64,000 nucleotides of DNA. It comes from Luteitalea pratensis. GTDB taxonomy: Bacteria > Acidobacteriota > Vicinamibacteria > Vicinamibacterales > Vicinamibacteraceae. The position numbers were made by a program, and so were the translations under genes. The stretch's first letter is position 1; each line of letters opens with the position of its first letter. Shown here one piece after another: positions 1-64,000 of this stretch. The stretch lies in the NCBI RefSeq assembly GCF_001618865.1, contig NZ_CP015136.1, positions 1,461,001 through 1,525,000 of the forward strand. The letters run 5' to 3'. The notes under the pieces are model-generated. The model ran no database searches, had not been told where the DNA came from, and was given only the letters and a program-made list of their open reading frames with translations.

Positions 1-1
1 C

Positions 2-1252
2 GGCATGGTGCAATGGCGCCACGCCGCCGTGAAGCCTCCGGGGCAAGCCAGGCCAGACGGCCTGATCGTCGATCAGGTCTTCCGCGCGGTACGCGACATG
101 GTCCACGACTCGAAGGAGCCGAGAGACGAGATCATCAACAAGGCCTTCTGGACCTACACAACGGCCGAGGACGTCCTGCGCGAGATCAACGGGTATGCAC
201 TCCGCGACAACCCGGAGACCGGCCTCAAGAAGGGCGAACTCGTCCGCAAGATCGGCGATCTCCGCGCCGATGGGTCCACCTCGTCTGGCTGCTGGATTTA
301 CGCGGGTGTCTTTGCCGGCGGCGAGAACCTCTCGAAGCGCCGCGATTGCCAAACGGATCCGGGAGGCCTCGGCCTCTACCCGGGTTTCGGGTGGACCTGG
401 CCGAACAACATGCGGATCCTTTACAACCGCGCGTCGTGCGACAAGGACGGCAAACCCTATCCGGGCTCGAAACCGATCATCTGGTGGGACGAGCAGACCA
501 GGCGCTGGACCGGACACGACGTGCCGGACGTACCAGTTGTGACCGACGGCCCCGACACGCCGAACGGCCAGCGGCCCTTCCATCTGGGCGCGGAGGGGGT
601 CGGTCGTCTCTTCGCGGCCGTCTACTCGGACCCCGACGCGAGGTTCACCGACTATTGGCGCGACGTGGCCTACGTGCCCAAGGACGGTCCGCTGCCGGAG
701 ATGTACGAGCCCGTCGAGAGCCCGGTGGACAACGTGCTGCATCCGGGCGTGAAGAGCAACCCGATGCTCAAGTATCCGCGCGTCAAGTCGCATCAGCCGA
801 TCGGCACCGTCGACAAGTTCCCCTACGTGCTGATGACGTCCACCGTCGCGGAGCACTGGTGCGCGGGCTCGACGACGCGCAACATCCCATGGCTCAACGA
901 GCTGATTCCCGAGCCAGTCCTGGAGCTGCCGATCAGCCTCGCCAGCAAACTCGGGGTCGAATCAGGTGATTGGGTCCGCGTCTCGTCTGCGCGCGGTGAA
1001 CTCGAGGTCAAGGCCCTCGTCACGCCGCGCATGAAGGCGCTGAAGATCGGCGACCAGGAAGTGACGGTCGTCTGGATGCCGTACAACTGGGGCTTCCAGG
1101 GACTGTCGACCGGGCCGAGCGTCAACCACCTCACGATCGACGCCGCGGATCCCGGAGCGGGTACCCAGGAGACCAAGGCGTGCCTCGTGAACGTGGTCGC
1201 CGCCGGCCGCCGTCGCACACGACGATCAGAGACACCAAGGGGACGCACATGA
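2..1252 (+). CDS. Formate dehydrogenase catalytic (molybdopterin) subunit, C-terminal part, 5' truncated by window
   Basis: The reading frame is open from the first base, so only the C-terminal ~415 residues are seen. The sequence resembles FdnG/FdoG-type formate dehydrogenase alpha subunits: the last ~140 residues (from about residue 270) form a molybdopterin-dinucleotide-binding domain with the stretch STVAEHWCAGSTTRNIPWL and the later GDWVRVSSARGE. The selenocysteine/cysteine site and N-terminal FeS cluster lie outside the window. The stop codon overlaps the start of the next gene (ATGA, 1249-1252), so the two are translationally coupled. The downstream FeS/membrane subunit and FdhE support a membrane-bound respiratory formate dehydrogenase. 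The exact family within the DMSO reductase superfamily cannot be fixed without the N-terminus. Confidence 0.9.
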   Translation, partial: GMVQWRHAAVKPPGQARPDGLIVDQVFRAVRDMVHDSKEPRDEIINKAFWTYTTAEDVLREINGYALRDNPETGLKKGELVRKIGDLRADGSTSSGCWIYAGVFAGGENLSKRRDCQTDPGGLGLYPGFGWTWPNNMRILYNRASCDKDGKPYPGSKPIIWWDEQTRRWTGHDVPDVPVVTDGPDTPNGQRPFHLGAEGVGRLFAAVYSDPDARFTDYWRDVAYVPKDGPLPEMYEPVESPVDNVLHPGVKSNPMLKYPRVKSHQPIGTVDKFPYVLMTSTVAEHWCAGSTTRNIPWLNELIPEPVLELPISLASKLGVESGDWVRVSSARGELEVKALVTPRMKALKIGDQEVTVVWMPYNWGFQGLSTGPSVNHLTIDAADPGAGTQETKACLVNVVAAGRRRTRRSETPRGRT

Positions 1253-3441
1253 CGCCAGTGGCGACCGAGGGCCCGATCAGGGCAACGCTGATCGACATCT
1301 CGAACTGCATCGGCTGCCGAGCGTGCCAGGTGGCGTGCAAGCAGTGGAACGAGCGCGACGGCGAGCAGACCGAGCTGCAGGACGACCTGGGCTTCCAGAA
1401 CCCGGCGACGCTCAGCGCGAAGACGCTCACGCTCATCGCGTTCCACGAGTTCGAGAACGCGCAGAAGCCGGGAGGCCTGGAATCCGCGTTCGTCATGCAG
1501 CGGTGCCTCCACTGCCTGGAGCCGGCCTGCGTCTCCGCGTGCCCGACGACGGCGCTCTACCGGCAGTCCGACGGTCCGGTGTCGTACAACGTCGACGACT
1601 GCATCGGCTGCCGATACTGCGCGCTGGCATGTCCCTGGGATGTGCCGACCTCGGACTGGAACACGCGCGCCCCGAAGATCTCCAAGTGCACGCACTGCGC
1701 CGACCGCGCCCCCCAGCCGCCGCCCACGACGTTCAATGGCCAGCCCCTGTCGCTCGAAGCGGCGAAGCAGTTTGCCGACACCATGGCGATTCCTGCCTGC
1801 GTCAAGGCGTGCCCCGCCGACGCCCTGCGATACGGCACGCGCGACGAGATGCTGGCGCTCGCGCACAAGCGCATCGCAGATCGCCCCGACAAGTACGTTG
1901 ACCACGTGTACGGCGAGAAGGAGCTGGGCGGGACGAGCGTGCTGTACCTGTCGAGAGTGCCGTTCGACAAACTCGGCTTCCCGACGTACGGCGACAAACC
2001 GTTTCCGGCCTTCACGAAGACGGCACTCGGCGCAGTCCCCCCTGCCGTCATGGCCGTTGGCGCCTTGCTCGGTGCCTCGTACGCGTTCTTCCGCAAGCGG
2101 GCCCAGGCGGTGGCGGATGCATCGGCGGCGTCCAGGCATGCCCACCACGGTCACGTTGAATTCGAGCCCCTCCGGAGCGCGCTGATGACCCCGTTCAACT
2201 GGGTCCTCCTGCTGCTCATGGCCTTCGGTGCCATCTCGTTCGTTGCGCGCTTCGCCCTGGGGCTCGGCGGCAGCACCAACCTTTCCGATACGTACCCGTG
2301 GGGCTTGTGGATCCTCTTTGACCTGGTGTGGATCGCGGTGGCCGCGGGCGCATTCGCGATGGCTGGCGTGATCTATGTCTTCCAGCGCAAGGATCTCTAC
2401 GGGCTGGGACGCAGCGCCGTCCTCATGGGGCTCCTGAGCTACTCGTTCGTGACGGTCACGCTGATCGCCGACCTCGGCCTGCCCTGGCACTCCTACGCGC
2501 TCGCCCTGAATGCGCCGGAACACTCCGCCATGTTCGAGGTGTCCTGGTGCGTCGGCCTCTACGTCACGATCCTCCTGCTCGAGTTCCTGCCTGTCCCGTT
2601 CGACTATTTTGGATACCACCGGGCAGCGTCGGCGTGGCGGCGATGGAACGGCGCCTACGTGGCTGCAGCGGTGACGCTGTTTGTCTACATGCTGTCGCGC
2701 AACGTCCTGTACGCCCTCGGGACCGCCATCGTTTTCGGCGCCCTCGCCTGGATCTTCCGCGCCCGCGACGAGCACGCCGAGCCGATCATGCTGGCGATCG
2801 CCGCCGTCACGCTCTCGACCATGCACCAGAGCTCACTCGGCTCCCTCTACCTGCTGATGCCGAACATGCTCGCCCCGCAGTGGTGGTCGCCCGTGATGCC
2901 CGTCTCCTTCTTCCTGTCGTCGATCGCCGCGGGCACAGCGCTCGTGATCGTCATCGACATGTGGATCGCGAAGGGGTGGCGCCGCCCGATCGAGATCGCG
3001 CGACTCGCGTCGGTCGGGCAGATCACGTTCTGGGCGCTTCTCGTCTACCTCGTGTTTCGTCTTGGAGACATGGCGATCCGCAACCAGCTAGCCGGAGCCT
3101 TCGCCGGTGGCCTCGGGTTGGCCTTCGCGGCCGAGATCGTCCTCGGTGGCGTGCTTCCGCTCATCCTGCTGTCGCGCAGGTCGCTTCGGCAGCGGCCTGA
3201 CGTGCTCTGCGTTGCGTCGGTCCTCGCAGTCGGTGGTGTGGCGTACAACCGCATGAACGTCGTCCTCTTCGCGATGACCTTCCGGGGCCGCATGCCCTGG
3301 GTCGCACCGGAAACCTATGTGCCGTCGATCGTCGAGTGGGGCGTCTCGATCGGCCTGATCGCCGCGACGATCTTCCTCTTCGGCCTGGCGGCCCGCCTGA
3401 TGCCGGTCCTCTCGAAGGCGCAGCCCATCGAGGGACATTGA
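1249..3441 (+). CDS. Fused formate dehydrogenase FeS subunit / NrfD-HybB-type quinone-reducing membrane subunit
   Basis: 730 residues. Residues 1-210 are an FdhB/FdoH-like four-cluster ferredoxin: CIGCRACQVAC (C20-C30), CLHCLEPACVSACP, CIGCRYCALACP and CTHC...CVKACP. A membrane anchor follows near residues 262-285. From ~305 to the end there are about nine hydrophobic helices resembling NrfD/HybB (PWGLWILFDLV, then a loop with PWHSYALAL). In E. coli the beta and gamma subunits of formate dehydrogenase are separate, and gamma is a cytochrome b. Here electron transfer and the quinone-reactive membrane module lie in one polypeptide and the membrane module is NrfD-like. No frame break is visible at the junction (about 2100-2200). 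The start ATG overlaps the upstream stop; fdhE follows after 4 nt. Confidence 0.88.
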   Translation: MTPVATEGPIRATLIDISNCIGCRACQVACKQWNERDGEQTELQDDLGFQNPATLSAKTLTLIAFHEFENAQKPGGLESAFVMQRCLHCLEPACVSACPTTALYRQSDGPVSYNVDDCIGCRYCALACPWDVPTSDWNTRAPKISKCTHCADRAPQPPPTTFNGQPLSLEAAKQFADTMAIPACVKACPADALRYGTRDEMLALAHKRIADRPDKYVDHVYGEKELGGTSVLYLSRVPFDKLGFPTYGDKPFPAFTKTALGAVPPAVMAVGALLGASYAFFRKRAQAVADASAASRHAHHGHVEFEPLRSALMTPFNWVLLLLMAFGAISFVARFALGLGGSTNLSDTYPWGLWILFDLVWIAVAAGAFAMAGVIYVFQRKDLYGLGRSAVLMGLLSYSFVTVTLIADLGLPWHSYALALNAPEHSAMFEVSWCVGLYVTILLLEFLPVPFDYFGYHRAASAWRRWNGAYVAAAVTLFVYMLSRNVLYALGTAIVFGALAWIFRARDEHAEPIMLAIAAVTLSTMHQSSLGSLYLLMPNMLAPQWWSPVMPVSFFLSSIAAGTALVIVIDMWIAKGWRRPIEIARLASVGQITFWALLVYLVFRLGDMAIRNQLAGAFAGGLGLAFAAEIVLGGVLPLILLSRRSLRQRPDVLCVASVLAVGGVAYNRMNVVLFAMTFRGRMPWVAPETYVPSIVEWGVSIGLIAATIFLFGLAARLMPVLSKAQPIEGH

Positions 3442-3445
3442 GCCG

Positions 3446-4276
3446 ATGAATCGGGAACTGTGGCTGGAGGCGCACGCATACCTCCGGCCGCTTGCTGACC
3501 TTTCCGCGCAGGTCGATCTCGCGGCGGCCGGGATCGAGGTCCTCGACGCCCGCATTCCCGACTGGGACGACTACCGCCTGGACTTTCTCGCTGGTGTGCC
3601 TCTCCTGTCGAGCAGCGACGCGGCCGTCGATCTCGAACCTGGTGGGCGCATGGCGGCAGCGCTCGTCAGGCGCATGGCATCGGCAACGTCGCCGGACTGG
3701 TTCGTGGCCGAGACGCGCACGCTCGAGACCGACCTGCTGCACCAGCCTCAGGTCTCGCGCCGGATCGTGGACTTCCTCCGGGGCGACGAGACGCTCACCC
3801 CGCCGTCCCCCGGGCTGTTGCGTTACCTGGCGTGGACGGCGATGGCGCGGTTCCTGCGCCCCGTGGTGAATGCGTTCGACGGTTGGCGAGACGAGGATCG
3901 GTGGCTGCGCAGGTATTGTCCGACCTGCGGATGCCTGCCCGCGATGGCCCAGTTGGTTGGCGCCGACCCCGGGCGCAAGCGCCTGCTCTCGTGCGGCTGT
4001 TGCGGCACGCGGTGGCAATTCAAGCGAACCGGGTGCCCGTTCTGTGAAACCGACGCGCAACGGCTCGCGAGCGTGACCATCGAGGGAGAAGGCGGGCTGC
4101 GCCTCGACCACTGCGAGTCCTGTGGCGGCTACCTCAAGACATACGACGGGCAAGCCAACGAGGCCCTCCTGCTCGCCGACTGGTCGTCACTCCACCTCGA
4201 CCTCATCGCGCACGATCGTGGGCTGAAAAGGATGGCCGCGTCGCTCTACGACTTCGAGCCCGCGCCCCATCAGTAG
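3446..4276 (+). CDS. fdhE: Formate dehydrogenase accessory protein FdhE
   Basis: 276 residues. FdhE proteins bind iron through CxxC motifs and are needed for formate dehydrogenase activity (proposed role with FdhD in cofactor maturation). The expected pairs are present: CPTCGCLP (C158/C161), CGCCGTRW, CPFC and CESCGGYLKTYD. The N-terminal ~150 residues are the variable helical part of the family. The ATG is 4 nt after the stop of the FeS/membrane subunit and is preceded by GAGGGA, so it is the last gene of the fdh operon visible here. Confidence 0.92.
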   Translation: MNRELWLEAHAYLRPLADLSAQVDLAAAGIEVLDARIPDWDDYRLDFLAGVPLLSSSDAAVDLEPGGRMAAALVRRMASATSPDWFVAETRTLETDLLHQPQVSRRIVDFLRGDETLTPPSPGLLRYLAWTAMARFLRPVVNAFDGWRDEDRWLRRYCPTCGCLPAMAQLVGADPGRKRLLSCGCCGTRWQFKRTGCPFCETDAQRLASVTIEGEGGLRLDHCESCGGYLKTYDGQANEALLLADWSSLHLDLIAHDRGLKRMAASLYDFEPAPHQ

Positions 4277-4468
4277 TTTCGCCGGGCCCGACGGAATTCG
4301 ATGCGGCGTTCCGGCACTACACGGAACGCCGGTTCGCGCCAATCGCACGCCGACACTACGGCCGCTCGCATGCGGCGGCGCTGCGGCACGGCGCGCGCTC
4401 CCAACCCCGAGCAGCATGCCCCCCAAAGGGGCCGGTGTTCGGGGCTGCGCGACATGAGGCACGTGCGC
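4277..4468. other. Intergenic spacer after the fdh operon
   Basis: About 190 bases of G+C-rich sequence between fdhE and the phosphodiesterase gene. I see no convincing reading frame, repeat or terminator hairpin with a T-run in it. Confidence 0.4.
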
Positions 4469-4474
4469 GACAAT
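4469..4474 (+). promoter_or_regulatory. -10-like hexamer GACAAT, 7 nt before ATG 4482
   Basis: Fits the window-wide pattern of a -10 hexamer placed so that transcription would start at the initiation codon. It favours ATG 4482 over the in-frame ATG at 4473, which overlaps the hexamer. Confidence 0.4.
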
Positions 4475-4481
4475 GGCCGGC

Positions 4482-5429
4482 ATGGTCCACACGGGAAAGA
4501 CAAGGGCTTGCGAGACAGGATTTCTTGCGGTACTCGTGACCGTCGTCGCAAGCGCGGTGGCGGTGCCTGACGCGGCGGGCCCACCACCCACGCCCTGGGT
4601 CGTTGCGCATCGCGGTGCATCGGCGTACGCACCCGAGAACACCGTGCCGGCGTTCGCCCTCGCGGCCGAGCAGCACGCGACGTTCGTGGAATTCGACCTG
4701 CAGCGCACGAAGGACGGCGCGCTGGTGATCCTGCACGACACGACACTCGAGCGGACGACCGACGTGGAAGAGGTCTTCCCCGAGCGCGGCCGACAGGTGG
4801 TCGTCAAGGGCGAGGCACGGCGTCAATGGCCGCTGGTTGACTTCACGCTGGCGGAAGTCCGCCGCCTGGACGCAGGCAAATGGTTCGATCCGAAGTTCGC
4901 CGGCACCCGCCTCCCGACGTTCGGCGAGACGATCGCGGCGGTTCGCGGCAAGATAGGGCTGTTCATCGAGCTCAAGTCACCTGAGTTGTACCCGGGCATC
5001 GAGGCCGCCATGCTGGCGGAACTGAAAACCGCCGGGCTCGATCGACCGTGGGCCGACCCACGCACGCCGGTCCTGCTGCAGTCGTTCACGGTCAGCAGCC
5101 TGCAGATCCTCACCCGCGAGCTGCGCACGCCACTGCCCGTGCACCTGCTGTTCGGCCCGGCCGATGCGTCGCGGTGGACGAACGATCAGGGGCTGGCCGA
5201 AGCACGGACGTTCGCGACCGGACTCAGCCCGGACAAGCAGGTGTTACGCACCGATCCGACGCTGGCCGCGCGTGCCCGCTCGCGCGGGATGCTGGTCACG
5301 CCCTACACCTTCAGGGCGTCTGCGCCCGGAACGTATGCCGATGTCGGCACCGAGATGCGCGAGGCGATCGCGCAGGGTGCCGATGGCGTGATTACGGACA
5401 ATCCGGACAAGGCACCTCATTCACCATGA
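4482..5429 (+). CDS. Exported glycerophosphodiester phosphodiesterase (GDPD family)
   Basis: About 315 residues. GDPD enzymes hydrolyse glycerophosphodiesters to glycerol-3-phosphate and an alcohol. Visible signature: VAHRGASAYAPENT (catalytic H-R and E), EFDLQRTKDGALVILHD (E, D, H), FIELKSPE, and the C-terminal GVITDNP. A hydrophobic stretch near the N-terminus (GFLAVLVTVVASAVAV) suggests Sec export. An in-frame ATG at 4473 is possible; 4482 is chosen because of the -10-like hexamer at 4469. The 3' end overlaps by 38 nt, tail to tail, with the COG3375 gene on the other strand. Confidence 0.88.
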   Translation: MVHTGKTRACETGFLAVLVTVVASAVAVPDAAGPPPTPWVVAHRGASAYAPENTVPAFALAAEQHATFVEFDLQRTKDGALVILHDTTLERTTDVEEVFPERGRQVVVKGEARRQWPLVDFTLAEVRRLDAGKWFDPKFAGTRLPTFGETIAAVRGKIGLFIELKSPELYPGIEAAMLAELKTAGLDRPWADPRTPVLLQSFTVSSLQILTRELRTPLPVHLLFGPADASRWTNDQGLAEARTFATGLSPDKQVLRTDPTLAARARSRGMLVTPYTFRASAPGTYADVGTEMREAIAQGADGVITDNPDKAPHSP

Positions 5430-6267
5430 TGTATTCGCCGCTCTCGCCCACGCGGCGGAACGAGACGGCCTCGTAGCCCGCGGCAAAGAGCGCCTCGAAC
5501 TGCGCGCGCGTCTGCATGCGCCACGCCATGGCCAGGTCCGGCGCTTCCTGCAGCATGGCCGAGAATCGGGCAGGCACCGGGACGCGGATGACGGGTGCCG
5601 TCGGCAGCTCCCCGTCCGCGTGATACCTGTCCCAGCCGCCCTGCGTCACGACGGTGCCCGCGGCGACGCCTTCCTGTCCGGCGGCACGAGCCAGGCGCGG
5701 CGATCGCATCGGCACGCCGGCCTCGTCGAGCAGCCACGTCACGATGAAGCGATCGGTCGGCGCGCCGCGATGCAGGTCGCTCGTCGAATCACCGTACACG
5801 TGCTCGGCGTACTCGTCCGCACTCGCGCCGAGCTTCACCAGGTTGAGGTGCGCGTTGAGACTCTGCAGGGGGTCGTAGGTCCACTGGATGCGCGCGTAAC
5901 CGCGGGCCGCCACGCGGCGCGCCTGTTCCAGCTTCAAGAGCGTCCCCAGCCCGGAACTGCGCAGCGCCTCGTCGACGCCGGTCATGTGCGACCAGTGAAG
6001 ACGGTGGCCGTGCCGGTCGCCGGGCACCGAGAACGCGAAACCGCGCATCCGTCCGTCGAGAAACGCCCCGAGCAGCAGCGCGCCCGACTTCACGAGTGCC
6101 GCCATCAGCAAGACGGGGCTCACGTCGATGTCCTCGGCCCCCCAGACGCGGCGTTCCATGTCCTGCACGAGCCGGATATCCTCGACGGTCGTGAGTTCCC
6201 GGAACTCCAACGGTGCGTTGGATGAGGCGTCGCCTCCGTCTCGTGCCATGGCCTGCTGCATCGTCAT
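5392..6267 (-). CDS. COG3375-type GNAT acyltransferase, candidate D-amino-acid N-succinyltransferase
   Basis: 291 residues. Predicted acetyltransferase of the GNAT superfamily (COG3375-like), with FRELTTVEDIRLVQDMERRVWG at the start and SGLGTLLKLEQARRVAARGY as the acyl-CoA-binding loop/helix. In Geobacillus kaustophilus a GNAT protein succinylates D-amino acids and works with an N-succinylamino-acid racemase and an M20 desuccinylase. The next two genes here are of those two families, which is the basis for the proposed role. That role is inference from context; the substrate is not visible in the sequence. Transcribed divergently from the racemase-like gene and convergently with the phosphodiesterase. 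Confidence 0.75.
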   Translation of the reverse strand: MTMQQAMARDGGDASSNAPLEFRELTTVEDIRLVQDMERRVWGAEDIDVSPVLLMAALVKSGALLLGAFLDGRMRGFAFSVPGDRHGHRLHWSHMTGVDEALRSSGLGTLLKLEQARRVAARGYARIQWTYDPLQSLNAHLNLVKLGASADEYAEHVYGDSTSDLHRGAPTDRFIVTWLLDEAGVPMRSPRLARAAGQEGVAAGTVVTQGGWDRYHADGELPTAPVIRVPVPARFSAMLQEAPDLAMAWRMQTRAQFEALFAAGYEAVSFRRVGESGEYIMVNEVPCPDCP

Positions 6268-6331
6268 GCGCCAGCAAGGTTAACGCCTAACGCCGACCGT
6301 TCCCGCCTGACGGTCACAAGGGCCAGATGAT

Positions 6332-6360
6332 GCCGGAATGCTGCGAATGCCGGAATGTCG
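6332..6360. repeat. Short GCCGGAAT-type 8/9-nt repeat array
   Basis: Units GCCGGAAT, GCTGCGAAT, GCCGGAAT, then GTCG. The same motif family recurs at 22201, 48003, 53112 and 57793, always between genes. Confidence 0.6.
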
Positions 6361-6392
6361 AAAGCCAGAGCGCACGGCGTGCGTCGGAAAGT

Positions 6393-6416
6393 GTAGGCGT
6401 CGAGCTTGCTCGCGCC
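6393..6416 (+). repeat. REP-like palindrome, family 3 (GTAGGCGTCGAGC...)
   Basis: GTAGGCGTCGAGCTTGCTCG followed by an imperfect arm. Near-identical copies occur at 7783-7806 (inverted), 22238-22261 and 48061-48084. A GTAG head followed by an imperfect hairpin is typical of REP sequences mobilised by RAYT transposases. Confidence 0.7.
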
Positions 6417-6490
6417 GGCCGTCTGACGCGCCGAGGGACGTCCGCTGCGTTCCTCCGACACCTGAACCGTTTCCATTCCGGGCACCGTGA

Positions 6491-6595
6491 GCCATAAGCC
6501 ATAAGCCACAAGAGATGAGCCATTGGCCGCAGGCCGTAGCCCGCAGGCTGGAGGCTGGAGGCTGGAGGCTGGAGGCGTTAGGCGTCAAGCGTTGT
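6491..6595 (+). repeat. Heptanucleotide array, 15 in-phase units
   Basis: Read in strict 7-nt steps: GCCATAA twice, GCCACAA, GAGATGA, GCCATTG, GCCGCAG, GCCGTAG, CCCGCAG, GCTGGAG four times, GCGTTAG, GCGTCAA, GCGTTGT. Unit sequence drifts but the register is kept. The array ends 4 nt before the -10-like hexamer of the downstream gene. Confidence 0.85.
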
Positions 6596-6599
6596 TGTG

Positions 6600-6605
6600 T
6601 ACGAT
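6600..6605 (+). promoter_or_regulatory. -10-like hexamer TACGAT, 7 nt before ATG 6613
   Basis: TANNNT hexamer with no Shine-Dalgarno sequence between it and the ATG; consistent with a leaderless transcript. It decides the start at 6613 against an open extension to 6523, which is built from heptad repeats. Confidence 0.6.
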
Positions 6606-6612
6606 CCCCCGC

Positions 6613-7779
6613 ATGACGTTGGCCGGCACGTCGTCCCCGACCCGAACCCTTGCTGCGGCGGCGCCCGTGCGCCTGTCGTCAATCGATATCCGGCTGATCT
6701 CGCTGACGCTGGTGCGTCCCTTCGAGACCAGCTTCGGCCGCATGGACGCGCGGGTGGTGCCGCTGGTGCGGATGGAAGCCGATGGCGTCGAGGGTTGGGG
6801 AGAGATCGTCGCGGACGATCAGCCGTTGTTCAGCGCCGAGACGATCACGACGGCGCGCCACGTGCTGGTCGACTGCTTCATTCCCGCCTTGCTGTCGCGG
6901 CCGCTGTCGTCGGTCGAGGACGTCGCGGCGGCGCTGCGGCGCTTCAAGGGTCATCAGATGGCCAAGGCGGGTCTCGAACTCGCCTTCATGGATCTCGCGG
7001 CCCGCTCGCGCGACCTCTCCATCCGCACGGCCATCGGTGGCACGCGTGATCGAGTACCCGTCGGCGTCAGCCTTGGCATCGAGAAGACCATCCCGACCCT
7101 CGTCGACCAGGTGCTGGCCCACGTCGCGCAGGGGTACCAGCGCATCAAGCTGAAAGTCAAGCCGGGGTGGGACGTCGACGTGGTGCGGGCAGTGCGCGAC
7201 GCGTATCCAACCGGCCTGTTGTCGGTCGACGCCAACACGGCGTACACGCTGGCCGACGCCGAACACCTGCGTCAACTCGATGCCTTCGACCTGCTGATGA
7301 TCGAGCAGCCGCTCGCGCACGACGACATGGTCGACCACGCCGCGCTGCAGCGTGGGCTCCGCACCGACATCTGCCTCGACGAGTCGATTGTGCACGCGAG
7401 AGCCGCGGCGCACGCGTTGGCGCTCGGCAGCTGCCGCCTGATCAACATCAAGATCGGGCGTGTCGGCGGCTACACCGAGGCCCTCGGCATCCATGACACC
7501 TGCCAGGCGCACGGCGCGCCCGTGTGGTGCGGCGGCATGCTCGAGTGCGGCATCGGCCGCGCGCACAACCTCGCGCTCGCGAGCCTGCCAAACTTCTCGC
7601 TGCCGGGCGACATCTCCGCGAGCAAGCGGTACTGGGCGCGTGACGTGATCACCAAGCCCTTCGAGGTCGCGGCCGACGGCACCGTCGAAGTACCCACGGG
7701 GCCAGGCATCGGCGTCGACATCGATCACGCATTCCTCGACGAGATCACCATCGAGCAGCGCCAGTTCAGGGCTCCCTGA
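6613..7779 (+). CDS. N-succinylamino-acid racemase / o-succinylbenzoate synthase-type enolase superfamily enzyme
   Basis: 388 residues. Members of this group (NSAR/MenC-like) carry out racemisation of N-succinylamino acids and/or dehydration to o-succinylbenzoate in menaquinone synthesis. Catalytic positions are all present: KLKVKPG (K179/K181), SVDAN (D206), MIEQP (E231), CLDES (D256) and NIKIGRVGG (K280). Spacing after D206 (25, 25, 24 residues) equals that of characterised NSAR. No other men gene is nearby, whereas a COG3375 acyltransferase and an M20 amidase flank it, which favours the racemase role; a MenC role cannot be excluded. No signal peptide. Start chosen at the ATG just after the -10-like hexamer. 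Confidence 0.88.
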   Translation: MTLAGTSSPTRTLAAAAPVRLSSIDIRLISLTLVRPFETSFGRMDARVVPLVRMEADGVEGWGEIVADDQPLFSAETITTARHVLVDCFIPALLSRPLSSVEDVAAALRRFKGHQMAKAGLELAFMDLAARSRDLSIRTAIGGTRDRVPVGVSLGIEKTIPTLVDQVLAHVAQGYQRIKLKVKPGWDVDVVRAVRDAYPTGLLSVDANTAYTLADAEHLRQLDAFDLLMIEQPLAHDDMVDHAALQRGLRTDICLDESIVHARAAAHALALGSCRLINIKIGRVGGYTEALGIHDTCQAHGAPVWCGGMLECGIGRAHNLALASLPNFSLPGDISASKRYWARDVITKPFEVAADGTVEVPTGPGIGVDIDHAFLDEITIEQRQFRAP

Positions 7780-7782
7780 TCC

Positions 7783-7842
7783 GCGTCGAGCAAGCTCGAC
7801 GCCTACGTCTTGTCGTTGTAGCCGTCGACCTTGGTCGACGGT
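7783..7842. repeat. Two family-3 REP-like palindromes
   Basis: 7783-7806 is the inverted form ending CGACGCCTAC, and 7818-7842 begins GTAGCCGTCGACC and folds back on TTGGTCGACGGT. They begin 3 nt after the stop codon of the racemase-like gene. Confidence 0.7.
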
Positions 7843-7881
7843 CAGTGATGCTCCCGGAGATTCGGACGCCGCTGCGTGTCA

Positions 7882-8013
7882 GCGCCGACCTGAAGGTCGG
7901 CGCCTACACCCGGGAAGAAGGGCGGCGCCTACACCCGGGAGAAGGTCGGCGCTGACACCCGGGAGAAGGGCGGCGCCTACACCTGGGACGAAGGTCGGCG
8001 CCTACACCTGGGA
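7882..8013. repeat. Tandem repeat, five 24-nt units, next to a REP-like palindrome
   Basis: Units of the form GAAGGTCGGCGCCTACACCC + GGGA begin at 7892, 7917, 7941, 7965 and 7990, with one extra base after units 1 and 4. The first unit grows out of a REP palindrome (7882-7906). No spacers of constant length, so not a CRISPR array. Confidence 0.8.
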
Positions 8014-8020
8014 AGTGGAC

Positions 8021-8122
8021 GTAGCCGTCGACCTTCAGGTCGACGGACGCGGATCGCGGATCGCGAATCGGGGGCGCGATTCGGTCACCTGGTTGTCGTA
8101 GCCGTCGACCTTGGTCGACAGT
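8021..8122. repeat. Two family-3 REP-like palindromes
   Basis: GTAGCCGTCGACCTTCAGGT... at 8021-8046 and GTAGCCGTCGACCTTGGTCG... at 8098-8122, between the 24-nt tandem repeat and the 3' end of the M20 gene. The whole 350-base intergenic stretch 7780-8129 is essentially repeats. Confidence 0.7.
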
Positions 8123-8129
8123 CCGACGG

Positions 8130-9284
8130 CTATGCACGAGCGTCGATCGCGAGCAGGATCGCGGCGGCGAGTGCGGCGCGGTCGGAGAGCGACGCGATCT
8201 CCACGTGCTCATGCCGCGCGTGCGCGCCGTCACCGATCGCACCGAGGCCGTCGAGCGTCGGCACGCCGAGGGCTGCGGTGAAGTTGCCATCCGACGCGCC
8301 GCCGGTCGCCCCTTCCCGCACGTCGAGGCCAAGCGTCTCGCCGGCCTCGCGCGCCAGCGCGAACAAGCGCTGCACATGCGGGCCCCGCTCGAGGGGCGGC
8401 CGCTCGAAGCCGCCCTGCCACGCCAGCCGCACCCGTGGGTCGTGCGGCGCCAGCGCCGCGAAGGCCTGCTCGATGCGCGCCTGCTCGTCCGCCTCGCTCA
8501 CGCGGACGTCGATCTCGGCTTGCGCGTGCTCGGCGACGACGTTCGAGCGCGACCCTCCCGCGACGACCCCGGCGTTGATCGTGGTGCCGCGTTCGGGCGC
8601 CTGGAGCGCATGCATGGCCAGGATCTGCAGGGCGAGTTCGGTGATCGCCGACGCACCTGCCTCCGGCGCGATGCCCGCGTGAGCCGAGATGCCCCGCACG
8701 TCGAGCCGATACGTCCCGACACCCTTGCGGGCGGTCTTCAGCACGCCGCCTGGCAACGCCGGCTCGAAGACGAGCACGGCGGCGCTCGCACGCGCCTCGT
8801 CCTCGATCAGGTCGCGCGACGTGCCGCTGCCGATCTCCTCATCGGTCGTGAACAGGCAGCGGACGCGGAGATCGCGCAGGTGCGGCCGCGCCACTGTCAC
8901 AGCGAGGATCGCGATGGCCAGGCCGGCTTTCATGTCGAAGGTACCCGGACCGTGCAATCGTCCGTCGCGAATTGCGACCGGCATCTGCGCGAGCGTGCCG
9001 ATTGGCCACACGGTGTCGAAGTGCCCGAGCAACAGGACCTGGCGTGAGCCCGACCCGATCGTGGCGCGCAGGTGCGCGCCGGCGCCCGAACGGGGCACCC
9101 GCTCGACCGGGGCACCCGCGCCGTCAAGCAGCGCGGCAATGGCGTCGGCACAATGACCGAGAGCCGCCTCGTCGCCGCTGGGCGACTCGATGCGCGCGAG
9201 CCCGGCGGTCGCCTCCACGAGCGAGTCGCGCCGGTTTGCGCACGCGTCCCTCAAACCCAGCGCGTCGATCCTCACGAGGCGCAC
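8130..9284 (-). CDS. M20 family metallopeptidase/amidase, candidate N-succinyl-L-amino-acid desuccinylase
   Basis: 384 residues, carboxypeptidase G2/ArgE/DapE-like. Zinc ligands and catalytic residues fit: LLLGHFDTVWP (H and D), GPGTFDMKAG (bridging D), LFTTDEEIGS (catalytic E, ligand E), FEPALPGG, and GGASDGNFTAALGVPTLDGLG near the C-terminus with a final HARHEHVEI. No signal peptide. The start is a GTG at 9284 without a strong ribosome site, so the N-terminus is uncertain. With the COG3375 and NSAR genes it could complete a D- to L-amino-acid route; in isolation only amidase/peptidase activity is supported. Confidence 0.85.
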   Translation of the reverse strand: MRLVRIDALGLRDACANRRDSLVEATAGLARIESPSGDEAALGHCADAIAALLDGAGAPVERVPRSGAGAHLRATIGSGSRQVLLLGHFDTVWPIGTLAQMPVAIRDGRLHGPGTFDMKAGLAIAILAVTVARPHLRDLRVRCLFTTDEEIGSGTSRDLIEDEARASAAVLVFEPALPGGVLKTARKGVGTYRLDVRGISAHAGIAPEAGASAITELALQILAMHALQAPERGTTINAGVVAGGSRSNVVAEHAQAEIDVRVSEADEQARIEQAFAALAPHDPRVRLAWQGGFERPPLERGPHVQRLFALAREAGETLGLDVREGATGGASDGNFTAALGVPTLDGLGAIGDGAHARHEHVEIASLSDRAALAAAILLAIDARA

Positions 9285-9315
9285 TCGACTCGCGCAGCCC
9301 GCGTTCCCTTGTCGG

Positions 9316-10089
9316 TCATTGCCAAGCCATTGTCGCCCCTGTACGAGCCCGCGCCCATTTGCGATCCGGCGGGCCCAGCACCGGTGTCGTCAGTCGCACG
9401 CGAATCAAGTACCCCTCGTGGTTCGGGTGGATGCGGTCGGCGACCCACAGGTCCTCGCGTGGCGTGCCGTCCGTGGTCAACATCGCATCCCACAGGTCTA
9501 TGAAGGACAGGCCCTTCTCGGTCGATATCCACGCCTTGATCAGGGCGTTGGCGCGCATCCGCTGCGGCGCCTCGTCCCAGCGCCCCGGTCCGGGCGTGAT
9601 GCTCGACCAGGCAATGGTCGCGCCCGGCAGGCCAGCCCGGATCCGTGTCACCAACATCCTGGTGTCGGCCAGGAGTTGCTCCGGCGTCTTGCCCTGGTGG
9701 ATGTCGTTGCCGCCCACATGCAGTACGACCACGCGCGGCTTGTAGCGGATGACCAGCCGGTCGATGTACTGGAGCAGGTCGCCGGTCCGGAACGAGTCGA
9801 TGCCGCGGTTGATCACCGTGTAGCCGGACAGGTCCTCCCGGAACGTCGTCCAGCGATCGAACTGCGAGTCCCCGGCCAGGAGGATGGCGTTGGCTGGTGG
9901 CGGCGTCGCCTGGTCGAGGGTCTCGTAGGCCGCGACCCGTTGCGCGAAGCGGACGGCGGGGTCCATGGGCTGCTGGGCGCTGACGGGCGTTGCCAGGCCG
10001 AGGCCGAGCGATATCAGGCCCCCGAGCGCACGCTTCACCGTACTGTGGGTGGCCGGCGCCGGGACGGAACCATTGTCAATGGGAGGCAT
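9316..10089 (-). CDS. Exported SGNH/GDSL-family hydrolase
   Basis: 257 residues. SGNH esterase/lipase fold: block I LLAGDSQFD (nucleophile Ser), block II NRGIDSF, block III VGGNDI (Gly-Asn oxyanion), block V DRIHPNHEGY (catalytic Asp/His). A hydrophobic segment (residues ~20-37, ending VSAQQ) is a signal peptide, so the enzyme is periplasmic or secreted. Such proteins in sugar-degrading bacteria often deacetylate carbohydrates; the substrate here is unknown. An AGGGAAC stretch sits upstream of the ATG. Confidence 0.85.
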   Translation of the reverse strand: MPPIDNGSVPAPATHSTVKRALGGLISLGLGLATPVSAQQPMDPAVRFAQRVAAYETLDQATPPPANAILLAGDSQFDRWTTFREDLSGYTVINRGIDSFRTGDLLQYIDRLVIRYKPRVVVLHVGGNDIHQGKTPEQLLADTRMLVTRIRAGLPGATIAWSSITPGPGRWDEAPQRMRANALIKAWISTEKGLSFIDLWDAMLTTDGTPREDLWVADRIHPNHEGYLIRVRLTTPVLGPPDRKWARARTGATMAWQ

Positions 10090-10155
10090 GATGTCGAGGG
10101 TTCCCTGAGAACTCTATCGCGACTCAGCGCGGCGCCCGCCGGACGACTCACCGAC

Positions 10156-10214
10156 GTAGCCGCCGACCTTCAGGTCGGCGGATCGCCCGCGTCGACCCGA
10201 AGGTCAACGCCTAC
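10156..10214. repeat. Two family-3 REP-like palindromes
   Basis: GTAGCCGCCGACCTTCAGGT... (10156-10181) followed by the inverted copy ending CAACGCCTAC (10189-10214): a head-to-head pair like a bacterial interspersed mosaic element, between the SGNH and amidohydrolase genes. Confidence 0.7.
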
Positions 10215-10259
10215 GTGTCTCTGACCGCAGGCGGCAGGAGTCGTCGCGCAAGGTGGTGC

Positions 10260-11648
10260 TTACAGTGTACCGAGCCGGGCCAGGTCCACGAGCCGGCCCG
10301 CCGCCATCACGACGCGCGTGCGCCGGATCGCGCTGATGTCGGTATCCGGTTGGCCGTTCACGACCAGGAGATCGGCAGCGGCGCCAGGACGAATCACACC
10401 GAGGTCTGCGCCTCCCTTGCCGAGGAAGGCCGCCGCGGTGCTGGTTGCTGCCGTCAGGGCCGCGCTCGCCGACAGCCCCGCCGTCGTCAGCAATTCGAGT
10501 TCACGCCATGGCGCCTCGCCGCGTCCGGCGTGGGGCACTTCGGTGTGTCCACCCATCACGATGCGCGCGCCGTGCTCGTGCAGCCGGCGGGTGAGCATCT
10601 GCATCTTCCTGAAGCCCTCGACGCGCGTGGCGGCCGACAGCGTGCTGCCCTTCGGCAGCGTGTCCGCGGGCTGCACCTCGAAGACCGCGAGCGTCGCGTC
10701 GACGAACGGCCGCTTGCGCGTGACGATTTCGTACAGGCGTCGTGCCTCGGGGCCGTCCAGGTCCGCGTCGGCGAAGAGCGCATAGCGGCCATCGCTTCGT
10801 GTGGCGTTGTTGGCCAGGACGGCCTGCCGATAGCGTTCGGCCTGCATCGGCGAGGCGACACTCGTGCCGAAGGAGGTGATGTGCTCGAGGCCGGTCAGGC
10901 CCGCCTCAATCAGTTCGCGCGCGTCGAGGATCTCGAGATGGGCCGTGCTCGGCACCCCTCGTGCCTGGCACGCCTCGATTACCGCCAGCGCGCTCGCGAG
11001 CGGCAGCCGAAAATAGATCTTGATCGCCGTCGCGCCCTGATCCACGGCGCGGTGCACTTGCCGCCGGGCCTCCTCCGGATCGCGCGCGACGACCGAGTCG
11101 GCCGGATACGCGGGCCCCTCGCCGTCGATGTGCGGGCCGGTCAGGAACAGGCGCGGGCCGGGAAGCGCCTCCTCCTTGATCCGCCGACGAAGCGGTTCGT
11201 GTACCTCAATCCACTCGCCGGGGTCACGAAATGCCGTGATGCCGTGCGCCAGTTGCCGCAACGCCATCGCCGGGTCTTCCTCGATGTGGAAGTGGAGATC
11301 GATCAAACCGGGCAAAACGGTCGCGTCGTCGGCGCGCGTGACCGTGGCACCGGCCGGAGCGGCGACGTCCACCGCGCGTCCCGCGGCGACGATGGAACCG
11401 TCTCGAATCACGACGCGAGCGCCGTCGGTCACGGCGATGCGCAGGCCATCGAACAGGCGAGGTGCCTCGATGACCGTGGCGGTGCCCGGTGCGCCCTGCC
11501 CGCTTAGCCACGCGCCCGCGGTGCGACGAGCCAGCATCACTCCGGCGCCGGCGAGTCCTCCCGCCAGGAGGGCGCGCCTCGACACACCGGACGTGCACGC
11601 GTCATCGGAACGCTTCCCGGCATGTTGTCTTGTGCGGCGTGCAGTCAT
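10260..11648 (-). CDS. Tat-exported amidohydrolase (imidazolonepropionase-like, COG1228 type)
   Basis: About 462 residues. The N-terminus carries a twin-arginine type signal (SRRALLAGGLAGAGVM). Metal-dependent amidohydrolase core: LIDLHFHIEED (HxH), TAIKIYF (candidate carboxylated Lys), TAHLE and LEHI (His ligands), and a C-terminal beta-sandwich piece GVIRPGAAADLLVVNG. The segment where relatives usually have a GTD motif with the conserved Asp reads VMGGHTEVPHAG, so the Asp may be replaced. GTG 11651 is an alternative start; ATG 11648 has AAGGGACT upstream. Substrate unknown. Confidence 0.82.
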   Translation of the reverse strand: MTARRTRQHAGKRSDDACTSGVSRRALLAGGLAGAGVMLARRTAGAWLSGQGAPGTATVIEAPRLFDGLRIAVTDGARVVIRDGSIVAAGRAVDVAAPAGATVTRADDATVLPGLIDLHFHIEEDPAMALRQLAHGITAFRDPGEWIEVHEPLRRRIKEEALPGPRLFLTGPHIDGEGPAYPADSVVARDPEEARRQVHRAVDQGATAIKIYFRLPLASALAVIEACQARGVPSTAHLEILDARELIEAGLTGLEHITSFGTSVASPMQAERYRQAVLANNATRSDGRYALFADADLDGPEARRLYEIVTRKRPFVDATLAVFEVQPADTLPKGSTLSAATRVEGFRKMQMLTRRLHEHGARIVMGGHTEVPHAGRGEAPWRELELLTTAGLSASAALTAATSTAAAFLGKGGADLGVIRPGAAADLLVVNGQPDTDISAIRRTRVVMAAGRLVDLARLGTL

Positions 11649-11668
11649 CACGAGTCCCTTGCGTCGTT

Positions 11669-11694
11669 GCGTCGACCTGAAGGTCGACGCCTAC
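11669..11694. repeat. Family-3 REP-like palindrome
   Basis: GCGTCGACCTGAAGGTCGAC then GCCTAC, a near-perfect palindrome. It abuts the last heptad of the array that starts at the MFS stop codon. Confidence 0.7.
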
Positions 11695-11768
11695 GTCCCC
11701 CGTCGGCCGTCAGCCGTCGATCGGCATGCGTCCAGCCTCCAGCCTCCAGCCTCAAGCCTCAAGCGTTA
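11692..11768 (-). repeat. Heptad array, 11 units, anchored on the MFS stop codon
   Basis: Read on the minus strand from the stop: TAACGCT, TGAGGCT twice, GGAGGCT twice, GGACGCA, TGCCGAT, CGACGGC, TGACGGC, CGACGGG, GGACGTA. The TAA stop is the first three bases of unit 1, and the last unit runs into the REP-like palindrome. Confidence 0.8.
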
Positions 11769-13052
11769 CACTTCCCTGACCAGTCCCCGCCGCGTGGCCT
11801 CGGTGTTGCGCACCAGGGCCAGCATCGCGACCAGGGCGACCAGCGGCAACACGCTGGCGCCGACCATGATCGGCGCGAAGGAATAGTGATCCGCCACCCG
11901 GCCGGTCACGTAGATCGCGGCGATGGTGCCGAGCCCGGCGCCGGTGCCGCCCATGCCACTCACCGAGGCGACCGACGGCGGTGCGAAGAGGTCGGCCGGC
12001 AGGTTCAGGATGACGGTCGAGAAGGCGGCGTACGCGAAGGTCGACACGGCGAAGCAGGCGATGATCGCGGGCAGCGTGTCCACGAAGATGGTCGGCACGA
12101 GCAGGGTCATGCCCACGGTGCCGATGACGCCGATGGCCTTGCGCGCCGCACCGACCGACCAGCCGCGCTTGATCAGCCAGCTCGACACCCCGCCACCGAA
12201 GAAGTTGCCGGCGTCGGCCGCCAGAAATGGCACCCAGAAGGCGAGCAGTCCCTCTTCGACACTGAAGCCCCGGCTCACCAGGTAGATGGCGAACCAGTCC
12301 GTGATGAAGAACCACACCGGGTCGGTGAAGCTCTTGGACACGATGTAGCCCCATGTTTGCGGCAGCCGCAGCAGCGTGGCGTAGGGCAGGGCCTCGCCGC
12401 CGGCGTTCTCGGCCGGATCCACCTGATTGCGGTCGCGCAGGATCATGTCGCGCTCCTCCTCGGTGATCAGCGGGTGGTCCTCGGGCTTGCGGTAGAGCAC
12501 GAGGAACAGCGCCATCCAGAGGAACCCGAGCGCGCCGGTGATGATGAACGCCGGACGCCAGCTGCCGAACGTGGCGTAGAGCGAGAGGACGAGCCACGGT
12601 GCGATGGCGGCGCCCACCGACGAGCCGCTGTCAAACAGCGCCACCGCCCATCCGGACTCGCGCCGCGGGAACCACTCCGACACGGCCTTGGTCGCGCCCG
12701 GCCAGTTGCCTGCTTCGCCCAGGCCGAGTGCGAAGCGCGCCGCCATGAAGGAGCCGAGGCCATTGGCCCACGCCGTCGAGATCGCGGCCAGCGAGTACCA
12801 GGCCACGCCCACCGAGAGCCCGCGCCGCGTGCCGAGGTGGTCGATCACGCGCCCCGCGATGGTCTGGCCCACGGCATAGGCGACGCGGAAAGCGATCAGC
12901 ACCCGGGCAAAGTCCGAGTTGGTCCACCCGTAGAGCTTCTTGAGCTCCGGCGCGAGCACGCTCAACGTCTGCCGGTCGATGTAGTTGACGACCGTCGACA
13001 GGAAGAGCAGCCCACCGATGTACCACCGAAGCCCACGCACGCGCCGCGCCAC
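11766..13052 (-). CDS. MFS transporter, anion:cation symporter (hexuronate ExuT-like) family
   Basis: 428 residues with about 12 hydrophobic helices. [21 protein letters not shown] at helix 1, the [13 protein letters not shown] loop between helices 2 and 3, and [20 protein letters not shown] (typical of ACS/ExuT carriers) identify the family. Probably imports a sugar acid such as galacturonate or a related anion; substrate specificity is inference. GTG start with GGGAG upstream. The gene ends in a heptad repeat whose first three bases are its TAA stop. Confidence 0.87.
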
Positions 13053-13116
13053 CCGGTTGCTCCCGCGAAATCGTCCCGACAGGGGAAAGCGCGTGAAGCT
13101 TACCGCAGGGCCGGCT

Positions 13117-13122
13117 TATGCT
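13117..13122 (+). promoter_or_regulatory. -10-like hexamer TATGCT, 8 nt before ATG 13131
   Basis: Consistent with a leaderless start; no Shine-Dalgarno sequence between hexamer and ATG. It fixes the start at 13131; open frame continues upstream into the opposite gene and is not coding. Confidence 0.55.
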
Positions 13123-13130
13123 TGAGAGTC

Positions 13131-14843
13131 ATGTCGTGCCCGCCCGCTCGAGTCCTCGTCCGCCGCTGCGCCTGTGTTGCGCTTGCCATCCTCATCTTGG
13201 CGGCGTCGCCCGGCGCACAAGTCGCCGGTGGCCCGGGAGCCCCGGCGAGCCAGACGGCACGCTTCGATGCGCCGGCAGTCCGCCTCGTGCTGCTCATTGC
13301 CGTCGATCAGTTCCGCCCCGACTACCTGTCGCGGTTCGGCCCGCCCGAGGGCGGCCTGAAGACCCTGCTCACCCGCGGTGCGGTATTCACCTCCGCGTAC
13401 CTCGAGCACGGCACCACGGTGACCGCCGTGGGCCACTCGACCATGCTGACAGGTTCGACGCCAGCGGTCAGCGGCATCATCGAGAACACCTGGTACGAGC
13501 GCGCCACGAAGACGACGGTCGAGAGCATCACTGACTCCACCGTGCAGATCGTCGGCGCGGCCGCGTCTGGCGGTGTCGGTGCGTCGCCGCGTCGCCTCCT
13601 GGTCCCCACGCTTGGCGATCAGATCAAGATGGCGTCGGCGGCCGCGCCGGGCACGCCGCTGGCGCCGCGGGTGATCGGCATCTCCCTCAAGGATCGCAGC
13701 GCGATCCTCCCCGCGGGCCACGCCGCTGACGCCGCCTACTTCTTCCGCGGCGGGCGTTTCGTCACGAGCACCTACTATCGTCCGGCCCTGCCTGCGTGGG
13801 TCGAGGCGGTCAACGCGCGCCGCATTGCCGATACGTACGCCGGCAAGCAGTGGACCTTCGATGGCGGTGCGCACGCGTATCCGGCAACGACCGGCGCCGC
13901 GCTCGACGCAGCCGTCGCCGCCAGCCCGGCAGGCAACGAGCTGGTGCTGGCGGTGGCCACGGCCGCCCTCGAGCACGAACAGCTCGGGCAGCGCGGCGTC
14001 ACCGACGTGTTGACCGTCAGCTTCTCCGCCAACGACTCGGTGGGTCATGCCTATGGCCCGGAGTCGCCCGAAGTGCGGGACATCACTCACCAGACCGATC
14101 GTCAGCTGCAGACGTTGCTCGACGAGGTCGAGCGGCGCGTCGGCCTGCGGCAGACGCTGATTGCGTTCACTGCCGACCACGGCGTCGCGCCCAGGCCCGA
14201 GGCGGCGACGGCGTTGCGGATCCCGGGAGGACGGTTTCCCGCGACGGTGGTGAGCGACGCCATCGAATCGGCGCTGGTGGCCAAGTACGGCGCCGGGCCC
14301 TGGATCGAGAAGGCGCCGTCGCTGGCAAACATCTATCTCGATGTGGCGCTGATTGACGGCAAAGGCCTCGACCGCGCGGAGGTCCGGCGGGTCGCTGCTG
14401 AGGCCGTGTCGAGAGTCCCTCATGTCGCGCGGGTGTACACGCGCGACGCGATTCTCTCGGGCGCCGTACCCCGAGAGACGATTTCAGAACGGATCACGCG
14501 TGGCTATCACCGTGATCGCTCGGGCGACCTGCACGTGTTGCTGGAGCCACACTGGATCGCGGGCGGGGCGAACGCGACACATGGCACGCCCTACGGTTAT
14601 GACGCGCACATTCCCTTGATCCTGATGGGGCCGGGTATCGTGCCGGGCAGGTACCGCGACCACGTCGCGTTGCAGGATCTGGCGCAGACGCTGGCGGCCG
14701 TTCTCGAGGTCGAGCCGCCGTCGGGTGCGCAGGGGCGAGTACTCGCCGAAGCGTTGCGCACGGATGGCGGTAGCGGCGCCAACGCCGCCGATCCGGCAGC
14801 GGCCGGGCGCACGCCGCCTGCGCACCGGCGGAACGCGCCGTGA
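13131..14843 (+). CDS. Exported type I phosphodiesterase / alkaline phosphatase-superfamily protein (PafA/PhoK-like)
   Basis: 570 residues. A signal peptide is present (CVALAILILAASPGAQ). The core matches nucleotide pyrophosphatase/phosphodiesterase members of the alkaline phosphatase superfamily: LLIAVDQFRPDYL (metal Asp), TAVGHSTMLTGSTPAVSGI (nucleophile Thr/Ser region), NDSVGHAYGP, FTADHGVAP (Asp-His) and THGTPYGYDAHIPL (His). Likely releases phosphate from phosphomonoesters or diesters in the periplasm. Stop overlaps the GTG of arfB (GTGA), so the two genes are coupled. Confidence 0.85.
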   Translation: MSCPPARVLVRRCACVALAILILAASPGAQVAGGPGAPASQTARFDAPAVRLVLLIAVDQFRPDYLSRFGPPEGGLKTLLTRGAVFTSAYLEHGTTVTAVGHSTMLTGSTPAVSGIIENTWYERATKTTVESITDSTVQIVGAAASGGVGASPRRLLVPTLGDQIKMASAAAPGTPLAPRVIGISLKDRSAILPAGHAADAAYFFRGGRFVTSTYYRPALPAWVEAVNARRIADTYAGKQWTFDGGAHAYPATTGAALDAAVAASPAGNELVLAVATAALEHEQLGQRGVTDVLTVSFSANDSVGHAYGPESPEVRDITHQTDRQLQTLLDEVERRVGLRQTLIAFTADHGVAPRPEAATALRIPGGRFPATVVSDAIESALVAKYGAGPWIEKAPSLANIYLDVALIDGKGLDRAEVRRVAAEAVSRVPHVARVYTRDAILSGAVPRETISERITRGYHRDRSGDLHVLLEPHWIAGGANATHGTPYGYDAHIPLILMGPGIVPGRYRDHVALQDLAQTLAAVLEVEPPSGAQGRVLAEALRTDGGSGANAADPAAAGRTPPAHRRNAP

Positions 14844-15256
14844 TCGCCGTTTCGGACACGATTGTGCTGCACGAGCGTGATCTCGAGGAGCGGTTCGTAC
14901 GCGCCTCAGGCCCTGGCGGTCAGAACGTCAACAAGGTCGCGACAGCGGTGCAACTGCGCGTCGACGTCGCCGCCACGAGCCTGCCGACTCCGGTCAAGTC
15001 ACGCCTGCTGCGCCTCGGCGGCAGTCGCGTCACGACCGACGGCGTGCTGGTGATCGAGGCGCGTGAGTACCGGACGCAGGCGCAGAATCGCGTCGCGGCC
15101 CGCGAGCGGCTCCGCGCCCTGCTCGAGCAGGCGGCCACCCCACCCCGGCCTCGCCACGCCACGTCGCCCTCGAAGGCCTCGCGCGTGCGTCGGCTCGAAT
15201 CGAAGCAGAAGCGCAGTGACCTGAAGCGAGACCGTCGCTCGTCGTCTAACGAATGA
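14840..15256 (+). CDS. arfB: Peptidyl-tRNA hydrolase ArfB (alternative ribosome rescue)
   Basis: 138 residues. ArfB/YaeJ releases peptides from stalled ribosomes with a GGQ motif, seen here as ASGPGGQNVNKVATAVQLR (GGQ near residue 27). The basic C-terminal tail (from ~100, rich in R/K, SKQKRSDLKRDRR) is the part that enters the mRNA channel. Length matches the family (~140). GTG start overlapping the previous stop. Confidence 0.93.
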   Translation: MIAVSDTIVLHERDLEERFVRASGPGGQNVNKVATAVQLRVDVAATSLPTPVKSRLLRLGGSRVTTDGVLVIEAREYRTQAQNRVAARERLRALLEQAATPPRPRHATSPSKASRVRRLESKQKRSDLKRDRRSSSNE

Positions 15257-15372
15257 CCTTTGGTCTCGCCCGCGTACACCTTCTGGCGGAACATCATAGC
15301 GTTCGACCTTTCCCAGCGCAGCCGGGATCCCAATGCCCGCTGGCGGCGTCCAAGAGGAGTGCTGGGCAAACG

Positions 15373-15393
15373 TTGCGTATTGCGTATTGCGTA
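15373..15393. repeat. Three-unit heptad repeat (TTGCGTA)
   Basis: Three exact TTGCGTA copies in tandem, the shortest of the heptad arrays in the window. Confidence 0.75.
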
Positions 15394-15500
15394 TTTGCCT
15401 TGTACAAGCATCGAGCCGCCGGAAGTGCCCCCCTTTCCGTGTGCGGCGTCTTTCCTTGAACCTTGGGCGGATCCGATCGGGATACGCGCACTTGTGACGA

Positions 15501-15516
15501 TGGCGCAGATTTCGCA
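15501..15516 (+). promoter_or_regulatory. Candidate sigma-54 promoter of the PEP-CTERM gene
   Basis: TGGCGCAGATTTCGCA compared with consensus TGGCAC-N5-TTGCA: GG and GC dinucleotides are 10 nt apart as required. A start site about 12 nt downstream would leave a ~37-nt leader carrying the GCGGGAG ribosome site. PEP-CTERM genes in other bacteria are often sigma-54 controlled (PrsK/PrsR). Confidence 0.4.
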
Positions 15517-15563
15517 AAGGTCCCGACCGGCTTGGGCTTCCCAGCCCTCAATCGAGCGGGAGC

Positions 15564-15992
15564 ATGAAAAGGGTGGCTATGCAGAAATTCGTGATAGCGG
15601 CAACACTGACGTGCGCGGGGATCATGGGCAGCACGGGCGCAAGTGCCGCTCAGTTGAGCCCCTTCAACTTCTCGGTGGCGGGCGGTGGCGTCGCGGGCAC
15701 GATGACGCACTGGAACGATATCGACATCAACTTTTACGAGCGCGGCGCAGCAGCCGGCCTGTCGAGCCCGGCGTTCATCCCTGACCAGAGGGCGGCTGAA
15801 CTGAACGCCCAAGTGGAGGACGAGACACCGACGTGGACGCCGGGTCCGATGAGCTTGTTCGCGTTCCCCAGCACCTCCTCGTCGATGGACGACGCGACGA
15901 CGGCGGACGTGCCCGAGCCTGCAGGCCTGGCGCTGATGGGCTTGGCGCTGTCGAGCGTGGCGCTCGCGATTCGCCGTCGGCCTCGGTCCTGA
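15564..15992 (+). CDS. Small exported PEP-CTERM protein
   Basis: 142 residues. Signal peptide (KFVIAATLTCAGIMG...ASAA), a short low-complexity mature part of ~80 residues, then the sorting signal VPEPAGLALMGLALSSVALA followed by IRRRPRS: a PEP motif, one hydrophobic helix and a basic tail, as recognised by exosortase EpsH-type enzymes. No exosortase gene is in the window. The start ATG has GCGGGAGC upstream; ATG 15579 is an alternative. A Rho-independent terminator follows. Function beyond surface sorting unknown. Confidence 0.88.
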   Translation: MKRVAMQKFVIAATLTCAGIMGSTGASAAQLSPFNFSVAGGGVAGTMTHWNDIDINFYERGAAAGLSSPAFIPDQRAAELNAQVEDETPTWTPGPMSLFAFPSTSSSMDDATTADVPEPAGLALMGLALSSVALAIRRRPRS

Positions 15993-16038
15993 CGACCGTT
16001 CGGCACGCAGCCTGGTACCCGGGGACGAGGTAGATGAG

Positions 16039-16080
16039 ACACGGAAACGGAGGTTGCCCTCCATTCCGTGTTTTCTTGTC
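16039..16080 (+). terminator. Rho-independent terminator of the PEP-CTERM gene
   Basis: Arms ACACGGAAACGGAGG and CCTCCATTCCGTGT form a ~14-bp stem with one bulge and a TTGC loop, followed by TTTTCTTGTCTT. The T-run is only on the plus strand. Confidence 0.8.
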
Positions 16081-16084
16081 TTGG

Positions 16085-17290
16085 CTAGGACCAGCCTGCT
16101 CTCGGTAGACCCGGTGCGACTCGGAGCGCATTGGCGTGGTAGATCTTCCGCAGAACCTGGTCGGGCAACTGCATCCCGTACAGCTTCCAGAAGGCGTGGT
16201 AGTTCCGGTAGTAGTCGAAGTACTCGTCGCCGGTCTCGAAGACGCGCCAGTAGTACGGGTATTCGCGCGGCTCGTACGCGTCCTTGCCGAACAGGATCCG
16301 GTCCCGGTACTTGATGAAGAACTCCCGCGCGGCCCGCGGCTGCCGGCCGAACTCGTAAAGGACCGCTGACACTTCCAGGACCACGTTGGGCATCTGGTCG
16401 AGCGCCGCGGCGGCGCGCTTCAGGTCGTGGCCGTAGTAGCCAAAATGCGCGGCGATGTAGCGGGTCTTCGGGTTGGCCGCGAACATCCGGTCCCGCTCTC
16501 CGAGCAATTCGTCGAACGAGGGTTGTCCGGGAGCGTTGTTGCGACGGCTCGGGAAGAGCGCGAGCTCGAGCCAGCGCTCGTTCTTGTAATCCATGGAGGA
16601 GAAGAACTCCATCGGCTCCGCGGTGTGGATCAGCACCGGGATGTCGAGGCGCGCGCACGCCTGCCAGACGGGATTCATCACCGGATCGTCGAGCCTCAGC
16701 CGGCTGCCGTCGCTCTTCTTCGTGGTGAGCCCCAGGTTCTTGAAGATCTTCAGCCCGATGGCGCCGGCCTTCACCGAGGCCTCGAGGTCGGCGACCGCCT
16801 TGTCGGCCCAGCCCGGCGCGTCGGCTCGCTCCCAGTCCACGTTGGCGAACACACGGAAGCGATCCGGGTACTTGCTCGCCTTGATGTAGTCGGTCTTCTG
16901 ACGAATCGACTCGGGACTGCTGCCGCCACTCAGGTTGACGAGCACGCGCACGTTCATGGCATCGAGTTCGCCGACTAGTCGTTCGATCGTGTCCGGCGTC
17001 GGGCCGGTGTGACTGTGAATGTCCACGACCGGGAACTTCGCCTTCGGCACCAGGTGCTGCTCGGTCACCAGCGTCGATCGGGGCCGGTAATCGAGGATGC
17101 TGGGCGGCGGGAACTCCGGTTTCTGGCACCGGCCGACGCGGACCTCCGTCGTGCCTGGCGGACACTCGCCGCTGGCGTCGGGTGGCTGCGAGGGAGCCCC
17201 GCCACCACGTGGCTGGGCGACGACGCCAAGCGTCACGCCGACGATGGCGAGAGTGATGGCGCCAACCAGGGGAGAGCGAACACGGGACAT
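16085..17290 (-). CDS. Exported amidohydrolase (COG2159-like TIM-barrel hydrolase)
   Basis: 401 residues from ATG 17290. Signal peptide (GAITLAIVGVTLGVVA), then an amidohydrolase-2 barrel: FPVVDIHSHTG (HxH), GLKIFKNLGL, VLIHTAEP (His), YIAAHFGYYG (His) and ILFGKDAYEP (catalytic Asp). Relatives are decarboxylases or hydrolases acting on aromatic or lactone substrates; the substrate is not predictable here. Although the frame is open to 17425, the start is set at 17290 because the signal peptide begins there and a TAAAGT -10-like hexamer lies 7 nt upstream. Confidence 0.82.
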   Translation of the reverse strand: MSRVRSPLVGAITLAIVGVTLGVVAQPRGGGAPSQPPDASGECPPGTTEVRVGRCQKPEFPPPSILDYRPRSTLVTEQHLVPKAKFPVVDIHSHTGPTPDTIERLVGELDAMNVRVLVNLSGGSSPESIRQKTDYIKASKYPDRFRVFANVDWERADAPGWADKAVADLEASVKAGAIGLKIFKNLGLTTKKSDGSRLRLDDPVMNPVWQACARLDIPVLIHTAEPMEFFSSMDYKNERWLELALFPSRRNNAPGQPSFDELLGERDRMFAANPKTRYIAAHFGYYGHDLKRAAAALDQMPNVVLEVSAVLYEFGRQPRAAREFFIKYRDRILFGKDAYEPREYPYYWRVFETGDEYFDYYRNYHAFWKLYGMQLPDQVLRKIYHANALRVAPGLPRAGWS

Positions 17291-17297
17291 GTGCTGC

Positions 17298-17303
17298 ACT
17301 TTA
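17298..17303 (-). promoter_or_regulatory. -10-like hexamer TAAAGT, 7 nt before ATG 17290
   Basis: Minus-strand TANNNT hexamer followed by GCAGCAC and the ATG; leaderless arrangement. Confidence 0.55.
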
Positions 17304-17451
17304 CCCCGCCCGGCAGGGAGACGAGCGTGCGGCGGCGCGGCCGCGCAGTGCGGGGCGCCGAGCAGGGATCCCGCTGACGGCCGCCATGGACGCCTGCCGC
17401 ACGAGAGCGACATCATCGTCGTCACCCGTGCCCCGGCCGCCTCGGACGGGG

Positions 17452-17457
17452 TACGCT
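17452..17457 (+). promoter_or_regulatory. -10-like hexamer TACGCT, 6 nt before GTG 17464
   Basis: Supports the GTG at 17464 as the true start rather than ATG 17386. Confidence 0.5.
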
Positions 17458-17463
17458 TTCGCT

Positions 17464-17868
17464 GTGGAAACCCATGACCCCCTGAGCGTGGGCCGCCGGC
17501 TCGGCGAGATCCGGGAAGGCCTGCTGCGTCTGCACCAGAGCCTTCTCGATTGGCAGCGGCGCGCCCACGAGCGACTGCACGGCCGCATGTCGGCGACCGA
17601 GCTGTTGCAGGTGCTGTTACACGACCCGGAGTTCGCGTGGCTGCGACCGATCTCCGAGATCATCGTCCACATCGACCAGATGCTCGCCGACGAGGGCACG
17701 GCCGACGAGGACGCGATCCTCGTGCAGGTCCGCGCCCTCGCCTCGCCGGACGCCGACGGCACGCCGTACGCCCAGCGCTATCTGCAGGCCATCCAGGAAT
17801 CGCCCGACGCCGTCCTCGCCCACAAGGACCTGCTCGCGTTGTTGCGTCGCCAGCGCGCACCACGGTGA
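17464..17868 (+). CDS. Conserved hypothetical helical protein
   Basis: 134 residues from GTG 17464 (an upstream ATG at 17386 is open in frame but gives an unfolded-looking leader). Almost entirely helical, with LHQSLLDWQRRAHERLHG and LLQVLLHDPEFAWLRPISEI. I recall similar short proteins of unknown function in proteobacteria with a HDPxFAWLRPLS motif, but no activity is known to me. No signal peptide or membrane helix, so cytoplasmic. It stands alone between two minus-strand genes. Confidence 0.7.
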   Translation: METHDPLSVGRRLGEIREGLLRLHQSLLDWQRRAHERLHGRMSATELLQVLLHDPEFAWLRPISEIIVHIDQMLADEGTADEDAILVQVRALASPDADGTPYAQRYLQAIQESPDAVLAHKDLLALLRRQRAPR

Positions 17869-17879
17869 GAGACGACAAC

Positions 17880-17905
17880 GGCCGCGCCCCCTGGGGAACG
17901 CGGCC
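17880..17905. repeat. Hairpin after the hypothetical gene
   Basis: GGCCGCG and CGCGGCC arms with an inner CCCC/GGGG pairing; 11 nt after the stop codon. No T-run, so a weak candidate terminator at best. Confidence 0.4.
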
Positions 17906-17909
17906 ACCA

Positions 17910-17979
17910 CTTGAGGCTTGAGGCTTGACGCTTGAGGCTTGAGGCTTGAGGCTTCAGGTCTCAGGTCTCAGGTCTCAGG
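17910..17979. repeat. Heptad array, 10 units
   Basis: CTTGAGG twice, CTTGACG, CTTGAGG three times, CTTCAGG, TCTCAGG three times, all in one 7-nt register. Confidence 0.85.
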
Positions 17980-18026
17980 CAAGAAGGTCCGGCGAGCGGG
18001 CCTGCCAATCGAGAAGGCGGACGGAA

Positions 18027-18054
18027 GGTAGGGCCGGCGTTCCAAGCCCGGCCC
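18027..18054 (+). repeat. REP-like palindrome, family 1 (GGTAGGGCCGG...)
   Basis: GGTAGGGCCGGCGTTCCAAG followed by CCCGGCCC. Same family as the elements flanking the RAYT gene at 36.3-37.0 kb and the one at 62264. Confidence 0.7.
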
Positions 18055-18108
18055 CGATCCCGATCCGTGATACCCGGTGCCCGGTGCCCGGTGCCCGGTA
18101 TTTCCTCA
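18053..18108 (-). repeat. Heptad array, 8 units, anchored on the Oar-like receptor stop codon
   Basis: Minus strand from the stop: TGAGGAA, ATACCGG, GCACCGG three times, GTATCAC, GGATCGG, GATCGGG. The TGA stop is the start of unit 1. Confidence 0.8.
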
Positions 18109-21100
18109 GAACAGGAACTTCACCGTGAAGAACCCCGTCGTGCCCGGGTCGAACAGATCCGCCATGCGGTAGCGCGGGTCGTAAGCGTTGCTGCCGTCCG
18201 GCGACGCCAGAATCCGCGCGTTGTAGTCGTAGCCCTGCGACAAATCGACGTCGCTCAGAGAGACCGCCGACGACGCGCGCGGTGCGCCGGCGCCGCGATT
18301 CAGGTAGTTGAACTCGTGCCGCGTCGCCTTCTGGTTGAAAACGTTGAGCACGTTGAGTTCGAAGCGCATGCGTTTGTTGTTGCTGCCGACGTTGAATTCC
18401 TGCGAGAGCAGCATGTCTGTCCGTGACAGCACTGGCGTGCGCCCCATGTCGCCGCGGCCGTTGACGAACAGTGGCGTCTGGTTGGCGGAGTTGACGTAGG
18501 TCGTGAGCGGCGTGCCGCTACCGGCGTATAAAAACGCCCCAAGCTGGGTACCGAACGGCAGCATGTAGCTGCCATAGAGCTTGACGACGTGCGGGCGATC
18601 GGTCGGCAGGCGGCCGAGCACGTCGAGCGTCCCGTGTGAATCCCAGAAGATCTCGTCGATGTCCCAGGCACGGTTGGCGTTGCCACCGGGGCGGGCGACG
18701 CTGCCGGCCTGCTGCTGCGCCGTCGTCGAGGTCACGTTGGTCGTCGGCGTGTTGACTTCCTCGGACGCGGCAAGGCCCGAGTAGTTGCCGTACAGCCGGC
18801 TGTAGACGTAGCTCGCGCTCCAGAAGTAGTTGTTCGAGTAGCGCTTGTTCACCGTGAACTCGAGCGCGTCGTACTGGCGCTTCGGCTCCGGCACCAGGTA
18901 CCCAAGCGGCGTCGCGCCGGAGGGGAACTGGATGGTCGCGAGGCCACGTCCCGGGTTGCCGATGATGTACGTCTCGTCGCCATTCGCATCGACGGCGCCG
19001 ATGTCCTCGATGGTCTGCGACAAGTTGTTGTGGACGTAGTGCGCACCCACGGTGATGTTGCCACCGAGCTGAAACTCGGTGCCGATGCTCGTGCTGTCCT
19101 GATACATCGGCTTGATATCGGGATCGGTGGAATCGAAATTCGGGACGCGACGATCACGGAAACTGCCAGGTACTACCCACAAATCCGCGCCGGGCATGTT
19201 CGACAGGTTCAGGTTGCTGACGTCGGTCGTCTCCAGGCCTCGGTAGTAGATCTGCCACGTGTCGCCACCGTAGGACCCGCGCGACAACTCGTACTTGGTC
19301 CAGTCGTAGTAGCGGCCCCAGCTGCCGTAGACCTTGAAGCGGCCGTCGCCACGCACGTCGTAGCTCGCGCCGAGGCGGGGCGCCATCTTGTCACCGAAGC
19401 CGAACTCCATCGCCGGAACACCTTCCCGGAACGACGGCACGGTCTCGCTCTCGGTCCGCAGCCCGAGGTTGAGCGTCAGCTTGTTCGCAATTGTCCACTG
19501 ATCCTGCACGTACAGCGAGTAGATGTCGGCGCCGGCCTCGCCCTGCACGCCGCGGTTGTTCACCGCGTAGTAGCCGTAGGTGCCCCGCCCTTGGTTCGCC
19601 CCGGTGGGTGCAACGAAGTTGCTGTCCCAGAAGATGTCAACATACCCGCCCGGGTACACCTGGTTGGCATCGTTGATGGTCTTCTGCCAGCCGAACCCGC
19701 CCCGCAGGTTGTGCGCGCCGGCGGCGGTGAACGCATGGTTGTAGTCGGCGTTGACGAAGCCGCGCTTGGTCGTGTCGTTCTCCACGATCAACGCGCGTGG
19801 CGTGTTCTGCGTGCCCTTCGGGCCCTGCGCGCTGGGCGGGACGCCGGCCATTCCAATGTTCGAGATCTGGTAGATGTAGTTGGTCGTGTTCGGGATGCCC
19901 GTGTCCTCGTAGTTGTCGTGGAAGTAGCCGCCACGCACCGAGAAGAACGACGACGAGCTCAGCGCCACGTCCACATTGCCGGTCGTGCTCACCTGCATCG
20001 CCTTGAAGCCGCGTTCGAGGTTGACCTGGTTGGCGGCAAACGAGCTGGTGATGACGTCACGGCCGGAGCCGTCGTACGCAGGCAGCGTGCCCTCCGAGGT
20101 CGTCGGCGTGAACAGCACCGAACCCGACGACGTCACGCGCCCGGCGCGGTGGGTCACCTTGCCGAACGCCTGGGTGTAGGTCTGCGTCCGCTCGATCTCG
20201 CCAGGCTCGGTGCCATTGCTGAACAGGTACGAGTTGGTGCGGCGCGCGAATCGCGGCGAATAGGACGCGAAGAAGAACAGCTTGTCACGCAGAATCGGGC
20301 CGCCGATCGATCCGCCAAGCTCGTTCTTGTGATCGGGCTGCTTGTTGTCCTGGAAGTAGTTGACGGTCACCTCATCGCTCGGGTCGAGCACGAGCCGCTT
20401 CACCGGGCCGGCGGACAGCGGCGAGCCCTCGTAGTAGTAGTGACCCTCGCCGCGGAAGGTGTTGCCGCCCGACTTGGTCACGGCGCTGATCACCCCGCCG
20501 AGCGCGCCGCCGTACTCCGCGCCGATGCCCGCCGTCTTGACCTGCACCTCCTGCAGGAACTCGAACACCGTGTTCTGCCGCGATCGCCCGTCCACCAGGC
20601 TGTTGGTGACGACGCCGTCGACGGTGAACGCGTTCTCCGCGCCGCTCGCGCCATTGACCTGGAAGCCGCCTTCGATCTCGCCCGAGTTCACCGACGGCGC
20701 CGTCAAAGCGATCGACTGGAAGCTCCGGCCCTTCGGCATGCGATCGATTTCCTCCTCGCGCACGTTGTGGGCGACGAGGGTGCTGCGGACGTCGATATCC
20801 TGGGGCGCAGCCGAGACCTGTACCACTTCGGTCAGGTCACCGACCTTGAGCTGGGTATCGATCTTGATGGTCTTGCCGAGCGTGATCGCGACGTCGGGAA
20901 TCTCGGACTTCGCGAAGCCGGACAACTCGATGACCATCGCGTAGCGGCCCGGGTCCAGATCAGGCACGTTGTAGACGCCGTCGCCGCTGGTCACGACCGA
21001 CTTCACGGCGCCGGAGCCCTTGTTCGTAATGGTGACCGTGGTGCCGGGAAGCACCGCGCCACTGGTATCGGTGACCGTGCCGGTCAGCCCGCCGAAGCGC

Positions 21101-21177
21101 TCCTGCGCGCTGAGCGGGCGGGGGAGCAGCAGGAGCACGGCTGCTGCGGCGGTCAGGAATCTGCCCGCGAAATGCAT
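18106..21177 (-). CDS. Oar-like TonB-dependent outer-membrane receptor with carboxypeptidase-regulatory domain
   Basis: 1023 residues from ATG 21177. Signal peptide, then a CarboxypepD_reg-like domain (residues ~28-110, GGLTGTVTDTSGAVLPGTTV), a plug domain (RSTLVAHNVREEEIDRMP... GGAFTVDGV-like ENAFTVDGVVTN) and a long 22-strand barrel ending in Phe (TVKFLF). This architecture is greatly expanded in Acidobacteriota and is thought to import oligomeric carbohydrates or peptides. A strong AGGAAGGGAC ribosome site precedes the ATG, in contrast to the leaderless neighbours; the open extension to 21300 is not needed. The substrate is unknown. Confidence 0.88.
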   Translation of the reverse strand: MHFAGRFLTAAAAVLLLLPRPLSAQERFGGLTGTVTDTSGAVLPGTTVTITNKGSGAVKSVVTSGDGVYNVPDLDPGRYAMVIELSGFAKSEIPDVAITLGKTIKIDTQLKVGDLTEVVQVSAAPQDIDVRSTLVAHNVREEEIDRMPKGRSFQSIALTAPSVNSGEIEGGFQVNGASGAENAFTVDGVVTNSLVDGRSRQNTVFEFLQEVQVKTAGIGAEYGGALGGVISAVTKSGGNTFRGEGHYYYEGSPLSAGPVKRLVLDPSDEVTVNYFQDNKQPDHKNELGGSIGGPILRDKLFFFASYSPRFARRTNSYLFSNGTEPGEIERTQTYTQAFGKVTHRAGRVTSSGSVLFTPTTSEGTLPAYDGSGRDVITSSFAANQVNLERGFKAMQVSTTGNVDVALSSSSFFSVRGGYFHDNYEDTGIPNTTNYIYQISNIGMAGVPPSAQGPKGTQNTPRALIVENDTTKRGFVNADYNHAFTAAGAHNLRGGFGWQKTINDANQVYPGGYVDIFWDSNFVAPTGANQGRGTYGYYAVNNRGVQGEAGADIYSLYVQDQWTIANKLTLNLGLRTESETVPSFREGVPAMEFGFGDKMAPRLGASYDVRGDGRFKVYGSWGRYYDWTKYELSRGSYGGDTWQIYYRGLETTDVSNLNLSNMPGADLWVVPGSFRDRRVPNFDSTDPDIKPMYQDSTSIGTEFQLGGNITVGAHYVHNNLSQTIEDIGAVDANGDETYIIGNPGRGLATIQFPSGATPLGYLVPEPKRQYDALEFTVNKRYSNNYFWSASYVYSRLYGNYSGLAASEEVNTPTTNVTSTTAQQQAGSVARPGGNANRAWDIDEIFWDSHGTLDVLGRLPTDRPHVVKLYGSYMLPFGTQLGAFLYAGSGTPLTTYVNSANQTPLFVNGRGDMGRTPVLSRTDMLLSQEFNVGSNNKRMRFELNVLNVFNQKATRHEFNYLNRGAGAPRASSAVSLSDVDLSQGYDYNARILASPDGSNAYDPRYRMADLFDPGTTGFFTVKFLF

Positions 21178-21528
21178 GTCGTCCCTTCCTGCGGCCGTTC
21201 TGCGGCCGCGAAAGACGGACGTCCGCCCATGCTCACCAGAGCCGGGGCGACGACACCCGTCGCCACGCGCAGAGCACGTGACGGGGCACAAGGAGAGCAA
21301 CTCGTGAGCCGGGATCCGCGAGCTGGGGCGCTCTCGGGATGACTCATCACGCAGCTTGGACGGGCCGCGGTCGATGGGTGGTGGAGTGGAGGGCTACTCT
21401 GACGAATGGCAGATCGTGGCCGGCGGCTTCGCAGGGTCCGTGGCGAACGGGACGTGCCTGTGGTTCAACTTTCCGGAGATCCAGCCCAGCCTGCACCAAC
21501 GTCATGGATTTCCGCGCGGCCACAGCGG
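21178..21528. other. Intergenic region upstream of the Oar-like receptor
   Basis: About 350 bases. Apart from the ribosome-binding site next to 21177 I see no promoter consensus, repeat or convincing small gene. Confidence 0.4.
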
Positions 21529-22083
21529 TCACTGCGGGCCCGACGAGAGTTCCTGCGCGACCTGTCGTCCGGCTATGCGCGCGTCCTGCGTGTCCACGCG
21601 ATCCTTCTGCCACTCGTCGCCGATGGCACGGTAGAAAGCGGCGAACGCCGTGGCGGTTGTGATGCCAGGATCCGCTGCCACCTCGAGCACGTGCCTGAGT
21701 TCGTGGCCGAGTGTGATGAGTTGACGATCCTCGGCGTCCTCGAGCGTGGTCCAGCCCTCGTCGCCGTACAGGGTCACCATGAGCCACCGCCGTCCGTCCG
21801 CGCCGATGCCCATGAACCCCATGCTGCCGGCGAGATCGCCCGGTCTCCTGGGCGTCGACCTGACATACACCACCACATCCGTGCGGGAGAGTTCGTCGAG
21901 CAACTTTCCGATGGTGCGTGACCGCATCACGCCCCTGGCGATCAGGGCCTCCACCCGCCTGTCCATGGGCCGCACTTGCGCGAGCGCGTCCGAGGCAAGG
22001 ACGGGACGTGCGGACTGCGGTAAGGACAAGACGGTCGCGACCAGCACGCTCATGCGTGCGGCGCGTGAGGCCAAAGTGGTCAT
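21529..22083 (-). CDS. Small exported HExxH protein, putative metallopeptidase
   Basis: 184 residues. N-terminal hydrophobic segment (MSVLVATVLSLPQS) suggests export; ATG at residue 11 could be the start. The central motif LGHELRHVLEVA is an HExxH zinc-peptidase signature on a helix; a third ligand is not obvious. Family not recognised. Alone on the minus strand, with no Shine-Dalgarno site visible. Confidence 0.65.
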   Translation of the reverse strand: MTTLASRAARMSVLVATVLSLPQSARPVLASDALAQVRPMDRRVEALIARGVMRSRTIGKLLDELSRTDVVVYVRSTPRRPGDLAGSMGFMGIGADGRRWLMVTLYGDEGWTTLEDAEDRQLITLGHELRHVLEVAADPGITTATAFAAFYRAIGDEWQKDRVDTQDARIAGRQVAQELSSGPQ

Positions 22084-22237
22084 GCCACTTGTACGACTCA
22101 GTCGGTTCGTTTGTTCACTTTGTTAGAAAAGAAAATAGTAGAGCCGAGTATGACTCAAATGCTCGAGCTTGTGGTCGTACCTTTGGGGCGTCGTCGCAAC
22201 GCCGGAATGCCGCCAATGCTGGCCTTTCAGCCCGGGT

Positions 22238-22261
22238 GTAGGCGTCGAGCTTGCTCGACGC
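22238..22261 (+). repeat. Family-3 REP-like palindrome
   Basis: GTAGGCGTCGAGCTTGCTCG + ACGC, identical over 20 nt to the copies at 6393 and 48061. Confidence 0.75.
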
Positions 22262-22293
22262 TGCCGCGCGACTGCATGACCTCCGAACCCCAA

Positions 22294-22362
22294 GCTGGGA
22301 CAGCCGGCGCTCCAGGGCGCGAACTCGCGCGCTCTGGTAGCGGCCCGCTGTCCCAGCGGGCC
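22294..22362. repeat. Pair of family-2 REP-like palindromes (GGTAGCGSCC...)
   Basis: GCTGGGACAGCCGGCGCT (22294-22311, truncated inverted copy) and GGTAGCGGCCCGCTGTCCCA + GCGGGCC (22336-22362). A third member lies at 57739-57765. Confidence 0.65.
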
Positions 22363-22469
22363 GTGTCGTCCGACGGCAGGACGCCGACGTGGCAGCTCGG
22401 CGCTACCAGGGCCGACATCGAGAGCAGCACCGCAGCGCGTCCTGCGACACAAGCCGCGCTCAATTGAGG

Positions 22470-22475
22470 TAGGGT
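22470..22475 (+). promoter_or_regulatory. -10-like hexamer TAGGGT, 8 nt before ATG of larE
   Basis: TANNNT hexamer upstream of ATG 22484 without a Shine-Dalgarno sequence; candidate leaderless promoter of the lar operon. Confidence 0.5.
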
Positions 22476-22483
22476 GACAGCGC

Positions 22484-23353
22484 ATGGACGCAGGGTCTTC
22501 GGCTCGAGTGGAGGAGGCGCGTGTTCAAACCGTCTCCACGGACGTCGACGTCAAGTTCAGACGATTGCTCGACCGCCTCGCGCCGCTCGTGCGCGACGGG
22601 CTCATCGTGGCGTTTTCAGGCGGCGTCGACAGCGCGTTTCTGCTTTGGGCTGCCGATCGAGCGCGCCAGGCACATGGCGGCAGGGTGCTCGCGCTCACCG
22701 CAGTGTCGGCCAGCATGGCGACGGTCGAGCGCGACGATGCTCGTGATTTCGCGATGCGCCTCGGCGTCGAGCATCTGTGGCAGGAGAGCCTCGAGGTCTC
22801 GAACCCGGCCTACGTCGCCAACGACGGCTCGCGCTGCTACCACTGCAAGAGCGAACTCTTCCGGATCGGCGGCAATGTCGCGCGCGAACGCGGCTACGGC
22901 GCGCTTGCCTATGGCTACAACTTTTCCGATCGCGGCGACACGCGCCCGGGGCATCGCGCCGCACTCGAGAACGACGTGGTCTCGCCGCTGGCCGACGCCG
23001 AACTGACCAAGGACGACATCCGCGTCCTTCTGCGCGCGCATGGGTTGCCACTTGCCGACAAGCCCGCGAGCCCGTGCCTGAGTTCGCGGCTCATGACCGG
23101 TGTCGCGGTCACCCCCGGCAAGCTGGCCGATGTCGAAGCGCTCGAGGCGTTGCTGCGTACCGGCGGGCTTCGCGTCTTCCGCGTGCGGTTGCACGAAGCG
23201 GGCGCCCAGAGATTCCTGAGGCTCGAGGTTGCTCCCGACGAACTGTCGCGCGCACTCGAACTGCGTGAGGACCTCGTGCGCGAGGGCATCGCGCGCGGCT
23301 ATCGCTGGGTGACGCTCGACCTCGCGGGCTATCGCATGGGCGGAGGGACCTGA
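22484..23353 (+). CDS. larE: LarE, ATP-dependent sulfur transferase for nickel-pincer cofactor
   Basis: 289 residues. LarE adenylates and then thiolates the LarB product (pyridinium-3,5-biscarboxylic acid mononucleotide). PP-loop SGGVDS at residues 45-50 binds ATP. Three cysteines stand at C118 and C121 (RCYHCKSE) and C198 (SPCLSSR). Some LarE proteins use one sacrificial cysteine, others three cysteines holding a [4Fe-4S] cluster that carries the sulfur; the three seen here suggest the cluster type. First gene of larE-larB-larC; larB starts 4 nt after its stop. Confidence 0.93.
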   Translation: MDAGSSARVEEARVQTVSTDVDVKFRRLLDRLAPLVRDGLIVAFSGGVDSAFLLWAADRARQAHGGRVLALTAVSASMATVERDDARDFAMRLGVEHLWQESLEVSNPAYVANDGSRCYHCKSELFRIGGNVARERGYGALAYGYNFSDRGDTRPGHRAALENDVVSPLADAELTKDDIRVLLRAHGLPLADKPASPCLSSRLMTGVAVTPGKLADVEALEALLRTGGLRVFRVRLHEAGAQRFLRLEVAPDELSRALELREDLVREGIARGYRWVTLDLAGYRMGGGT

Positions 23354-23357
23354 GGCC

Positions 23358-24161
23358 ATGAATCGCGACGAGCTGTCGAGGCTCCTTGAAGCGGTCGCCT
23401 GCGGAGCCGTGAAACCGGCCGTGGCGGCAGACCAGTTGGCTGGCGGGCCGTTTCGCAGTACCGAGCTCGAGTTCGCCACCCTCGACCACCATCGCAGCCT
23501 GCGCCATCGCATGGGCGAGGTGGTCTACGGCGAGGGAAAGACCGCCGCGCAGTGCGTGGCGATCGCCGAACGTCTCGCGGCCACCGGCACGCCGGTGCTC
23601 GTGACGAGACTCGATGCCGAGCGGAGCGCGGCCCTGCGCCAACATTTTCCTGAGGGGCGCGAGAATCGCTCTGCGCGTACGTTCATCGCCAATGCTCCGG
23701 CCGTCAAAGGTTCGTCGAGCGGTGAGCCGTTCGTGGCGATCATCGCCGCAGGCACCAGCGATCTTGCGGTGGCAGAAGAGGCGGCTGAAGTGTGTGTCGC
23801 GAGCGAGACGGCGTTTGAACGTATCTGCGACGTCGGCGTGGCGGGCTTGCACCGTCTGCTCCACAAGATTCCCGAAATCCAACAGGCGTCGGCGCTCGTC
23901 GTCGTGGCCGGCATGGAAGGAGCGCTTCCGAGTGTCGTCGCGGGGCTCGTCGGCCGACCGCTGTTCGCAGTGCCGACGAGTGTTGGCTATGGCGCAAGCT
24001 TCGGAGGGCTTGCGGCGTTGCTGGCGATGCTCAACTCGTGCGCGCCGGGCGTGACTGTCGCCAACATCGATAACGGTTTCTCGGCGGCGTACGCCGCCTG
24101 CAATGTCGCCCACCTCGTGCGCGAGGCGCGCCTCGAAGGCGCACGGCGGGAGTCGCTGTGA
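23358..24161 (+). CDS. larB: LarB, nicotinic acid adenine dinucleotide carboxylase/hydrolase
   Basis: 267 residues. LarB carboxylates NaAD at C5 and hydrolyses it to the pincer precursor. The family signature ATLDHHRSLRHRMGEVVYGEG is present near residues 40-60 (related to the PurE fold), and the C-terminal PurE-like half has VVVAGMEGALPSVVAGLV and PTSVGYGASFGGLAALLAML. Its stop overlaps the GTG of larC. Confidence 0.93.
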   Translation: MNRDELSRLLEAVACGAVKPAVAADQLAGGPFRSTELEFATLDHHRSLRHRMGEVVYGEGKTAAQCVAIAERLAATGTPVLVTRLDAERSAALRQHFPEGRENRSARTFIANAPAVKGSSSGEPFVAIIAAGTSDLAVAEEAAEVCVASETAFERICDVGVAGLHRLLHKIPEIQQASALVVVAGMEGALPSVVAGLVGRPLFAVPTSVGYGASFGGLAALLAMLNSCAPGVTVANIDNGFSAAYAACNVAHLVREARLEGARRESL

Positions 24162-25528
24162 CCCGGAGCTTGTTTCTCGAGAGCGTCGCTGGAATCGCTG
24201 GCGACATGTTCGCGGCCGCTTTTCTGGACGCGGGCCTCGTGACGCGCGAGCAGCTCGAGCGGCTTCCGGCCGAACTTGGCCTCGAGGGTGTGCGCCTCGA
24301 TATCACGCATCCCATCAAGGCGACGATGCGCGCGACGCACGTGCTGGTGACAGCCGATGGCGACGCATGGAAGCGCGCGCTCGGCGCAAGCCATGACCAT
24401 GCGCACGGTGCCGTCGGTGTGATGTCGCCCAGTGGTGCGGCCGAGGACGAGTGGAGCGTCACGAAGGGCGCGTCGATCGACGACAACCCTGGACACCTCC
24501 TGAGCGCGAGTGGGCATGCGCATGCCCACTCGCACGCGCATGCCCACTCGCACGAGCCGGGGCACTGGCATACGCATTACCGCGACCTCGACGCGTTTCT
24601 CGAGCGCTCGCGCCTCGAGCCCGCCGTCAGGCAGCTGGCGCGCGACGTCTTTGGCGTGATTGCACGGGCCGAAGCCGAGGCGCACGGGATGAGCGTCGAC
24701 GAGATCGCCTTTCATGAAGTGGGCGCGGTTGACTCGGTGCTCGACGTGGTGATGTCGGCCTTCTGTGTCGTGCGCTCGCAAGTCGATGCGATTTACGCGA
24801 CACCGGTGAAGCTTGGCCGTGGCGTGATCACGATTCAGCACGGCACGCACCCGGTGCCACCGCCCGCATCGGCGCGCATCGTACTCGGCATGCCGGTGGC
24901 GGCGGTGCCCGAGGCGATCACGCGCCCGAACGTCGAGCTGTCGACGCCGACGGGCCTTGCGATCCTGAAGGCGCTCAACGTGCAGTTTGTCGACGCGATG
25001 CCCTCGGGCAAGCCCGTCGCGCAGGGCATGGGCGCGGGTACGATGGATCTCGGCACATATCCCAACGTGTTTCGAGTGACTGTGCTCGAGGGTATGGGGG
25101 AGAGAACAACCTCGCTGCCTTATGAGCGCGACGAGGTTGTCGAGATTGCCTGCAACCTCGACGACGAGACGGCCGAGCGCACGGCCTGGGTGGTGGAAAA
25201 GCTCATGGCCCTGGGCGCGCTCGACGCGTGGATACGTCCCGTGACGGGCAAGAAGGGCCGCGCTGGGATCGAACTCTCGGTGCTCGCCTCGACCGACGAG
25301 TGGGAAAAGCTCGCCGACTGGCTCTTGCGCAACAGCTCGACGTTCGGCATGCGGCACCGTCGTTGGGATCGGCTGAAGCTCGCGCGCCGTTTCGAAAGGC
25401 GCGTGACACCACAGGGCGAGCTGACCTATAAGGTGGGGCTGACGACCACAGGCGAAGTGCTGAAAGAGAAGCCGGAGTTCGAAGAGCTTCGCAAGCTCTG
25501 GGACCAGGACGTCATGCCTGATGCCTGA
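24158..25528 (+). CDS. larC: LarC, nickel insertase for nickel-pincer cofactor
   Basis: 456 residues, one uninterrupted frame; in Lactiplantibacillus the gene needs a programmed frameshift. LarC inserts nickel in a CTP-dependent reaction. N-terminus ESVAGIAGDMFAAAFLDAG is typical; residues ~119-140 form a His-rich metal-binding loop (HAHAHSHAHAHSHEPGHWH), and VNNLDDE-like ACNLDDETAE lies in the C-terminal half. The last codons (MPDA and the TGA stop) lie inside a TCATGCC/TGATGCC heptad array, so the C-terminus may have been remodelled by the repeat. GTG start. Confidence 0.93.
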   Translation: MTRSLFLESVAGIAGDMFAAAFLDAGLVTREQLERLPAELGLEGVRLDITHPIKATMRATHVLVTADGDAWKRALGASHDHAHGAVGVMSPSGAAEDEWSVTKGASIDDNPGHLLSASGHAHAHSHAHAHSHEPGHWHTHYRDLDAFLERSRLEPAVRQLARDVFGVIARAEAEAHGMSVDEIAFHEVGAVDSVLDVVMSAFCVVRSQVDAIYATPVKLGRGVITIQHGTHPVPPPASARIVLGMPVAAVPEAITRPNVELSTPTGLAILKALNVQFVDAMPSGKPVAQGMGAGTMDLGTYPNVFRVTVLEGMGERTTSLPYERDEVVEIACNLDDETAERTAWVVEKLMALGALDAWIRPVTGKKGRAGIELSVLASTDEWEKLADWLLRNSSTFGMRHRRWDRLKLARRFERRVTPQGELTYKVGLTTTGEVLKEKPEFEELRKLWDQDVMPDA

Positions 25529-25581
25529 TGCCTCATGCCTGCTCCAGTCCAGTAAGCCGTACGCCGTAAACCGTACACCGA
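25512..25581 (+). repeat. Heptad array, 10 units, spanning the larC stop codon
   Basis: TCATGCC and TGATGCC inside the last larC codons, then TGATGCC (stop TGA), TCATGCC, TGCTCCA, GTCCAGT, AAGCCGT, ACGCCGT, AAACCGT, ACACCGA in register. The rest of the intergenic region to 25731 holds nothing recognisable. Confidence 0.8.
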
Positions 25582-25731
25582 AGCAATCCCGCCAGGTTCC
25601 CGGTTCCGGTATCACCGCCGGTGCCCGGCCCTTGTGCAACCGGCCCCCCCGGAGTCCCTGCCCATTCCGAGCGTGGCCGATTCTGTCAACTCGTGACCGG
25701 TTCGTGAGCTCAAGGCCAAGGCCAGTTCAAG

Positions 25732-26436
25732 TTGCTGCCTGCTCCTGCTGTGCAGGAGTACGTGTCGTCATTGGGCAACCGACTAATTCCCGCTTACCAG
25801 CGGGACATGAGCATCGATGATCCACGGCGTATCCCGTTCCAGTTCCACGTCGTGCTCGACGACAATGTCAACGCGTTCGCGACTCCCAACGGCGTCGTCG
25901 TGGTGAACTCAGGCCTGATTGAACTCCTCGACAACGAGGCGCAGTTGGCGGCAGTGATAGGACACGAGATCGCCCACGCGACTCACGAACACACATGGCG
26001 GCAGCAGCAACATTACAAGGGCAAGCGCTTGGGCATTGCCATTGCCGGTGCAGTCGCCGCTGGTTACGGATATCGAGGCATGGCCGACATCGCCGGAATG
26101 GTGAATGCGGCCATCGTGAACGGGCACTCTCGATCGCTCGAGAACCAATCTGACCGAATTGGTCTGCAGTACATGGTGGCGGCCGGATACGATCCGCGGG
26201 AAGCCCCAGCTGTCTGGAAGCTGATGACGAAGGAGCACGGCCTGCAGGGGACGAACTTCTTCTGGAGCAGTCACGAGAACAACGCAACCAGGCGGAGTTA
26301 CTTGATGAACGAGCTGAAGAACAATTACCGCGACCTCGACTTTGGCGCGCTGCACACCAACGAGGATGAATATGCGCGGATCAAGTCGACGGTCGCGGAG
26401 GCGAAGGCATCCAAGAAGAAGCTCAAGGTCAAGTAG
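25732..26436 (+). CDS. M48 family metallopeptidase, probably 5' truncated
   Basis: 234 residues from a TTG codon; an in-frame TGA lies 24 nt upstream (25705-25707). The catalytic core is intact: VIGHEIAHATHEH (HExxH) and SLENQSDRIGLQYM (third ligand E, with D four later). Relatives of the Oma1/LoiP/BepA group begin with a signal peptide and ~40 residues before the QEYVSSLGNRL segment; both are missing here, so the product would be cytoplasmic unless another start is used. Less G+C-rich codon use than neighbours. Either a recently truncated gene or one with an unrecognised start. Confidence 0.6.
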   Translation: MLPAPAVQEYVSSLGNRLIPAYQRDMSIDDPRRIPFQFHVVLDDNVNAFATPNGVVVVNSGLIELLDNEAQLAAVIGHEIAHATHEHTWRQQQHYKGKRLGIAIAGAVAAGYGYRGMADIAGMVNAAIVNGHSRSLENQSDRIGLQYMVAAGYDPREAPAVWKLMTKEHGLQGTNFFWSSHENNATRRSYLMNELKNNYRDLDFGALHTNEDEYARIKSTVAEAKASKKKLKVK

Positions 26437-26486
26437 GCGTGCCGGGGACCGCCCTCAATCTCTGATCCGTACGGCACGATCCTCGG

Positions 26487-26535
26487 CGGTGAGCGTTCGG
26501 CGTTCGACGTTCAGCGTTCGTCGTGTGGCTGACTA
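26487..26535 (-). repeat. Heptad array, 7 units, anchored on a VWFA gene stop codon
   Basis: Minus strand: TAGTCAG (stop), CCACACG, ACGAACG, CTGAACG, TCGAACG, CCGAACG, CTCACCG. Confidence 0.75.
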
Positions 26536-28860
26536 CGGTACGACCTTGAACCCCGTGAGCGTCCGCACCGTGCCGTCCGGGTGCACGACCTCGACGCGGA
26601 CGATGTAGTCGCCCGCGCCGAGGGGCACGAGCGCGACGTCGGCGGTAGCCCACCCGATTCCGGCATCGTCTGGTGCGACGAGGGCGCTGGTGACCGGGAT
26701 GGCCGCCATGACCTTGCCGGCCTGGTCGAGCAGGTCGGCCTTCACGCTCGTGGCCCCGGGCGCGACGGGCACTTCGACGCGCACCTTTTCGTTGCGGCGA
26801 TAGCGAGGGTCGGCTGTCGGCACGAACTTCTGGCGAGTGACCGGGCTGGCCCGTGAGAGTCGTGGTGCGGCCGCGGCGGCGTCCGCTGCCGGCAGCGCCA
26901 GCCGCGCGGTGTCGGTGAGCGGCAATGAGCCGGCCGTCGGGGTGAAGCGCAGTCGGACGAGCAGGTCGCCGGCCTCGAGGGGCGCGGCGGTGGTCAGGAG
27001 CTCCGCGGTCGCGGTGCGCACACCGGCAGCGACAGGCAGCTCGGCTTCGGCCATGGCCGTTCCCTTGCCCGTGGTGACCGTGATCGAGAGCGTGCCGCCC
27101 TGGGCCATGGCCGCATCGCGCATGGTGGACGGATCCAGGTCGGCGGTCACCCAGACACGCCCGGTGCGCGCCGCCGCGCCCGCGCCGGCATGGAAGAAGT
27201 ACGCCGCGCGACTCCGCCACGGCTGCCCCTCCCGGATGCCGCTGACCGAACTGAGTGCAGAGGCGATCGAGGCGCCCTCCGCCGCGGCTGCGGCGTCGCC
27301 GGCCCCCCCTGCCGCGGCGGCCGCGGCCGACGGCGATGCCGTGAGCATGTCCTCGCGCCGGAGGGCACGGTACCCTTTGCGCGCCCGTACCTCCACGCCC
27401 GGCCGCTTGACGCGTACCTTGATCGTGCGCCACTTGCCATCGAGTTGCTCGTTGGCCGAGTAGTACCCGAGCAGGTAGTACGACGAGAGGTCGCGGACGA
27501 TCCGGGCCGCGCCGCCGTCGAGGTCGTTGGTGTTGATGACGGCCAGGCCATCGGTGTTGTCGGCCAACAGGCGCAGCGAGTCGAGCCGGACGTTGAGTTT
27601 GTCGCGGTCGGCCATCATCGAACCGGGGGCGTTGGGGGACTGCTTGTTGTACCACTCGCCCTGGTCGCCGCGGATGCGGTCGTCACGCGCTCCCAGGTCG
27701 GCGTCGAACGCCGTGAGGCCACGCGTGTCGAACGGGTAGAACGACACGTTGTAGCGGTTGGCCTGCTGGGTGAGTTCGATGAATCGCTGACGGTTGTTGA
27801 GCGTCGCGTACCGCATCGCGAGGGCCTGGCAGCCGGCCGAGGACAGCGGCACGCTGTTCTGCGCCCCGCGCGGATTGTTGGTGATGCGGCCGTCGGGCCC
27901 GGTTCCCACTCCGCCGAGCGTCGGCGGGTCATCGCATTCCTGCGGACGCGCCAGTTCGGGCTTGGGTTCGAACATCTCGTAGCCACTGGTCACCGTGATC
28001 AGTGCCTTGCGTTCCTCCTTGACCGTCCCCAGGAAGCGGACGAGACCCTCGAGCGCGTCCAGCACCTCCTTTTCCCGCCGCCGGCGAATCAACTGCTTGG
28101 CAATACCGCGATAGGCATCGGCCGGCTGCGACGACGTGGTGTTGCCGGGTCCGAGGCATTTGCGCGATGGCATGCCTTCGGGGAAGCACTGCTCGAGTGC
28201 CTGCTCCTCCGGGTGGATCATGACCATGTTGTCGCGCATGCCCCACTGCGTTTCATGGCGCAGCGCATTGTCCAGCGTCTCGGTGCGGCGCGCGAACGTG
28301 ATGTGACGTGGGTCCATGTCGGGCGTCATCACCGCGAAGAGGTCCTCAGGACCGATGAGTCGTTCCAGCATGTCGATGAGTGGCTTGCGCGCGTACACGG
28401 CGCCGGCAAACGTCGTGTGCCATGTATCGAGGAACAGCACGAACACGCGGCGACGGGGGTCGGCGGCCTGCTGGAGGCCATCGGCCGCGCTCACCGGGTC
28501 GCGCCGTTCCTCGCGCGCCGTCGTCGTCGACAGCGCCACGCGCTCGAACTGCGTGACCTTCTGCGGCTTGCCGTCTTCGAGTACCTCGAAGTCGTCGGCC
28601 GTCAGATCGGTGATCGGCGCACCCTTGGCAGTGGGGTAGACGTCCACGCGCACGAAGTTGGCTTCGACGCGGAAAGACGGCTGTCCCGGTGTCGCCGGCT
28701 GCGTCCCATCTGCTGGTGCCGGGGCCGGAGCCGGGGCCGGAGCCGTGGCGGGCTGCGCCGGCGCCTGACCGGCCGGTGCCTGCGCACGCATCGCGAAACG
28801 CGCAGGCGCAAGCACCATCAGGGCGAGCGCCGCGATGCCGAGCAGGGGACGGGAGCGCAT
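26533..28860 (-). CDS. VWFA-related Acidobacterial-type exported protein, copy 1
   Basis: 775 residues from ATG 28860 (frame is open to 29055 through repeat sequence). Signal peptide (LLGIAALALMVLAPARFAMRA), an Ala/Pro-rich linker, FRVEANFVRVDVYPT and DFEVLEDGKPQKVTQFERV as in the VWFA-related domain family known mainly from Acidobacteria, then a von Willebrand A-like domain (VFVLFLDTWHT; the MIDAS DxSxS is degenerate), and a C-terminal beta-rich domain with the extender-like RNEKVRVEVPV. Role unknown; probably cell-surface or periplasmic adhesion. Paralogue of the next gene. A TACAGT hexamer lies 6 nt before the ATG. Confidence 0.85.
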   Translation of the reverse strand: MRSRPLLGIAALALMVLAPARFAMRAQAPAGQAPAQPATAPAPAPAPAPADGTQPATPGQPSFRVEANFVRVDVYPTAKGAPITDLTADDFEVLEDGKPQKVTQFERVALSTTTAREERRDPVSAADGLQQAADPRRRVFVLFLDTWHTTFAGAVYARKPLIDMLERLIGPEDLFAVMTPDMDPRHITFARRTETLDNALRHETQWGMRDNMVMIHPEEQALEQCFPEGMPSRKCLGPGNTTSSQPADAYRGIAKQLIRRRREKEVLDALEGLVRFLGTVKEERKALITVTSGYEMFEPKPELARPQECDDPPTLGGVGTGPDGRITNNPRGAQNSVPLSSAGCQALAMRYATLNNRQRFIELTQQANRYNVSFYPFDTRGLTAFDADLGARDDRIRGDQGEWYNKQSPNAPGSMMADRDKLNVRLDSLRLLADNTDGLAVINTNDLDGGAARIVRDLSSYYLLGYYSANEQLDGKWRTIKVRVKRPGVEVRARKGYRALRREDMLTASPSAAAAAAGGAGDAAAAAEGASIASALSSVSGIREGQPWRSRAAYFFHAGAGAAARTGRVWVTADLDPSTMRDAAMAQGGTLSITVTTGKGTAMAEAELPVAAGVRTATAELLTTAAPLEAGDLLVRLRFTPTAGSLPLTDTARLALPAADAAAAAPRLSRASPVTRQKFVPTADPRYRRNEKVRVEVPVAPGATSVKADLLDQAGKVMAAIPVTSALVAPDDAGIGWATADVALVPLGAGDYIVRVEVVHPDGTVRTLTGFKVVP

Positions 28861-28866
28861 GGAGGC

Positions 28867-28872
28867 ACTGTA
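28867..28872 (-). promoter_or_regulatory. -10-like hexamer TACAGT, 6 nt before ATG 28860
   Basis: Minus strand TACAGTGCCTCCATG. The same hexamer and spacing precede the paralogue at 31366. Confidence 0.6.
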
Positions 28873-29047
28873 GTCCCAAATCGACGAACGCCGAACGTCG
28901 AACGCCGAACGCTGAAGGTCAGCGCCTGACGCCTGCCTGAAACCTGATGCCTGATGCCGGCCCGATTCGCGACTCCCGACTCCCGACTCCCGATTCCCGA
29001 CTCCCGATTCCCGGTGCCCGGCTCCCGGTTCCCGGCTCCCGTCGCTA
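28873..29047 (-). repeat. Heptad array, exactly 25 units, from stop codon of copy 2 to the -10 hexamer of copy 1
   Basis: Minus strand from the TAG stop: TAGCGAC, GGGAGCC, GGGAACC, GGGAGCC, GGGCACC, GGGAATC, GGGAGTC, GGGAATC, GGGAGTC three times, GCGAATC, GGGCCGG, CATCAGG twice, TTTCAGG, CAGGCGT, CAGGCGC, TGACCTT, CAGCGTT, CGGCGTT, CGACGTT, CGGCGTT, CGTCGAT, TTGGGAC. Unit 25 is followed directly by TACAGT. Confidence 0.85.
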
Positions 29048-31366
29048 CGGCACAACCCTGAAGCCAGTCAGCGTCCGCACGGTACCGTCGGGGTGCACGA
29101 CGTCGACGCGGACGATGTAGGCGCCCGCGCCGAGCGGCACGAGCGAGAGGTCGGCTGTCGCCCACCCGATACCCGCGTCGTCGGGCGCGACGAGGGCAGT
29201 GGTGACCGGGATGGCCGCCATGACCTTGCCCGCCTGGTCGAGCAGTTCGGCCTTCACGCTCGTGGCTCCTGGCGCGAGGGGGACCTCCACGCGCACCTTC
29301 TCATTGCGGCGATAGCGCGGGTCAGCGGTTGGCACGAACTTCTGCCGCGTCAACGGACTGGCGCGCGAAAGGCGGGGCGAGGCGACCGGCGTGTCCGCGG
29401 CAGGCAGTGACAGCCGTGCCGAGTCGGTCAGCGGCAGCGTGGCGCCCGTGGGCGTGAGCCGGACACGCACGAGCAGGTCGCCGGCGGCCAATGGCGCATT
29501 CGTCGTGGCGAGTTCCGTCGTCGCCGTGCGTGCGCCCGGTGGCACGGGCAGTTCACCCTGCGCCACCGTGGCCCCGGCGCTCGTGGTCACCGTAACGGCC
29601 AGCGTGCCGCCTTGGGCAAGTGATGCGTCACCCAGCGCTGACGGATCGAGATCGGCCGTCACCCATATCCGTCCCGTCCGCGCCGCCGCGCCCGCGCCCG
29701 CGTGGAAGAAGTACGCCGCGCGGCTGCGCCATGGCTGCCCTTCGCGAATCCCGTTGACCGAACCCAGCGCGGCTGCCAACAGGCTGCTCTCCGCCGCCGC
29801 GGCCGACTCACCGGCACCCCCCGCCGCGTCTGTTCGTGCCGTCTCGGTGATGGCCGCCATGTCCTCGGCGCGCAATGCGCGATAGCCCTTGCGCGCCCGC
29901 ACCTCCGCGCCAGGACGTTTCACGCGCACCTTGATCGTGCGCCACTTGCCGTCGAGGCTCTCGTTGGCCGAGTAGTAGCCGAGCAGGTAGTACGAGGACA
30001 GGTCCTGGACGATGCGCGCCGCGCCAGCGTCGAGGTTGTTGGTGTTGATGATGGCGAGGCCGTCCGTGTTCTCGGCGAGCAGGCGCAGTGAGTCGAGGCG
30101 CACGTTGAGCGACGCGCGATCGCCCATCAGCGTGCCGGGCTGCGTGCCGGTCTCCTTGTTGTACCACTCGCCCCGATCGACCACCATCCGCTCGTCCCGG
30201 TCGCCCACGTTCGAATCGAAGGCGGCGAGGCCGCGGGTGTCGAAGGGATAGAACGACACGTTGTAGCGGTTGGCTTCCTGCGTCAGCGCGATGAACCGCT
30301 GCCGGTTGTTCAGCCTTGCGTACTTGGCAGCCGTCGTCGCGCACTCGATCGACGACATCGCCCCAGCGGACCCGCTCTGGGCGCGGCCCGTGTTGGTCGT
30401 AATCCGGCCGTCGGGGCCGGTGCCCGTGCCGCCCATGGACGGCGGAGCCGCGCACTCTTCGTGCCGGAGCAGGTCCTCCTTGGGCTCGAACATCTGGTAC
30501 CCGGTCGTGACGGTGATGAGTGCCTTGCGTTCTTCACGCACGCCGCCGAGATACCGGACCAGGCCCTCGAGCGCGTCCAGGACTTCGTTCTCGCGGCGCC
30601 GGCGAATCAACTGCGAGGCGATGCCCTTGTTGGCATTGCGGCTGGCGCCCGTACAGCCCGGCGGCGGCAGGCCCTCCGGAAAGCACATCTCCAGTTGCTG
30701 TTCTTCGGGGTGCTGTCGGATGATGCTGTCCTTCATACCCCATTGCGTCTGCTTCATGAGCATGTCGCTGATCGTCTCGGTGCGGCGTGCGAAGGTGATC
30801 TGCCGGGGGTCCATGTCGGGAGTCATGACCGCGAACAGGTCGTCCGGACCGATCAATCGCTCCAGCATGTTCACGAGCGGCCTGCGGGCGCGCACGGCCC
30901 CCCCGAAGTCGGTGTGCCACGTGTCGAGAAAAATCACGTACACGCGGCGCCGTGGATCGGCAGCCTGCCGGCGGCCATCGTCGGCGCTCACCGGGTCGCG
31001 CCGCTCCTCGCGTGCGGTCGTCGTCGAGAGCGCCACGCGTTCGAACTGCGTCACCTTCTGCGGCTTGTTGTCTTCGAGCACCTCGAAGTCGTCGGCCGTG
31101 AGGTCGGTGATCGGCTCGCCCCTGGCGTTGGTCGGATAGACGTCCACGCGCACGAAGTTGGCTTCCACCCGGAACGTTGGCTGTGCAGGTGTGGCCGGCT
31201 GCGACCCGTCTGCCGGTGCGGGCGCCGGTGTCTGCGACGCGGGTGCGGGCTGGCCTTGCTGGGCCTGCCCAGCCCGGCCATCGCCCTGCGCACGCATCGG
31301 CGCACGCGCGGGCGTGAGCAGCATCAGGACGGCAGCCGCAATGCCGAGCAGTGTGCGTGAACGCAT
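29045..31366 (-). CDS. VWFA-related Acidobacterial-type exported protein, copy 2
   Basis: 773 residues. Tandem paralogue of the preceding gene with long identical stretches throughout (for example TTAREERRDPVSA, LIRRRRENEVLDALEGLVR, SLRLLAENTDGLAIINTN against near-identical segments) and the same domain order: signal peptide, Pro-rich linker, VWFA-related domain with degenerate MIDAS (VIFLDTWHTDF), and C-terminal beta-rich region ending GFRVVP. Main differences are in the linker and in the 330-370 region. Same direction as copy 1, separated by a pure heptad array, and same TACAGT hexamer upstream. Most likely a fairly recent duplication. Confidence 0.85.
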   Translation of the reverse strand: MRSRTLLGIAAAVLMLLTPARAPMRAQGDGRAGQAQQGQPAPASQTPAPAPADGSQPATPAQPTFRVEANFVRVDVYPTNARGEPITDLTADDFEVLEDNKPQKVTQFERVALSTTTAREERRDPVSADDGRRQAADPRRRVYVIFLDTWHTDFGGAVRARRPLVNMLERLIGPDDLFAVMTPDMDPRQITFARRTETISDMLMKQTQWGMKDSIIRQHPEEQQLEMCFPEGLPPPGCTGASRNANKGIASQLIRRRRENEVLDALEGLVRYLGGVREERKALITVTTGYQMFEPKEDLLRHEECAAPPSMGGTGTGPDGRITTNTGRAQSGSAGAMSSIECATTAAKYARLNNRQRFIALTQEANRYNVSFYPFDTRGLAAFDSNVGDRDERMVVDRGEWYNKETGTQPGTLMGDRASLNVRLDSLRLLAENTDGLAIINTNNLDAGAARIVQDLSSYYLLGYYSANESLDGKWRTIKVRVKRPGAEVRARKGYRALRAEDMAAITETARTDAAGGAGESAAAAESSLLAAALGSVNGIREGQPWRSRAAYFFHAGAGAAARTGRIWVTADLDPSALGDASLAQGGTLAVTVTTSAGATVAQGELPVPPGARTATTELATTNAPLAAGDLLVRVRLTPTGATLPLTDSARLSLPAADTPVASPRLSRASPLTRQKFVPTADPRYRRNEKVRVEVPLAPGATSVKAELLDQAGKVMAAIPVTTALVAPDDAGIGWATADLSLVPLGAGAYIVRVDVVHPDGTVRTLTGFRVVP

Positions 31367-31372
31367 GGGGGA

Positions 31373-31378
31373 ACTGTA
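31373..31378 (-). promoter_or_regulatory. -10-like hexamer TACAGT, 6 nt before ATG 31366
   Basis: Identical hexamer and spacing to the paralogous gene. Confidence 0.6.
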
Positions 31379-31384
31379 GCTCCA

Positions 31385-31489
31385 AACGCTTGACGCTTGA
31401 CGCTTGACGCCTGACGCCTGACGCCTGATGCCTAACGCCGAAGGTCAAGGCCCAAGGGCCAAGGCTCAAGGGCAAGGGCCGTCTCAGGC
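31385..31489 (+). repeat. Heptad array, 15 units, between divergent promoters
   Basis: AACGCTT, GACGCTT twice, GACGCCT three times, GATGCCT, AACGCCG, AAGGTCA, AGGCCCA, AGGGCCA, AGGCTCA, AGGGCAA, GGGCCGT, CTCAGGC, in one register between the VWFA copy 2 and the metallo-hydrolase. Confidence 0.85.
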
Positions 31490-31507
31490 CCCCGGGACGA
31501 GGGCCGG

Positions 31508-31513
31508 TACAAT
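31508..31513 (+). promoter_or_regulatory. -10-like hexamer TACAAT, 7 nt before ATG 31521
   Basis: Supports ATG 31521 as start; ATG 31512 overlaps the hexamer and the frame further upstream is heptad repeat. Confidence 0.55.
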
Positions 31514-31520
31514 GCCGAGG

Positions 31521-32393
31521 ATGTCGAGTCGTCGCCGCATCCTGCAATCACTGTTCTGCTGTGCGTTACTCGTCGTCACCTCTGGGGCGGGGCCGGCCCA
31601 GGACGACCCGGACGGTTGGAAGACGCCGACGGCCCCGACCAGGATCGTCGGGCCGATCTACTACGTCGGTACGTACGGTCTGGCCGCCTACCTGATCACG
31701 ACGCCGGCCGGGCACATCCTCATCGATGGTGCCGTGCCTGTTGCGGGGCCCGACATCGTCAGTGCGATTGAGGCGGCCGGTTTCAAGCCTGCCGACATCA
31801 AAATCCTGCTCAACACGCAGGCGCACTTCGATCACGTGGGCTCGCTCGCGCACCTGAAGCAGGTGACCGGCGGTCGCGTGGTGGTCATGAAGGGCGACGA
31901 GGGCATTCTCGCCTCGGGAGGGACGACCGACTACCTGTTCGGCCCACGGGCCGAGTACCACTTCCCGGCGGTCAAGGTGGACGAGGTGATCGGCGACGGT
32001 CACGTCGTCTCGCTTGGTGGCGTGTCGCTGACGGCCCGCCTCACACCCGGCCACACGCCGGGCACCACGACCTGGACGATGACGGTGCGGGAGGGCGGGC
32101 AGAGTTATCGCGTGGCGTTTGCGGGGAGCACGTTCGTCAACCCCGGCACGCGGCTGGTGAAGAACCCGTCGTACGTGGGAATAGAGGCCGACTACCGCCG
32201 GTCGTTCGCGCTCCTCGAGTCGCTGCCGGTGGACATGTACCTCGCCGCGCATGCGCAGGCGTTCGACTTTCACGCGAAGCGGGAACGCGCGAAGAGCGAA
32301 GGCCCACGCGCGTTCGTCGATCCCGATGCCCTGCGCCAGGCGGCCGTCGCCTCACGCGCGGCCTTCGAGAAGCTGGTCGCAGCGGAGAAGTAA
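31521..32393 (+). CDS. Exported metallo-beta-lactamase-fold hydrolase, subclass B3-like with Gln in first zinc position
   Basis: 290 residues. Signal peptide (SLFCCALLVVTSGAGPAQ). MBL fold with zinc-binding motif NTQAHFDHVGS, i.e. QxHxDH in place of HxHxDH; TPGHTPGTTTW supplies the next His and YLAAHAQAF the last. Overall layout (GLAAYLITTPAGHILIDG, the GTTTW turn) matches subclass B3 enzymes and relatives, some of which (GOB type) also have Gln at this position. It could be a beta-lactamase or a hydrolase of another substrate; activity cannot be told from sequence. Stop codon TAA begins a heptad array. Confidence 0.82.
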   Translation: MSSRRRILQSLFCCALLVVTSGAGPAQDDPDGWKTPTAPTRIVGPIYYVGTYGLAAYLITTPAGHILIDGAVPVAGPDIVSAIEAAGFKPADIKILLNTQAHFDHVGSLAHLKQVTGGRVVVMKGDEGILASGGTTDYLFGPRAEYHFPAVKVDEVIGDGHVVSLGGVSLTARLTPGHTPGTTTWTMTVREGGQSYRVAFAGSTFVNPGTRLVKNPSYVGIEADYRRSFALLESLPVDMYLAAHAQAFDFHAKRERAKSEGPRAFVDPDALRQAAVASRAAFEKLVAAEK

Positions 32394-32488
32394 CGCCTAA
32401 CGCTTAACGCCCAACGCCCAACGCCTGAGGTCATGCGCAGGCGCCGGGCATCGGGAATCGGGAATCGGGAATCGGGAATCGAGGATCG
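32391..32488 (+). repeat. Heptad array, 14 units, anchored on stop codon 32391-32393
   Basis: TAACGCC (stop TAA), TAACGCT, TAACGCC, CAACGCC twice, TGAGGTC, ATGCGCA, GGCGCCG, GGCATCG, GGAATCG four times, AGGATCG. Confidence 0.85.
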
Positions 32489-32544
32489 AGTCCCTGCTCG
32501 GCGACCGCGTATGAAGTCCGGAATGAGTACGGGAGCCAAGGCGA

Positions 32545-32578
32545 CTCCCGACTCCGACTCCCGACTCCCGACTCCCTA
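32545..32578 (-). repeat. Short heptad array anchored on the htrA stop codon
   Basis: Minus strand: TAGGGAG (stop TAG), TCGGGAG twice, a 6-nt TCGGAG, TCGGGAG. It faces the array from the convergent gene; about 56 bases between the two are not repetitive. Confidence 0.7.
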
Positions 32579-34057
32579 GTTCCTCTCGATGGTCAGGAAC
32601 ACGCTCGCCTCGCCACGATGGACCAGGAGCAGCGCCGGCCGTTCACCCTTCTTGAGGGCCGCGCGGAGCGTGTCCACGCTGGTCACCGGCGCGCCATCGA
32701 CCTCCTCGATGACGTCCCCCTCGCGCAGGCCCGCGGCAGCGGCCTTGCCGTCCGGGCTGACCGAGGCCACGAGCACGCCACGGTTGGCCGGCAGGTTCAG
32801 TTCGCGTGCCTCCTCGGGCGTCAGCGGCTGCACCCCCATCCCGAAGCCGGTGGTGTCCGGTGCGGTGTCGTCCGCGTCCGGCCGGGCGGTGTCGTTGCCA
32901 GCCTGCTTCAGTTCGCCGACGGTGACCGTCATCGCCTGCGGTGTGCCGCCGCGCACGACATCGAGCGGCAGCTTCGTGCCAGGTGCGACCTGCGCGACAC
33001 GATTGCGCAGTTCGTTGTAGTCGCGGACCTGCTCACCATTGACGCCGGTGATGACGTCACCTCGCTTGAGTCCGGCCCGTGCTGCGGGGCTGTCCGGCTG
33101 CACACCGTTGACCAGCGCACCACGCACGTTGTCGAGGCCAAGGCTCCGCGCGATATCGGAGGTCACCGGCTGGATCGTCACGCCGAGCATGCCGCGGCGC
33201 ACCGTGCCATGGTCGATCAGCTGGGTCATGACGTTGCGCGCCATGTTGGCCGGGATCGAGAAGCCGATGCCGATGTTGCCGCCCGACGGCGAGAGGATCT
33301 GCGAGTTGATGCCGACGAGTTCACCGTCCGTGTTGACGAGCGGGCCCCCGGAATTGCCCTGGTTGATCGGCGCGTCGGTCTGGATGAAGTCCTCGAAGTT
33401 CGTGCCGCCGGTGGCACGCCCCTTCGCGCTCACGATGCCCATCGTCACGGTCTGGCCGACACCGAGCGGATTGCCGACCGCCAGCACGACATCGCCGACC
33501 GCCACCGCATCGGAGTTGCCGAGCGGCAGCGTGTGCAGATTGCTGGCACCGGCGATCTTCAGCACCGCGAGGTCACTCGGCGCATCGGATCCGACCACGT
33601 CGGCCTTGAAGCTGCGCCCGTCGGTCAGTTCCACGGTGACCTGCTCCGCGCCGTCGATCACGTGGTGGTTGGTCAGGATGTAGCCGTCGGTGCGGACGAT
33701 CACACCGGAGCCGAGCCCGCCAGCGCGGGGTTGCGGCCCCCGCGGCACCGGTATCCGGCCACCGAAGAACTCGCGCAATTCGTCGGGCACCTGCTGGCTG
33801 ACCTGCCGGACGCGGTGTTCCGATCGCACCGTGACCACCGCCGGCGTCACGGCCTCGACGACGTTGGCGTAGGAATGGGTGGCGGGTCCGAGCGTGCGCG
33901 AGATCGCGCCGGCCTCGCGCGCCGCAACCGCGGCCGGGCCGGTAGTGGTCGACCTGGCATCGGGCGCCGCCGTATATCCGAGGAGCGCGCCGGTCAACAG
34001 CATGGCGCCTGCCGCCACGCCCTTCCGGCCGATCCGGGTGTATTCAATCGTGTCCAT
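32576..34057 (-). CDS. htrA: HtrA/DegP-family periplasmic serine protease with two PDZ domains
   Basis: 493 residues. One N-terminal membrane/signal helix (GVAAGAMLLTGALLGYTA), a trypsin-like domain with triad H132 (ILTNHHVID), D162 (SDLAVLKI) and S236 (NQGNSGGP), then PDZ1 (~300-385, RRGMLGVTIQPV) and PDZ2 (~410-490). DegP/DegQ-type envelope protease-chaperone. A strong GGGGAGGA ribosome site lies upstream of the ATG. Third gene of a response regulator-kinase-protease set (66 nt after the kinase), recalling Cpx/DegP envelope-stress control. Confidence 0.93.
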   Translation of the reverse strand: MDTIEYTRIGRKGVAAGAMLLTGALLGYTAAPDARSTTTGPAAVAAREAGAISRTLGPATHSYANVVEAVTPAVVTVRSEHRVRQVSQQVPDELREFFGGRIPVPRGPQPRAGGLGSGVIVRTDGYILTNHHVIDGAEQVTVELTDGRSFKADVVGSDAPSDLAVLKIAGASNLHTLPLGNSDAVAVGDVVLAVGNPLGVGQTVTMGIVSAKGRATGGTNFEDFIQTDAPINQGNSGGPLVNTDGELVGINSQILSPSGGNIGIGFSIPANMARNVMTQLIDHGTVRRGMLGVTIQPVTSDIARSLGLDNVRGALVNGVQPDSPAARAGLKRGDVITGVNGEQVRDYNELRNRVAQVAPGTKLPLDVVRGGTPQAMTVTVGELKQAGNDTARPDADDTAPDTTGFGMGVQPLTPEEARELNLPANRGVLVASVSPDGKAAAAGLREGDVIEEVDGAPVTSVDTLRAALKKGERPALLLVHRGEASVFLTIERN

Positions 34058-34123
34058 GTGGGTCCTCCCCTGTTCTCACATCCTTTCTGACGTGGGAGGG
34101 ATTACCCGTGCCTGTCACGCGGA

Positions 34124-35542
34124 TTACATCGTTGAAAGGTCCGGGGCCTGGAGGGGAAGGTGCAACTCGAATTCGCTGCTCTCGCCCGGCGTGGACGCGA
34201 CCGAGACGCGTCCTCCATGTGCCTCGACGATCGCCTTCACCAGGCTGAGGCCGAGGCCGAGGCCGCGCGTGGTGCGGCTGCGGTCACCGCGGTACAGCCG
34301 CTCCCAGATGCGCGGCAGTTCGTCGGGCTCGATGCCGGCGCCGGTGTCGCGGACGCGGACCACCGCCTCGCTGCCGTCCTGTGACGCCTGCAGGTGCACA
34401 CGGCCGCCGGCGGGCGTGTACTTCACGGCGTTGTCGACGAGGTTGGCGAGGACCTGTCGCAGGCGGGCGCGATCGACGGACACGACGAGGCCGTCGGCGA
34501 CGTCGGCGGTCAGCTCGAGCCCGTGCGCTTCTGCGGCGTCCTCGTACAGGTCCATCGTCTGCTGGACCAGTTCCGCCATCGGCACCGCTTCGCGCCGCAA
34601 CGCCATCGTGCCGGTCTCCGCCTCGGAGATGTCCATCAGCGTGTGGAGCATCGTGTCGACACGGTCGGCTTCCTCCACGCACTCGGCCAGCGCATCACGC
34701 ATCCGTTGCGCATCGCCGGACGCGAGCGCCTCCTCGGCGATGCCGCGCAGGCGGGTGAGCGGCGTCCGCAGGTCGTGCGCGACGTTGTCCAGAGCGCCCC
34801 GCATGCCGGTGACCACGCGATCGATGCGATCGAGCATCGCGTTCACGAGGCCGCCCAGCTCGCCGAGCGTGTCGCCGGGATTCGAGGGCGGCACCCGCGC
34901 GTCCGTGCGGCCCGTGCGGACGATGCCACGCACCGTCTCGGCCAGGGCGCGCACCGGCTGCAGGCCCGAGCGTGTGACGATCGCGCCGCCGGCCAGGGCA
35001 ATCACCACCACGAGCGCGAGATCGATGAAGAGGACACGGCGAAAGCGCTGGAGCAGTTCGCGGCGCCGGTCGGTGCTCTTGCCGACCTGCAGCAGCGTGC
35101 CGTCAGGCAGCCGCACCGAGGCCACTTCCAGCACGTCGCCGCCGTCGCCGGTATCGAGCTCGGCCCAGGTCTGCTCGCCGCTCAATCGCGGGGTATCGAG
35201 CTGCGAGAGGTCGAAGCGCCGCCACTGCTGCGGCATGCTGAAGAACACGAGTTCCTGGCCGGGTCCGAGCGTGCGCACGAAGAGCGGGCCTGGCGTGGCG
35301 GCCAGGTTGCCGTCCCTGAGTTCCTGCGCGAGTCCCTCCGGGCCGCCGAGCATATACGCCCGCGCGTACTGCACGAGCGCACTCTCGATCGTCTCCCGAT
35401 CGTAGCGGCTCAGCGAGGCCGAGAGCAGGACATAGGTGAGCGCCACGAGCGCGAGGGCGCTGGCGACGAAAATCGCGGCGTACCACAGCGCGAGGCGCAG
35501 GCCCAGCGCGTCGCGCCACGCATCACGCCACCCGGATGACAT
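34124..35542 (-). CDS. Two-component sensor histidine kinase
   Basis: 472 residues. TM1 ~17-41, periplasmic sensor ~42-168, TM2 ~170-190, HAMP ~190-243, HisKA with LDNVAHDLRTPLTRLRG (phospho-acceptor H256), and HATPase_c with N box NLVDNAVKYTP, RDTGAGIEPDELPRI and GLGLGLSLVKAIVEAHGG. Overlaps the 3' end of the response regulator by 20 nt, so translation is coupled. Sensor domain not recognised; the downstream htrA gene suggests an envelope-stress stimulus. Confidence 0.93.
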   Translation of the reverse strand: MSSGWRDAWRDALGLRLALWYAAIFVASALALVALTYVLLSASLSRYDRETIESALVQYARAYMLGGPEGLAQELRDGNLAATPGPLFVRTLGPGQELVFFSMPQQWRRFDLSQLDTPRLSGEQTWAELDTGDGGDVLEVASVRLPDGTLLQVGKSTDRRRELLQRFRRVLFIDLALVVVIALAGGAIVTRSGLQPVRALAETVRGIVRTGRTDARVPPSNPGDTLGELGGLVNAMLDRIDRVVTGMRGALDNVAHDLRTPLTRLRGIAEEALASGDAQRMRDALAECVEEADRVDTMLHTLMDISEAETGTMALRREAVPMAELVQQTMDLYEDAAEAHGLELTADVADGLVVSVDRARLRQVLANLVDNAVKYTPAGGRVHLQASQDGSEAVVRVRDTGAGIEPDELPRIWERLYRGDRSRTTRGLGLGLSLVKAIVEAHGGRVSVASTPGESSEFELHLPLQAPDLSTM

Positions 35543-36197
35543 ACCCCGCCCCGCGAACGGTGTGAAGCAGCTTCGTGTCGAACCCCTTGTCGATCTTCTC
35601 GCGCAAGCGGAACACCAGCACGTCCACGACGTTGGTCCCGGGGTCGAAGGAGTAGTCCCACACGTGCGACAGGATCATGGTCTTGGACACGACCCGTCCC
35701 GCATTGCGCATCAGGTATTCGAGCAGGGTGAACTCGCGCGGCCGCAGTTCGATGCTCCGGCCCTCGCGCGTCGCGGTGCGCGTGACGAGGTCGAGACGCA
35801 GGTCGCCGACGGCAAGTTGCGTCGCGACAGGGGCGTGGGTGGCGCGGCGAATCAGGGCGTGCACCCGGGCCAGCAGTTCGGGAAACGCGAATGGCTTGGT
35901 CAGGTAATCGTCGCCACCAGCCGTGAGGCCGGTGACGCGGTCGTCCACCGAGTGCCTTGCGCTGAGGATCAGGACGGGGGTCTGGACGCCGCGCTGGCGC
36001 ATCCGCTGGATCAGCCCGAGTCCGTCGAGGTGCGGGAGCATCAAGTCGATGATAGCGACATCGTGGCTGCCGGCCGTGGCCAGGTCGAGGCCGGTATCGC
36101 CCTCGCCCGCGTGATCGACGACAAAGCCAGCCTCGCGTAGCCCCTTGGCGACGAATTCGGCGATCTTCGGGTCGTCCTCGACGAGCAGGGCACGCAT
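35523..36197 (-). CDS. OmpR-family response regulator
   Basis: 224 residues from ATG 36197 (the frame is open to 36389 but the receiver domain starts at MRALLVEDD). Receiver domain with D8, D9 and phospho-acceptor D51 (IIDLMLPHLDG), K near 101 (YLTKPFAFPEL); C-terminal winged helix with LRPREFTLLEYLMRNAGRVV and HTVRGAGYVIRVA. Probably regulates its own operon and htrA. AGGACA upstream of ATG may be the ribosome site. Confidence 0.93.
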   Translation of the reverse strand: MRALLVEDDPKIAEFVAKGLREAGFVVDHAGEGDTGLDLATAGSHDVAIIDLMLPHLDGLGLIQRMRQRGVQTPVLILSARHSVDDRVTGLTAGGDDYLTKPFAFPELLARVHALIRRATHAPVATQLAVGDLRLDLVTRTATREGRSIELRPREFTLLEYLMRNAGRVVSKTMILSHVWDYSFDPGTNVVDVLVFRLREKIDKGFDTKLLHTVRGAGYVIRVA

Positions 36198-36522
36198 GGG
36201 GCTGTCCTGCAACATAGCGCAGCGGACTGAACAAGGGGTAGCCGGTCGACCTGGTTGGGAGGCGATGCTGACAGGGCCGAACGCGATGGTAGGGCCGGTT
36301 CTCCGAACCCGGCCCACGCTACGGGCGGCGCTCGGAGGTGGCCGCTGGTGTCGATTGCAGCGAATGCCAGCCGGCACGCTCGCGCTCATGGCAGTTGCTG
36401 CGACCCAGCCAGGTGTTCACGCTGTCATCCGCGTTGCACGCGACGGCATCTGAAATGCTGCGGTCCAGTCGTATGGACCCGCGCCTCACCCCACACCGCG
36501 TCGCTGCCGCCTCCCACTTGCG
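36198..36522. other. Divergent intergenic region before the RAYT gene
   Basis: 325 bases. It contains one family-1 REP-like element (36288-36315); the remainder shows no promoter consensus or gene that I can support. Confidence 0.5.
36288..36315 (+). repeat. Family-1 REP-like palindrome upstream of the RAYT gene
   Basis: GGTAGGGCCGGTTCTCCGAA + CCCGGCCC: GTAG head, imperfect stem. Opposite orientation to the copies downstream of the transposase gene. Confidence 0.75.
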
Positions 36523-36927
36523 GTGCCACCCTGGATCTCTAGCGACCAGTGCTATCTGCTCACGCTCTGCACGTTTCCACGCGGCGAGAATCATCTGTGC
36601 GTGCCTGCCGTCGCGATGCTGGTGACGCATTCGCTGGAGACGTACCAGCAACTCGGACGGTGGCGCCTGCACGTGCTGGTGCTCATGCCCGATCACCTGC
36701 ATTTTCTCGCGACGATACCGCCGTCCATGAACATCCAGAGGACCATCGTCGACCTCAAACGCTTCGTCGCATGTCGGAGCCAGGTGCGGTGGCAGCAGGA
36801 CTTCTTCGAGCATCGGCTTCGTATCGGCGAGCACTTCGAGGCCAAGCGGGCGTATCTACGCCAGAACCCCGTCCGCGCCGGCCTCGTCGCCAACCCGCAG
36901 GACTGGCAGTTCCTGTACGAGCGGTAG
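36523..36927 (+). mobile_element. REP-associated tyrosine transposase (RAYT, TnpA-REP; Y1 HUH family)
   Basis: 134 residues from a GTG. HUH motif in LMPDHLHFLATI (His-Leu-His) and the catalytic-tyrosine region KRAYLRQNPVRAGLV (the YxxxNPVRAGL signature) identify the family, related to IS200/IS605 transposases. RAYTs are single-copy domesticated transposases that act on REP hairpins. Matching REP-like elements stand on both sides: one copy 208 nt upstream, two inverted copies within 70 nt downstream. No terminal inverted repeats or target duplications of an ordinary insertion sequence are seen. Length is at the short end for the family, so the N-terminus is uncertain. Confidence 0.85.
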
Positions 36928-36930
36928 GCC

Positions 36931-36997
36931 TTGGGCCGCGCTCGGAGAGCGGGCCCTACCGTCGAAACGGCGGTGCCACGGAGAGCGGGCCCTATCC
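36931..36997 (-). repeat. Two family-1 REP-like palindromes downstream of the RAYT gene
   Basis: 36931-36960 ends GAGAGCGGGCCCTACC, and 36973-36997 is a shorter copy ending GAGAGCGGGCCCTATCC. Both are inverted relative to the upstream element, so the RAYT is bracketed head to head. Confidence 0.75.
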
Positions 36998-37040
36998 TTG
37001 AACCGCGCCGAGATCGCAGAGCCGATCGCACCACGCGTGC

Positions 37041-37046
37041 TAAATT
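37041..37046 (+). promoter_or_regulatory. -10-like hexamer TAAATT, 7 nt before ATG 37054
   Basis: Fixes the start at the lipoprotein signal; upstream open frame (to 36931) is REP sequence. Confidence 0.55.
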
Positions 37047-37053
37047 CGCGCGA

Positions 37054-38490
37054 ATGTCGCGGCTTCCCCGAACGCTCTGTGTCGTTTGTCTCATCGCGCT
37101 GGTGACGGGCGGGTGCGCGTCGCGCACTGGCGGCGCGCCCGGCACCACAGCTCCGCCACCACAGGCGCCGCCCACCGGCGAGGCCGAGGCGTCGTTGCTC
37201 GAACGGCGCATCGCCGCGCACATGCGGTTCCTCGCCAGCGACGCCCTGAACGGACGCGGCAGCGGCACCCGCGACGAGTGGATCGCCGCGACCTACATCG
37301 GTGCGCAACTCGCCGCCCTGGGCGTCGAGCCGATGGGCGACGACGGCTGGTTCGTGCAGGAGGTGGGGGTACAACGCTTCAAGGCGGCGACGCCGCCGGT
37401 GCTGACGGCGGGCGATCGTACGTACACGCGCAACACCGCATTCCTGGTGGGCGCCGTGGCCGCCGCACGTGTCAGCGGCTCGCTGCAGCACTTCGTCGCC
37501 GGGACGCCGGTGTCGTCTGGCGCGGCCGTCATCCTGCCCGCGGACACGCCCATGACGGCGATGTCGTCGCTCAGCGGCGCCGCGCTGGTCCTGCGCAAGG
37601 CCACGGCGGCGCAGGCGGGCAATTGGGCGCAGCTCACGGCACAGGCGTCCGAATGGCTCTCCACGCAGGTCGTCGGCACGTTGCCCTCACCGCCATCCGG
37701 GCCGACCGTACTGACGCTCGACGCGGCGACACACGAGGCCATCATCGCCATGGCCGATGGCACGTCATTGCGATTGGACACCGAACTCGTCGCTGGCGAC
37801 CGGACCCGCACCTGGAACGTCGTCGGGCGCCTGACCGGCACCGATCCGTCGGCGTCGGCCGAGGCCGTGATTCTCTCGGCGCACCTCGATCACCTCGGGG
37901 TGCGTAGTGTCGGCGGCGATGTCAGCGACACCATCTACAACGGCGCCGACGACGACGCGTCGGGAGTGGTGGCAGTGATCGAACTCGCGCGGGTGCTGGC
38001 CGGTGGCCCGCGGCCGCGGCGGCCGGTGGTGTTCGCGTTGTTCGGAAGCGAGGAGAGTGGCGGCTTCGGCGCGCGGTACTTCGTCGATCGGCCGGTGGTG
38101 CCGCTCACCGACATCGTTGCCGACCTGCAGGTCGAGATGATCGGGCGCCCGGATCCGAAGGTGCCAGCGGGCACGCTCTGGCTGACCGGCTACGAGCGAT
38201 CGACGCTCGGCCCGCAGTTGGCCGCCAGGGGGGCACGGCTGGTCCAGGATCCGCACCCCGATCAGCGCTTTTTCGAGCGGTCCGACAATATCCGCTTCGC
38301 CCGTCGAGGCGTCGTCGCCCACACCGTGTCCAGCTTCGGGTTGCACGGCGAGTACCACCAGCCGTCGGACGAGTTCCGTCACGTCAACATTCCGCACATG
38401 CGGGACGCGATTGCATCGCTTGTGGAGCCGGTGCGATGGCTCGCGACGACGACCGAGAAGCCCAGCTGGATCGAAGGGAAGAAGCCGTAG
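37054..38490 (+). CDS. M28-family peptidase lipoprotein
   Basis: 478 residues. Lipobox in LCVVCLIALVTGGC (lipidated Cys ~22), then an M28 aminopeptidase-like domain: LSAHLDHLGV (zinc His), YNGADDDASGVVAVIELAR (bridging Asp), FGSEESGGFGA (catalytic Glu pair), and LHGEYHQPSDEFRHVN (last His). Probably anchored to the outer or inner membrane and degrades peptides in the periplasm. The TAG stop is the first base triplet of a heptad array. Confidence 0.88.
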   Translation: MSRLPRTLCVVCLIALVTGGCASRTGGAPGTTAPPPQAPPTGEAEASLLERRIAAHMRFLASDALNGRGSGTRDEWIAATYIGAQLAALGVEPMGDDGWFVQEVGVQRFKAATPPVLTAGDRTYTRNTAFLVGAVAAARVSGSLQHFVAGTPVSSGAAVILPADTPMTAMSSLSGAALVLRKATAAQAGNWAQLTAQASEWLSTQVVGTLPSPPSGPTVLTLDAATHEAIIAMADGTSLRLDTELVAGDRTRTWNVVGRLTGTDPSASAEAVILSAHLDHLGVRSVGGDVSDTIYNGADDDASGVVAVIELARVLAGGPRPRRPVVFALFGSEESGGFGARYFVDRPVVPLTDIVADLQVEMIGRPDPKVPAGTLWLTGYERSTLGPQLAARGARLVQDPHPDQRFFERSDNIRFARRGVVAHTVSSFGLHGEYHQPSDEFRHVNIPHMRDAIASLVEPVRWLATTTEKPSWIEGKKP

Positions 38491-38606
38491 CGCCTACAGC
38501 CTACGGCCTACGGCCTACGCCTCCAGTCTCAGGTCTCAGGTCTCAGGTCTCAGGTCTCAGGCATTGGGCATGAGGCATGACGTCAAGCGTTAAGCGTTAG
38601 TCGTTA
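38488..38606 (+). repeat. Intergenic region made entirely of 17 heptads, stop codon to stop codon
   Basis: TAGCGCC (stop of the M28 gene), TACAGCC, TACGGCC twice, TACGCCT, CCAGTCT, CAGGTCT four times, CAGGCAT, TGGGCAT, GAGGCAT, GACGTCA, AGCGTTA twice, GTCGTTA. The final TTA is the complement of the TAA stop of the convergent GH127 gene. 119 nt = 17 x 7 with no base left over. Confidence 0.9.
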
Positions 38607-41075
38607 CTGAACTGTCCACTCCTGAATCCCGGCCGAGAAGCCGGACTGCATCGTGATGTCGAGGCGGAGTGCTGTCGTTCGCACTGGCGAGAACGTGACG
38701 ACATTCGGACGGTCGCGCTCGGTGCGGTACTTCGACCTCCCCTGGACGGGACGCCACGAGTCGCCGTCCTTGTATTGGAGCGACCACGATGCGGGGACAC
38801 GGACTTCGCCGCGGCCTGTGTCGTCGAACCAGTAGACGGCGACGCGATCGACGGTTGCAACTTCCGGCAGCGCGTATTCCACCCACGCCGTCTCGCCCTT
38901 GCGCGGCCACCAATCGAAGTACGACGCAGGATCCGATGACGAGGCGGGCATTTCGCCGTCGTTGATGAAGCGCGGACTGCGGCGAGCCGGCGAGGTCGTC
39001 ACCGTGCTGCGCGTCGCGAGCGTCGGGAAGGGGCGCGGCCGCGCCGCATCTTCGACCGCCGCCAGCCACACCGCCATCGGCCCCGGGCCCCGGTTGGCCC
39101 ACGTCGCATACGGAATCAGTGTCATCACGCGCGTCGTGCGGACGATGGCGTCGTCCTTGTCGCGCGAGAGCGCAACCGCGGGGGCGGTCACCACCTGGAC
39201 GCCACCGAGCAGCGTCGGCCGGAACTCGCTGGCGAGCACCGCTTCGTCTGGCAACACGACGTTGCGCACGTCGCCGCCGTTGTCGGGCCACTCGGCCGCG
39301 TAGACGAGCGGGCCGCGCTGGACGGCAATGCGGCCGCGGTCGGCCGCCACCGACGGATGCGCCCGGATGCGACGAGCGGGCATCGGCAGAACCAGCGTGA
39401 CCGTGTCGCCGGGCGCCCACGCGCGTGACACGGTCGCGTAGCCCCGCTCGACCTCAATCGGCACCGGCACGCCGTTGACCGACAAGGACGCCGGCGGTGA
39501 AGCCGGGCCCGCGAAGCGATACAGGTCGCTCGGAACGGGCGCCTCGCGTGCCCATCCGGGGATGCGGAGGCGAAGTGGGAACGTGCGTGTCGTCTCGGGT
39601 GTCACGGTCAGCGTGACCAGACCGTCCCAGGGATAGCGGGTTTGTTGGCGCATCCGTACGCGGTGACCGGCGCCGCCGTCGATCGTCGCCGTGCCGGCGG
39701 CGTAGAGATTGACGTAGACGGCATCGCCCTGGTGTGCATAGACGTAACCGGGCAGTGACGCGAGAAACCGCGTGATGTTACCGGGACAGCACGCGACGCC
39801 GAACCACGGGCTGCGCTGGTGCTGTCCGGCCGACTCGAGCGGATTGGGATAGAAGTACGCCTTGCCGTCGAGCGCGACGCCGGAGAGCAGCGCGTTGTAC
39901 AACGTGCGTTCGAGCACGTCGATGTAACGGCCGTCGCCGTGCAGCAGGAACAGCCGATGGTTCCAGTAGTCCATGCCGACCGACGCGCACGTCTCGTTGT
40001 AGGCGGTCATGTTCGGCAGCTCGTACGGCTTGCCGAACGCCTCGCCGGCGCCGGTCGAGCCGATACCGCCGGTCAGGTACAACTTGCCGCCCACCGTGCT
40101 GGTCCAGATCTTCTCGAGCGCCTGCACGTACGCCACGTCGCCGGTCAGGGCGGCCACGTCGGCCATCCCTGCGTACATGTACATGGCGCGCACCGCGTGA
40201 CCCACCGGTTCGGTCTGTTCCACGGCGCGCACCTGCGCCTGGTTGTACTCGAGCCCGACGCCGTTGGTCTTCACTCCCGGGGTCGGCCCGCGCTCGTCGA
40301 TGAGGAACTTCGCCAGGGCCAGGTAGCGCTCGTTGCCGGTGACCCGGTAGAGGCGGACGAGCCCCATCTCGGTCACTTGGTGTCCAGGCCAGATCGACGC
40401 CCTGCCTGGTCCGAACGTGCGGTCGAGCAGATCAGCGGCGCGCAGGGCCACATCGAGCAGCGTCCGTTTGCCCGTGGATTGGTAGTGCGCAGCCGCCGCC
40501 TCGAACAGGTGTCCGAGGTCGTACAACTCGTGGCTGTCGTCGCGCTCGAACTCCCACCGGACCTTGCCGGCCCATGGATGCGGTGCCGCCGGATTGATCG
40601 TCCGTGTCGTGTAGAGATAGCCGTCGGGTTCCTGGGCCGCCGCGATCGTCGCAATCAACTGGTCGACGTAGGCGTCGAGCTTCGCATCCGGGTGCACGCT
40701 GAGGGCGTACGAGGCGCCCTCGATGACCTTGTACAGGTCAGAATCGTCAAACGGGTAGCCTGGTGCTTTCGTATCGGCGAGCGGCTCGCCCCTCAGCACC
40801 TGCGCCGCACGCCGGAAGTTGCCGACACGTCCGGTCAATTCGCATTGCTGGAGGGCCGTCGGAATCGAGGCCGTCCGGTTGGTCTCGATCCGCGGCGCCC
40901 AGAACGCGTCGTCCAGCGTCACGGCCGTGAACGGCACCGGTTGGACGGGGTAGTCGCGCGCGGGCGCTGCCTGAGCGGCAGCGACGTGTCCAGGGCGGGC
41001 AAGCAGTCCACGGCCTGCCGCGCCGGCAATCAGGACGACAGCGAGCAGGGCGAAGCGGCACGAGGACGCAGACAT
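38604..41075 (-). CDS. Exported glycoside hydrolase family 127-type enzyme (beta-L-arabinofuranosidase-like)
   Basis: 823 residues from ATG 41075 (GGAG 8 nt upstream). Signal peptide, then the (alpha/alpha)6 barrel with YNETCASVGM (E361, C363) and VACCPGNITR (C429, C430); these correspond to the zinc-binding Glu and three Cys of the characterised enzyme HypBA1, where the first Cys of the pair is the nucleophile. Two beta-sandwich domains follow, and the C-terminal ~150 residues look like an F5/8 (discoidin) carbohydrate-binding module. Likely releases L-arabinofuranose from plant glycans; other GH127 activities are possible. Confidence 0.88.
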   Translation of the reverse strand: MSASSCRFALLAVVLIAGAAGRGLLARPGHVAAAQAAPARDYPVQPVPFTAVTLDDAFWAPRIETNRTASIPTALQQCELTGRVGNFRRAAQVLRGEPLADTKAPGYPFDDSDLYKVIEGASYALSVHPDAKLDAYVDQLIATIAAAQEPDGYLYTTRTINPAAPHPWAGKVRWEFERDDSHELYDLGHLFEAAAAHYQSTGKRTLLDVALRAADLLDRTFGPGRASIWPGHQVTEMGLVRLYRVTGNERYLALAKFLIDERGPTPGVKTNGVGLEYNQAQVRAVEQTEPVGHAVRAMYMYAGMADVAALTGDVAYVQALEKIWTSTVGGKLYLTGGIGSTGAGEAFGKPYELPNMTAYNETCASVGMDYWNHRLFLLHGDGRYIDVLERTLYNALLSGVALDGKAYFYPNPLESAGQHQRSPWFGVACCPGNITRFLASLPGYVYAHQGDAVYVNLYAAGTATIDGGAGHRVRMRQQTRYPWDGLVTLTVTPETTRTFPLRLRIPGWAREAPVPSDLYRFAGPASPPASLSVNGVPVPIEVERGYATVSRAWAPGDTVTLVLPMPARRIRAHPSVAADRGRIAVQRGPLVYAAEWPDNGGDVRNVVLPDEAVLASEFRPTLLGGVQVVTAPAVALSRDKDDAIVRTTRVMTLIPYATWANRGPGPMAVWLAAVEDAARPRPFPTLATRSTVTTSPARRSPRFINDGEMPASSSDPASYFDWWPRKGETAWVEYALPEVATVDRVAVYWFDDTGRGEVRVPASWSLQYKDGDSWRPVQGRSKYRTERDRPNVVTFSPVRTTALRLDITMQSGFSAGIQEWTVQ

Positions 41076-41122
41076 CGGAACTCCAGTCGAGCCGCGGCGT
41101 GACCTCGCGGCGCCGTCATCAA

Positions 41123-41227
41123 TCGTAAGCCGTAAGCCCAAGCGTTGAGCGTAAGGCGTTGAGCGTCAGGCGTCAGGCATGAGGCATGAGGCATGAGGCA
41201 TGAGGCATCAGGCATCAAGCGTTACCC
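41123..41227 (+). repeat. Heptad array, 15 units, ending in the YggU promoter
   Basis: TCGTAAG, CCGTAAG, CCCAAGC, GTTGAGC, GTAAGGC, GTTGAGC, GTCAGGC twice, ATGAGGC four times, ATCAGGC, ATCAAGC, GTTACCC. The last unit overlaps the -10-like hexamer TACCCT. Confidence 0.85.
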
Positions 41228-41228
41228 T
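41223..41228 (+). promoter_or_regulatory. -10-like hexamer TACCCT, 7 nt before ATG 41236
   Basis: TANNNT directly at the end of the heptad array; leaderless arrangement. Confidence 0.5.
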
Positions 41229-41235
41229 GTACGCG

Positions 41236-41529
41236 ATGATCGAGGAGACTGCCGACGGCATCGTGCTGGCGGTCCGCGTGATTCCGCGGGCCGGCCGGTC
41301 CGGGCTCGCGGGGACCCGCGACGACGCCGTGGTGGTGCGTCTTGGCGCGTCGCCTGTGGATGGTGCGGCCAATGCCGAGCTCGTTGTCGTACTCGCGGCA
41401 GCCTTCGGCGTGGCTCGTCGGGACATTGCGATCGTGTCCGGCGATCGTTCCCGCCACAAACGCGTGCGCATGAGAGGCATCGATGCCGCCGCCGCCGCGG
41501 CGGTGATCGCGGCCGCGCCACAGGGATAA
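41236..41529 (+). CDS. DUF167/YggU-family protein
   Basis: 97 residues. Family signature: VRVIPRAGRSGLAG near the N-terminus, VVRLGASPVDGAANAELV and VSGDRSRHKRVRM. Small cytoplasmic protein of unknown biochemical role, often next to unrelated genes. The TonB receptor starts 7 nt after its stop, and that receptor's -10-like hexamer overlaps this stop codon. Confidence 0.9.
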   Translation: MIEETADGIVLAVRVIPRAGRSGLAGTRDDAVVVRLGASPVDGAANAELVVVLAAAFGVARRDIAIVSGDRSRHKRVRMRGIDAAAAAAVIAAAPQG

Positions 41530-41530
41530 T
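41525..41530 (+). promoter_or_regulatory. -10-like hexamer GATAAT, 6 nt before ATG 41537
   Basis: Overlaps the TAA stop of the upstream gene; same GATAAT with 6-nt spacing is found before ATG 43640. Confidence 0.5.
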
Positions 41531-41536
41531 GCACTG

Positions 41537-43549
41537 ATGCGGATGCACCGGCGGGCGATCGCCGCCGCCCTTGCCCTCGGCCTCACGGCTGCACACCTCG
41601 CACAGGCGCAGACACCACCGGCTCCCGCGCCACCGTCCTCCGCGCCGGCCGAGGATGCCGAGCCACCGCCTTCACCGCTCGAAGCCAAAGAAACGGTCGT
41701 CGTCACGGCCACGCGCTCCGGGCGCCGCCTGCAGGACGAAGCATTGCGTGTCGAGGTAATCGACGAGGAGGAGATAGAGGAGAAGGCGCTGATGACGCCA
41801 GGGTCGGTTGCGATGCTGCTCGGCGAGACCACCGGCCTTCGAGTGCAGACCACGGCGCCGTCACTGGGTGCGGCGAACGTCCGCGTGCAGGGCCTGCGCG
41901 GCCGCTACGCCCAGCTCCTGGCCGATGGCCTGCCGCTCTATGGCTCCGGCGGTGACTCGCTGGGCCTGCTGCAGGTGCCACCACTGGACCTCGGGCAGGT
42001 CGAGGTGATCAAGGGGGCCGCGTCGGCGCTCTATGGTCCCGCAGCGCTCGGCGGCGTGATCAACCTGGTCAGCCGGCGCGCCGAGGAGTCGCACGTCGAG
42101 ACGTTGCTCAATGCCACGTCGCTGGGCGGCGTCGACGCCGCCGTGTGGCTCGGTTGTGCGCCGGTCCGTGGTTGGTCCTGGACCCTGCTCGGAGGGGCCC
42201 ACGGCCAACGTCGCAACGACATGGACGACGATGGGTGGACCGACGTGGCGGCCTACCAGCGCGGCGTCGTCCGGCCGCGCGTCTTCTACGATTCCGGCGC
42301 GGGCGCGTCGCTGTTCCTCACTGGTGGCGTGATCGCCGAGGATCGCCAGGCCGGTACCATCGGCGCGGCGGTCGCGCCCGACGGGCTGCCGTTCGCCGAG
42401 CGGCTCGAGACGAGGCGCGCGGATGTCGGCGGCCTCGGCCGATGGCTGCTCGGCACGCGTGTGTTGACGGCGCGTGGGTCGTACTCCCGCAACGGCCAGG
42501 ATCGACGATTCGGCGAGGTGCGCGAGCGCGGCACGCGCCAGACTGCGTTCGGCGAGGCGTCGTTGACCGGCGTATCCGGCCGCCACGCGTGGGTGCTGGG
42601 CGGGGCGTTCCAGCAGGACCGCTACGCTCCCGTCGAAGAGTCACGGTTTGCCTACACGTTTTCCGCGCCTGCCGTCTTCGCGCAGGATCAGATCGACCTC
42701 GGCCGCATCGCGAGCGTGTCGGCCAGCGCCAGGCTGGACGCCCACAGCGAATACGGCGCCTTGTTCAGTCCGCGCCTTTCGCTGCTCCTGCGTCCATCGA
42801 CGGAATGGACGATGCGGGTGTCAGGCGGCGGCGGATCCTTCGCGCCGACGCCGTTCACCGAGGAGACCGACGAGACGGGACTGGCGCGCGTCGCACGCCT
42901 GGTGGGTCTCGAGGCCGAGCGGGCCGTGTCGTTCTCGGGCGACCTGACCTGGACGCATGGCGGGTTCGAGGTGACCATCACGGGGTTCGGGTCGCGCGTG
43001 TCCAATCCGGTCCAGCTCGCCGAACTGCCGCACATCCTGGTGGTGCCCGAGCGTGGCATCACGGTCGGTCTCGTCAACGCCGCGGAGCCGACGCGCACCT
43101 GGGGCACCGAACTGCTGGCGCGCTACCGCCATGGTGGCTTTGTCGCCATGGCCACCCATGGGTGGACCCGCGCGACCGAGCTGGATGTGGATCGCGACGT
43201 GCGTCGCGAGGTGCCGCTGACACCAGCGCATGCGGCGTCGCTGAATGCCATGCTCGAGGGCGAGTGGGGACGGGTGGGGACCGAGGCGTACTACACAGGG
43301 CGCCAAGGCCTTGAAGACAACCCGTACCGGGCGACGAGCCGCGAGTACGTCCTGTTGGGCGGCCTGGTCGAGCGGCGGCTGGGCCGGGTGCACCTGTTCC
43401 TCAACGTCGAGAACCTGGCCGACGTCCGCCAGACGACGTACGACCCGCTGATCCGGCCGACCCGCCTGCCGGATGGCCGCTGGACCGTCGGCGCCTGGGC
43501 GCCGCTCGACGGACGGGTCTGGAATGGCGGTGTGCGGTTCGCCTTCTGA
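41537..43549 (+). CDS. TonB-dependent outer-membrane receptor (BtuB/FepA-like)
   Basis: 670 residues. Signal peptide, Pro-rich N-terminus, TonB-box-like ETVVVTATR, plug domain (VRVQGLRGRYAQLLADGLPL, ALYGPAALGGVINLVSRR) and a 22-strand barrel with the C-terminal aromatic residue (GGVRFAF). Lacks the carboxypeptidase-regulatory domain of the Oar-like protein at 18-21 kb, so it is of the classical metal/cofactor importer type. Substrate unknown. Confidence 0.9.
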   Translation: MRMHRRAIAAALALGLTAAHLAQAQTPPAPAPPSSAPAEDAEPPPSPLEAKETVVVTATRSGRRLQDEALRVEVIDEEEIEEKALMTPGSVAMLLGETTGLRVQTTAPSLGAANVRVQGLRGRYAQLLADGLPLYGSGGDSLGLLQVPPLDLGQVEVIKGAASALYGPAALGGVINLVSRRAEESHVETLLNATSLGGVDAAVWLGCAPVRGWSWTLLGGAHGQRRNDMDDDGWTDVAAYQRGVVRPRVFYDSGAGASLFLTGGVIAEDRQAGTIGAAVAPDGLPFAERLETRRADVGGLGRWLLGTRVLTARGSYSRNGQDRRFGEVRERGTRQTAFGEASLTGVSGRHAWVLGGAFQQDRYAPVEESRFAYTFSAPAVFAQDQIDLGRIASVSASARLDAHSEYGALFSPRLSLLLRPSTEWTMRVSGGGGSFAPTPFTEETDETGLARVARLVGLEAERAVSFSGDLTWTHGGFEVTITGFGSRVSNPVQLAELPHILVVPERGITVGLVNAAEPTRTWGTELLARYRHGGFVAMATHGWTRATELDVDRDVRREVPLTPAHAASLNAMLEGEWGRVGTEAYYTGRQGLEDNPYRATSREYVLLGGLVERRLGRVHLFLNVENLADVRQTTYDPLIRPTRLPDGRWTVGAWAPLDGRVWNGGVRFAF

Positions 43550-43595
43550 CGGCAAGCGGCAGGCGGCAAACGGTACCCGATACCCGGTACCCGCC
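43547..43595 (+). repeat. Heptad array, 7 units, anchored on stop codon
   Basis: TGACGGC (stop TGA), AAGCGGC, AGGCGGC, AAACGGT, ACCCGAT, ACCCGGT, ACCCGCC. Confidence 0.85.
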
Positions 43596-43627
43596 CTGGT
43601 GCAGGGGCGGTGGACCCGTCCCGACGC

Positions 43628-43633
43628 GATAAT
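43628..43633 (+). promoter_or_regulatory. -10-like hexamer GATAAT, 6 nt before ATG 43640
   Basis: Supports ATG 43640 over the in-frame position 43610. Confidence 0.55.
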
Positions 43634-43639
43634 GCCTCT

Positions 43640-45124
43640 ATGCCCGCCGTACCGCCCTTGCCCCTTTCGCGTCGTCACCTGATCGGGGGCCTGTGCCTTG
43701 CGCCGCTCTCGCTGGCCGTGCCGCGGCGTGCGCCTGGCGCTCCGGCGATCCGCGCCGCCCGCCCGACCGACATCCGCATCGTCGAGGTCACGCATGCGTT
43801 CGCGGGTCATACCTATCGCGCGCCGTACATGTTCGGCGGACGCTCGGTGGATCGCGTGACGCTCCTCGACGTGCAGGTACGCGTGCGGGCCGGCAGTGGC
43901 GTCGAATCGTGGGGCTTCGGATCGATGACGCTCGGCAATGCCTGGGCGTTTCCGAAGGCGACCCAGGAAGACGGGCTCGGCGCGATGATGGCGCTGGCCG
44001 ATGCCCTGCGTGACGTCACCGCCGCGTGCGACGAAGACGGACATCCACTCGACCTGTGGCGCGCGCTCGAGCCGGCGTACCTGCGGGCCGCTGAAGCGGT
44101 AGGCCGAACCCGGAACCTGCGCAGCCCGATCCCCAAGCTGTGCACGCTGGTGGTGGCGAGTCCCTTCGATGCCGCCATCCACGACGCGTATGGCAAGGCG
44201 TTCGGCGTGAGCAGTTACGCCACGTACTCGAAGGCGCACGTGCGGCAGGACCTGTCCCGGGATCTGGGCCCGCAGTTCGCGGGCGAGTACCTGGATCGCT
44301 ACATCCCGTCCGCGCCGCGCGCCGTCACGCCGGTGTTCCATTCGGTTGGCGCGAGCGATGCCATCGAGCCCGCGGATCTCAAGGTGCGGCTCGACGACGG
44401 CCTGCCGAACACGCTGGCGGAGTGGATTGCGCATGACGGCCTGACGCACTTCAAGATCAAGCTCAATGGCGGCAACGACGCGCAGGACTTCGATCGCATC
44501 ACCCGCGTCGACCGCGTCGTACGTACGGGGATGCAGGCGCGTCGTGTCCGCGACTGGCACTACATACTGGATTTCAACGAGGGCTGCCCGGACGTGGGCT
44601 ACCTGCTCGGCGTGCTGCGGCGCGTACGCGAGGCGACACCCGATGGGTTCGCCCGGATCAAGTACGTGGAGCAACCGACGTCGCGCGACCTGGCCAACGA
44701 TCGCGGCAACGTGATGCACGAGGCCTCGAAATTGCTGCCGGTGGTCGTCGACGAAGGGCTCGTGGACCTCGCGGCGCTGCTGGTGGCCAGGGAGATGGGC
44801 TACACCGGAGTGGCCCTCAAGGCGTGCAAGGGACAGAGTCAGGCGATGCTGATGGCGGCCGCGGCCCAGAAGTTCGGGATGTTCCTGTGCGTGCAGGACC
44901 TCACCTGTCCCGGCGCCTCGCTGATTCACTCGGCGGGCATCGCCGCGCGCGTCCCCGGCAACGCCGGGATCGAGGCCAACGCGCGCCAGTTCGTGCCGTC
45001 GGCGAATGCGGCCTGGGAGGCGAGGTTCCCGGGCCTGTTCACGATCCATGACGGCGTCATGCGCACCGGGCAGCTGACCGGCCCTGGCCTTGGCGCCGTG
45101 CCTCCAGGCCCCCGCGTGCCCTGA
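43640..45124 (+). CDS. Tat-exported enolase-superfamily protein (mandelate racemase/muconate cycloisomerase-like)
   Basis: 494 residues. Twin-arginine signal LSRRHLIGGLCLAPLSLA, which is unusual for this superfamily. Barrel residues of an enolase-superfamily enzyme can be followed: FKIKLNG (KxK), LDFNEG (Asp), KYVEQP (Glu), VVDEGL (Asp-Glu) and ALKACKG (Lys). The capping domain has an insert between residues ~70 and 200 with SYATYSKAHVRQDL. Reaction not predictable; probably proton abstraction from a carboxylate substrate, in the periplasm after folded export. Follows a TonB receptor in the same direction but has its own promoter-like hexamer. Confidence 0.8.
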   Translation: MPAVPPLPLSRRHLIGGLCLAPLSLAVPRRAPGAPAIRAARPTDIRIVEVTHAFAGHTYRAPYMFGGRSVDRVTLLDVQVRVRAGSGVESWGFGSMTLGNAWAFPKATQEDGLGAMMALADALRDVTAACDEDGHPLDLWRALEPAYLRAAEAVGRTRNLRSPIPKLCTLVVASPFDAAIHDAYGKAFGVSSYATYSKAHVRQDLSRDLGPQFAGEYLDRYIPSAPRAVTPVFHSVGASDAIEPADLKVRLDDGLPNTLAEWIAHDGLTHFKIKLNGGNDAQDFDRITRVDRVVRTGMQARRVRDWHYILDFNEGCPDVGYLLGVLRRVREATPDGFARIKYVEQPTSRDLANDRGNVMHEASKLLPVVVDEGLVDLAALLVAREMGYTGVALKACKGQSQAMLMAAAAQKFGMFLCVQDLTCPGASLIHSAGIAARVPGNAGIEANARQFVPSANAAWEARFPGLFTIHDGVMRTGQLTGPGLGAVPPGPRVP

Positions 45125-45191
45125 CGGGCCCGGTCCCGGTCCTTCACCAGCTCCCTGAAACTTTTCCCCCGCCAGCGGGTATGTGGAGTAC

Positions 45192-45731
45192 ATGGCCGCC
45201 CGTGGCGACCCGCCGGGCCCGCCTGGGGCAGCGGCGTTCGACGCCTTCGTGCTCGAGTACCAGGACATGGTCTATGCCGTCGCCGTGCGCTTGCTGGCCA
45301 ATGAGGCCGAGGCCGAGGACGTCGCCCAGACGGTGTTCCTGCGCGCCTACGAGCGCTTCGGGGAACTGAAGGGGGAGGCAACGGTGCCGGGGTGGCTCAA
45401 GACGGTCACGACCAACCTCTGCCTCAACCACCTGGAGCGCTATCGCGCCCGGTGGCGGTTCTTCAGCGAGATGGGTGAGGCCGGCGGGCCGGCGTTCGAC
45501 GTGGCCGCGACCGAGGCCAGCCCGGAAGCGGTGCTGGACGACGCTGATCGGCACGCGCAACTCGAGGCGGCGTTGCGAGCGCTGCCACCGCACCAGCGGG
45601 TGCCCCTCGTGTTGTTCCACTTCGAGCAGCACGGCTGCGACGACATCGCGCGGCTGCTCGGGGTCTCAGTCGGCAAGGTGAGGACCGACATGCATCGCGG
45701 TCGGGTCGCGCTGCGGCGGTGGCTGTCATGA
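45192..45731 (+). CDS. RNA polymerase ECF sigma factor
   Basis: 179 residues from ATG 45192 (GTG 45183 is an alternative). Region 2: FVLEYQDMVYAVAVRLL and EAEDVAQTVFLRAYERF; region 4: ALRALPPHQRVPLVLFHFEQHGCDDIARLLGVSVGKVRTDMHRGR. SigE/RpoE-like. Its stop overlaps the start of the next gene (ATGA), a common arrangement of sigma and anti-sigma genes. Confidence 0.92.
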   Translation: MAARGDPPGPPGAAAFDAFVLEYQDMVYAVAVRLLANEAEAEDVAQTVFLRAYERFGELKGEATVPGWLKTVTTNLCLNHLERYRARWRFFSEMGEAGGPAFDVAATEASPEAVLDDADRHAQLEAALRALPPHQRVPLVLFHFEQHGCDDIARLLGVSVGKVRTDMHRGRVALRRWLS

Positions 45732-46183
45732 CGATGGAACCTGACGACCTCGAACGGCTCGCGCATCGCGCCCTGGCGGACCTGCCGATGCCGCGTGCGC
45801 CGCGCACGTTCCGGCCGCGGGTCATGGCCGCATTGGCCCTCCCGGACGTGGGGCACCCGTGGTTCACGTGGCCGTGGCCGCTGCAGGTGGCGGCAGTGCT
45901 GTTGGTTGCCGCGGTGGTGGGCGGGTTCGGATGGGCGTGGCCGACGCTGCTGGCCTCCTTCGGTGCGCTGCTCCCGCATTCGTTGCAGACGGGTGCGGGC
46001 TACGTGGGCGGCGCCGCCGAGACGACCGCGGCTCTCCTGCGAGTGATGGAACTTACGTGGTCGGCGGTGGTGGCGCCGATCGCCAGGCTGGTACTGCTGC
46101 TCACGGTGGCGTTGTGCACCGCGTGCGCGTTGTGTTTGGCGGCGTTGAGCCGCGTGGCCCTTGGAGGGGCATCCCAGTCATGA
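45728..46183 (+). CDS. Small membrane protein, candidate anti-sigma factor
   Basis: 151 residues. Short cytosolic N-terminus (MTMEPDDLERLAHRALADLP), then hydrophobic helices ~52-80 and ~122-145. No zinc-binding HxxxCxxC anti-sigma motif is visible, so the anti-sigma role rests on position alone. Overlaps both neighbours (ATGA at each end), so the three genes are one translational unit. Confidence 0.75.
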   Translation: MTMEPDDLERLAHRALADLPMPRAPRTFRPRVMAALALPDVGHPWFTWPWPLQVAAVLLVAAVVGGFGWAWPTLLASFGALLPHSLQTGAGYVGGAAETTAALLRVMELTWSAVVAPIARLVLLLTVALCTACALCLAALSRVALGGASQS

Positions 46184-47958
46184 CCCGACTGATCCGACTG
46201 GCGTTGATGTGCGCGACATGCGCGTGGGGGCCGGCGGCGCTGGCCCAGACACCGGACGCTGCGACCGCGAGTCCGGCGGCGACGACGGCGCAACCCGCGA
46301 CCGCGCCTGCGCCTGAACCGGCACCGCAGGCGCCCACTGTCGAACGATCGACGCGGGCCGGGCGGCCGCCGCGACCGACGCCCCCGCCCGCCGTCGCGGC
46401 TGAACCTCCGCCTGCGCCGGGCGAGGAACGCATCACGATGCTCCCCTCGCCGGAGTTCCCGTGCGACGGCATCGGGCACAACCCGGGGTTCCGCCTCGGC
46501 CAGGATCAGGTCGTCCGCAAGGGCGATGCCTTCCGGGACCTCGTCGTCGTCTTCGGCAACGTCCTCGTCGAGGGGCATGTCTGCGGCGACCTGTCGGTGA
46601 CGCTCGGTGACGTGCGGATCGCGTCCGGCGCGTCCGTCGAGGGCACCCTCGTGGTGGTCGGTGGCAAGGCCACGATCGAGCCGGGGGCAAGCGTTGGCCA
46701 GGAACTGGTGCTCGTGGGCGGCACCCTGGATGCGCCGGCGGACTTCCGTCCGGGCCGCGAGCAGATCGTGGTCGGGGTGCCCCTGCTCGGCACGGGGCTG
46801 CGGCAGTCGGTGCCCTATATCACGCGAGGCCTGCTGCTGGGCCGGCTGATCGTGCCCGACATCGGGTGGGTGTGGGGAGTGGTCGCGGTGCTGTTCTTCG
46901 TGCAGTTGCTGCTCAACCTGCTCTTCCCGCGGGCGACGGCGGCGTCGGCCACCATCATCGCCGAACGGCCGCTGAGCACGTTCATGGCAGGCGTGCTGGT
47001 CCTCGTGCTGACCGGGCCCGTGGTCGCGCTGCTGGCCGTCACGGTGATTGGCATCGCCGTGCTTCCGGTGCTGTTTGGTGGACTGCTGATCGCCTGGATC
47101 GTCGGCAAGGTCGCCGTCAACCGCTGGATTGGTACGCGGCTGTTCGAGCAGGACGACATGGAGAGCCGCGTCGAGTCGACACGGTCGTTCGTGATCGGCT
47201 TCGTCGTGATCACGATCACCTACATGATTCCGCTGCTCGGCGTTGTCGTGTGGGGGCTGAGTGGTGTGCTTGGTCTCGGCGCGGCGACGCTGGCGTTCGT
47301 GCGCGGCTATCGGCGCGAGAATCCGCCCGCGGTGCGCGCGCCGCGCGAGACGCCACCGGTGCCGCCGCCGCCCGTGCCGCCCTCGCCATTCGAAGCCGCG
47401 GCACTCGGTGCCACGCCTGCATTGGCCGAGGGTGCCGGGGCCGGCGATGCGGATCTGTCGATGCACCGATCGACACTGGGCGATACGTACACGATGCCAC
47501 CGCCCGCCTTTGCCGGCGCCGTGCCGCCGGCGGCGCACGCGTCCGACTTTTCCCTGGATCCGCGTGCGTTGCTCGCCTACCCACGTGCGAGCTTCGGAGA
47601 GCGCGCCGCGGCGTTCGCGCTCGACGTCCTGCTGGTCGGCATGCTGACTGCCATGAGCAGCTTGCGCGACCCGAGCGATTACTTCGTGCAAGTGCTGGTG
47701 GTGTACCACGTGGCGTTCTGGTTCTGGAAGGCCACCACGCTCGGCGGCATCATCTGCCAGCTGCGCGTGGTGCGCGTCGACGGCGCGCCACTTCGCTTCG
47801 TCGACGTGCTCGTGCGCGGCCTGGTCGGCGTGTTCTCGATCGCGACCTTCGGACTCGGCGCGCTCTGGATCCTCCGCGATCCGGAGCGCCAGTCCTGGCA
47901 CGACAAGGTGTCGGGAACGGTCGTGGTGCGGGTGCCGAAGCATTACCCCCTGCCGTAG
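46180..47958 (+). CDS. Exported polymer-forming/bactofilin-like protein with membrane region and C-terminal RDD domain
   Basis: 592 residues. Signal peptide; Ala/Pro-rich linker to ~75; a short right-handed beta-helix-like repeat region (~105-195: VVFGNVLVEGHVCGDLSV, VRIASGASVEGTLVVVGGKA, KATIEPGASVGQELVLVGG); four to five membrane helices (~205-370); a Pro-rich linker; and an RDD membrane domain from ~468 (FGERAAAFALDVLLVGML, GLGALWILRDPERQSWHDK). Fusion of a bactofilin-like shell to a membrane and RDD module suggests a sensor or channel tied to the sigma factor; function unknown. A 25-bp inverted repeat covers the stop codon. Confidence 0.8.
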   Translation: MTRLIRLALMCATCAWGPAALAQTPDAATASPAATTAQPATAPAPEPAPQAPTVERSTRAGRPPRPTPPPAVAAEPPPAPGEERITMLPSPEFPCDGIGHNPGFRLGQDQVVRKGDAFRDLVVVFGNVLVEGHVCGDLSVTLGDVRIASGASVEGTLVVVGGKATIEPGASVGQELVLVGGTLDAPADFRPGREQIVVGVPLLGTGLRQSVPYITRGLLLGRLIVPDIGWVWGVVAVLFFVQLLLNLLFPRATAASATIIAERPLSTFMAGVLVLVLTGPVVALLAVTVIGIAVLPVLFGGLLIAWIVGKVAVNRWIGTRLFEQDDMESRVESTRSFVIGFVVITITYMIPLLGVVVWGLSGVLGLGAATLAFVRGYRRENPPAVRAPRETPPVPPPPVPPSPFEAAALGATPALAEGAGAGDADLSMHRSTLGDTYTMPPPAFAGAVPPAAHASDFSLDPRALLAYPRASFGERAAAFALDVLLVGMLTAMSSLRDPSDYFVQVLVVYHVAFWFWKATTLGGIICQLRVVRVDGAPLRFVDVLVRGLVGVFSIATFGLGALWILRDPERQSWHDKVSGTVVVRVPKHYPLP

Positions 47959-48004
47959 GCGAGGTTCAGCTTCGCAAGCCCTCGCCTACGGCAGGGGGTA
48001 ATGC
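47940..48004. repeat. Long perfect hairpin over the stop codon of the bactofilin/RDD gene
   Basis: Arms 47940-47964 and 47980-48004 are exact reverse complements over 25 bp (GCATTACCCCCTGCCGTAGG continuing CGAGG), with a 15-nt loop. The left arm encodes the last codons (HYPLP) and TAG stop. No T-run follows; could terminate, stabilise the mRNA 3' end or be a duplicated REP-like element. Confidence 0.85.
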
Positions 48005-48045
48005 CGGAATGCCGGGAATGCCGGAATGTCGGGAATGCTGGGAAT
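48003..48045 (+). repeat. GCCGGAAT-type 8/9-nt repeat array
   Basis: GCCGGAAT, GCCGGGAAT, GCCGGAAT, GTCGGGAAT, GCTGGGAAT in tandem, beginning at the foot of the hairpin. Confidence 0.75.
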
Positions 48046-48060
48046 GGAGAAGGCTGGAGC

Positions 48061-48084
48061 GTAGGCGTCGAGCTTGCTCGATGC
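48061..48084 (+). repeat. Family-3 REP-like palindrome
   Basis: GTAGGCGTCGAGCTTGCTCG + ATGC. It overlaps an in-frame ATG at 48081, which is therefore unlikely to be the start of the following gene. Confidence 0.7.
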
Positions 48085-48152
48085 GGACAGAATTCTTCAT
48101 TCGCGGCATCGCGGCATTCCCAAAGTGGTACCGGACTTGCTCCTTGCCGGGC

Positions 48153-48674
48153 ATGGCCCTGGACAGCCCGCACCCGCCGCCCGCCGAACCTGACCCACAG
48201 CACGAGCAGGGTGGCTTCACGGAAGCGGAAAAGCGCGCGACGTTCATCCGGCTCGTCTTCCAGGGAGACCAAGAGCGTTACGAGGCCTTTCGACAGGCCA
48301 TTGCGGAGGTCGTGCCTTCCGGCACCCGTGCCATCGTGCGTGGCAGCGCGGTCACGGGCTTCCGCTGGAAGGATGAGGCCCGGTTCGACGCCGACGGGCT
48401 TGGGACGAGCGACGTCGACCTGACGCTGGTCGGTGCGGATGTCCTCGGAGCATTCACCCTGACCGGGTCCTACCTGCCCGGCGTACACACACGGCCCATG
48501 GGTGAGAACGCCCCGGACATCGCTCCCGCGCTCGCTGAGCTCCGCGAGCACCTGACGCAACTCGCCGGGCGTCCCGTCAACGTGCAGGCGTCGCGCGACT
48601 GGATCATCGCCCTGCGTGGCGAACTGATCGGCCAGCCGTACCTGACCCTTTTCGGCAGCGCGGAGTCCGAGTAG
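48153..48674 (+). CDS. Predicted nucleotidyltransferase-fold protein
   Basis: 173 residues from ATG 48153 (frame open further up through repeats). The segment IVRGSAVTGFRWKD followed by GLGTSDVDLTLVG resembles the GS...DxD active site of the polymerase-beta nucleotidyltransferase superfamily, with an unusually long insert between GS and DVD. No partner HEPN gene is adjacent, so a MNT-HEPN toxin-antitoxin pair is not supported. Eight nucleotides before the next gene. Confidence 0.65.
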   Translation: MALDSPHPPPAEPDPQHEQGGFTEAEKRATFIRLVFQGDQERYEAFRQAIAEVVPSGTRAIVRGSAVTGFRWKDEARFDADGLGTSDVDLTLVGADVLGAFTLTGSYLPGVHTRPMGENAPDIAPALAELREHLTQLAGRPVNVQASRDWIIALRGELIGQPYLTLFGSAESE

Positions 48675-48681
48675 TCGGGCC

Positions 48682-49461
48682 GTGACCGACGGCGCTCCGA
48701 TGGAGACGATGCGCACGCTGCGGCTGCTGACGTGGAACATCCGCTACGGCGGGCACGGCCGCGAGGCCGATCTCGCGTCGACGATTCGCGACAGCCAGGC
48801 CGACGTCGTGTTGCTGCAGGAAGCGACCCGGCCTGCCGTGGTCGAGGCGGTGGCGCGCGAGACGGGGATGGCGCAGTGGGGCACGTCGCACCGCCAGTCG
48901 CTGGGATTCCTGTCGCGCCAGCCGGTCGACCATTTCGAATGGCGGCAGCCGCGCATCTCGCGGCACGCGTTCCTGCATGTCGTGCCGGCCGGCGGCCAGG
49001 TTCACCTCTTCGGGGTCCATCTGAGCGCGGTGCATGCGGCGTGGACCGAGCGCCGACGCGTGCACGAGGTACGGGCGTTGATCGAGACGGTCGCGGCACG
49101 CGCGTCGGGGTTCCATGTGCTCGCCGGCGACTTCAATACCCTTGCGCCCGGTGAACGGCTCGACATCCACATGCTGCCGCTGCGGCTGCGCCCGTTCGTC
49201 TGGATGAGTGGCGGCCACATCCGCTGGCGCACCATCCAGCAGGTGTTCGATGCCGGATACGTCGACGCCTTCCGCGCCAGGCGTCCAGGCGAGACCGGCT
49301 TCACGTTCCCCTCGTGGCAGCCGCACCTGCGCCTCGACTATGTCTTCGCCCCGGCCGCGTCGGTTGGTCGCGTCGCGACATGCGACGTCATCCGTACCGA
49401 TGCGGCGGCGCGTGGGTCCGACCACCTGCCGATCCTCGCCGAGCTGTCGCTGGTGTCCTGA
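48682..49461 (+). CDS. Endonuclease/exonuclease/phosphatase family protein
   Basis: 259 residues from GTG 48682 (ATG 48700 is an alternative). EEP motifs in order: LLTWNIRYGG (Asn), VVLLQEA (Glu), LFGVHLSA, VLAGDFNTL (Asp-Asn), HLRLDYVFA, RGSDHLPILAEL (Asp-His). No signal peptide. Mg-dependent phosphodiesterase fold; nucleic acid or small phospho-substrates are equally possible. Short spacing suggests co-transcription with the nucleotidyltransferase-like gene. Confidence 0.85.
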   Translation: MTDGAPMETMRTLRLLTWNIRYGGHGREADLASTIRDSQADVVLLQEATRPAVVEAVARETGMAQWGTSHRQSLGFLSRQPVDHFEWRQPRISRHAFLHVVPAGGQVHLFGVHLSAVHAAWTERRRVHEVRALIETVAARASGFHVLAGDFNTLAPGERLDIHMLPLRLRPFVWMSGGHIRWRTIQQVFDAGYVDAFRARRPGETGFTFPSWQPHLRLDYVFAPAASVGRVATCDVIRTDAAARGSDHLPILAELSLVS

Positions 49462-49477
49462 TCGATCGACTCGACGC

Positions 49478-49629
49478 AATTTCAGAATTGCAGAATTTCA
49501 GAATTTCACCGCTAACGGCATGATTCGCCCCTCAGCATGCTCCCTGAGCCTCGAGCCCTCAGCTTCGAGTCGTTCCAATATGGCGGTGTCCCTGAAATTC
49601 CTGAAATTCCTGAAATTGTGAAATTGTAG
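49478..49629. repeat. AT-rich island with inverted 8/9-nt repeats
   Basis: AATTTCAGAATTGCAGAATT... (49478-49508) is complementary in pattern to CCTGAAATTCCTGAAATTCC... (49591-49629), so the two halves could pair around a ~80-base loop. Distinctly less G+C-rich than all surroundings; directly upstream of the large peptidase gene. Confidence 0.7.
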
Positions 49630-49642
49630 GATTGTCCACGCA

Positions 49643-52600
49643 ATGCGACGACTACTCCGGCTCGGGGGAGTTGCGCTGTGCGCCAGCATGCTGGCGTGCA
49701 CCGCATCGGCACAGGACCGCGTTCATCAGGCGCTGGACGTCACGCTGGACCCGTCGACGGGTGGGGTGGCCGTCAAGGCGGAGGTGACGCCGGGCGGCGA
49801 CCTCCGCGAAGTCGAGTTCCTGCTGCACTCGCGGTTGCGTGTCACCCGTTCCACGCCCGTTGTCCGGGAGGTGGCGCTCGGCGACGTGTCGTGGCTTGGC
49901 GACGTGGAGGGCGGCGACATGGGGTCGTCGCCTGCAGTCAAGCGGTACCGCGTGACGCTGCCCGCGGCAGGTGCGTCCTTCCGTGTCGAGTACGCCGGCG
50001 TCTTCGACTTCGCCTTGTCGGATGCCCGCGAGGAGTACACGCGCGGCTTTCGATCCACACCCGGCATCGTCTCCAGGACCGGCGTCTACCTGCCTGGCGC
50101 CAGCGGCTGGTACCCGCTCGTCGGCCGGGCGCTCATGACCTTCAATCTGACGGTCGCACAGCCGAACACGTGGCGTGTCGTCAGTGAAGGCGCCGGCACG
50201 TCGCGCGACGCCGATGGCCGTGCGCGCTGGGCGTCCACAGACCCTGTCGATCAGATCCACATTGTCGGTGGCCCCCTGCAACTGACCACCCAGCCAGCGG
50301 GTGCAGCGGAGGCACAGGTCTACCTGCACGAGGCCGATGCCGCGCTGTCCTCGAAGTACCTGGCCGCCACCGCGCAGTACCTGGAGATGTACCGCGGACT
50401 GATCGGCCCGTACCCGTATCAGAAGTTCGCGCTCGTCGAGAACTTCTGGGAGACCGGCTACGGCATGCCCTCGTTCACGCTGCTCGGGCCGCAGATCATC
50501 AGGTTCCCGTTCATCCTGACCTCCTCGTATCCGCACGAGATTCTCCACAACTGGTGGGGCAACTCGGTATTCGTCGAGGAAGCGCGCGGTAACTGGAGCG
50601 AGGGGCTCACCGCGTACCTCGCCGATCACCTGATGCAGGAGCAGCGCGGCGAGGACGCCGTGTATCGACGCTCGACGCTGCAGAAGTATCGCGACTACGT
50701 GTCGTCGGCGCAGGACTTCCCGCTCGTGCAGTTCCGCGGCCGGCACAGCGCCGCAACGGAAGCGATCGGCTACGGACGCACGATGATGGGCTTCCACGCG
50801 CTCCGGCGGGCGGTCGGTGACGAGAACTTCCGCAAGTTCCTCGCCCGCTTCTATCGCGACTTCAAGGGCAAGCGCGCCTCGTTCGACGATGTGCGCACGA
50901 CGATGGAGGCGGTGAGCGGGCAGGATCTCGCCCGGTTCTTCGCCGACTGGATCGAACGGGCGAGCGCGCCGGCACTCGCCGTGAGACTCACCGCCGTGAC
51001 GAACGTCGAACGTCGAACGCCGGACGCCGATCGACCTCCGCCACACGCCAACGGCGGGACCTACGTCGTCGAGGGCGTCATCTCGCAGACGCAGCCGGGT
51101 GCCCCATTCGCCGTCGACGTGCCCGTTGTCGTGCAGACGACGGGGAAGGCCGTGGATGCGAAGGTGGCGTTGGCCGGACCGTCCGCCTCGTTCCGTATCG
51201 AGACCGCCGACCCGCCCCTCATGCTGCACGTGGATCCCGCGTTCGACCTGTTCCGCCGGCTCGATGCCCGCGAGACGCCGCCGTCGCTCGGGCAGTTGTT
51301 CGGCGACGCCGCGCCACTCGTCGTCATCGCCGCGAGCGAGGATCCGGCCCACACCGCCGCCTACCGGGCCATGGCGGAGAGCTGGAAGGCGCCGGCGCAC
51401 GCGCCGAAAGTCGTCCTCGACACCGAAGTGACGTCACTCCCCACGGATCGCTCGGTGTGGCTGTTCGGGCGCGGCAACCGCTTTGCGAAGGACCTCGTCG
51501 ATGGCACGGCGGTCCGCCTCGACGCCGGCGCGGTGACCATCGACGCGCAGGCGATGCCGCTGCGCGACCACGCGGCGATCCTCGTGCGCCGTCATCCCGG
51601 CGACGCCACCAGGGCCATCGGCTGGATCGTCGCCGATCGCGTCGACGCCATGGAGGGCCTCGCGCGCAAGCTGCCGCACTACGGCAAGTACTCGTACCTC
51701 GGATTCGAGGGCGCCGAACCGGTCAACATGCTGAAGGGGCAGTGGCAGGCGTCCGACTCGCCGCTGTCGGTGGATCTTCGCACCGGCACCCGCCGCGACA
51801 TGGCCATTGCCCCGCTCACGCTCGCGCGTGCACCGCTCGCGACGCTGCCCGCCGTCTTTTCGGACGCGTCACTGAAGGCACACGTGGCGACGCTGGCGTC
51901 CGCGGAGTATCAGGGCCGCGGCGTCGGCACCGCTGGTCTCGACAAGGCCGCGGCATACGTGGCGGCACAGTTCAAGGCGGCCGGCCTTGCGCCCGGCATG
52001 CCGGGCGGCTCGTATCGGCAGGAATTCACCACTTCGCAGACGCCGGACGGCAAGCCGGCGACACTGGCCAACATCGTCGGCGTGCTCCAGGGCAGCGAGC
52101 CGGCATGGAGCGCACAGTCCATTGTGGTCACGGCCCACTACGATCATCTCGGCATGGGATGGCCAGGTCCGCGGGCCGGTGACGAAGGCCGGCTGCATCC
52201 CGGCGCCGACGACAACGCGAGCGGCGTGGCCGTGCTCCTCGAGGTCGCCCGGGCGATGGCCGACGCCGGCGCGTCACGACGCACGATCGTGTTCGTCGCG
52301 ACGACGGCGGAGGAGGCCGGCATGCTCGGGTCGAAGCACTACGTCGAGCATCCGGTGCGTCCGCGCGAGGGCATCCGCTCCGTGCTCAACATCGACAGTG
52401 TCGGTCGGCTCGGCACGGCGCCGCTCGGCGTGATTGGATCGGCAACGGCCACCGAGTGGCCGCATGTGTTCCGCGGCATCGGCTTTGTCACGGGCATCCA
52501 GACGCAGTTTGCCTCGCAGGGGCTCGAGTCGTCCGATCAGGCGAGCTTCATCGCCAGGGGGATTCCGGCGGTGCAGTTGTTCACGCCCCCGCATACCGAC

Positions 52601-53041
52601 TACCACCGGCCGGGCGACACGGCCGACAAGGTGGATGTCGCCGGCCTCGTGCGGGTGGCGACTGTCGCGCGTGAGGCGGTGACCTATCTGGCGGACCGGC
52701 CGGAGCCGCTGACCATCACCATCGCGGCGCCAGGCGCACAGACGACCACGGCGGCGGCGCCAGGCCCGCAAGGGGCGCGGCGGGCGGGGTTCGGGATCGT
52801 GCCCGACTTCGCGTTCGAGGGCCCCGGCGTGAAGGCCTCGGGGCTGGTGCCAGGATCGCCTGCCGAGCAAGCCGGCATGCAGGCAGGGGACGTGCTCCTC
52901 GAAATGGCCGGCAAGGCGCTGGCGTCACTGAGTGTGTATTCGGACGTCCTCAAGGCGCTCGCGCCCGGCCAGTCGGTGCCGATCGTGTTCGAGCACGCCG
53001 GGACCCGGCAGACGGCTACGGTGACGTTGACGGCACGCTGA
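49643..53041 (+). CDS. Exported three-module peptidase: M1-like + M28 + PDZ
   Basis: 1132 residues. Signal peptide (LGGVALCASMLACTASAQ). Residues ~25-450 form an M1-like gluzincin domain with SYPHEILHNWWGNSV (H298, E299, H302) and GNWSEGLTAYL (E320); the spacing HExxH-17-E is one shorter than in classical M1 enzymes. A middle region (~450-740) has no clear family; a heptad array is embedded in frame at its start (51001-51035). Residues ~745-1010 are an M28 domain (VVTAHYDHLGMG, HPGADDNASGVAV, TTAEEAGMLGS). The last ~80 residues are a PDZ domain (GFGIVPDFAFEG...GLVPGSPAEQAGMQAGDVLL). Probably a periplasmic peptide-degrading machine with two active sites. Confidence 0.88.
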   Translation: MRRLLRLGGVALCASMLACTASAQDRVHQALDVTLDPSTGGVAVKAEVTPGGDLREVEFLLHSRLRVTRSTPVVREVALGDVSWLGDVEGGDMGSSPAVKRYRVTLPAAGASFRVEYAGVFDFALSDAREEYTRGFRSTPGIVSRTGVYLPGASGWYPLVGRALMTFNLTVAQPNTWRVVSEGAGTSRDADGRARWASTDPVDQIHIVGGPLQLTTQPAGAAEAQVYLHEADAALSSKYLAATAQYLEMYRGLIGPYPYQKFALVENFWETGYGMPSFTLLGPQIIRFPFILTSSYPHEILHNWWGNSVFVEEARGNWSEGLTAYLADHLMQEQRGEDAVYRRSTLQKYRDYVSSAQDFPLVQFRGRHSAATEAIGYGRTMMGFHALRRAVGDENFRKFLARFYRDFKGKRASFDDVRTTMEAVSGQDLARFFADWIERASAPALAVRLTAVTNVERRTPDADRPPPHANGGTYVVEGVISQTQPGAPFAVDVPVVVQTTGKAVDAKVALAGPSASFRIETADPPLMLHVDPAFDLFRRLDARETPPSLGQLFGDAAPLVVIAASEDPAHTAAYRAMAESWKAPAHAPKVVLDTEVTSLPTDRSVWLFGRGNRFAKDLVDGTAVRLDAGAVTIDAQAMPLRDHAAILVRRHPGDATRAIGWIVADRVDAMEGLARKLPHYGKYSYLGFEGAEPVNMLKGQWQASDSPLSVDLRTGTRRDMAIAPLTLARAPLATLPAVFSDASLKAHVATLASAEYQGRGVGTAGLDKAAAYVAAQFKAAGLAPGMPGGSYRQEFTTSQTPDGKPATLANIVGVLQGSEPAWSAQSIVVTAHYDHLGMGWPGPRAGDEGRLHPGADDNASGVAVLLEVARAMADAGASRRTIVFVATTAEEAGMLGSKHYVEHPVRPREGIRSVLNIDSVGRLGTAPLGVIGSATATEWPHVFRGIGFVTGIQTQFASQGLESSDQASFIARGIPAVQLFTPPHTDYHRPGDTADKVDVAGLVRVATVAREAVTYLADRPEPLTITIAAPGAQTTTAAAPGPQGARRAGFGIVPDFAFEGPGVKASGLVPGSPAEQAGMQAGDVLLEMAGKALASLSVYSDVLKALAPGQSVPIVFEHAGTRQTATVTLTAR
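51001..51035 (+). repeat. Heptad array inside the M1-M28 peptidase coding sequence
   Basis: GAACGTC twice, GAACGCC, GGACGCC, GATCGAC. Encodes NVERRTPDADRP between the M1 module and the middle region. The reading frame stays open through it. Confidence 0.75.
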
Positions 53042-53101
53042 CGAACGCCGGGGCGGATGATGAGGAACGCCGAACGTTGAACGCCGAACGCCGAACGCGC
53101 A
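53039..53101 (+). repeat. Heptad array, 9 units, anchored on stop codon
   Basis: TGACGAA (stop TGA), CGCCGGG, GCGGATG, ATGAGGA, ACGCCGA, ACGTTGA, ACGCCGA twice, ACGCGCA; then a GGCATTC-type 8/9-nt repeat to about 53150. Confidence 0.75.
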
Positions 53102-53142
53102 CGGGCCTCATTTGGCATCGCGGCATTCTCGGCATCCCGGCA

Positions 53143-53165
53143 TTCCGGGCGCTCCGCGCCCGGAA
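53143..53165. repeat. 10-bp perfect hairpin upstream of the NtrC gene
   Basis: TTCCGGGCGC-TCC-GCGCCCGGAA, ending 5 nt before the -10-like TATACT. Could be an operator or a terminator of the preceding transcript. Confidence 0.5.
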
Positions 53166-53170
53166 GCCGA

Positions 53171-53176
53171 TATACT
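53171..53176 (+). promoter_or_regulatory. -10-like hexamer TATACT, 7 nt before ATG 53184
   Basis: Good -10 match with no room for a Shine-Dalgarno leader; fixes the NtrC start at 53184. Confidence 0.6.
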
Positions 53177-53183
53177 TCGCGCG

Positions 53184-54542
<1,359 letters not shown>

Positions 54543-54547
54543 CCTGC

Positions 54548-54582
54548 GGGAGTTTTCCCACCGGCGGCGGGAGAGTTCCACC
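54548..54582 (+). promoter_or_regulatory. Putative enhancer sites for the NtrC regulator
   Basis: GGGAGTTTTCCC (54548-54559) and GGGAGAGTTCCACC (54569-54582), two similar dyads 21 nt apart (two helical turns), 51-85 bp upstream of the sigma-54 -24 element. Confidence 0.5.
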
Positions 54583-54632
54583 GCTGTCGCCGCACTCGGC
54601 CGCCCTTCCCTGTTTTTCTTCCCGATCCGCGC

Positions 54633-54647
54633 GGCACGGCTGTTGCT
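54633..54647 (+). promoter_or_regulatory. Sigma-54 promoter
   Basis: GGCACGGCTGTTGCT matches the -24/-12 consensus (T)GGCACG-N4-TTGCT at every conserved position except the leading T. Transcription would begin near 54657, just before ATG 54659. Confidence 0.65.
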
Positions 54648-54658
54648 CCGTCGAGGGC

Positions 54659-54859
54659 ATGACCACCGGACAGCGCCTGCAGGCCCTTGCGATGACCTGC
54701 CCGTCGTGTGGGCAGCTGCTGGTGCCACCGCTGGCCGGCAGCACCCTCACGATCGCGTGGTACGCGTGTCCGTGTGGGAACTTCTGGTCCGCGCGTGTCC
54801 GTGACGGCCGACCGGTCGTGCCCGCCCTCGCCCTGCCGCCGCGACCGCCGTCGGGCTGA
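54659..54859 (+). CDS. Small putative zinc-binding protein
   Basis: 66 residues. MTCPSCGQLLVPP and ACPCGNFW give three or four cysteines in a zinc-ribbon-like spacing (CPSC, then CPC 20 residues later). Lies between the NtrC regulator and its kinase, immediately downstream of the sigma-54 promoter, which is the main support that it is a real gene. Family not recognised. An ATG at codon 12 could also be used. Confidence 0.5.
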   Translation: MTTGQRLQALAMTCPSCGQLLVPPLAGSTLTIAWYACPCGNFWSARVRDGRPVVPALALPPRPPSG

Positions 54860-54890
54860 CCGCGCCGCTGCCGCTGCCACTGCCCTGCGA

Positions 54891-54896
54891 TAGCAT
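54891..54896 (+). promoter_or_regulatory. -10-like hexamer TAGCAT, 8 nt before GTG 54905
   Basis: Possible additional leaderless promoter for the kinase gene. Confidence 0.4.
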
Positions 54897-54904
54897 CAGC
54901 CCGC

Positions 54905-56308
54905 GTGTTCACGCCCATCGGTCGCCTCGCGTTCTCTCGTCCGCGCACCCTGCCCGTCCTGGGCCTGGTGCTCACGGCCGCGATCTTCGCTGCCGATCTC
55001 GGGGCGCCCATCGGCAGCGCCATCGGCATGCTGTACGTGGGTGTGGTCCTGCTCGGCCTCTGGAGCCCGCAGCCGGCCTTTCCGCTTGTCGCGGCATACG
55101 TTGCGACGGTGTTGGTGCTGGCTGACCTCTATGCCGGCTGGAACGGCCAACTCACCCTTGGGGTCATCGTCAACTATCCGCTGATGATCCTGGTCTTTCT
55201 GATCAGCGCCATCGTCGTGCGCCGCTTCGTGGCGCTCGAGGGACGGGCCGCGGCGCATTTCGAGCAGCTCGGCGACTTCAAGCGCGCACTCGACGCATCG
55301 GCGATTGTCGCCACGACCGACGTCAAGGGCCGCATCACCTATGTGAACGACAAGTTCCTCGAGATTTCCGGCTACTCACGCGAGGAATTGCTGGGGCAGG
55401 ATCACCGCATCATCAACTCGGCCTACCACTCGCCCGAGTTCATTCGCGACTTGTGGCGGACCATCGCCAACGGGCACGTATGGCACGGCGAGATCCGCAA
55501 TCGCGCCAAGGCTGGGCATTTCTACTGGGTGGACACCACGATCGTGCCGTTCGTGACCGAGGAGGGCAAACCGTACCAGTACATCGCCATCCGCGCCGAC
55601 GTGACCGCCCGCAAGACCGCCGAGGACTCGCTGACGCACCAGGCCGCACTGGCGCGTGTCGGCCAGATGGCTGCCGTGCTCGCGCACGAGGTCCGCAACC
55701 CGCTGGCAGGAATCCGTGGCGCGATGCAGGTCCTGTTGGGACGCCGCAAGGCAGACGATCCAGAGCGCGCGGTGATGCAGGAGATCCTGGCGCGCACTGA
55801 ATCGCTCAACGAACTGATCGACGACTTGTTGCTCTTCGCGCGTCCGCGACCGCCGCGTCCTGCTGAAGTCGAACTGACCCCGCTCCTGCACGACGTGTTT
55901 GCGACCGTGCTCCAGGATCCCGCCGGCAAGGGCGTGGAGTTCGAGGCCGTCGGGGCGCCATTGACGGTGCTGGCGGACGCGGACCTGACCCGGGCGACCA
56001 TCCTCAATCTGGTCCTGAACGCCGCCCAGGCGTTGGCTGGCCATGGCCGGATCACGGTGTTCTCCACGCCGGCGTCGGGCGGGATGATCGAGGTGCAGGT
56101 GCGCGACACGGGCCCTGGCATCCCGCTGGAGATTCGAGAACAGGTCTTCGAGCCGTTCTTCACCACCAAGTCGCGCGGCGGTGGCCTCGGGCTGCCCATC
56201 GCGCAGCGGACGGTGGAACTGCACGGCGGCTCGCTGTCGGTGCACTGCCCGCCGGAGGGCGGCACGGTGTTCACACTCACGCTTCCGCGGGCGACGGGGA
56301 GCGGCTGA
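54905..56308 (+). CDS. PAS-domain sensor histidine kinase (NtrB-like), partner of the NtrC regulator
   Basis: 467 residues from GTG. Three or four membrane helices (~18-108), PAS domain ~125-245 (ASAIVATTDVKGRITYVNDKF, FYWVDTTIVPF), HisKA with AAVLAHEVRNPLAGIRGAMQ (H261), HATPase_c with NLVLNAAQALAG, RDTGPGIPLEIREQVFEPFF and GGGLGLPIAQR. The NPLAGIRGA and EPFFTTKSRG features are typical of NtrB-class kinases that work with NtrC regulators. Confidence 0.93.
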   Translation: MFTPIGRLAFSRPRTLPVLGLVLTAAIFAADLGAPIGSAIGMLYVGVVLLGLWSPQPAFPLVAAYVATVLVLADLYAGWNGQLTLGVIVNYPLMILVFLISAIVVRRFVALEGRAAAHFEQLGDFKRALDASAIVATTDVKGRITYVNDKFLEISGYSREELLGQDHRIINSAYHSPEFIRDLWRTIANGHVWHGEIRNRAKAGHFYWVDTTIVPFVTEEGKPYQYIAIRADVTARKTAEDSLTHQAALARVGQMAAVLAHEVRNPLAGIRGAMQVLLGRRKADDPERAVMQEILARTESLNELIDDLLLFARPRPPRPAEVELTPLLHDVFATVLQDPAGKGVEFEAVGAPLTVLADADLTRATILNLVLNAAQALAGHGRITVFSTPASGGMIEVQVRDTGPGIPLEIREQVFEPFFTTKSRGGGLGLPIAQRTVELHGGSLSVHCPPEGGTVFTLTLPRATGSG

Positions 56309-56358
56309 AGGCGGCCAGGGCGCCAGGAGCCGCTGGCCGCGCTCCATCACGGCCGCGA

Positions 56359-56976
56359 CTAGGTCGTCGGCTTGGCCAGCATCGTCTCGAACCGGATGGT
56401 GACCTTCGGATCGGTCTTGAGCACGCCCATCATCGCGGTCGGCGGCGCGATGCCGAAGTCGGTCATCAGTAGGTCCACGCTTCCCTGAACCAGCAGCTTG
56501 CCGTTGCGCAGCGTCGTCGCGAGCGGCAGGGAGATTTCCTTTTCGACGCCAGCCACCCGCAGGGTGCCGAAGGCCAGCGCGCCGCCTGCCTTCTTCTCCA
56601 TGCGCGAGAGCGTGAAGACGATGTCGGGATGAAGGTCGGCCTTGAGTGCCGCGTGCATGTCGGCCGTGAACTCGTCGCGATCGGACTTCAGCGCCGCGAC
56701 GGGCACGACCACCTCGAACGACTGCACCGCTCCAGGCTGGATCACGCCCACCCAGAAGAAGTCGCCGCCAGGCAGATCCTTGGTGACGTTGACGTTGCGT
56801 GTCCTCGCGTCGTTGGTGGTGGCGCTCCAGTCGAGCACCGTGGACGTGCCCGAGATCGTGACCTTGGCGCTCGAGACGACGACCGGAGACTCCTGGCCGA
56901 ACACCGCGCCAGCCAGGAAGGTCAGGGCGGCCACGAGGCTCGCGAGCAGTTTCGTATGGTTGAAGGTGAGTGTCAT
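56359..56976 (-). CDS. YceI-family exported lipid-binding-like protein
   Basis: 205 residues from ATG 56976. Signal peptide (LLASLVAALTFLAGAVFG), then a YceI lipocalin-like beta-barrel: ISGTSTVLDWSATTNDAR at the start, HPDIVFTLSRME, FGTLRVAGVEKEISLPL and VDLLMTDFGIAPPTAMMGVLK. Binds a polyisoprenoid in characterised members. GAGG lies about 10 nt upstream of the ATG. Confidence 0.88.
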   Translation of the reverse strand: MTLTFNHTKLLASLVAALTFLAGAVFGQESPVVVSSAKVTISGTSTVLDWSATTNDARTRNVNVTKDLPGGDFFWVGVIQPGAVQSFEVVVPVAALKSDRDEFTADMHAALKADLHPDIVFTLSRMEKKAGGALAFGTLRVAGVEKEISLPLATTLRNGKLLVQGSVDLLMTDFGIAPPTAMMGVLKTDPKVTIRFETMLAKPTT

Positions 56977-57199
56977 GACGGGATACCTCGGCGGAATGAA
57001 CAGCACTGATGCCGTAGAGATGGCAACTCGCGTGCCGCGCAAGGTCGGGCCCGTTCCGGCGTGTTTCGCATCGTTGCGATGCGCGGGGCGCATCAGTGGG
57101 GAAGGCTTCATGGGTCCGTGGGGATAATTCCCACGACCTCGGGGGCTGCCGGAGTCGCTCGCGAGACCCTGGTGCGCGTGCCGCGTTTACCTGCGTGGG

Positions 57200-57706
57200 T
57201 TACCCCGCGGTCCGCCATTCGTGACGCAGCAAGCCGAACATCAGGATGTCGTCGTACACGCCATCCAGCTTCCGTGCACTGCGACGATTCCCCTCCTCGA
57301 CGAACCCGGTCCGCCGGTACAACTCCACGGCTCGCACGTTGGACGCGAATACTTCGAGTTCGATGCGGTCGAGTCCCATCCCGAAGCCTTCGTCGAGGGC
57401 CCGCTCCAGCAGGAGCCGCCCGAGGCCCTGGCCCCTCGAGTCCGGCGCCACGCCCATGCCCAGTCGGCCGTAGTGGGTCAGGCCCTCGAACGGGCCGCGC
57501 GCGATGTCGATCCAGCCGAGGAGTCGGTCGCCGTCGATGGCCACCAGCGCGATGCCGTTCGATTGGCGCAGGTGGGCGATGTAGCCCTGCGTCTGCTCGA
57601 GCGTAAAGCCCTCCGTGGAGCCGAGGTAGGCGCGCTCGCGAGACACCGCCGTTACGAGCGCGTTCAGGGCCGACACGTCCGCGTCAGTCGCTGGCCGAAT
57701 CAGCAT
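57200..57706 (-). CDS. GNAT-family N-acetyltransferase
   Basis: 168 residues. LGMGVAPDSRGQGLGRLLLERAL is the acetyl-CoA-binding motif A (RGQGLG), followed by LEVFASNVRAVELYRRTGFVEEGNRR (motif B). Substrate unknown; resembles PhnO/RimI-like small acetyltransferases. Preceded by GGAGTGACGCG, so normally led. About 220 bases upstream on this strand separate it from YceI. Confidence 0.9.
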   Translation of the reverse strand: MLIRPATDADVSALNALVTAVSRERAYLGSTEGFTLEQTQGYIAHLRQSNGIALVAIDGDRLLGWIDIARGPFEGLTHYGRLGMGVAPDSRGQGLGRLLLERALDEGFGMGLDRIELEVFASNVRAVELYRRTGFVEEGNRRSARKLDGVYDDILMFGLLRHEWRTAG

Positions 57707-57738
57707 CGCGTCACTCCGATTCCCGATGGCCCCGGAAC

Positions 57739-57765
57739 GCCGGGCTGGGACAGCCCGGCGCTACC
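57739..57765 (-). repeat. Family-2 REP-like palindrome
   Basis: GCCGGGCTGGGACAGCCCGG + CGCTACC; inverted relative to the copy at 22336. Confidence 0.7.
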
Positions 57766-57792
57766 TGCAGTCAGCGTTCGGCGACCATTTCG

Positions 57793-57820
57793 CCGGCATT
57801 CCCGGCATTCCCGGCATTCC
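57793..57820. repeat. GGCATTCCC 9-nt repeat, three units
   Basis: CCGGCATTC-type nonamers in tandem just after the phosphatase gene; complement of the GCCGGAAT family. Confidence 0.7.
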
Positions 57821-57831
57821 GTCCGTGTCGG

Positions 57832-59775
57832 TCAGCGGGCGGCGTAGGTTCCGGCGCTGGCGCGCAGGAGCTTCAGCAGCACGTCGCTGTTCTCGTAGAC
57901 ACCCGTGAACTGCCACGCCCCGGGGCCGGTCGCCGAGAGCGGCACGTCGGTGGCGGTGTGCCCGGCAAACGTGTGCCCGTTGGACGCCGTGTCGGCGGGG
58001 CAGCCACCCGCATCAGGACAGGGCGTCTCGCCGTTCTCGATCGTGCCGGCGACGAGGAACCCCGGGATGTCGCCCTTCTTCGCCCTGGCGGGATTGGCCA
58101 CCGCCACCAGACGTCCGTCGTCCTTCTTCTCGTGGACGGCGGCCTCTGACTGTTCACGGTCGGCGGTCCAGTTCTCGAAATGATCCGTCGCGGCTGCCCA
58201 GCCGAGCAGCAGCTTGCGCGAGGGGTTCGGGTCCACCGGGAAGCCGCGTTCGTCGAGGACGTAGTTCGGGGTGAAGGGCAGCACCTGCTCGGGCAGGAAT
58301 CGGAACACGCCGGCGTAGTCGCGCACGGCCTTGCCCATGATCGACGGCACATAGTGCTCGTTGCCGACGCCAATGATGGCCATGCCGCCGCAGTCGTGGT
58401 CGGCTGTGACGATGACGAGGGTGTCGTTGTCGGGGTCCTTGTCGCTGTTGGTCCCCTTCGCGAACTCGAGGGCAACGGCGACGGCGCGATCGAATTCGAT
58501 CGTGTCCCAGATGACCCGTTCAGAGTCCGCGGCGTGCGAGCGCTTGTCGATGGACGCGCCTTCTACCATCAGGTAGAAGCCGGCTGGTGAATACGTCGAG
58601 AGCGACTTGATCGCCGCGCTGGTCATGTCCTCGAGCATCGGCGTGTCGCGGTAGGCCGCGTTCTTCTCGAGCGCCAGTTCGTCGCTGTAGCGGCCTGCAC
58701 CCACCTTGTCGAACGCAACGACCATGTGCGACTGGTGGAACAGGCCGAGGATGGCCTTGGGCGCCGGCCGTGACGGCGCGATGACGGCCCGCACGTCGCT
58801 CCCGTTGCGCAGCGTCTGATAGCCGGCGGCGGCGAATTCCCCGATCAGGTTGCGGTTGTCCGGCCGGGTTCCGCCACCTGCCTTGCCCGAGAAGTGGTTC
58901 GCGCCCCCGCCCATCAGCACGGTCACGCCGTTGGTCTTGCGCTCGTCGAAGAACTCCGCGGCGACACCCGGTCCCGCGAACCGGCTCGATGTGTGTGCCG
59001 CATTGGCCGCGGGCGTGGAATCGGTGAGGTCGGCGGTGGTCACGATGCCGACGTTGAAGCCGGGGCCGCGGGTGCGGCGCAGGATCTCGCCGAAATACTC
59101 GATGCGGGGGTTGTCGAAGAAATCGGCAGTGTTGTCGGGGAACACGCCTTCCTGGTTGTTGGCGTTCTTCTGGCCGGTCACGTAGGAGGCCATGCCAGGC
59201 GAGGAGTCGGTGATCACCGCATTGAGGGAGCCGGTCATCACCTGTCCGGTCACTTCCAGCGTGTCCATCGCCAGCCGGCCCGCGGCCTTGCCGTTGTGGA
59301 CGCCACGCGACACGATGCGCGCCGCCGTCCGATGCGACGCACCCATGCCATCACCGAGGAACAGGATGATGTTGCGCGCGCGCGGGCGGCCGGTCCGCTT
59401 TGGCGCGGCCCAGGCCTCGACCTGCAGGTGCGACTCGGCCGACGCGCCGTCGGCGGTCGTGGCCTTGATCACCAGGGGGCCGGCCGTGCTGCGGCTGAAG
59501 CGACGCGCCAGGAAATTGGTGGTGCCGGCCGCCGCGCCGTCCTGGGCGCCCGGATCGTTGCGTGACGTCCATTCGACGCCGTCCACCCAGACCCGGAGGC
59601 CTGCCGGCGCCGCTCCGCCGGCTGCAGAAGCCTCGACCCGGATGTCAACCAATTGCCCGGCGGCGAGGACGCCGCCATCGGGGGGCATGATGCGGATTGC
59701 GGTGGCAGCCTCGGCGAGGGCCGGCGTCATGAGTGCGACGAGTAGCGCGAAGAGCAGCGCGAGGGTGTGGCGCAT
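57832..59775 (-). CDS. Exported PhoA-type alkaline phosphatase with N-terminal Ig-like domain
   Basis: 647 residues. Signal peptide, an Ig-like/beta-sandwich domain (~25-125) and a PhoA catalytic domain: NIILFLGDGMG (metal Asp), ITDSSPGMASYVTG (nucleophile Ser), VEGASIDKRSHAADS (Glu, Asp, His), VTADHDCGGM (Asp-His), and FAGHTATDVPLSATG (final His). All metal ligands of classical PhoA are present. The TATCAT hexamer 7 nt upstream faces the TATAAT of the divergent second phosphatase, so both may be co-regulated, for example by phosphate. Confidence 0.92.
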   Translation of the reverse strand: MRHTLALLFALLVALMTPALAEAATAIRIMPPDGGVLAAGQLVDIRVEASAAGGAAPAGLRVWVDGVEWTSRNDPGAQDGAAAGTTNFLARRFSRSTAGPLVIKATTADGASAESHLQVEAWAAPKRTGRPRARNIILFLGDGMGASHRTAARIVSRGVHNGKAAGRLAMDTLEVTGQVMTGSLNAVITDSSPGMASYVTGQKNANNQEGVFPDNTADFFDNPRIEYFGEILRRTRGPGFNVGIVTTADLTDSTPAANAAHTSSRFAGPGVAAEFFDERKTNGVTVLMGGGANHFSGKAGGGTRPDNRNLIGEFAAAGYQTLRNGSDVRAVIAPSRPAPKAILGLFHQSHMVVAFDKVGAGRYSDELALEKNAAYRDTPMLEDMTSAAIKSLSTYSPAGFYLMVEGASIDKRSHAADSERVIWDTIEFDRAVAVALEFAKGTNSDKDPDNDTLVIVTADHDCGGMAIIGVGNEHYVPSIMGKAVRDYAGVFRFLPEQVLPFTPNYVLDERGFPVDPNPSRKLLLGWAAATDHFENWTADREQSEAAVHEKKDDGRLVAVANPARAKKGDIPGFLVAGTIENGETPCPDAGGCPADTASNGHTFAGHTATDVPLSATGPGAWQFTGVYENSDVLLKLLRASAGTYAAR

Positions 59776-59782
59776 GGCCCCG

Positions 59783-59788
59783 ATGATA
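59783..59788 (-). promoter_or_regulatory. -10-like hexamer TATCAT, 7 nt before ATG 59775
   Basis: Minus strand; within the 47-bp spacer of the divergent phosphatase pair. Confidence 0.6.
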
Positions 59789-59809
59789 GCTGCGTGGCTG
59801 GCCGCCGCC

Positions 59810-59815
59810 TATAAT
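59810..59815 (+). promoter_or_regulatory. -10 hexamer TATAAT, 7 nt before ATG 59823
   Basis: Perfect sigma-70 -10 consensus placed so that the transcript begins at the start codon. Confidence 0.7.
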
Positions 59816-59822
59816 CTCGGGC

Positions 59823-60962
59823 ATGAAGAAGGTGCTCGTCGCGATCCTGCTCGCCCCCGCCCTGTTGTCCGCCCAAAGCCGGGCCAAGAATGTGGTGCTG
59901 TTCCTTGCCGATGCCGGCGGCATCCCCACGATCACGGCGGCCAGCCTCCATGCCACCGGCGTCTCGCGCGGCCTGTTCATCCAGAAGATGCCCAACATCG
60001 CCCTGTCGGACACGTCGACGGCGTCCCAGATCGTCACCGACTCGGCGGCAGGGATGACCGCGATCGTCACGGGGTACAAGACGCACAACGGCGTCATCTC
60101 GCAGTCGGCCGACACGGTGCGCGGCAAGACCGATGGCGCGCCGCTCAAGACGATCCTCGAGTACGCCGAGGAGCACGGCCTTTCGACCGGATTGGTCACC
60201 AATGACTCGCTGACGGGAGCCACCCCCTCGGCGCTGTACGCGCACGCGAACGAACGGGCGCAGAGCGCACTGATCTTCCAGCAGGCGTTCGCCCCCCGTT
60301 TCGGTGACGGCGTCGACGTGATGATCGGGCCCGGCCGCGCGGCCATCACGAAGTCGCTCGCTGCTGCCGGCACCGACCTCGACACGATCGCGACGCGCAC
60401 GAAGCGGCCCATCCATGCCGCGCTGTCGGACGTGCCAGCCGACGCCAGGCGCGCCATCGTGATGCTGGATTCCTCGGCCTTCGATCTCGAGGAGGCCGTG
60501 TTGGCGGCGCAGCGCATCCTGTCGCGCAACAAGAAGGGGTACTTCCTGATGGTCGAAGGCGATACGCACACCGACAACGTGCGTGTCGGCCTCGACCGGA
60601 TGGTGGCCCTCGACAAGACGGTCGCGCGGATGGCGAGCGTCGTGGGGCGCGACACGCTGTTGGTGTTCACGGCGGACCACTCGTTCGACATCGCGCTGCG
60701 TGGCGGCCTGCTGGGGAAGCCACTGCTCGACGGCCTCGAGGCCGAGCAGGCGAAGGCGGCGGAGGAGAAGCGGCGTAACATCCGCATCCCCGCGGTACGC
60801 ATGGACAACGGCCACGCCGGCGAACCGGTGATGATCGCGGCAATGGGCCCAGGCGCCGATCGTGTCCGCGGCTACATGCTGAACACCGACATCTTCAAGG
60901 TCATGATGCAGGCCTTCGGCTGGAAGGCCGACGACGCCGTCCCGCAGACCGCGCAGCGCTGA
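59823..60962 (+). CDS. Exported alkaline phosphatase-family protein with variant metal site
   Basis: 379 residues. Short signal peptide (KVLVAILLAPALLSAQ). PhoA-like layout: NVVLFLADAGG (Asp), VTDSAAGMTAIVTG (nucleophile Ser), FLMVEGDTHTDNV, VFTADHSFDIAL (Asp-His) and NGHAGEPVMIAAMG (His). The segment that in PhoA reads EGAxIDxxxH is EGDTHTDN here, so the second metal site is arranged differently; this variant occurs in a separate alkaline phosphatase subgroup. Shorter than its divergent neighbour and without the Ig domain. Confidence 0.87.
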   Translation: MKKVLVAILLAPALLSAQSRAKNVVLFLADAGGIPTITAASLHATGVSRGLFIQKMPNIALSDTSTASQIVTDSAAGMTAIVTGYKTHNGVISQSADTVRGKTDGAPLKTILEYAEEHGLSTGLVTNDSLTGATPSALYAHANERAQSALIFQQAFAPRFGDGVDVMIGPGRAAITKSLAAAGTDLDTIATRTKRPIHAALSDVPADARRAIVMLDSSAFDLEEAVLAAQRILSRNKKGYFLMVEGDTHTDNVRVGLDRMVALDKTVARMASVVGRDTLLVFTADHSFDIALRGGLLGKPLLDGLEAEQAKAAEEKRRNIRIPAVRMDNGHAGEPVMIAAMGPGADRVRGYMLNTDIFKVMMQAFGWKADDAVPQTAQR

Positions 60963-61012
60963 CCTTCCCCGCCCGGCCCAGCGGGGGCGATTGCGCCGAC
61001 GGCACGACCGTG

Positions 61013-61018
61013 TACAGT
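61013..61018 (+). promoter_or_regulatory. -10-like hexamer TACAGT, 6 nt before ATG 61025
   Basis: Same hexamer and spacing as the two VWFA genes; supports ATG 61025. Confidence 0.55.
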
Positions 61019-61024
61019 CTGTCC

Positions 61025-62230
61025 ATGCGTAACGCCGATTTCCGCGTCCGCCTTCGCCAGGGCTCCGGCGGACGAGTCGTGCGGCAGGCGCTCGTCCTGT
61101 CGCTGGCCGTGTCCGTGCTCGCCCCGGGGCGCGTCGCATCCGCGCAACCGCCCGATGCCTCGCAAACCGAGCGGATGATCGCCGACCTCGGCCTGCGCGA
61201 GGCCGCCACGCCGCTCAGCGCCTCACCGCAGTGGCGCAAGCCGGCCCGCGTGCTGGTGCGCAACCTGACGCCGGATCGCAAGACGTGGCTCCAGGAAGTC
61301 GCGCCCGGTGTCGAACTCGTCAATGCCGACACGACCTCCGATGCGCGTGCTGCAGCCGCGACCGCGGATGCGGTCCTGGGCTTCTGCGAGGAGGCGGTCC
61401 TCGCGCAGAGCCCCAGTGTCCGCTGGGTGCAGACCTACGACGCCGGCGTCGAGCGTTGCCTGACCAGCGACGTCTTCCGCCAGCGTGGCATCGTCCTCAC
61501 CAACATGCAGCGGATCGCCGGTCCCGTGATGGCCGAGCACGTGATGGCGCTGGTGCTGGCCCACGCCCGCGGGCTCGCCGGTTACCTGATGGCGCAGCGC
61601 GAGGGGAAGTGGGAGCGCGGCGTGAACGCCGCCAACTGGACGTTCAACGCCTTGTCGGATGGCGAGCAGCCGGCGTTCACACTGGCGGGCAAGACCATCC
61701 TGATCGTCGGCTACGGGGGCGTCGGGAGTGAAACCGCCAAGCGGGCGCAGGCGTTCGGCATGCGCATCATCGCCATCCGCAACAGCAAGGCCGACCTCCC
61801 GCCCGGCGTCACGAAGATGGGCCTGCCCGCCGACCTGCCCACCTATGTCAAGGAGGCCGACATCGTCGTGGACACGTTGCCGCTGACGGCCGAGACCCGC
61901 GGCATGTTCGACGCGGCGATTTTCGGGGCGATGAAGAAGACGGCCTTCTTCGTCAACGTCGGGCGCGGCGGCACCGTCGTGACCGAGGCCCTGATGAAGG
62001 CGTTGCAGGACGGCGGCATCGGCGGCGCAGGACTCGACGTGGTCGATCCCGAGCCGGTGCCCGAGGGACACCCGCTCTGGAAGACGCCCCGGCTCATCCT
62101 GACGCCGCATGTATCGGCCGACTCCGACGTCGACGAGGACGTCCGGTGGCTGCTCATCCGTGAGAACCTGCGCCGCTTCGTCGCCGGCGGCAAGATGCTC
62201 TCGGTCGTCGACGCGACTCGAGGGTATTGA
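61025..62230 (+). CDS. Exported D-2-hydroxyacid dehydrogenase-family protein
   Basis: 401 residues. An N-terminal signal-like segment (VVRQALVLSLAVSVLAPGRVASAQ) precedes a full D-2-hydroxyacid dehydrogenase: NAD-binding VGYGGVGSETAKRA, DTLPLTAETRGMF, VNVGRGGTVVTEALMKAL, GLDVVDPEP, and LTPHVSADS with the catalytic His. Export of an NAD(P)-dependent enzyme is unusual; the signal lacks a twin Arg, so Sec export of an unfolded chain or a membrane-anchored cytosolic form are both conceivable. Followed by two more exported sugar-type enzymes. Confidence 0.85.
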   Translation: MRNADFRVRLRQGSGGRVVRQALVLSLAVSVLAPGRVASAQPPDASQTERMIADLGLREAATPLSASPQWRKPARVLVRNLTPDRKTWLQEVAPGVELVNADTTSDARAAAATADAVLGFCEEAVLAQSPSVRWVQTYDAGVERCLTSDVFRQRGIVLTNMQRIAGPVMAEHVMALVLAHARGLAGYLMAQREGKWERGVNAANWTFNALSDGEQPAFTLAGKTILIVGYGGVGSETAKRAQAFGMRIIAIRNSKADLPPGVTKMGLPADLPTYVKEADIVVDTLPLTAETRGMFDAAIFGAMKKTAFFVNVGRGGTVVTEALMKALQDGGIGGAGLDVVDPEPVPEGHPLWKTPRLILTPHVSADSDVDEDVRWLLIRENLRRFVAGGKMLSVVDATRGY

Positions 62231-62263
62231 AGGTAGGGCCCAGTATGAACGCGGCCGAACGAT

Positions 62264-62291
62264 GGGCCGGGCTCGGAGAGCCGGGCCTACC
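62264..62291 (-). repeat. Family-1 REP-like palindrome
   Basis: GGGCCGGGCTCGGAGAGCCG + GGCCTACC; a partial GGTAGGGCCC lies 30 nt upstream (62232). Same family as the elements around the RAYT gene. Confidence 0.75.
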
Positions 62292-62320
62292 GGGTTCGTT
62301 GCTGTCCTGTGTTCCTGCGA

Positions 62321-62326
62321 TAAGCT
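62321..62326 (+). promoter_or_regulatory. -10-like hexamer TAAGCT, 7 nt before ATG 62334
   Basis: Supports ATG 62334, which is also where the Tat signal begins. Confidence 0.55.
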
Positions 62327-62333
62327 CTGCGCC

Positions 62334-63314
62334 ATGCACAGACGGGAGTTCCTGGGCACGCTCGCCGCGACTGGCCTCGCTGGCGTTCCAGCACCGGGTG
62401 CGCCTGAGGGCGCGGCACCCGGTACCCGGCAACCGGCACCCGGTCAAGCCGAGCTTGGGGCCAGGCGAGGCCCCACGACCTTCCAGATGGCGTGCATGAC
62501 GCTGCCATACGCGGCGTTTCCGATCGAGCGGGCGCTCGAGGGGATCAAGGCTGCCGGCTACCCGTACGTCGCGTGGGGCGTGACCCACAAGGATGCGAGT
62601 GGCCAGCAACGTCCGGCGATCGACGTCACCGCACCGGTCTCGGAGGCGGCTGCGCTCGCCCGTCGTTGTCGCGACCTCGGACTGGATCCGGTCATGATGT
62701 TTTCGACCGTCTTTCTCGAGGAACCCGAAGCCGCCGACGCCCATCGCCGGCGGATCGCGCAGGCCGCGGAAGCGAAGATTCCCTACGTGCTCACATTCGG
62801 GCGCACGCGACCAGGCGAGTACGAACGGGTCATCGCGTGCCTGAAAGCGATCGGTCCGGTTGCGCGGCAGGCTGGAGTCGCGGTGCTGATCAAGCAGCAT
62901 GGCGGCAACACCGCGACAGGTGCGATGTGCTCGGCGATCATCCGCGAAGTCGGCGATGAGGGCGTGCGCATGTGCTACGACGCGGGCAATGTGCTCGACT
63001 ACGAGAGCCACGACCCGATTGCCGACATTGCGACGTGCGTCGGCGACATCCGCGCCTTCGCGATCAAGGACCACCGTGATTTTCCGAAGGACGAGGACTG
63101 TGGGCCCGGATTCGGGGAGATTGATCACTACCGGCTGCTCACGCCCGTGATGCAGGCGGGACTGACGATGCCGTTGGTGTTCGAGAACATCTTCGAACCA
63201 TTGGTCCGGCGTCCGGCGACGCCCGAGGGTGTGGACGCGCTCGCCCGCCGTGTCAGGGAATACGTGGACAGTGTGATTCGCGGCCTGCAGGCAGCACCTG
63301 CCGGTGCCGCGTGA
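62334..63314 (+). CDS. Tat-exported sugar phosphate isomerase/epimerase-like TIM-barrel protein
   Basis: 326 residues. Tat signal MHRREFLGTLAATGLAG, a Pro/Ala linker, then an AP endonuclease-2/xylose isomerase-like barrel: YVAWGVTHKD, YVLTFGRT, LIKQHGGNTATGAM (His), CYDAGNVLDYE (Asp), IRAFAIKDHRDF (Lys-Asp-His) and ENIFEP (Glu), which fit metal-binding positions of the family. Substrate unknown; exported members are frequent in glycan-degrading bacteria. Confidence 0.85.
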   Translation: MHRREFLGTLAATGLAGVPAPGAPEGAAPGTRQPAPGQAELGARRGPTTFQMACMTLPYAAFPIERALEGIKAAGYPYVAWGVTHKDASGQQRPAIDVTAPVSEAAALARRCRDLGLDPVMMFSTVFLEEPEAADAHRRRIAQAAEAKIPYVLTFGRTRPGEYERVIACLKAIGPVARQAGVAVLIKQHGGNTATGAMCSAIIREVGDEGVRMCYDAGNVLDYESHDPIADIATCVGDIRAFAIKDHRDFPKDEDCGPGFGEIDHYRLLTPVMQAGLTMPLVFENIFEPLVRRPATPEGVDALARRVREYVDSVIRGLQAAPAGAA

Positions 63315-63327
63315 AAGGGCCCCGAAC

Positions 63328-64000
63328 GTGACGCACGACCTCGACAGACGCGCCTTCCTCCAGACCGGCGCGACACTGGCCGCCAGCGCATCGCTGGCGA
63401 CCCGCGCCGTGGCCCAGCCGCAAGTGGTCATCCCCACGGCACCCGTGACGGGAGCCATTGCCACCGGCATCATCGGCACCGGTGGTCGCGGTACCGCCGA
63501 CCTTGGCGCGGTGCTCGAACACGGCAAGGTCGCAGCGGTGTGCGACGTCAAGGCCGATCGCATGAAGGCGGCGGCCGATGTCGCCATGCGCGACACGCCG
63601 GCCCAGTACGCCGATTACCGGCGCGTGCTCGATCGCAAGGACATCGAGGCGGTGGTGATCGCCACGCCGCCGCACCTGCACGCCGAGATGGCCGTGGCGG
63701 CGCTGCAGGCCGGCAAGCACGTCTACTGCGAGAAACCGGTCGCGATCACGCCGGCCTCGGTGGCGCAGGTGGTCAAGGCCGTCAAGGCGTCGGGCAAGGT
63801 GTTCATCGCGGGACAGCAACTCCGCTCCTACAAGCGGCTCGGCGCCGCAGTGGGCAAGATCCGCGCGGGTGCCATCGGCGACGTGTTGATGATCAAGGCG
63901 CAGCGGCACTCCGAATCCGATCTGAGTCACACGGGGACGTCGGCGGACTGGTTCTTCGACGTCGAGAAGTCGGGTGGCTATCTGATCGAGATGTCGGTGC
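63328..64000 (+). CDS. Tat-exported Gfo/Idh/MocA-family oxidoreductase, 3' truncated by window
   Basis: 224 residues visible from GTG 63328. Tat signal (LDRRAFLQTGATLAASASLA), Rossmann fold GIIGTGGRGTADL, ATPPHLHAEMAVAALQAGKHVYCEKPVA (the EKP motif, Lys catalytic) and the start of the C-terminal domain (ADWFFDVEKSGGYLIEM). Oxidises or epimerises a sugar using a tightly bound nucleotide. Starts 13 nt after the epimerase-like gene, so probably one operon. Confidence 0.9.
   Translation, partial: MTHDLDRRAFLQTGATLAASASLATRAVAQPQVVIPTAPVTGAIATGIIGTGGRGTADLGAVLEHGKVAAVCDVKADRMKAAADVAMRDTPAQYADYRRVLDRKDIEAVVIATPPHLHAEMAVAALQAGKHVYCEKPVAITPASVAQVVKAVKASGKVFIAGQQLRSYKRLGAAVGKIRAGAIGDVLMIKAQRHSESDLSHTGTSADWFFDVEKSGGYLIEMSV

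Follow-up and report, generated by a model that had tools for sequence, protein, structure and literature searches.

In the chromosome of Luteitalea pratensis (one contig of 7,480,314 bases), two neighboring genes of the minus strand are separated by a short gap in which tandem seven-nucleotide units run from the stop codon of the one to a promoter-like hexamer just before the start codon of the other. This arrangement raises the question of whether the repeats are a working part of the promoter that they adjoin, as the initial annotation had proposed, or members of a more general class of sequence that happens to lie beside it. Here, we examine the locus within the window, by which we mean the whole analyzed stretch of 64,000 nucleotides (positions 1,461,001 to 1,525,000 of contig NZ_CP015136.1), and in samples of the same genome and its relatives. 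The features concerned are, in window coordinates:

26492..26520, no strand assigned: heptad array of CGAACGC/GCGTTCG units, 12 nt beyond the stop of the downstream VWA copy (from sequence)
26533..28860, minus strand: VWA protein gene, TIGR03436 (acidobact_VWFA), downstream copy (from a family match)
28861..29047, minus strand: the whole stretch of stop codon, three heptad blocks, -10 hexamer and 6 nt to the start (from sequence, tiling and lag-7 count)
28867..28872, minus strand: TACAGT, presumed -10 of a leaderless promoter, 6 nt from the ATG (from sequence, relatives and genome-wide TANNNT)
28880..28914, minus strand: GCGTTC-like block of about 5 units, over the presumed -35 region (from tiling)
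28922..28956, minus strand: AGGCAT/AGGCGT-like block of about 5 units, with an internal phase slip (from tiling)
28964..29040, minus strand: G-run block of 11 GGGARCC/GGGARTC-like units, a potential G-quadruplex (from tract positions)
29045..31366, minus strand: VWA protein gene, TIGR03436, upstream copy and tandem paralogue, with its stop TAG at 29047-29045 (from a family match)
31380..31442, minus strand: heptad array of AGGCGT/AAGCGT units before the paralogue, followed by TACAGT (31378-31373), 6 nt and ATG (from sequence)

The flanking genes are indeed paralogues of the VWFA type, as had been claimed: both match TIGR03436 and the two copies are about 74% identical. At the loci compared in three relatives of the same genus (G001, G002 and G004) there is a single close VWA copy, so the pair likely arose by tandem duplication in the present lineage; in G002 the metallo-beta-lactamase neighbor of the VWA gene has been retained. 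Along the minus strand, the 187 nt from 29047 to 28861 open with the TAG, are tiled 25 x 7 nt and then pass through TACAGT and GCCTCC to the ATG at 28860, the tiling being 25 heptads (175 nt) plus TACAGTGCCTCC. At a lag of 7, 115 of 168 bases are identical, whereas 2000 shuffles averaged 48.5 and never exceeded 68. The earlier picture of heptads that exactly fill the space between stop codon and -10 is therefore correct in so far as 175 nt do tile as 25 heptads before TACAGT and its 6 nt, but these are not 25 copies of a unit. Only about 20 of the 25 tiles are copies; they fall into three unit families with phase breaks, and TAGCGAC, GGGCCGG, TGACCTT and TTGGGAC are joints. The exact filling is therefore a matter of tiling, and partly of arithmetic, 175 being divisible by 7. 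In the G-run block (29040-28964), GGGAATC and GGGAGTC units occur and 10 successive G3 tracts (12 were counted at the locus) follow each other at 7-nt spacing, the first only 4 nt past the stop codon. A strict array caller covered 62% of the 184-nt gap. Among codirectional gaps of 60-400 nt (sample n=470) there were 20, this one included, with at least 60% array coverage; a nearly filled gap is not unique in the chromosome. Elsewhere in the window (49478-49508 and 49591-49625) lie two short arrays, with units of 8 and 9 nt (AATTTCAG and CCTGAAATT), apparently mutually inverted relatives about 80 nt apart.

To place the locus among its like, genes were called, starts included, with a simple codon-usage caller of our own making, and arrays with a scan for lag-7 segments. 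In 1.264 Mb, period 7 gave 165 arrays in gaps and 19 in coding sequence, period 8 gave 25 and 0, and the remaining periods from 4 to 13 gave 0-10 in gaps; Markov-shuffled gaps gave 0 arrays. A sample of 2.064 Mb, in which only arrays between two called genes were counted (those inside genes or at stretch ends being excluded), held 275 gap arrays. The stretches of its second batch were hand-picked for even spread when the list of GGGARTC matches was already known, and some hold listed arrays, a choice that may inflate array density and should not produce either orientation or stop anchoring. The 275 arrays comprise at least 101 unit classes, as judged from perfect neighboring pairs; period and place are conserved, whereas the sequence of the unit is not. 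The place is strongly constrained. Array density per kb is 1.32 in convergent, 0.95 in codirectional and 0.57 in divergent gaps. Array ends abut a stop codon 69 times, compared with an expected 29.0 (sd 4.5; reached in 0 of 1000 randomizations), and a start codon 10 times, compared with 18.4. The stop effect is present in the first batch (35 versus 17.4) and in the held-out second (34 versus 11.3), as well as in a second species, G001 (19 versus 8.1). Frequently the stop codon is itself in register with the units, as where TAACGCC is repeated: two or three stop bases recur 7 nt on in 36 of the 73 abutting arrays, the background being 240 of 1650 genes overall. We also considered that the arrays might supply stop codons in all frames and rejected this, stop triplets being more numerous in the sense strand of 29 and in the antisense strand of 23 of these 73. 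The locus array is thus nothing out of the ordinary within a repeat population that is itself unusual and spans the genome.

Arrays with a GGG/CCC imbalance of at least 2 have, in addition, a preferred direction. With replichores inferred from dnaA at position 340 and the window position (1461001-1525000), and with the terminus assumed at 3.9 Mb, 73 of 97 arrays have the G strand as leading-strand template (p 6e-7); placing the terminus between 3.3 and 4.5 Mb gives 71-74 of 97, GC skew being too weak for confirmation. The two batches agree (38/52 and 35/45), and G3 runs outside arrays have no strand bias (4496 of 8954). Within codirectional gaps, the G strand is antisense rather than sense by 25 to 3 where the genes are codirectional with the fork and sense rather than antisense by 20 to 4 where they are head-on, so that the orientation follows the fork in 45 of 52 arrays while the overall numbers are 23 sense and 29 antisense. 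It is replication, not transcription, that goes with orientation. The share on the leading template is 16/30 for arrays with one net G3 tract, 21/34 for two or three and 52/63 for four or more, and the median number of tracts is 5 in the common orientation and 3 in the rare one (p 0.012). Among the nine families compared (p values uncorrected), the leading-template share is 35/41 for GGGYRCC, 14/16 for GGGARTC, 5/6 for GGGANCC, 16/23 for GCGTTAR, 16/22 for GGCCKTM and 12/23 for AGGCTGS; strand bias is absent for AGGCRTS (13/26) and AGGTCTC (21/39). The GGCGTTC arrays, which are without G3 runs, nonetheless lean to the leading template (27/38, p 0.014, uncorrected for the nine families), and for this lean quadruplexes do not account. 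Lists of pattern matches from the whole genome gave 39 of 55 loci for GGGARTC and 27 of 53 for AGGCRTS, and in G001 the orientation has a like direction (19/27, p 0.052). The G-run arrays are also polar with respect to their neighbors, lying closer to the gene 5' of the G strand by 83 to 14 (medians 23 versus 142 nt), with the same polarity in G001 (22 to 5). Our locus, which by position is in the left replichore, with its genes head-on and with the G strand both the coding strand and the presumed leading-strand template, obeys stop anchoring, leading-template orientation and 5'-side polarity alike.

The promoter side of the gap has a genome-wide counterpart of its own. TANNNT occurs 6, 7 and 8 nt before the starts of 44, 29 and 21 of 1085 genes, the expectation (computed for 667 genes) being about 3.6 per position, and a Shine-Dalgarno-like motif is found in 2 of 60 TANNNT genes versus 195 of 667 overall; such a combination is the mark of leaderless genes (PMC3160421). 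At our locus the arrangement is TACAGT-6-ATG, with GGAG, GAGG and AGGA absent directly before the ATG. The same TACAGT-6-ATG precedes the paralogue, and the G001 orthologue has TACAGT-7-ATG with, by eye, fewer heptads upstream; G002 (TAGATT-6-ATG, from a predicted start) and G004 (TATACA-7-ATG) are by eye without heptads there. The assignment of TACAGT as a -10, already made in the initial annotation, is supported by this recurrence and by the genome-wide enrichment of TANNNT. In the known leaderless promoters of this type TANNNT likewise lies about 12 bp before the start, and the accounts concerned describe most Deinococcus cases as lacking a classical -35 (PMC3160421, PMC12340547); in Deinococcus, a -10 adjoining the reading frame suffices without a -35, though a well-placed -35 strengthens it (PMC12340547). 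Unlike the promoters in those accounts, some of those here have heptads reaching the -10. In several of the 14 leaderless-type genes that bear heptads over the -35 region (14 of 102), the -10 by eye follows the last heptad immediately (e.g. GGCGT-TAAGAT), which suggests that array ends may be able to become -10 boxes. At window position 41236 and in other leaderless-type genes, the -10 hexamer adjoins the last heptad as though derived from it via one or two changes.

Could the heptads beside TACAGT nevertheless be upstream promoter elements, either -35 or activator sites, whose copy number tunes expression of the downstream VWA gene? Repeats do cover the -35 region, both here and in 13 other leaderless-type genes, they also precede the paralogue and the G001 orthologue, and arrays lie close upstream of 15 of 101 leaderless-type genes versus 36 of 984 others (p 2e-5). 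By batch, however, this excess is 11/60 versus 20/601 in the first (13/60 versus 27/607 by a looser count) and only 4/41 versus 16/383 in the held-out second (p 0.12). It may be explained by the missing 5' leader: an array barred from leaders and -10 boxes can approach the start of a leaderless gene more closely. Since the excess also extends further upstream (19/78 versus 93/825), some link between arrays and promoters is possible. The assertion that no room is left for a -35 is true of the position, which lies inside the repeats (28890-28895), but TTCGGC there matches TTGACA at only 2 of 6 bases, and a scan of the locus for the sigma-70 consensus gave no match. At the 17-nt spacer, likeness to TTGACA averages 1.43 of 6 in the 14 heptad-bearing genes and 1.69 in the 88 without heptads, and we accordingly rejected the heptads as a substitute for the -35. 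Moreover, G002 and G004 retain the -10 without heptads, array density before leaderless-type genes stays level between 20 and 110 nt with no peak at -35, the unit family varies among those with heptads, and the arrays favor stops over starts. We consider a promoter role for the repeats rather improbable, and the more specific suggestion of phase variation, in which heptad number would switch VWA expression within a population, very improbable indeed. Array length does evolve, from no heptads before the orthologues of G002 and G004 to about 25 tiles here, in a comparison of one genome per species. But in a phase-variable promoter repeat number alters the -35/-10 spacing or the frame, and here the last repeat lies before the -10, some 20 nt short of the ATG, so that with a presumed leaderless start whole units added further up would leave the unit at the -35 position, the spacing and the frame unchanged; similar arrays, besides, occupy gaps throughout the genome.

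A second group of explanations concerns the G-runs themselves. The block could act on the mRNA of the upstream gene by folding into a quadruplex, thereby causing RNA polymerase to pause or shielding the 3' end, and the 10 successive G3 tracts beginning 4 nt past its stop codon would suit such a role, as would the coincidence of G strand and coding strand in 26 of the 34 stop-abutting arrays with GGG/CCC imbalance (73 abut in all). We regard this as unlikely: in codirectional gaps it is the fork rather than transcription that the G strand tracks, and G-runs are lacking from many of the arrays that abut a stop. Ordinary RNA structure and an intrinsic terminator were tried and rejected for the locus, where folding with quadruplexes excluded was no better than that of shuffles (z -0.42) and no intrinsic terminator was found. 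The fork-related bias of 73/97 would also be expected if the arrays were polar, strand-selected marks of chromosome organization, akin to FtsK-orienting or Chi-type motifs. The bias, however, is stronger the more G-runs an array has, and AGGCRTS and AGGTCTC units do not show it, which makes such a function scarcely credible. In FtsK-orienting motifs the G-rich strand is the leading one, contrary to the present arrays.

The closest known relatives are the G-rich heptameric repeats GGGNATC and GGGGA(C/T)T of Xanthomonas and Nostoc (PMC4692102). They resemble the present arrays in having GGGAATC-related units located in gaps, in being rarer between divergent genes, in commonly having four or more G3 tracts and in their proximity to the 5' neighbor along the G strand, on average 28 versus 160 nt there as compared with our medians of 23 versus 142 nt. 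They differ in that the repeats described here fall into at least 101 unit classes, many of which contain no G-runs, with several families forming a mosaic in one gap; the Xanthomonas report saw no leading/lagging preference (PMC4692102), whereas here, in another phylum (Acidobacteriota), there is a replication-strand bias. Heptanucleotides were the commonest long unit in the survey of simple sequence repeats by Mrazek (2007), for which polymerase slippage was proposed, as would apply here; the summaries of it given by PMC4679880 and PMC4692102 mention neither an anchoring to stop codons nor an orientation by the fork. The TAACTGA repeats of the Beggiatoaceae (PMC4679880) are likewise heptad arrays in gaps, but they are described there as one unit, mostly in 2-6 copies, directly before start codons, as opposed to many units and a preference for stops. 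A search of the open-licence literature found no report of replication orientation for bacterial heptads; this orientation of G-run arrays and the anchoring to stop codons are the new elements.

The arrays change between species. In 63 reciprocal gene pairs of G000 and G001, an array begins at most 60 nt past the stop in both species at 4 gene ends and in only one species at 10 (p 0.014), and at these shared ends the units differ in at least 3 of the 4, the VWA gene included. Array sites would thus seem to persist while their units turn over, although longer gaps at shared gene ends could be a source of the co-occurrence. Past the VWA stop of G001 (L058:10185-10216), where the gene end matches that before the window's G-run block, there are AATTTGA heptads, AT-rich as against the usual GC-rich units. 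In a sample of the phylum, three tandem GGGARTC units occur in 5 of 119 genomes and are abundant only in G000 (84 matches); a shorter pattern has 510 matches in G001. The reversed control pattern matched 34 and 5 times in G067 and G077, two large genomes from a different family within the phylum, and these matches are CTRAGGG heptads, a different G-run heptad. In G001, three places (C1:1560425, 4304143 and 5695458) have identical DnaA-domain scores and open frames of 581 codons, and may represent one mobile element, carrying an ATPase gene, in three copies.

The reading that we prefer, with a probability of about 0.68, is that these are repeats grown by slippage, tolerated after the stop codon, oriented by replication and, at this locus, lying beside a promoter that needs little beyond its -10. 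Heptad arrays probably expand and shrink via replication slippage of 7 nt, and would persist where they are least harmful, that is from the stop codon onward and off 5' leaders, -10 boxes and coding sequence; the positions are those observed, and relative harmlessness is their presumed cause. Among those with G-runs, the survivors mostly have the G strand as leading-strand template, presumably because arrays in the other orientation would contract through a quadruplex formed on the lagging-strand template. This extrapolates from another repeat, GGGGCC, which in E. coli plasmids contracts solely when the G's are on the lagging-strand template (PMC4661408); a contraction of that kind would generate the bias found here. 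At the locus, one such array occupies the gap between the two tandem copies of the VWA gene, and the downstream one is most likely expressed as a leaderless mRNA from TACAGT, with little or no -35 required. With such a promoter the heptads would be passive, or at most a weak modulator, and on the sequences compared, the geometry is most readily understood as that of a leaderless promoter consisting of a -10 only, with passive repeats beside it. A bolder and doubtful conjecture is that the genus has a permanently active mechanism of 7-nt tandem duplication, nearly independent of sequence, which begins where translation ends and proceeds along the newly made lagging strand; the arrays would then be fossils of fork direction, and those with TA-bearing units (such as GCGTTAR and GGTACCC) would time and again make array ends into TANNNT boxes and so into leaderless promoters.

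Arrays of heptads were described in scattered bacteria long ago, but their cause has not been agreed upon. That the orientation of those with G-runs tracks the fork and not transcription, and does so increasingly as G-runs become more numerous, makes the question of their maintenance one that can be tested with simple constructs on a plasmid or in the chromosome, and the anchoring of arrays to stop codons, together with the turnover of their units at shared gene ends, informs both the evolution of intergenic gaps and the origin of minimal, -10-only promoters.

Follow-up and report, generated by a model that had tools for sequence, protein, structure and literature searches.

The 119 bases that run from stop codon to stop codon between an M28 peptidase gene and a convergent GH127 gene of the soil bacterium Luteitalea pratensis (38488-38606) form a heptanucleotide tandem-repeat array that is non-coding, a 'long simple sequence repeat' (LSSR) built of two arms that point inward from the two genes. 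Such arrays occur throughout the intergenic DNA that we sampled, their unit families are oriented relative to the nearest gene, and a subset begins in phase on a stop codon. Positions refer to the window, the whole 64,000-nucleotide stretch that was analysed (contig NZ_CP015136.1, 1,461,001 to 1,525,000).

The array is bounded on the left by the M28 gene (37054-38490, plus strand; start uncertain, open frame from 36931), which stops on TAG at 38488-38490, and on the right by the GH127 beta-L-arabinofuranosidase gene (38604-41075, minus strand), which stops on TAA at 38604-38606; both genes were assigned by Pfam. Heptads 1-10 (38488-38557) form the left arm and read TAGCGCC TACAGCC TACGGCC TACGGCC TACGCCT CCAGTCT and four times CAGGTCT on the plus strand. 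The four perfect CAGGTCT units occupy 38530-38557 and were detected by TRF as 38526-38561. Heptads 11-17 (38558-38606) read CAGGCAT TGGGCAT GAGGCAT GACGTCA AGCGTTA AGCGTTA GTCGTTA on the plus strand and form the right arm, which on the minus strand is TAACGAC TAACGCT TAACGCT TGACGTC ATGCCTC ATGCCCA ATGCCTG, with the GH127 stop as the first triplet of its phase-locked TRACGNN heptads.

A sequence-only reading had divided these 119 bases into 17 heptads with like neighbours, and this division was correct. The lag-7 identity was 0.77 (0.63 at lag 14 and 0.53 at lag 21), while 10,000 first-order Markov resamples gave a lag-7 mean of 0.257 (sd 0.04) and a maximum of 0.455; the array is thus a run of tandem 7-nt units longer than chance, as LSSRs are. 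The product 17 x 7 = 119 depends on including both stop codons; without them, 113 nt (38491-38603) are strictly intergenic. Some arrays may be misassembled; the focal array itself is short.

The survey covered 1.26 Mb (about one sixth) of the complete 7,480,314-base chromosome; from the sister genome, G001, 0.4 Mb were included. Genes were called with a home-made hexamer model (1086 in the own genome and 309 in the sister, starts approximate), and arrays were counted by a scan for local periodicity with a fixed threshold. At period 7, 104 intergenic arrays were found in 1.26 Mb and none in shuffled sequence, while periods from 4 to 20 other than multiples of 7 gave 0-7 intergenic arrays each; periods 14 and 21 follow as multiples. 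Array density was 693 per Mb in intergenic and 5.4 per Mb in coding DNA, the mainly non-coding location that characterizes LSSRs. Lag-7 identity was 0.308 in intergenic and 0.265 in coding DNA, with intergenic lags 14 and 21 raised likewise, and no lag-7 excess was found in the coding DNA of the 1.26-Mb sample. The lag-7 check proposed with the sequence-only reading, carried out on all sampled sequence, therefore revealed an excess that is genome-wide and restricted to intergenic DNA.

An array was present in 133 of the 701 larger intergenic regions (19%). By spacer type, the frequency of arrays was 20% in convergent, 16% in divergent and 14% in tandem spacers. Divergent spacers, which hold no stop codon, carry arrays as often as tandem ones, so that the arrays are not a 3'-end effect. 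Array ends lay within 5 nt of a gene edge in 38-43% of cases, against 20% for random placement. The strand composition of the arrays with respect to transcription showed no significant bias.

The sliding of unit sequence from one heptad to the next, noticed at the focal array, is real and general. In arrays of at least 84 nt, identity to the first through ninth neighbour fell from 0.755 through 0.679, 0.601, 0.534, 0.486, 0.464, 0.430 and 0.423 to 0.399, and out-of-phase identity in the same arrays was 0.27-0.30. Such a smooth decay is what stepwise duplication of single 7-nt units together with point mutation would give. Three tandem CAGGTCT copies with at most one mismatch were found at 254 overlapping match positions genome-wide, and a reversed-pattern control gave 0. 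Units were shared between loci in 69 families with 197 incidences, the top family occurring in 15 arrays, against a null with a mean of 168 families and a maximum of 7 arrays for one family. The order of families was rarely common to loci, with five groups sharing an aperiodic 24-mer among 163 array clusters, and whole-array copying between loci was rejected on this ground. Since families are shared and their mosaics are not, there are two possibilities: some heptamers amplify readily, or individual units are copied from one locus to another.

Almost all of the common families prefer one orientation relative to the nearest gene. The words TAACGCC, ATGCCTC, CAGGTCT, GGGTACC, GGAGGAC, GGGAATC, GGGAGTC and CGGCCTT all read away from it, and TRACGYY arrays lie at the 5' spacer edge in the same orientation both at stop codons and at the starts of opposite-strand genes. 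For families present in 5 or more spacers, the majority orientation accounted for 509 of 646 occurrences, while random flipping of whole spacers gave 400.6 +/- 8.4 with a maximum of 432. Orientation at stop edges predicted that at start edges in 73% of cases (binomial p 5e-18, the occurrences not being fully independent), and the orientation learned in the own genome predicted that in the sister in 68% (p 4e-5, the two genomes not being mutually independent). These percentages count families within spacers, which the permutation respects and the binomial tests respect only in part. The polarity test was conceived after the data had been seen, so the sister and cross-edge checks carry most weight.

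The units of the focal array follow the rule in both arms when the focal spacer is held out. Elsewhere, reading away from the nearest edge prevails over the opposite by 8:2, 13:2 and 16:4 spacers for the left-arm families ACAGCCT, ACGGCCT and ACCTGAG, respectively, and by 14:3, 9:0 and 14:4 spacers for the right-arm families AACGCTT, AGGCATG and AGGCATC in right-arm orientation. By these orientations the focal array consists of two inward-pointing arms that meet near 38557/38558, where CAGGTCT yields to CAGGCAT.

The relation to stop codons is narrower than the sequence-only reading had proposed. An exact 7-fold spacer length fails as a rule, with lengths mod 7 scattered genome-wide: 33 heptad-filled spacers gave mod-7 counts of 5, 10, 3, 2, 6, 2 and 5 (chi-square worked by hand, p about 0.12), and the 6 of 701 spacers that were at least 90% heptad had length residues of 4, 4, 0, 6, 1 and 0. 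When all 609 gene ends that have a spacer were averaged, similarity at lag 7 was at baseline on the stop codon positions and rose from the first base past the stop, which indicates that most arrays merely end at the coding boundary. The claim that both stops belong to the end heptads holds at the focal spacer when the stops are counted in the 119 bases, but most ends elsewhere are unlocked (66 of 81 array-adjacent gene ends in the own genome and 16 of 25 in the sister). What survives of the proposed locking is a phase-locked subset that includes the GH127 side, with 15 of 81 and 9 of 25 gene ends, respectively.

In arrays that touch a gene end, stop triplets at offsets +7, +14 and +21 numbered 15, 12 and 13 in the own genome and 9, 8 and 7 in the sister, while other offsets had 0-3. 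Within the first full period, 15 of 19 stop triplets were in phase in the own genome (p 4.6e-10) and 9 of 16 in the sister (p 1e-4). The locked units begin on the T of the stop, and are mainly TRACGC(C/T) in the own genome and mainly TRACGT(T/C) in the sister. For TRACGYY arrays the starting point is stop offset 0, and the bases upstream of the stop show no match. TAA was used by 10 of the 15 locked ends of the own genome against 92 of 752 (12%) other gene ends (p 2e-6), and TAG by 0 of the 24 locked ends of both genomes. At the focal locus the locked GH127 end reads TAA CGAC TAA CGCT TAA CGCT TGA CGTC.

The same locus was compared in relatives. In the sister genome G001 the convergent M28/GH127 pair is kept and the proteins end at equivalent codons, but both genes stop on TGA, where the own genome has TAG and TAA, and TGACGTT, GAACGCC and TGAGCCC heptads fill the spacer. 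In G004, a third species, GAATGC and GGGTGAA heptads come right after the M28 stop and a DUF167 gene lies next, with no GH127 between; no heptads follow the M28 stop in G002, G003 and G015. From one species to another, array content is thus replaced and the coding ends are kept. Automatic pairing yielded 14 orthologous spacer pairs, 0 of which had an array in both (p 0.25, too few), and it missed the M28/GH127 spacer, which has arrays in both species; one alignment showed an array cleanly inserted in the sister. Arrays of CAGGTCT, abundant in this genome, are almost missing from congeners; the nearest relatives have few or none of this unit and carry heptads of their own. A CRGGNNT scaffold repeated 3.5 times (25 nt) was found in 63 of 297 genomes of the phylum, scattered over families. 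The richest were G087 and G098, which belong to the same family in another class of the phylum (8 Mb each), with more than 700 and more than 1500 CRGGNNT matches, mostly CAGGGTT. In the samples of G005, G025 and G035, period-8 arrays possibly prevail over period-7 intergenic arrays, as judged from a handful of arrays.

Other lag-7 arrays lie in the window at 6476-6611, 17886-18003 (CTTGAGG and CAGGTCT units), 28892-29058 (CCCGACT/CCCGATT units), 31360-31483 (ACGCCTG units) and 32398-32518. At the opposite end of GH127, before a DUF167/YggU gene, a second heptad array of GGCATGA/GCGTTGA units occupies 41121-41256. The window also contains repeats of other kinds. Four near-identical REP-like palindromes GCGTCGACCT-GA-AGGTCGACGC were found at 11669-11690, 8025-8046, 7882-7903 and 10189-10210 (expected 0), some of which adjoin heptad arrays, and similar GCGTCGAGC palindromes adjoin arrays elsewhere in the genome. 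A 25-nt unit GAAGGTCGGCGCCTACACCCGGGAA, repeated five times at 7892-8015, overlaps one of the four. A short gene immediately upstream of the M28 gene (36523-36927, plus strand) has a weak Y1_Tnp (IS200-like) match of the RAYT type. Arrays of period 8-9 (AATGCCGGG / CCGGCATTC, at 48000-48046, 57793-57820 and 53114-53150) make up a separate minor class of intergenic repeats; at 49478-49508 and 49591-49625, 8-9 nt arrays AATTTCAG / CCTGAAATT form an inverted pair, to which AATTTGAA arrays after stop codons in the sister genome are related.

We consider it probable that the arrays result from slippage and drift, with arms bounded by coding sequence. Slippage by 7 nt while DNA is synthesized would add and remove units, and point mutations arising between duplications would make the units drift along the array. 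The arms would start at or reach the gene edge, where purifying selection on the coding sequence would halt them. With units that have TAA or TGA followed by CG, the array may take in the stop codon itself, because gain or loss of such units still leaves a stop. We think that the arrays are mostly tolerated and not selected; a role in gene expression is possible. Simple slippage leaves three things unaccounted for, namely the recurrence of families at many loci, the differences in families between sister species and the fixed orientation of families to the gene edge, and the cause of this strand polarity is the weakest part of the account.

The polarity, together with array starts placed exactly on TRACG stop contexts, speaks for a putative step that is directional or guided by microhomology. 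Growth by insertion only would not predict array ends that abut genes. A directional process, which we regard as an outside candidate, would have arrays extend towards the gene in an orientation set by their sequence, halt at its edge and sometimes take over a stop of the type TAA or TGA followed by CG. If this were true, the spacers of such genomes would consist of two opposed arms, each reading away from its own gene.

The rival that survives best, and which we entertain with reserve as rather unlikely, is ectopic copying, in which arrays would pass from one locus to another through gene conversion or template switching at microhomologies, TRACG (stop plus CG) would be the microhomology that places the first unit on the stop, and one family would then amplify in one lineage. 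It agrees with the families common to unrelated loci, with the abundance of CAGGTCT here and its near absence in congeners, with the start of TRACGYY at stop offset 0, with the different locked units of the two species and with the excess of TAA among locked stops. It fits poorly with the family order, which is almost never common to loci; a donor-acceptor pair was not identified, and polarity at start-codon edges is not covered by ectopic copying alone.

That the arrays are a selected gene-exit element, which any RNA polymerase would encounter on its way out of a gene and which would act as a terminator, a stability element or an all-frame stop, seems improbable to us. The fixed orientation away from genes at both ends would suit such an element, as would the stop triplets at +7, +14 and +21, which give stops in all three frames, and the focal array, on its plus strand, has a somewhat better fold than shuffled sequence (z -2.4); its minus strand, however, reaches only -0.8. 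Neither a GC stem followed by a T run nor any other terminator-like site was found, and Rfam gave no match; terminator function or 3'-end specificity was rejected on the absence of such a site and on the similar frequencies in the three spacer types. Several top families contain no stop triplet, by which a universal all-frame-stop function was rejected. Families vary in base composition and G-tracts, and only 38 of 121 arrays are quadruplex-capable, the focal array being negative on both strands, so that a G-quadruplex was also rejected as the unifying property. Four fifths of the larger spacers, moreover, are without an array, and presence did not coincide in the 14 orthologous spacers.

A mismatch-repair defect of the lineage with heptads as its by-product is very hard to credit: tandem repeats are generally known to be unstable without MutS, but MutS is intact here (E 4e-85), which excludes its loss as the cause, and genomes without a strong MutS match were not clearly richer in heptads (an estimated 28% or so versus 21%). 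A chance pattern in a single GC-rich spacer is refuted, and we give it next to no weight, by the focal lag-7 identity far above the shuffled maximum together with the genome-wide excess.

Heptanucleotides have been noted since 2007 as a favoured long bacterial repeat, and their origin is without explanation. Family-specific polarity at gene edges and the TAA/TGA phase lock constrain any model of this origin; both regularities are open to tests on genomes already available and in passaging experiments. The spacers of such genomes turn over fast between species, and heptad tracts in them should not be taken as conserved regulatory sites.

The arrays are best filed with the known heptanucleotide LSSRs, as a multi-family, gene-edge-polar variant. 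As summarized in two later papers, in most genomes no long-unit class is more abundant than heptanucleotides, which are scattered across phyla, and polymerase slippage with a 7-nt contact was suggested for them (Mrazek et al. 2007, via PMC4679880, PMC4692102). The heptanucleotide period is common to LSSRs and the present arrays; the latter differ in that a genome holds many families, neighbouring units drift strongly and each family has a fixed orientation. STRR heptamers of heterocystous cyanobacteria (Calothrix, Nostoc) are tandem 7-nt units in intergenic DNA. They comprise few defined sequences, and PMC4692102 reports neither polarity nor stop-codon phase for them. REP/BIME palindromes with RAYT transposases are also dispersed and intergenic, and REP-type palindromes lie beside some arrays only; they are palindromic single units, whereas the heptads are direct repeats in period-7 tandem arrays, and a RAYT-mobilised REP element was rejected since the repeated unit is not a dispersed palindrome.

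TAACTGA repeats of Beggiatoaceae, cyanobacteria and Bacteroidetes contain stop triplets in all three frames, and some sets overlap a stop codon (PMC4679880). Unlike the present arrays, they have one fixed sequence and lie mostly just upstream of start codons. The GGGNATC and GGGGA(C/T)T repeats of Xanthomonas and Nostoc are intergenic with period 7 (Rehm et al. 2015, PMC4692102), and arrays between the same genes differ in length and sequence in related species (PMC4692102). GGGAATC, the Xanthomonas heptad, is one family here (32445-32490, within the array at 32398-32518). The Xanthomonas and Nostoc repeats are a single G-quadruplex family, whereas most families here are not quadruplex-capable; divergent spacers are not depleted here, and a TRACGYY family begins on the stop codon. 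GGGNATC repeats lie nearly always nearer to the 5' neighbouring gene in any gene direction, and some overlap stop codons (PMC4692102). Our arrays likewise lie near the 5' neighbouring gene whatever the gene direction, and from this shared placement the polarity rule is probably wider than this genus. No known mechanism accounts for the polarity at gene edges or for the start on stop codons. Tandem 7-base repeats of bacteria are already known; those described here are, in addition, directed away from the closest gene, and some begin exactly on its stop codon.
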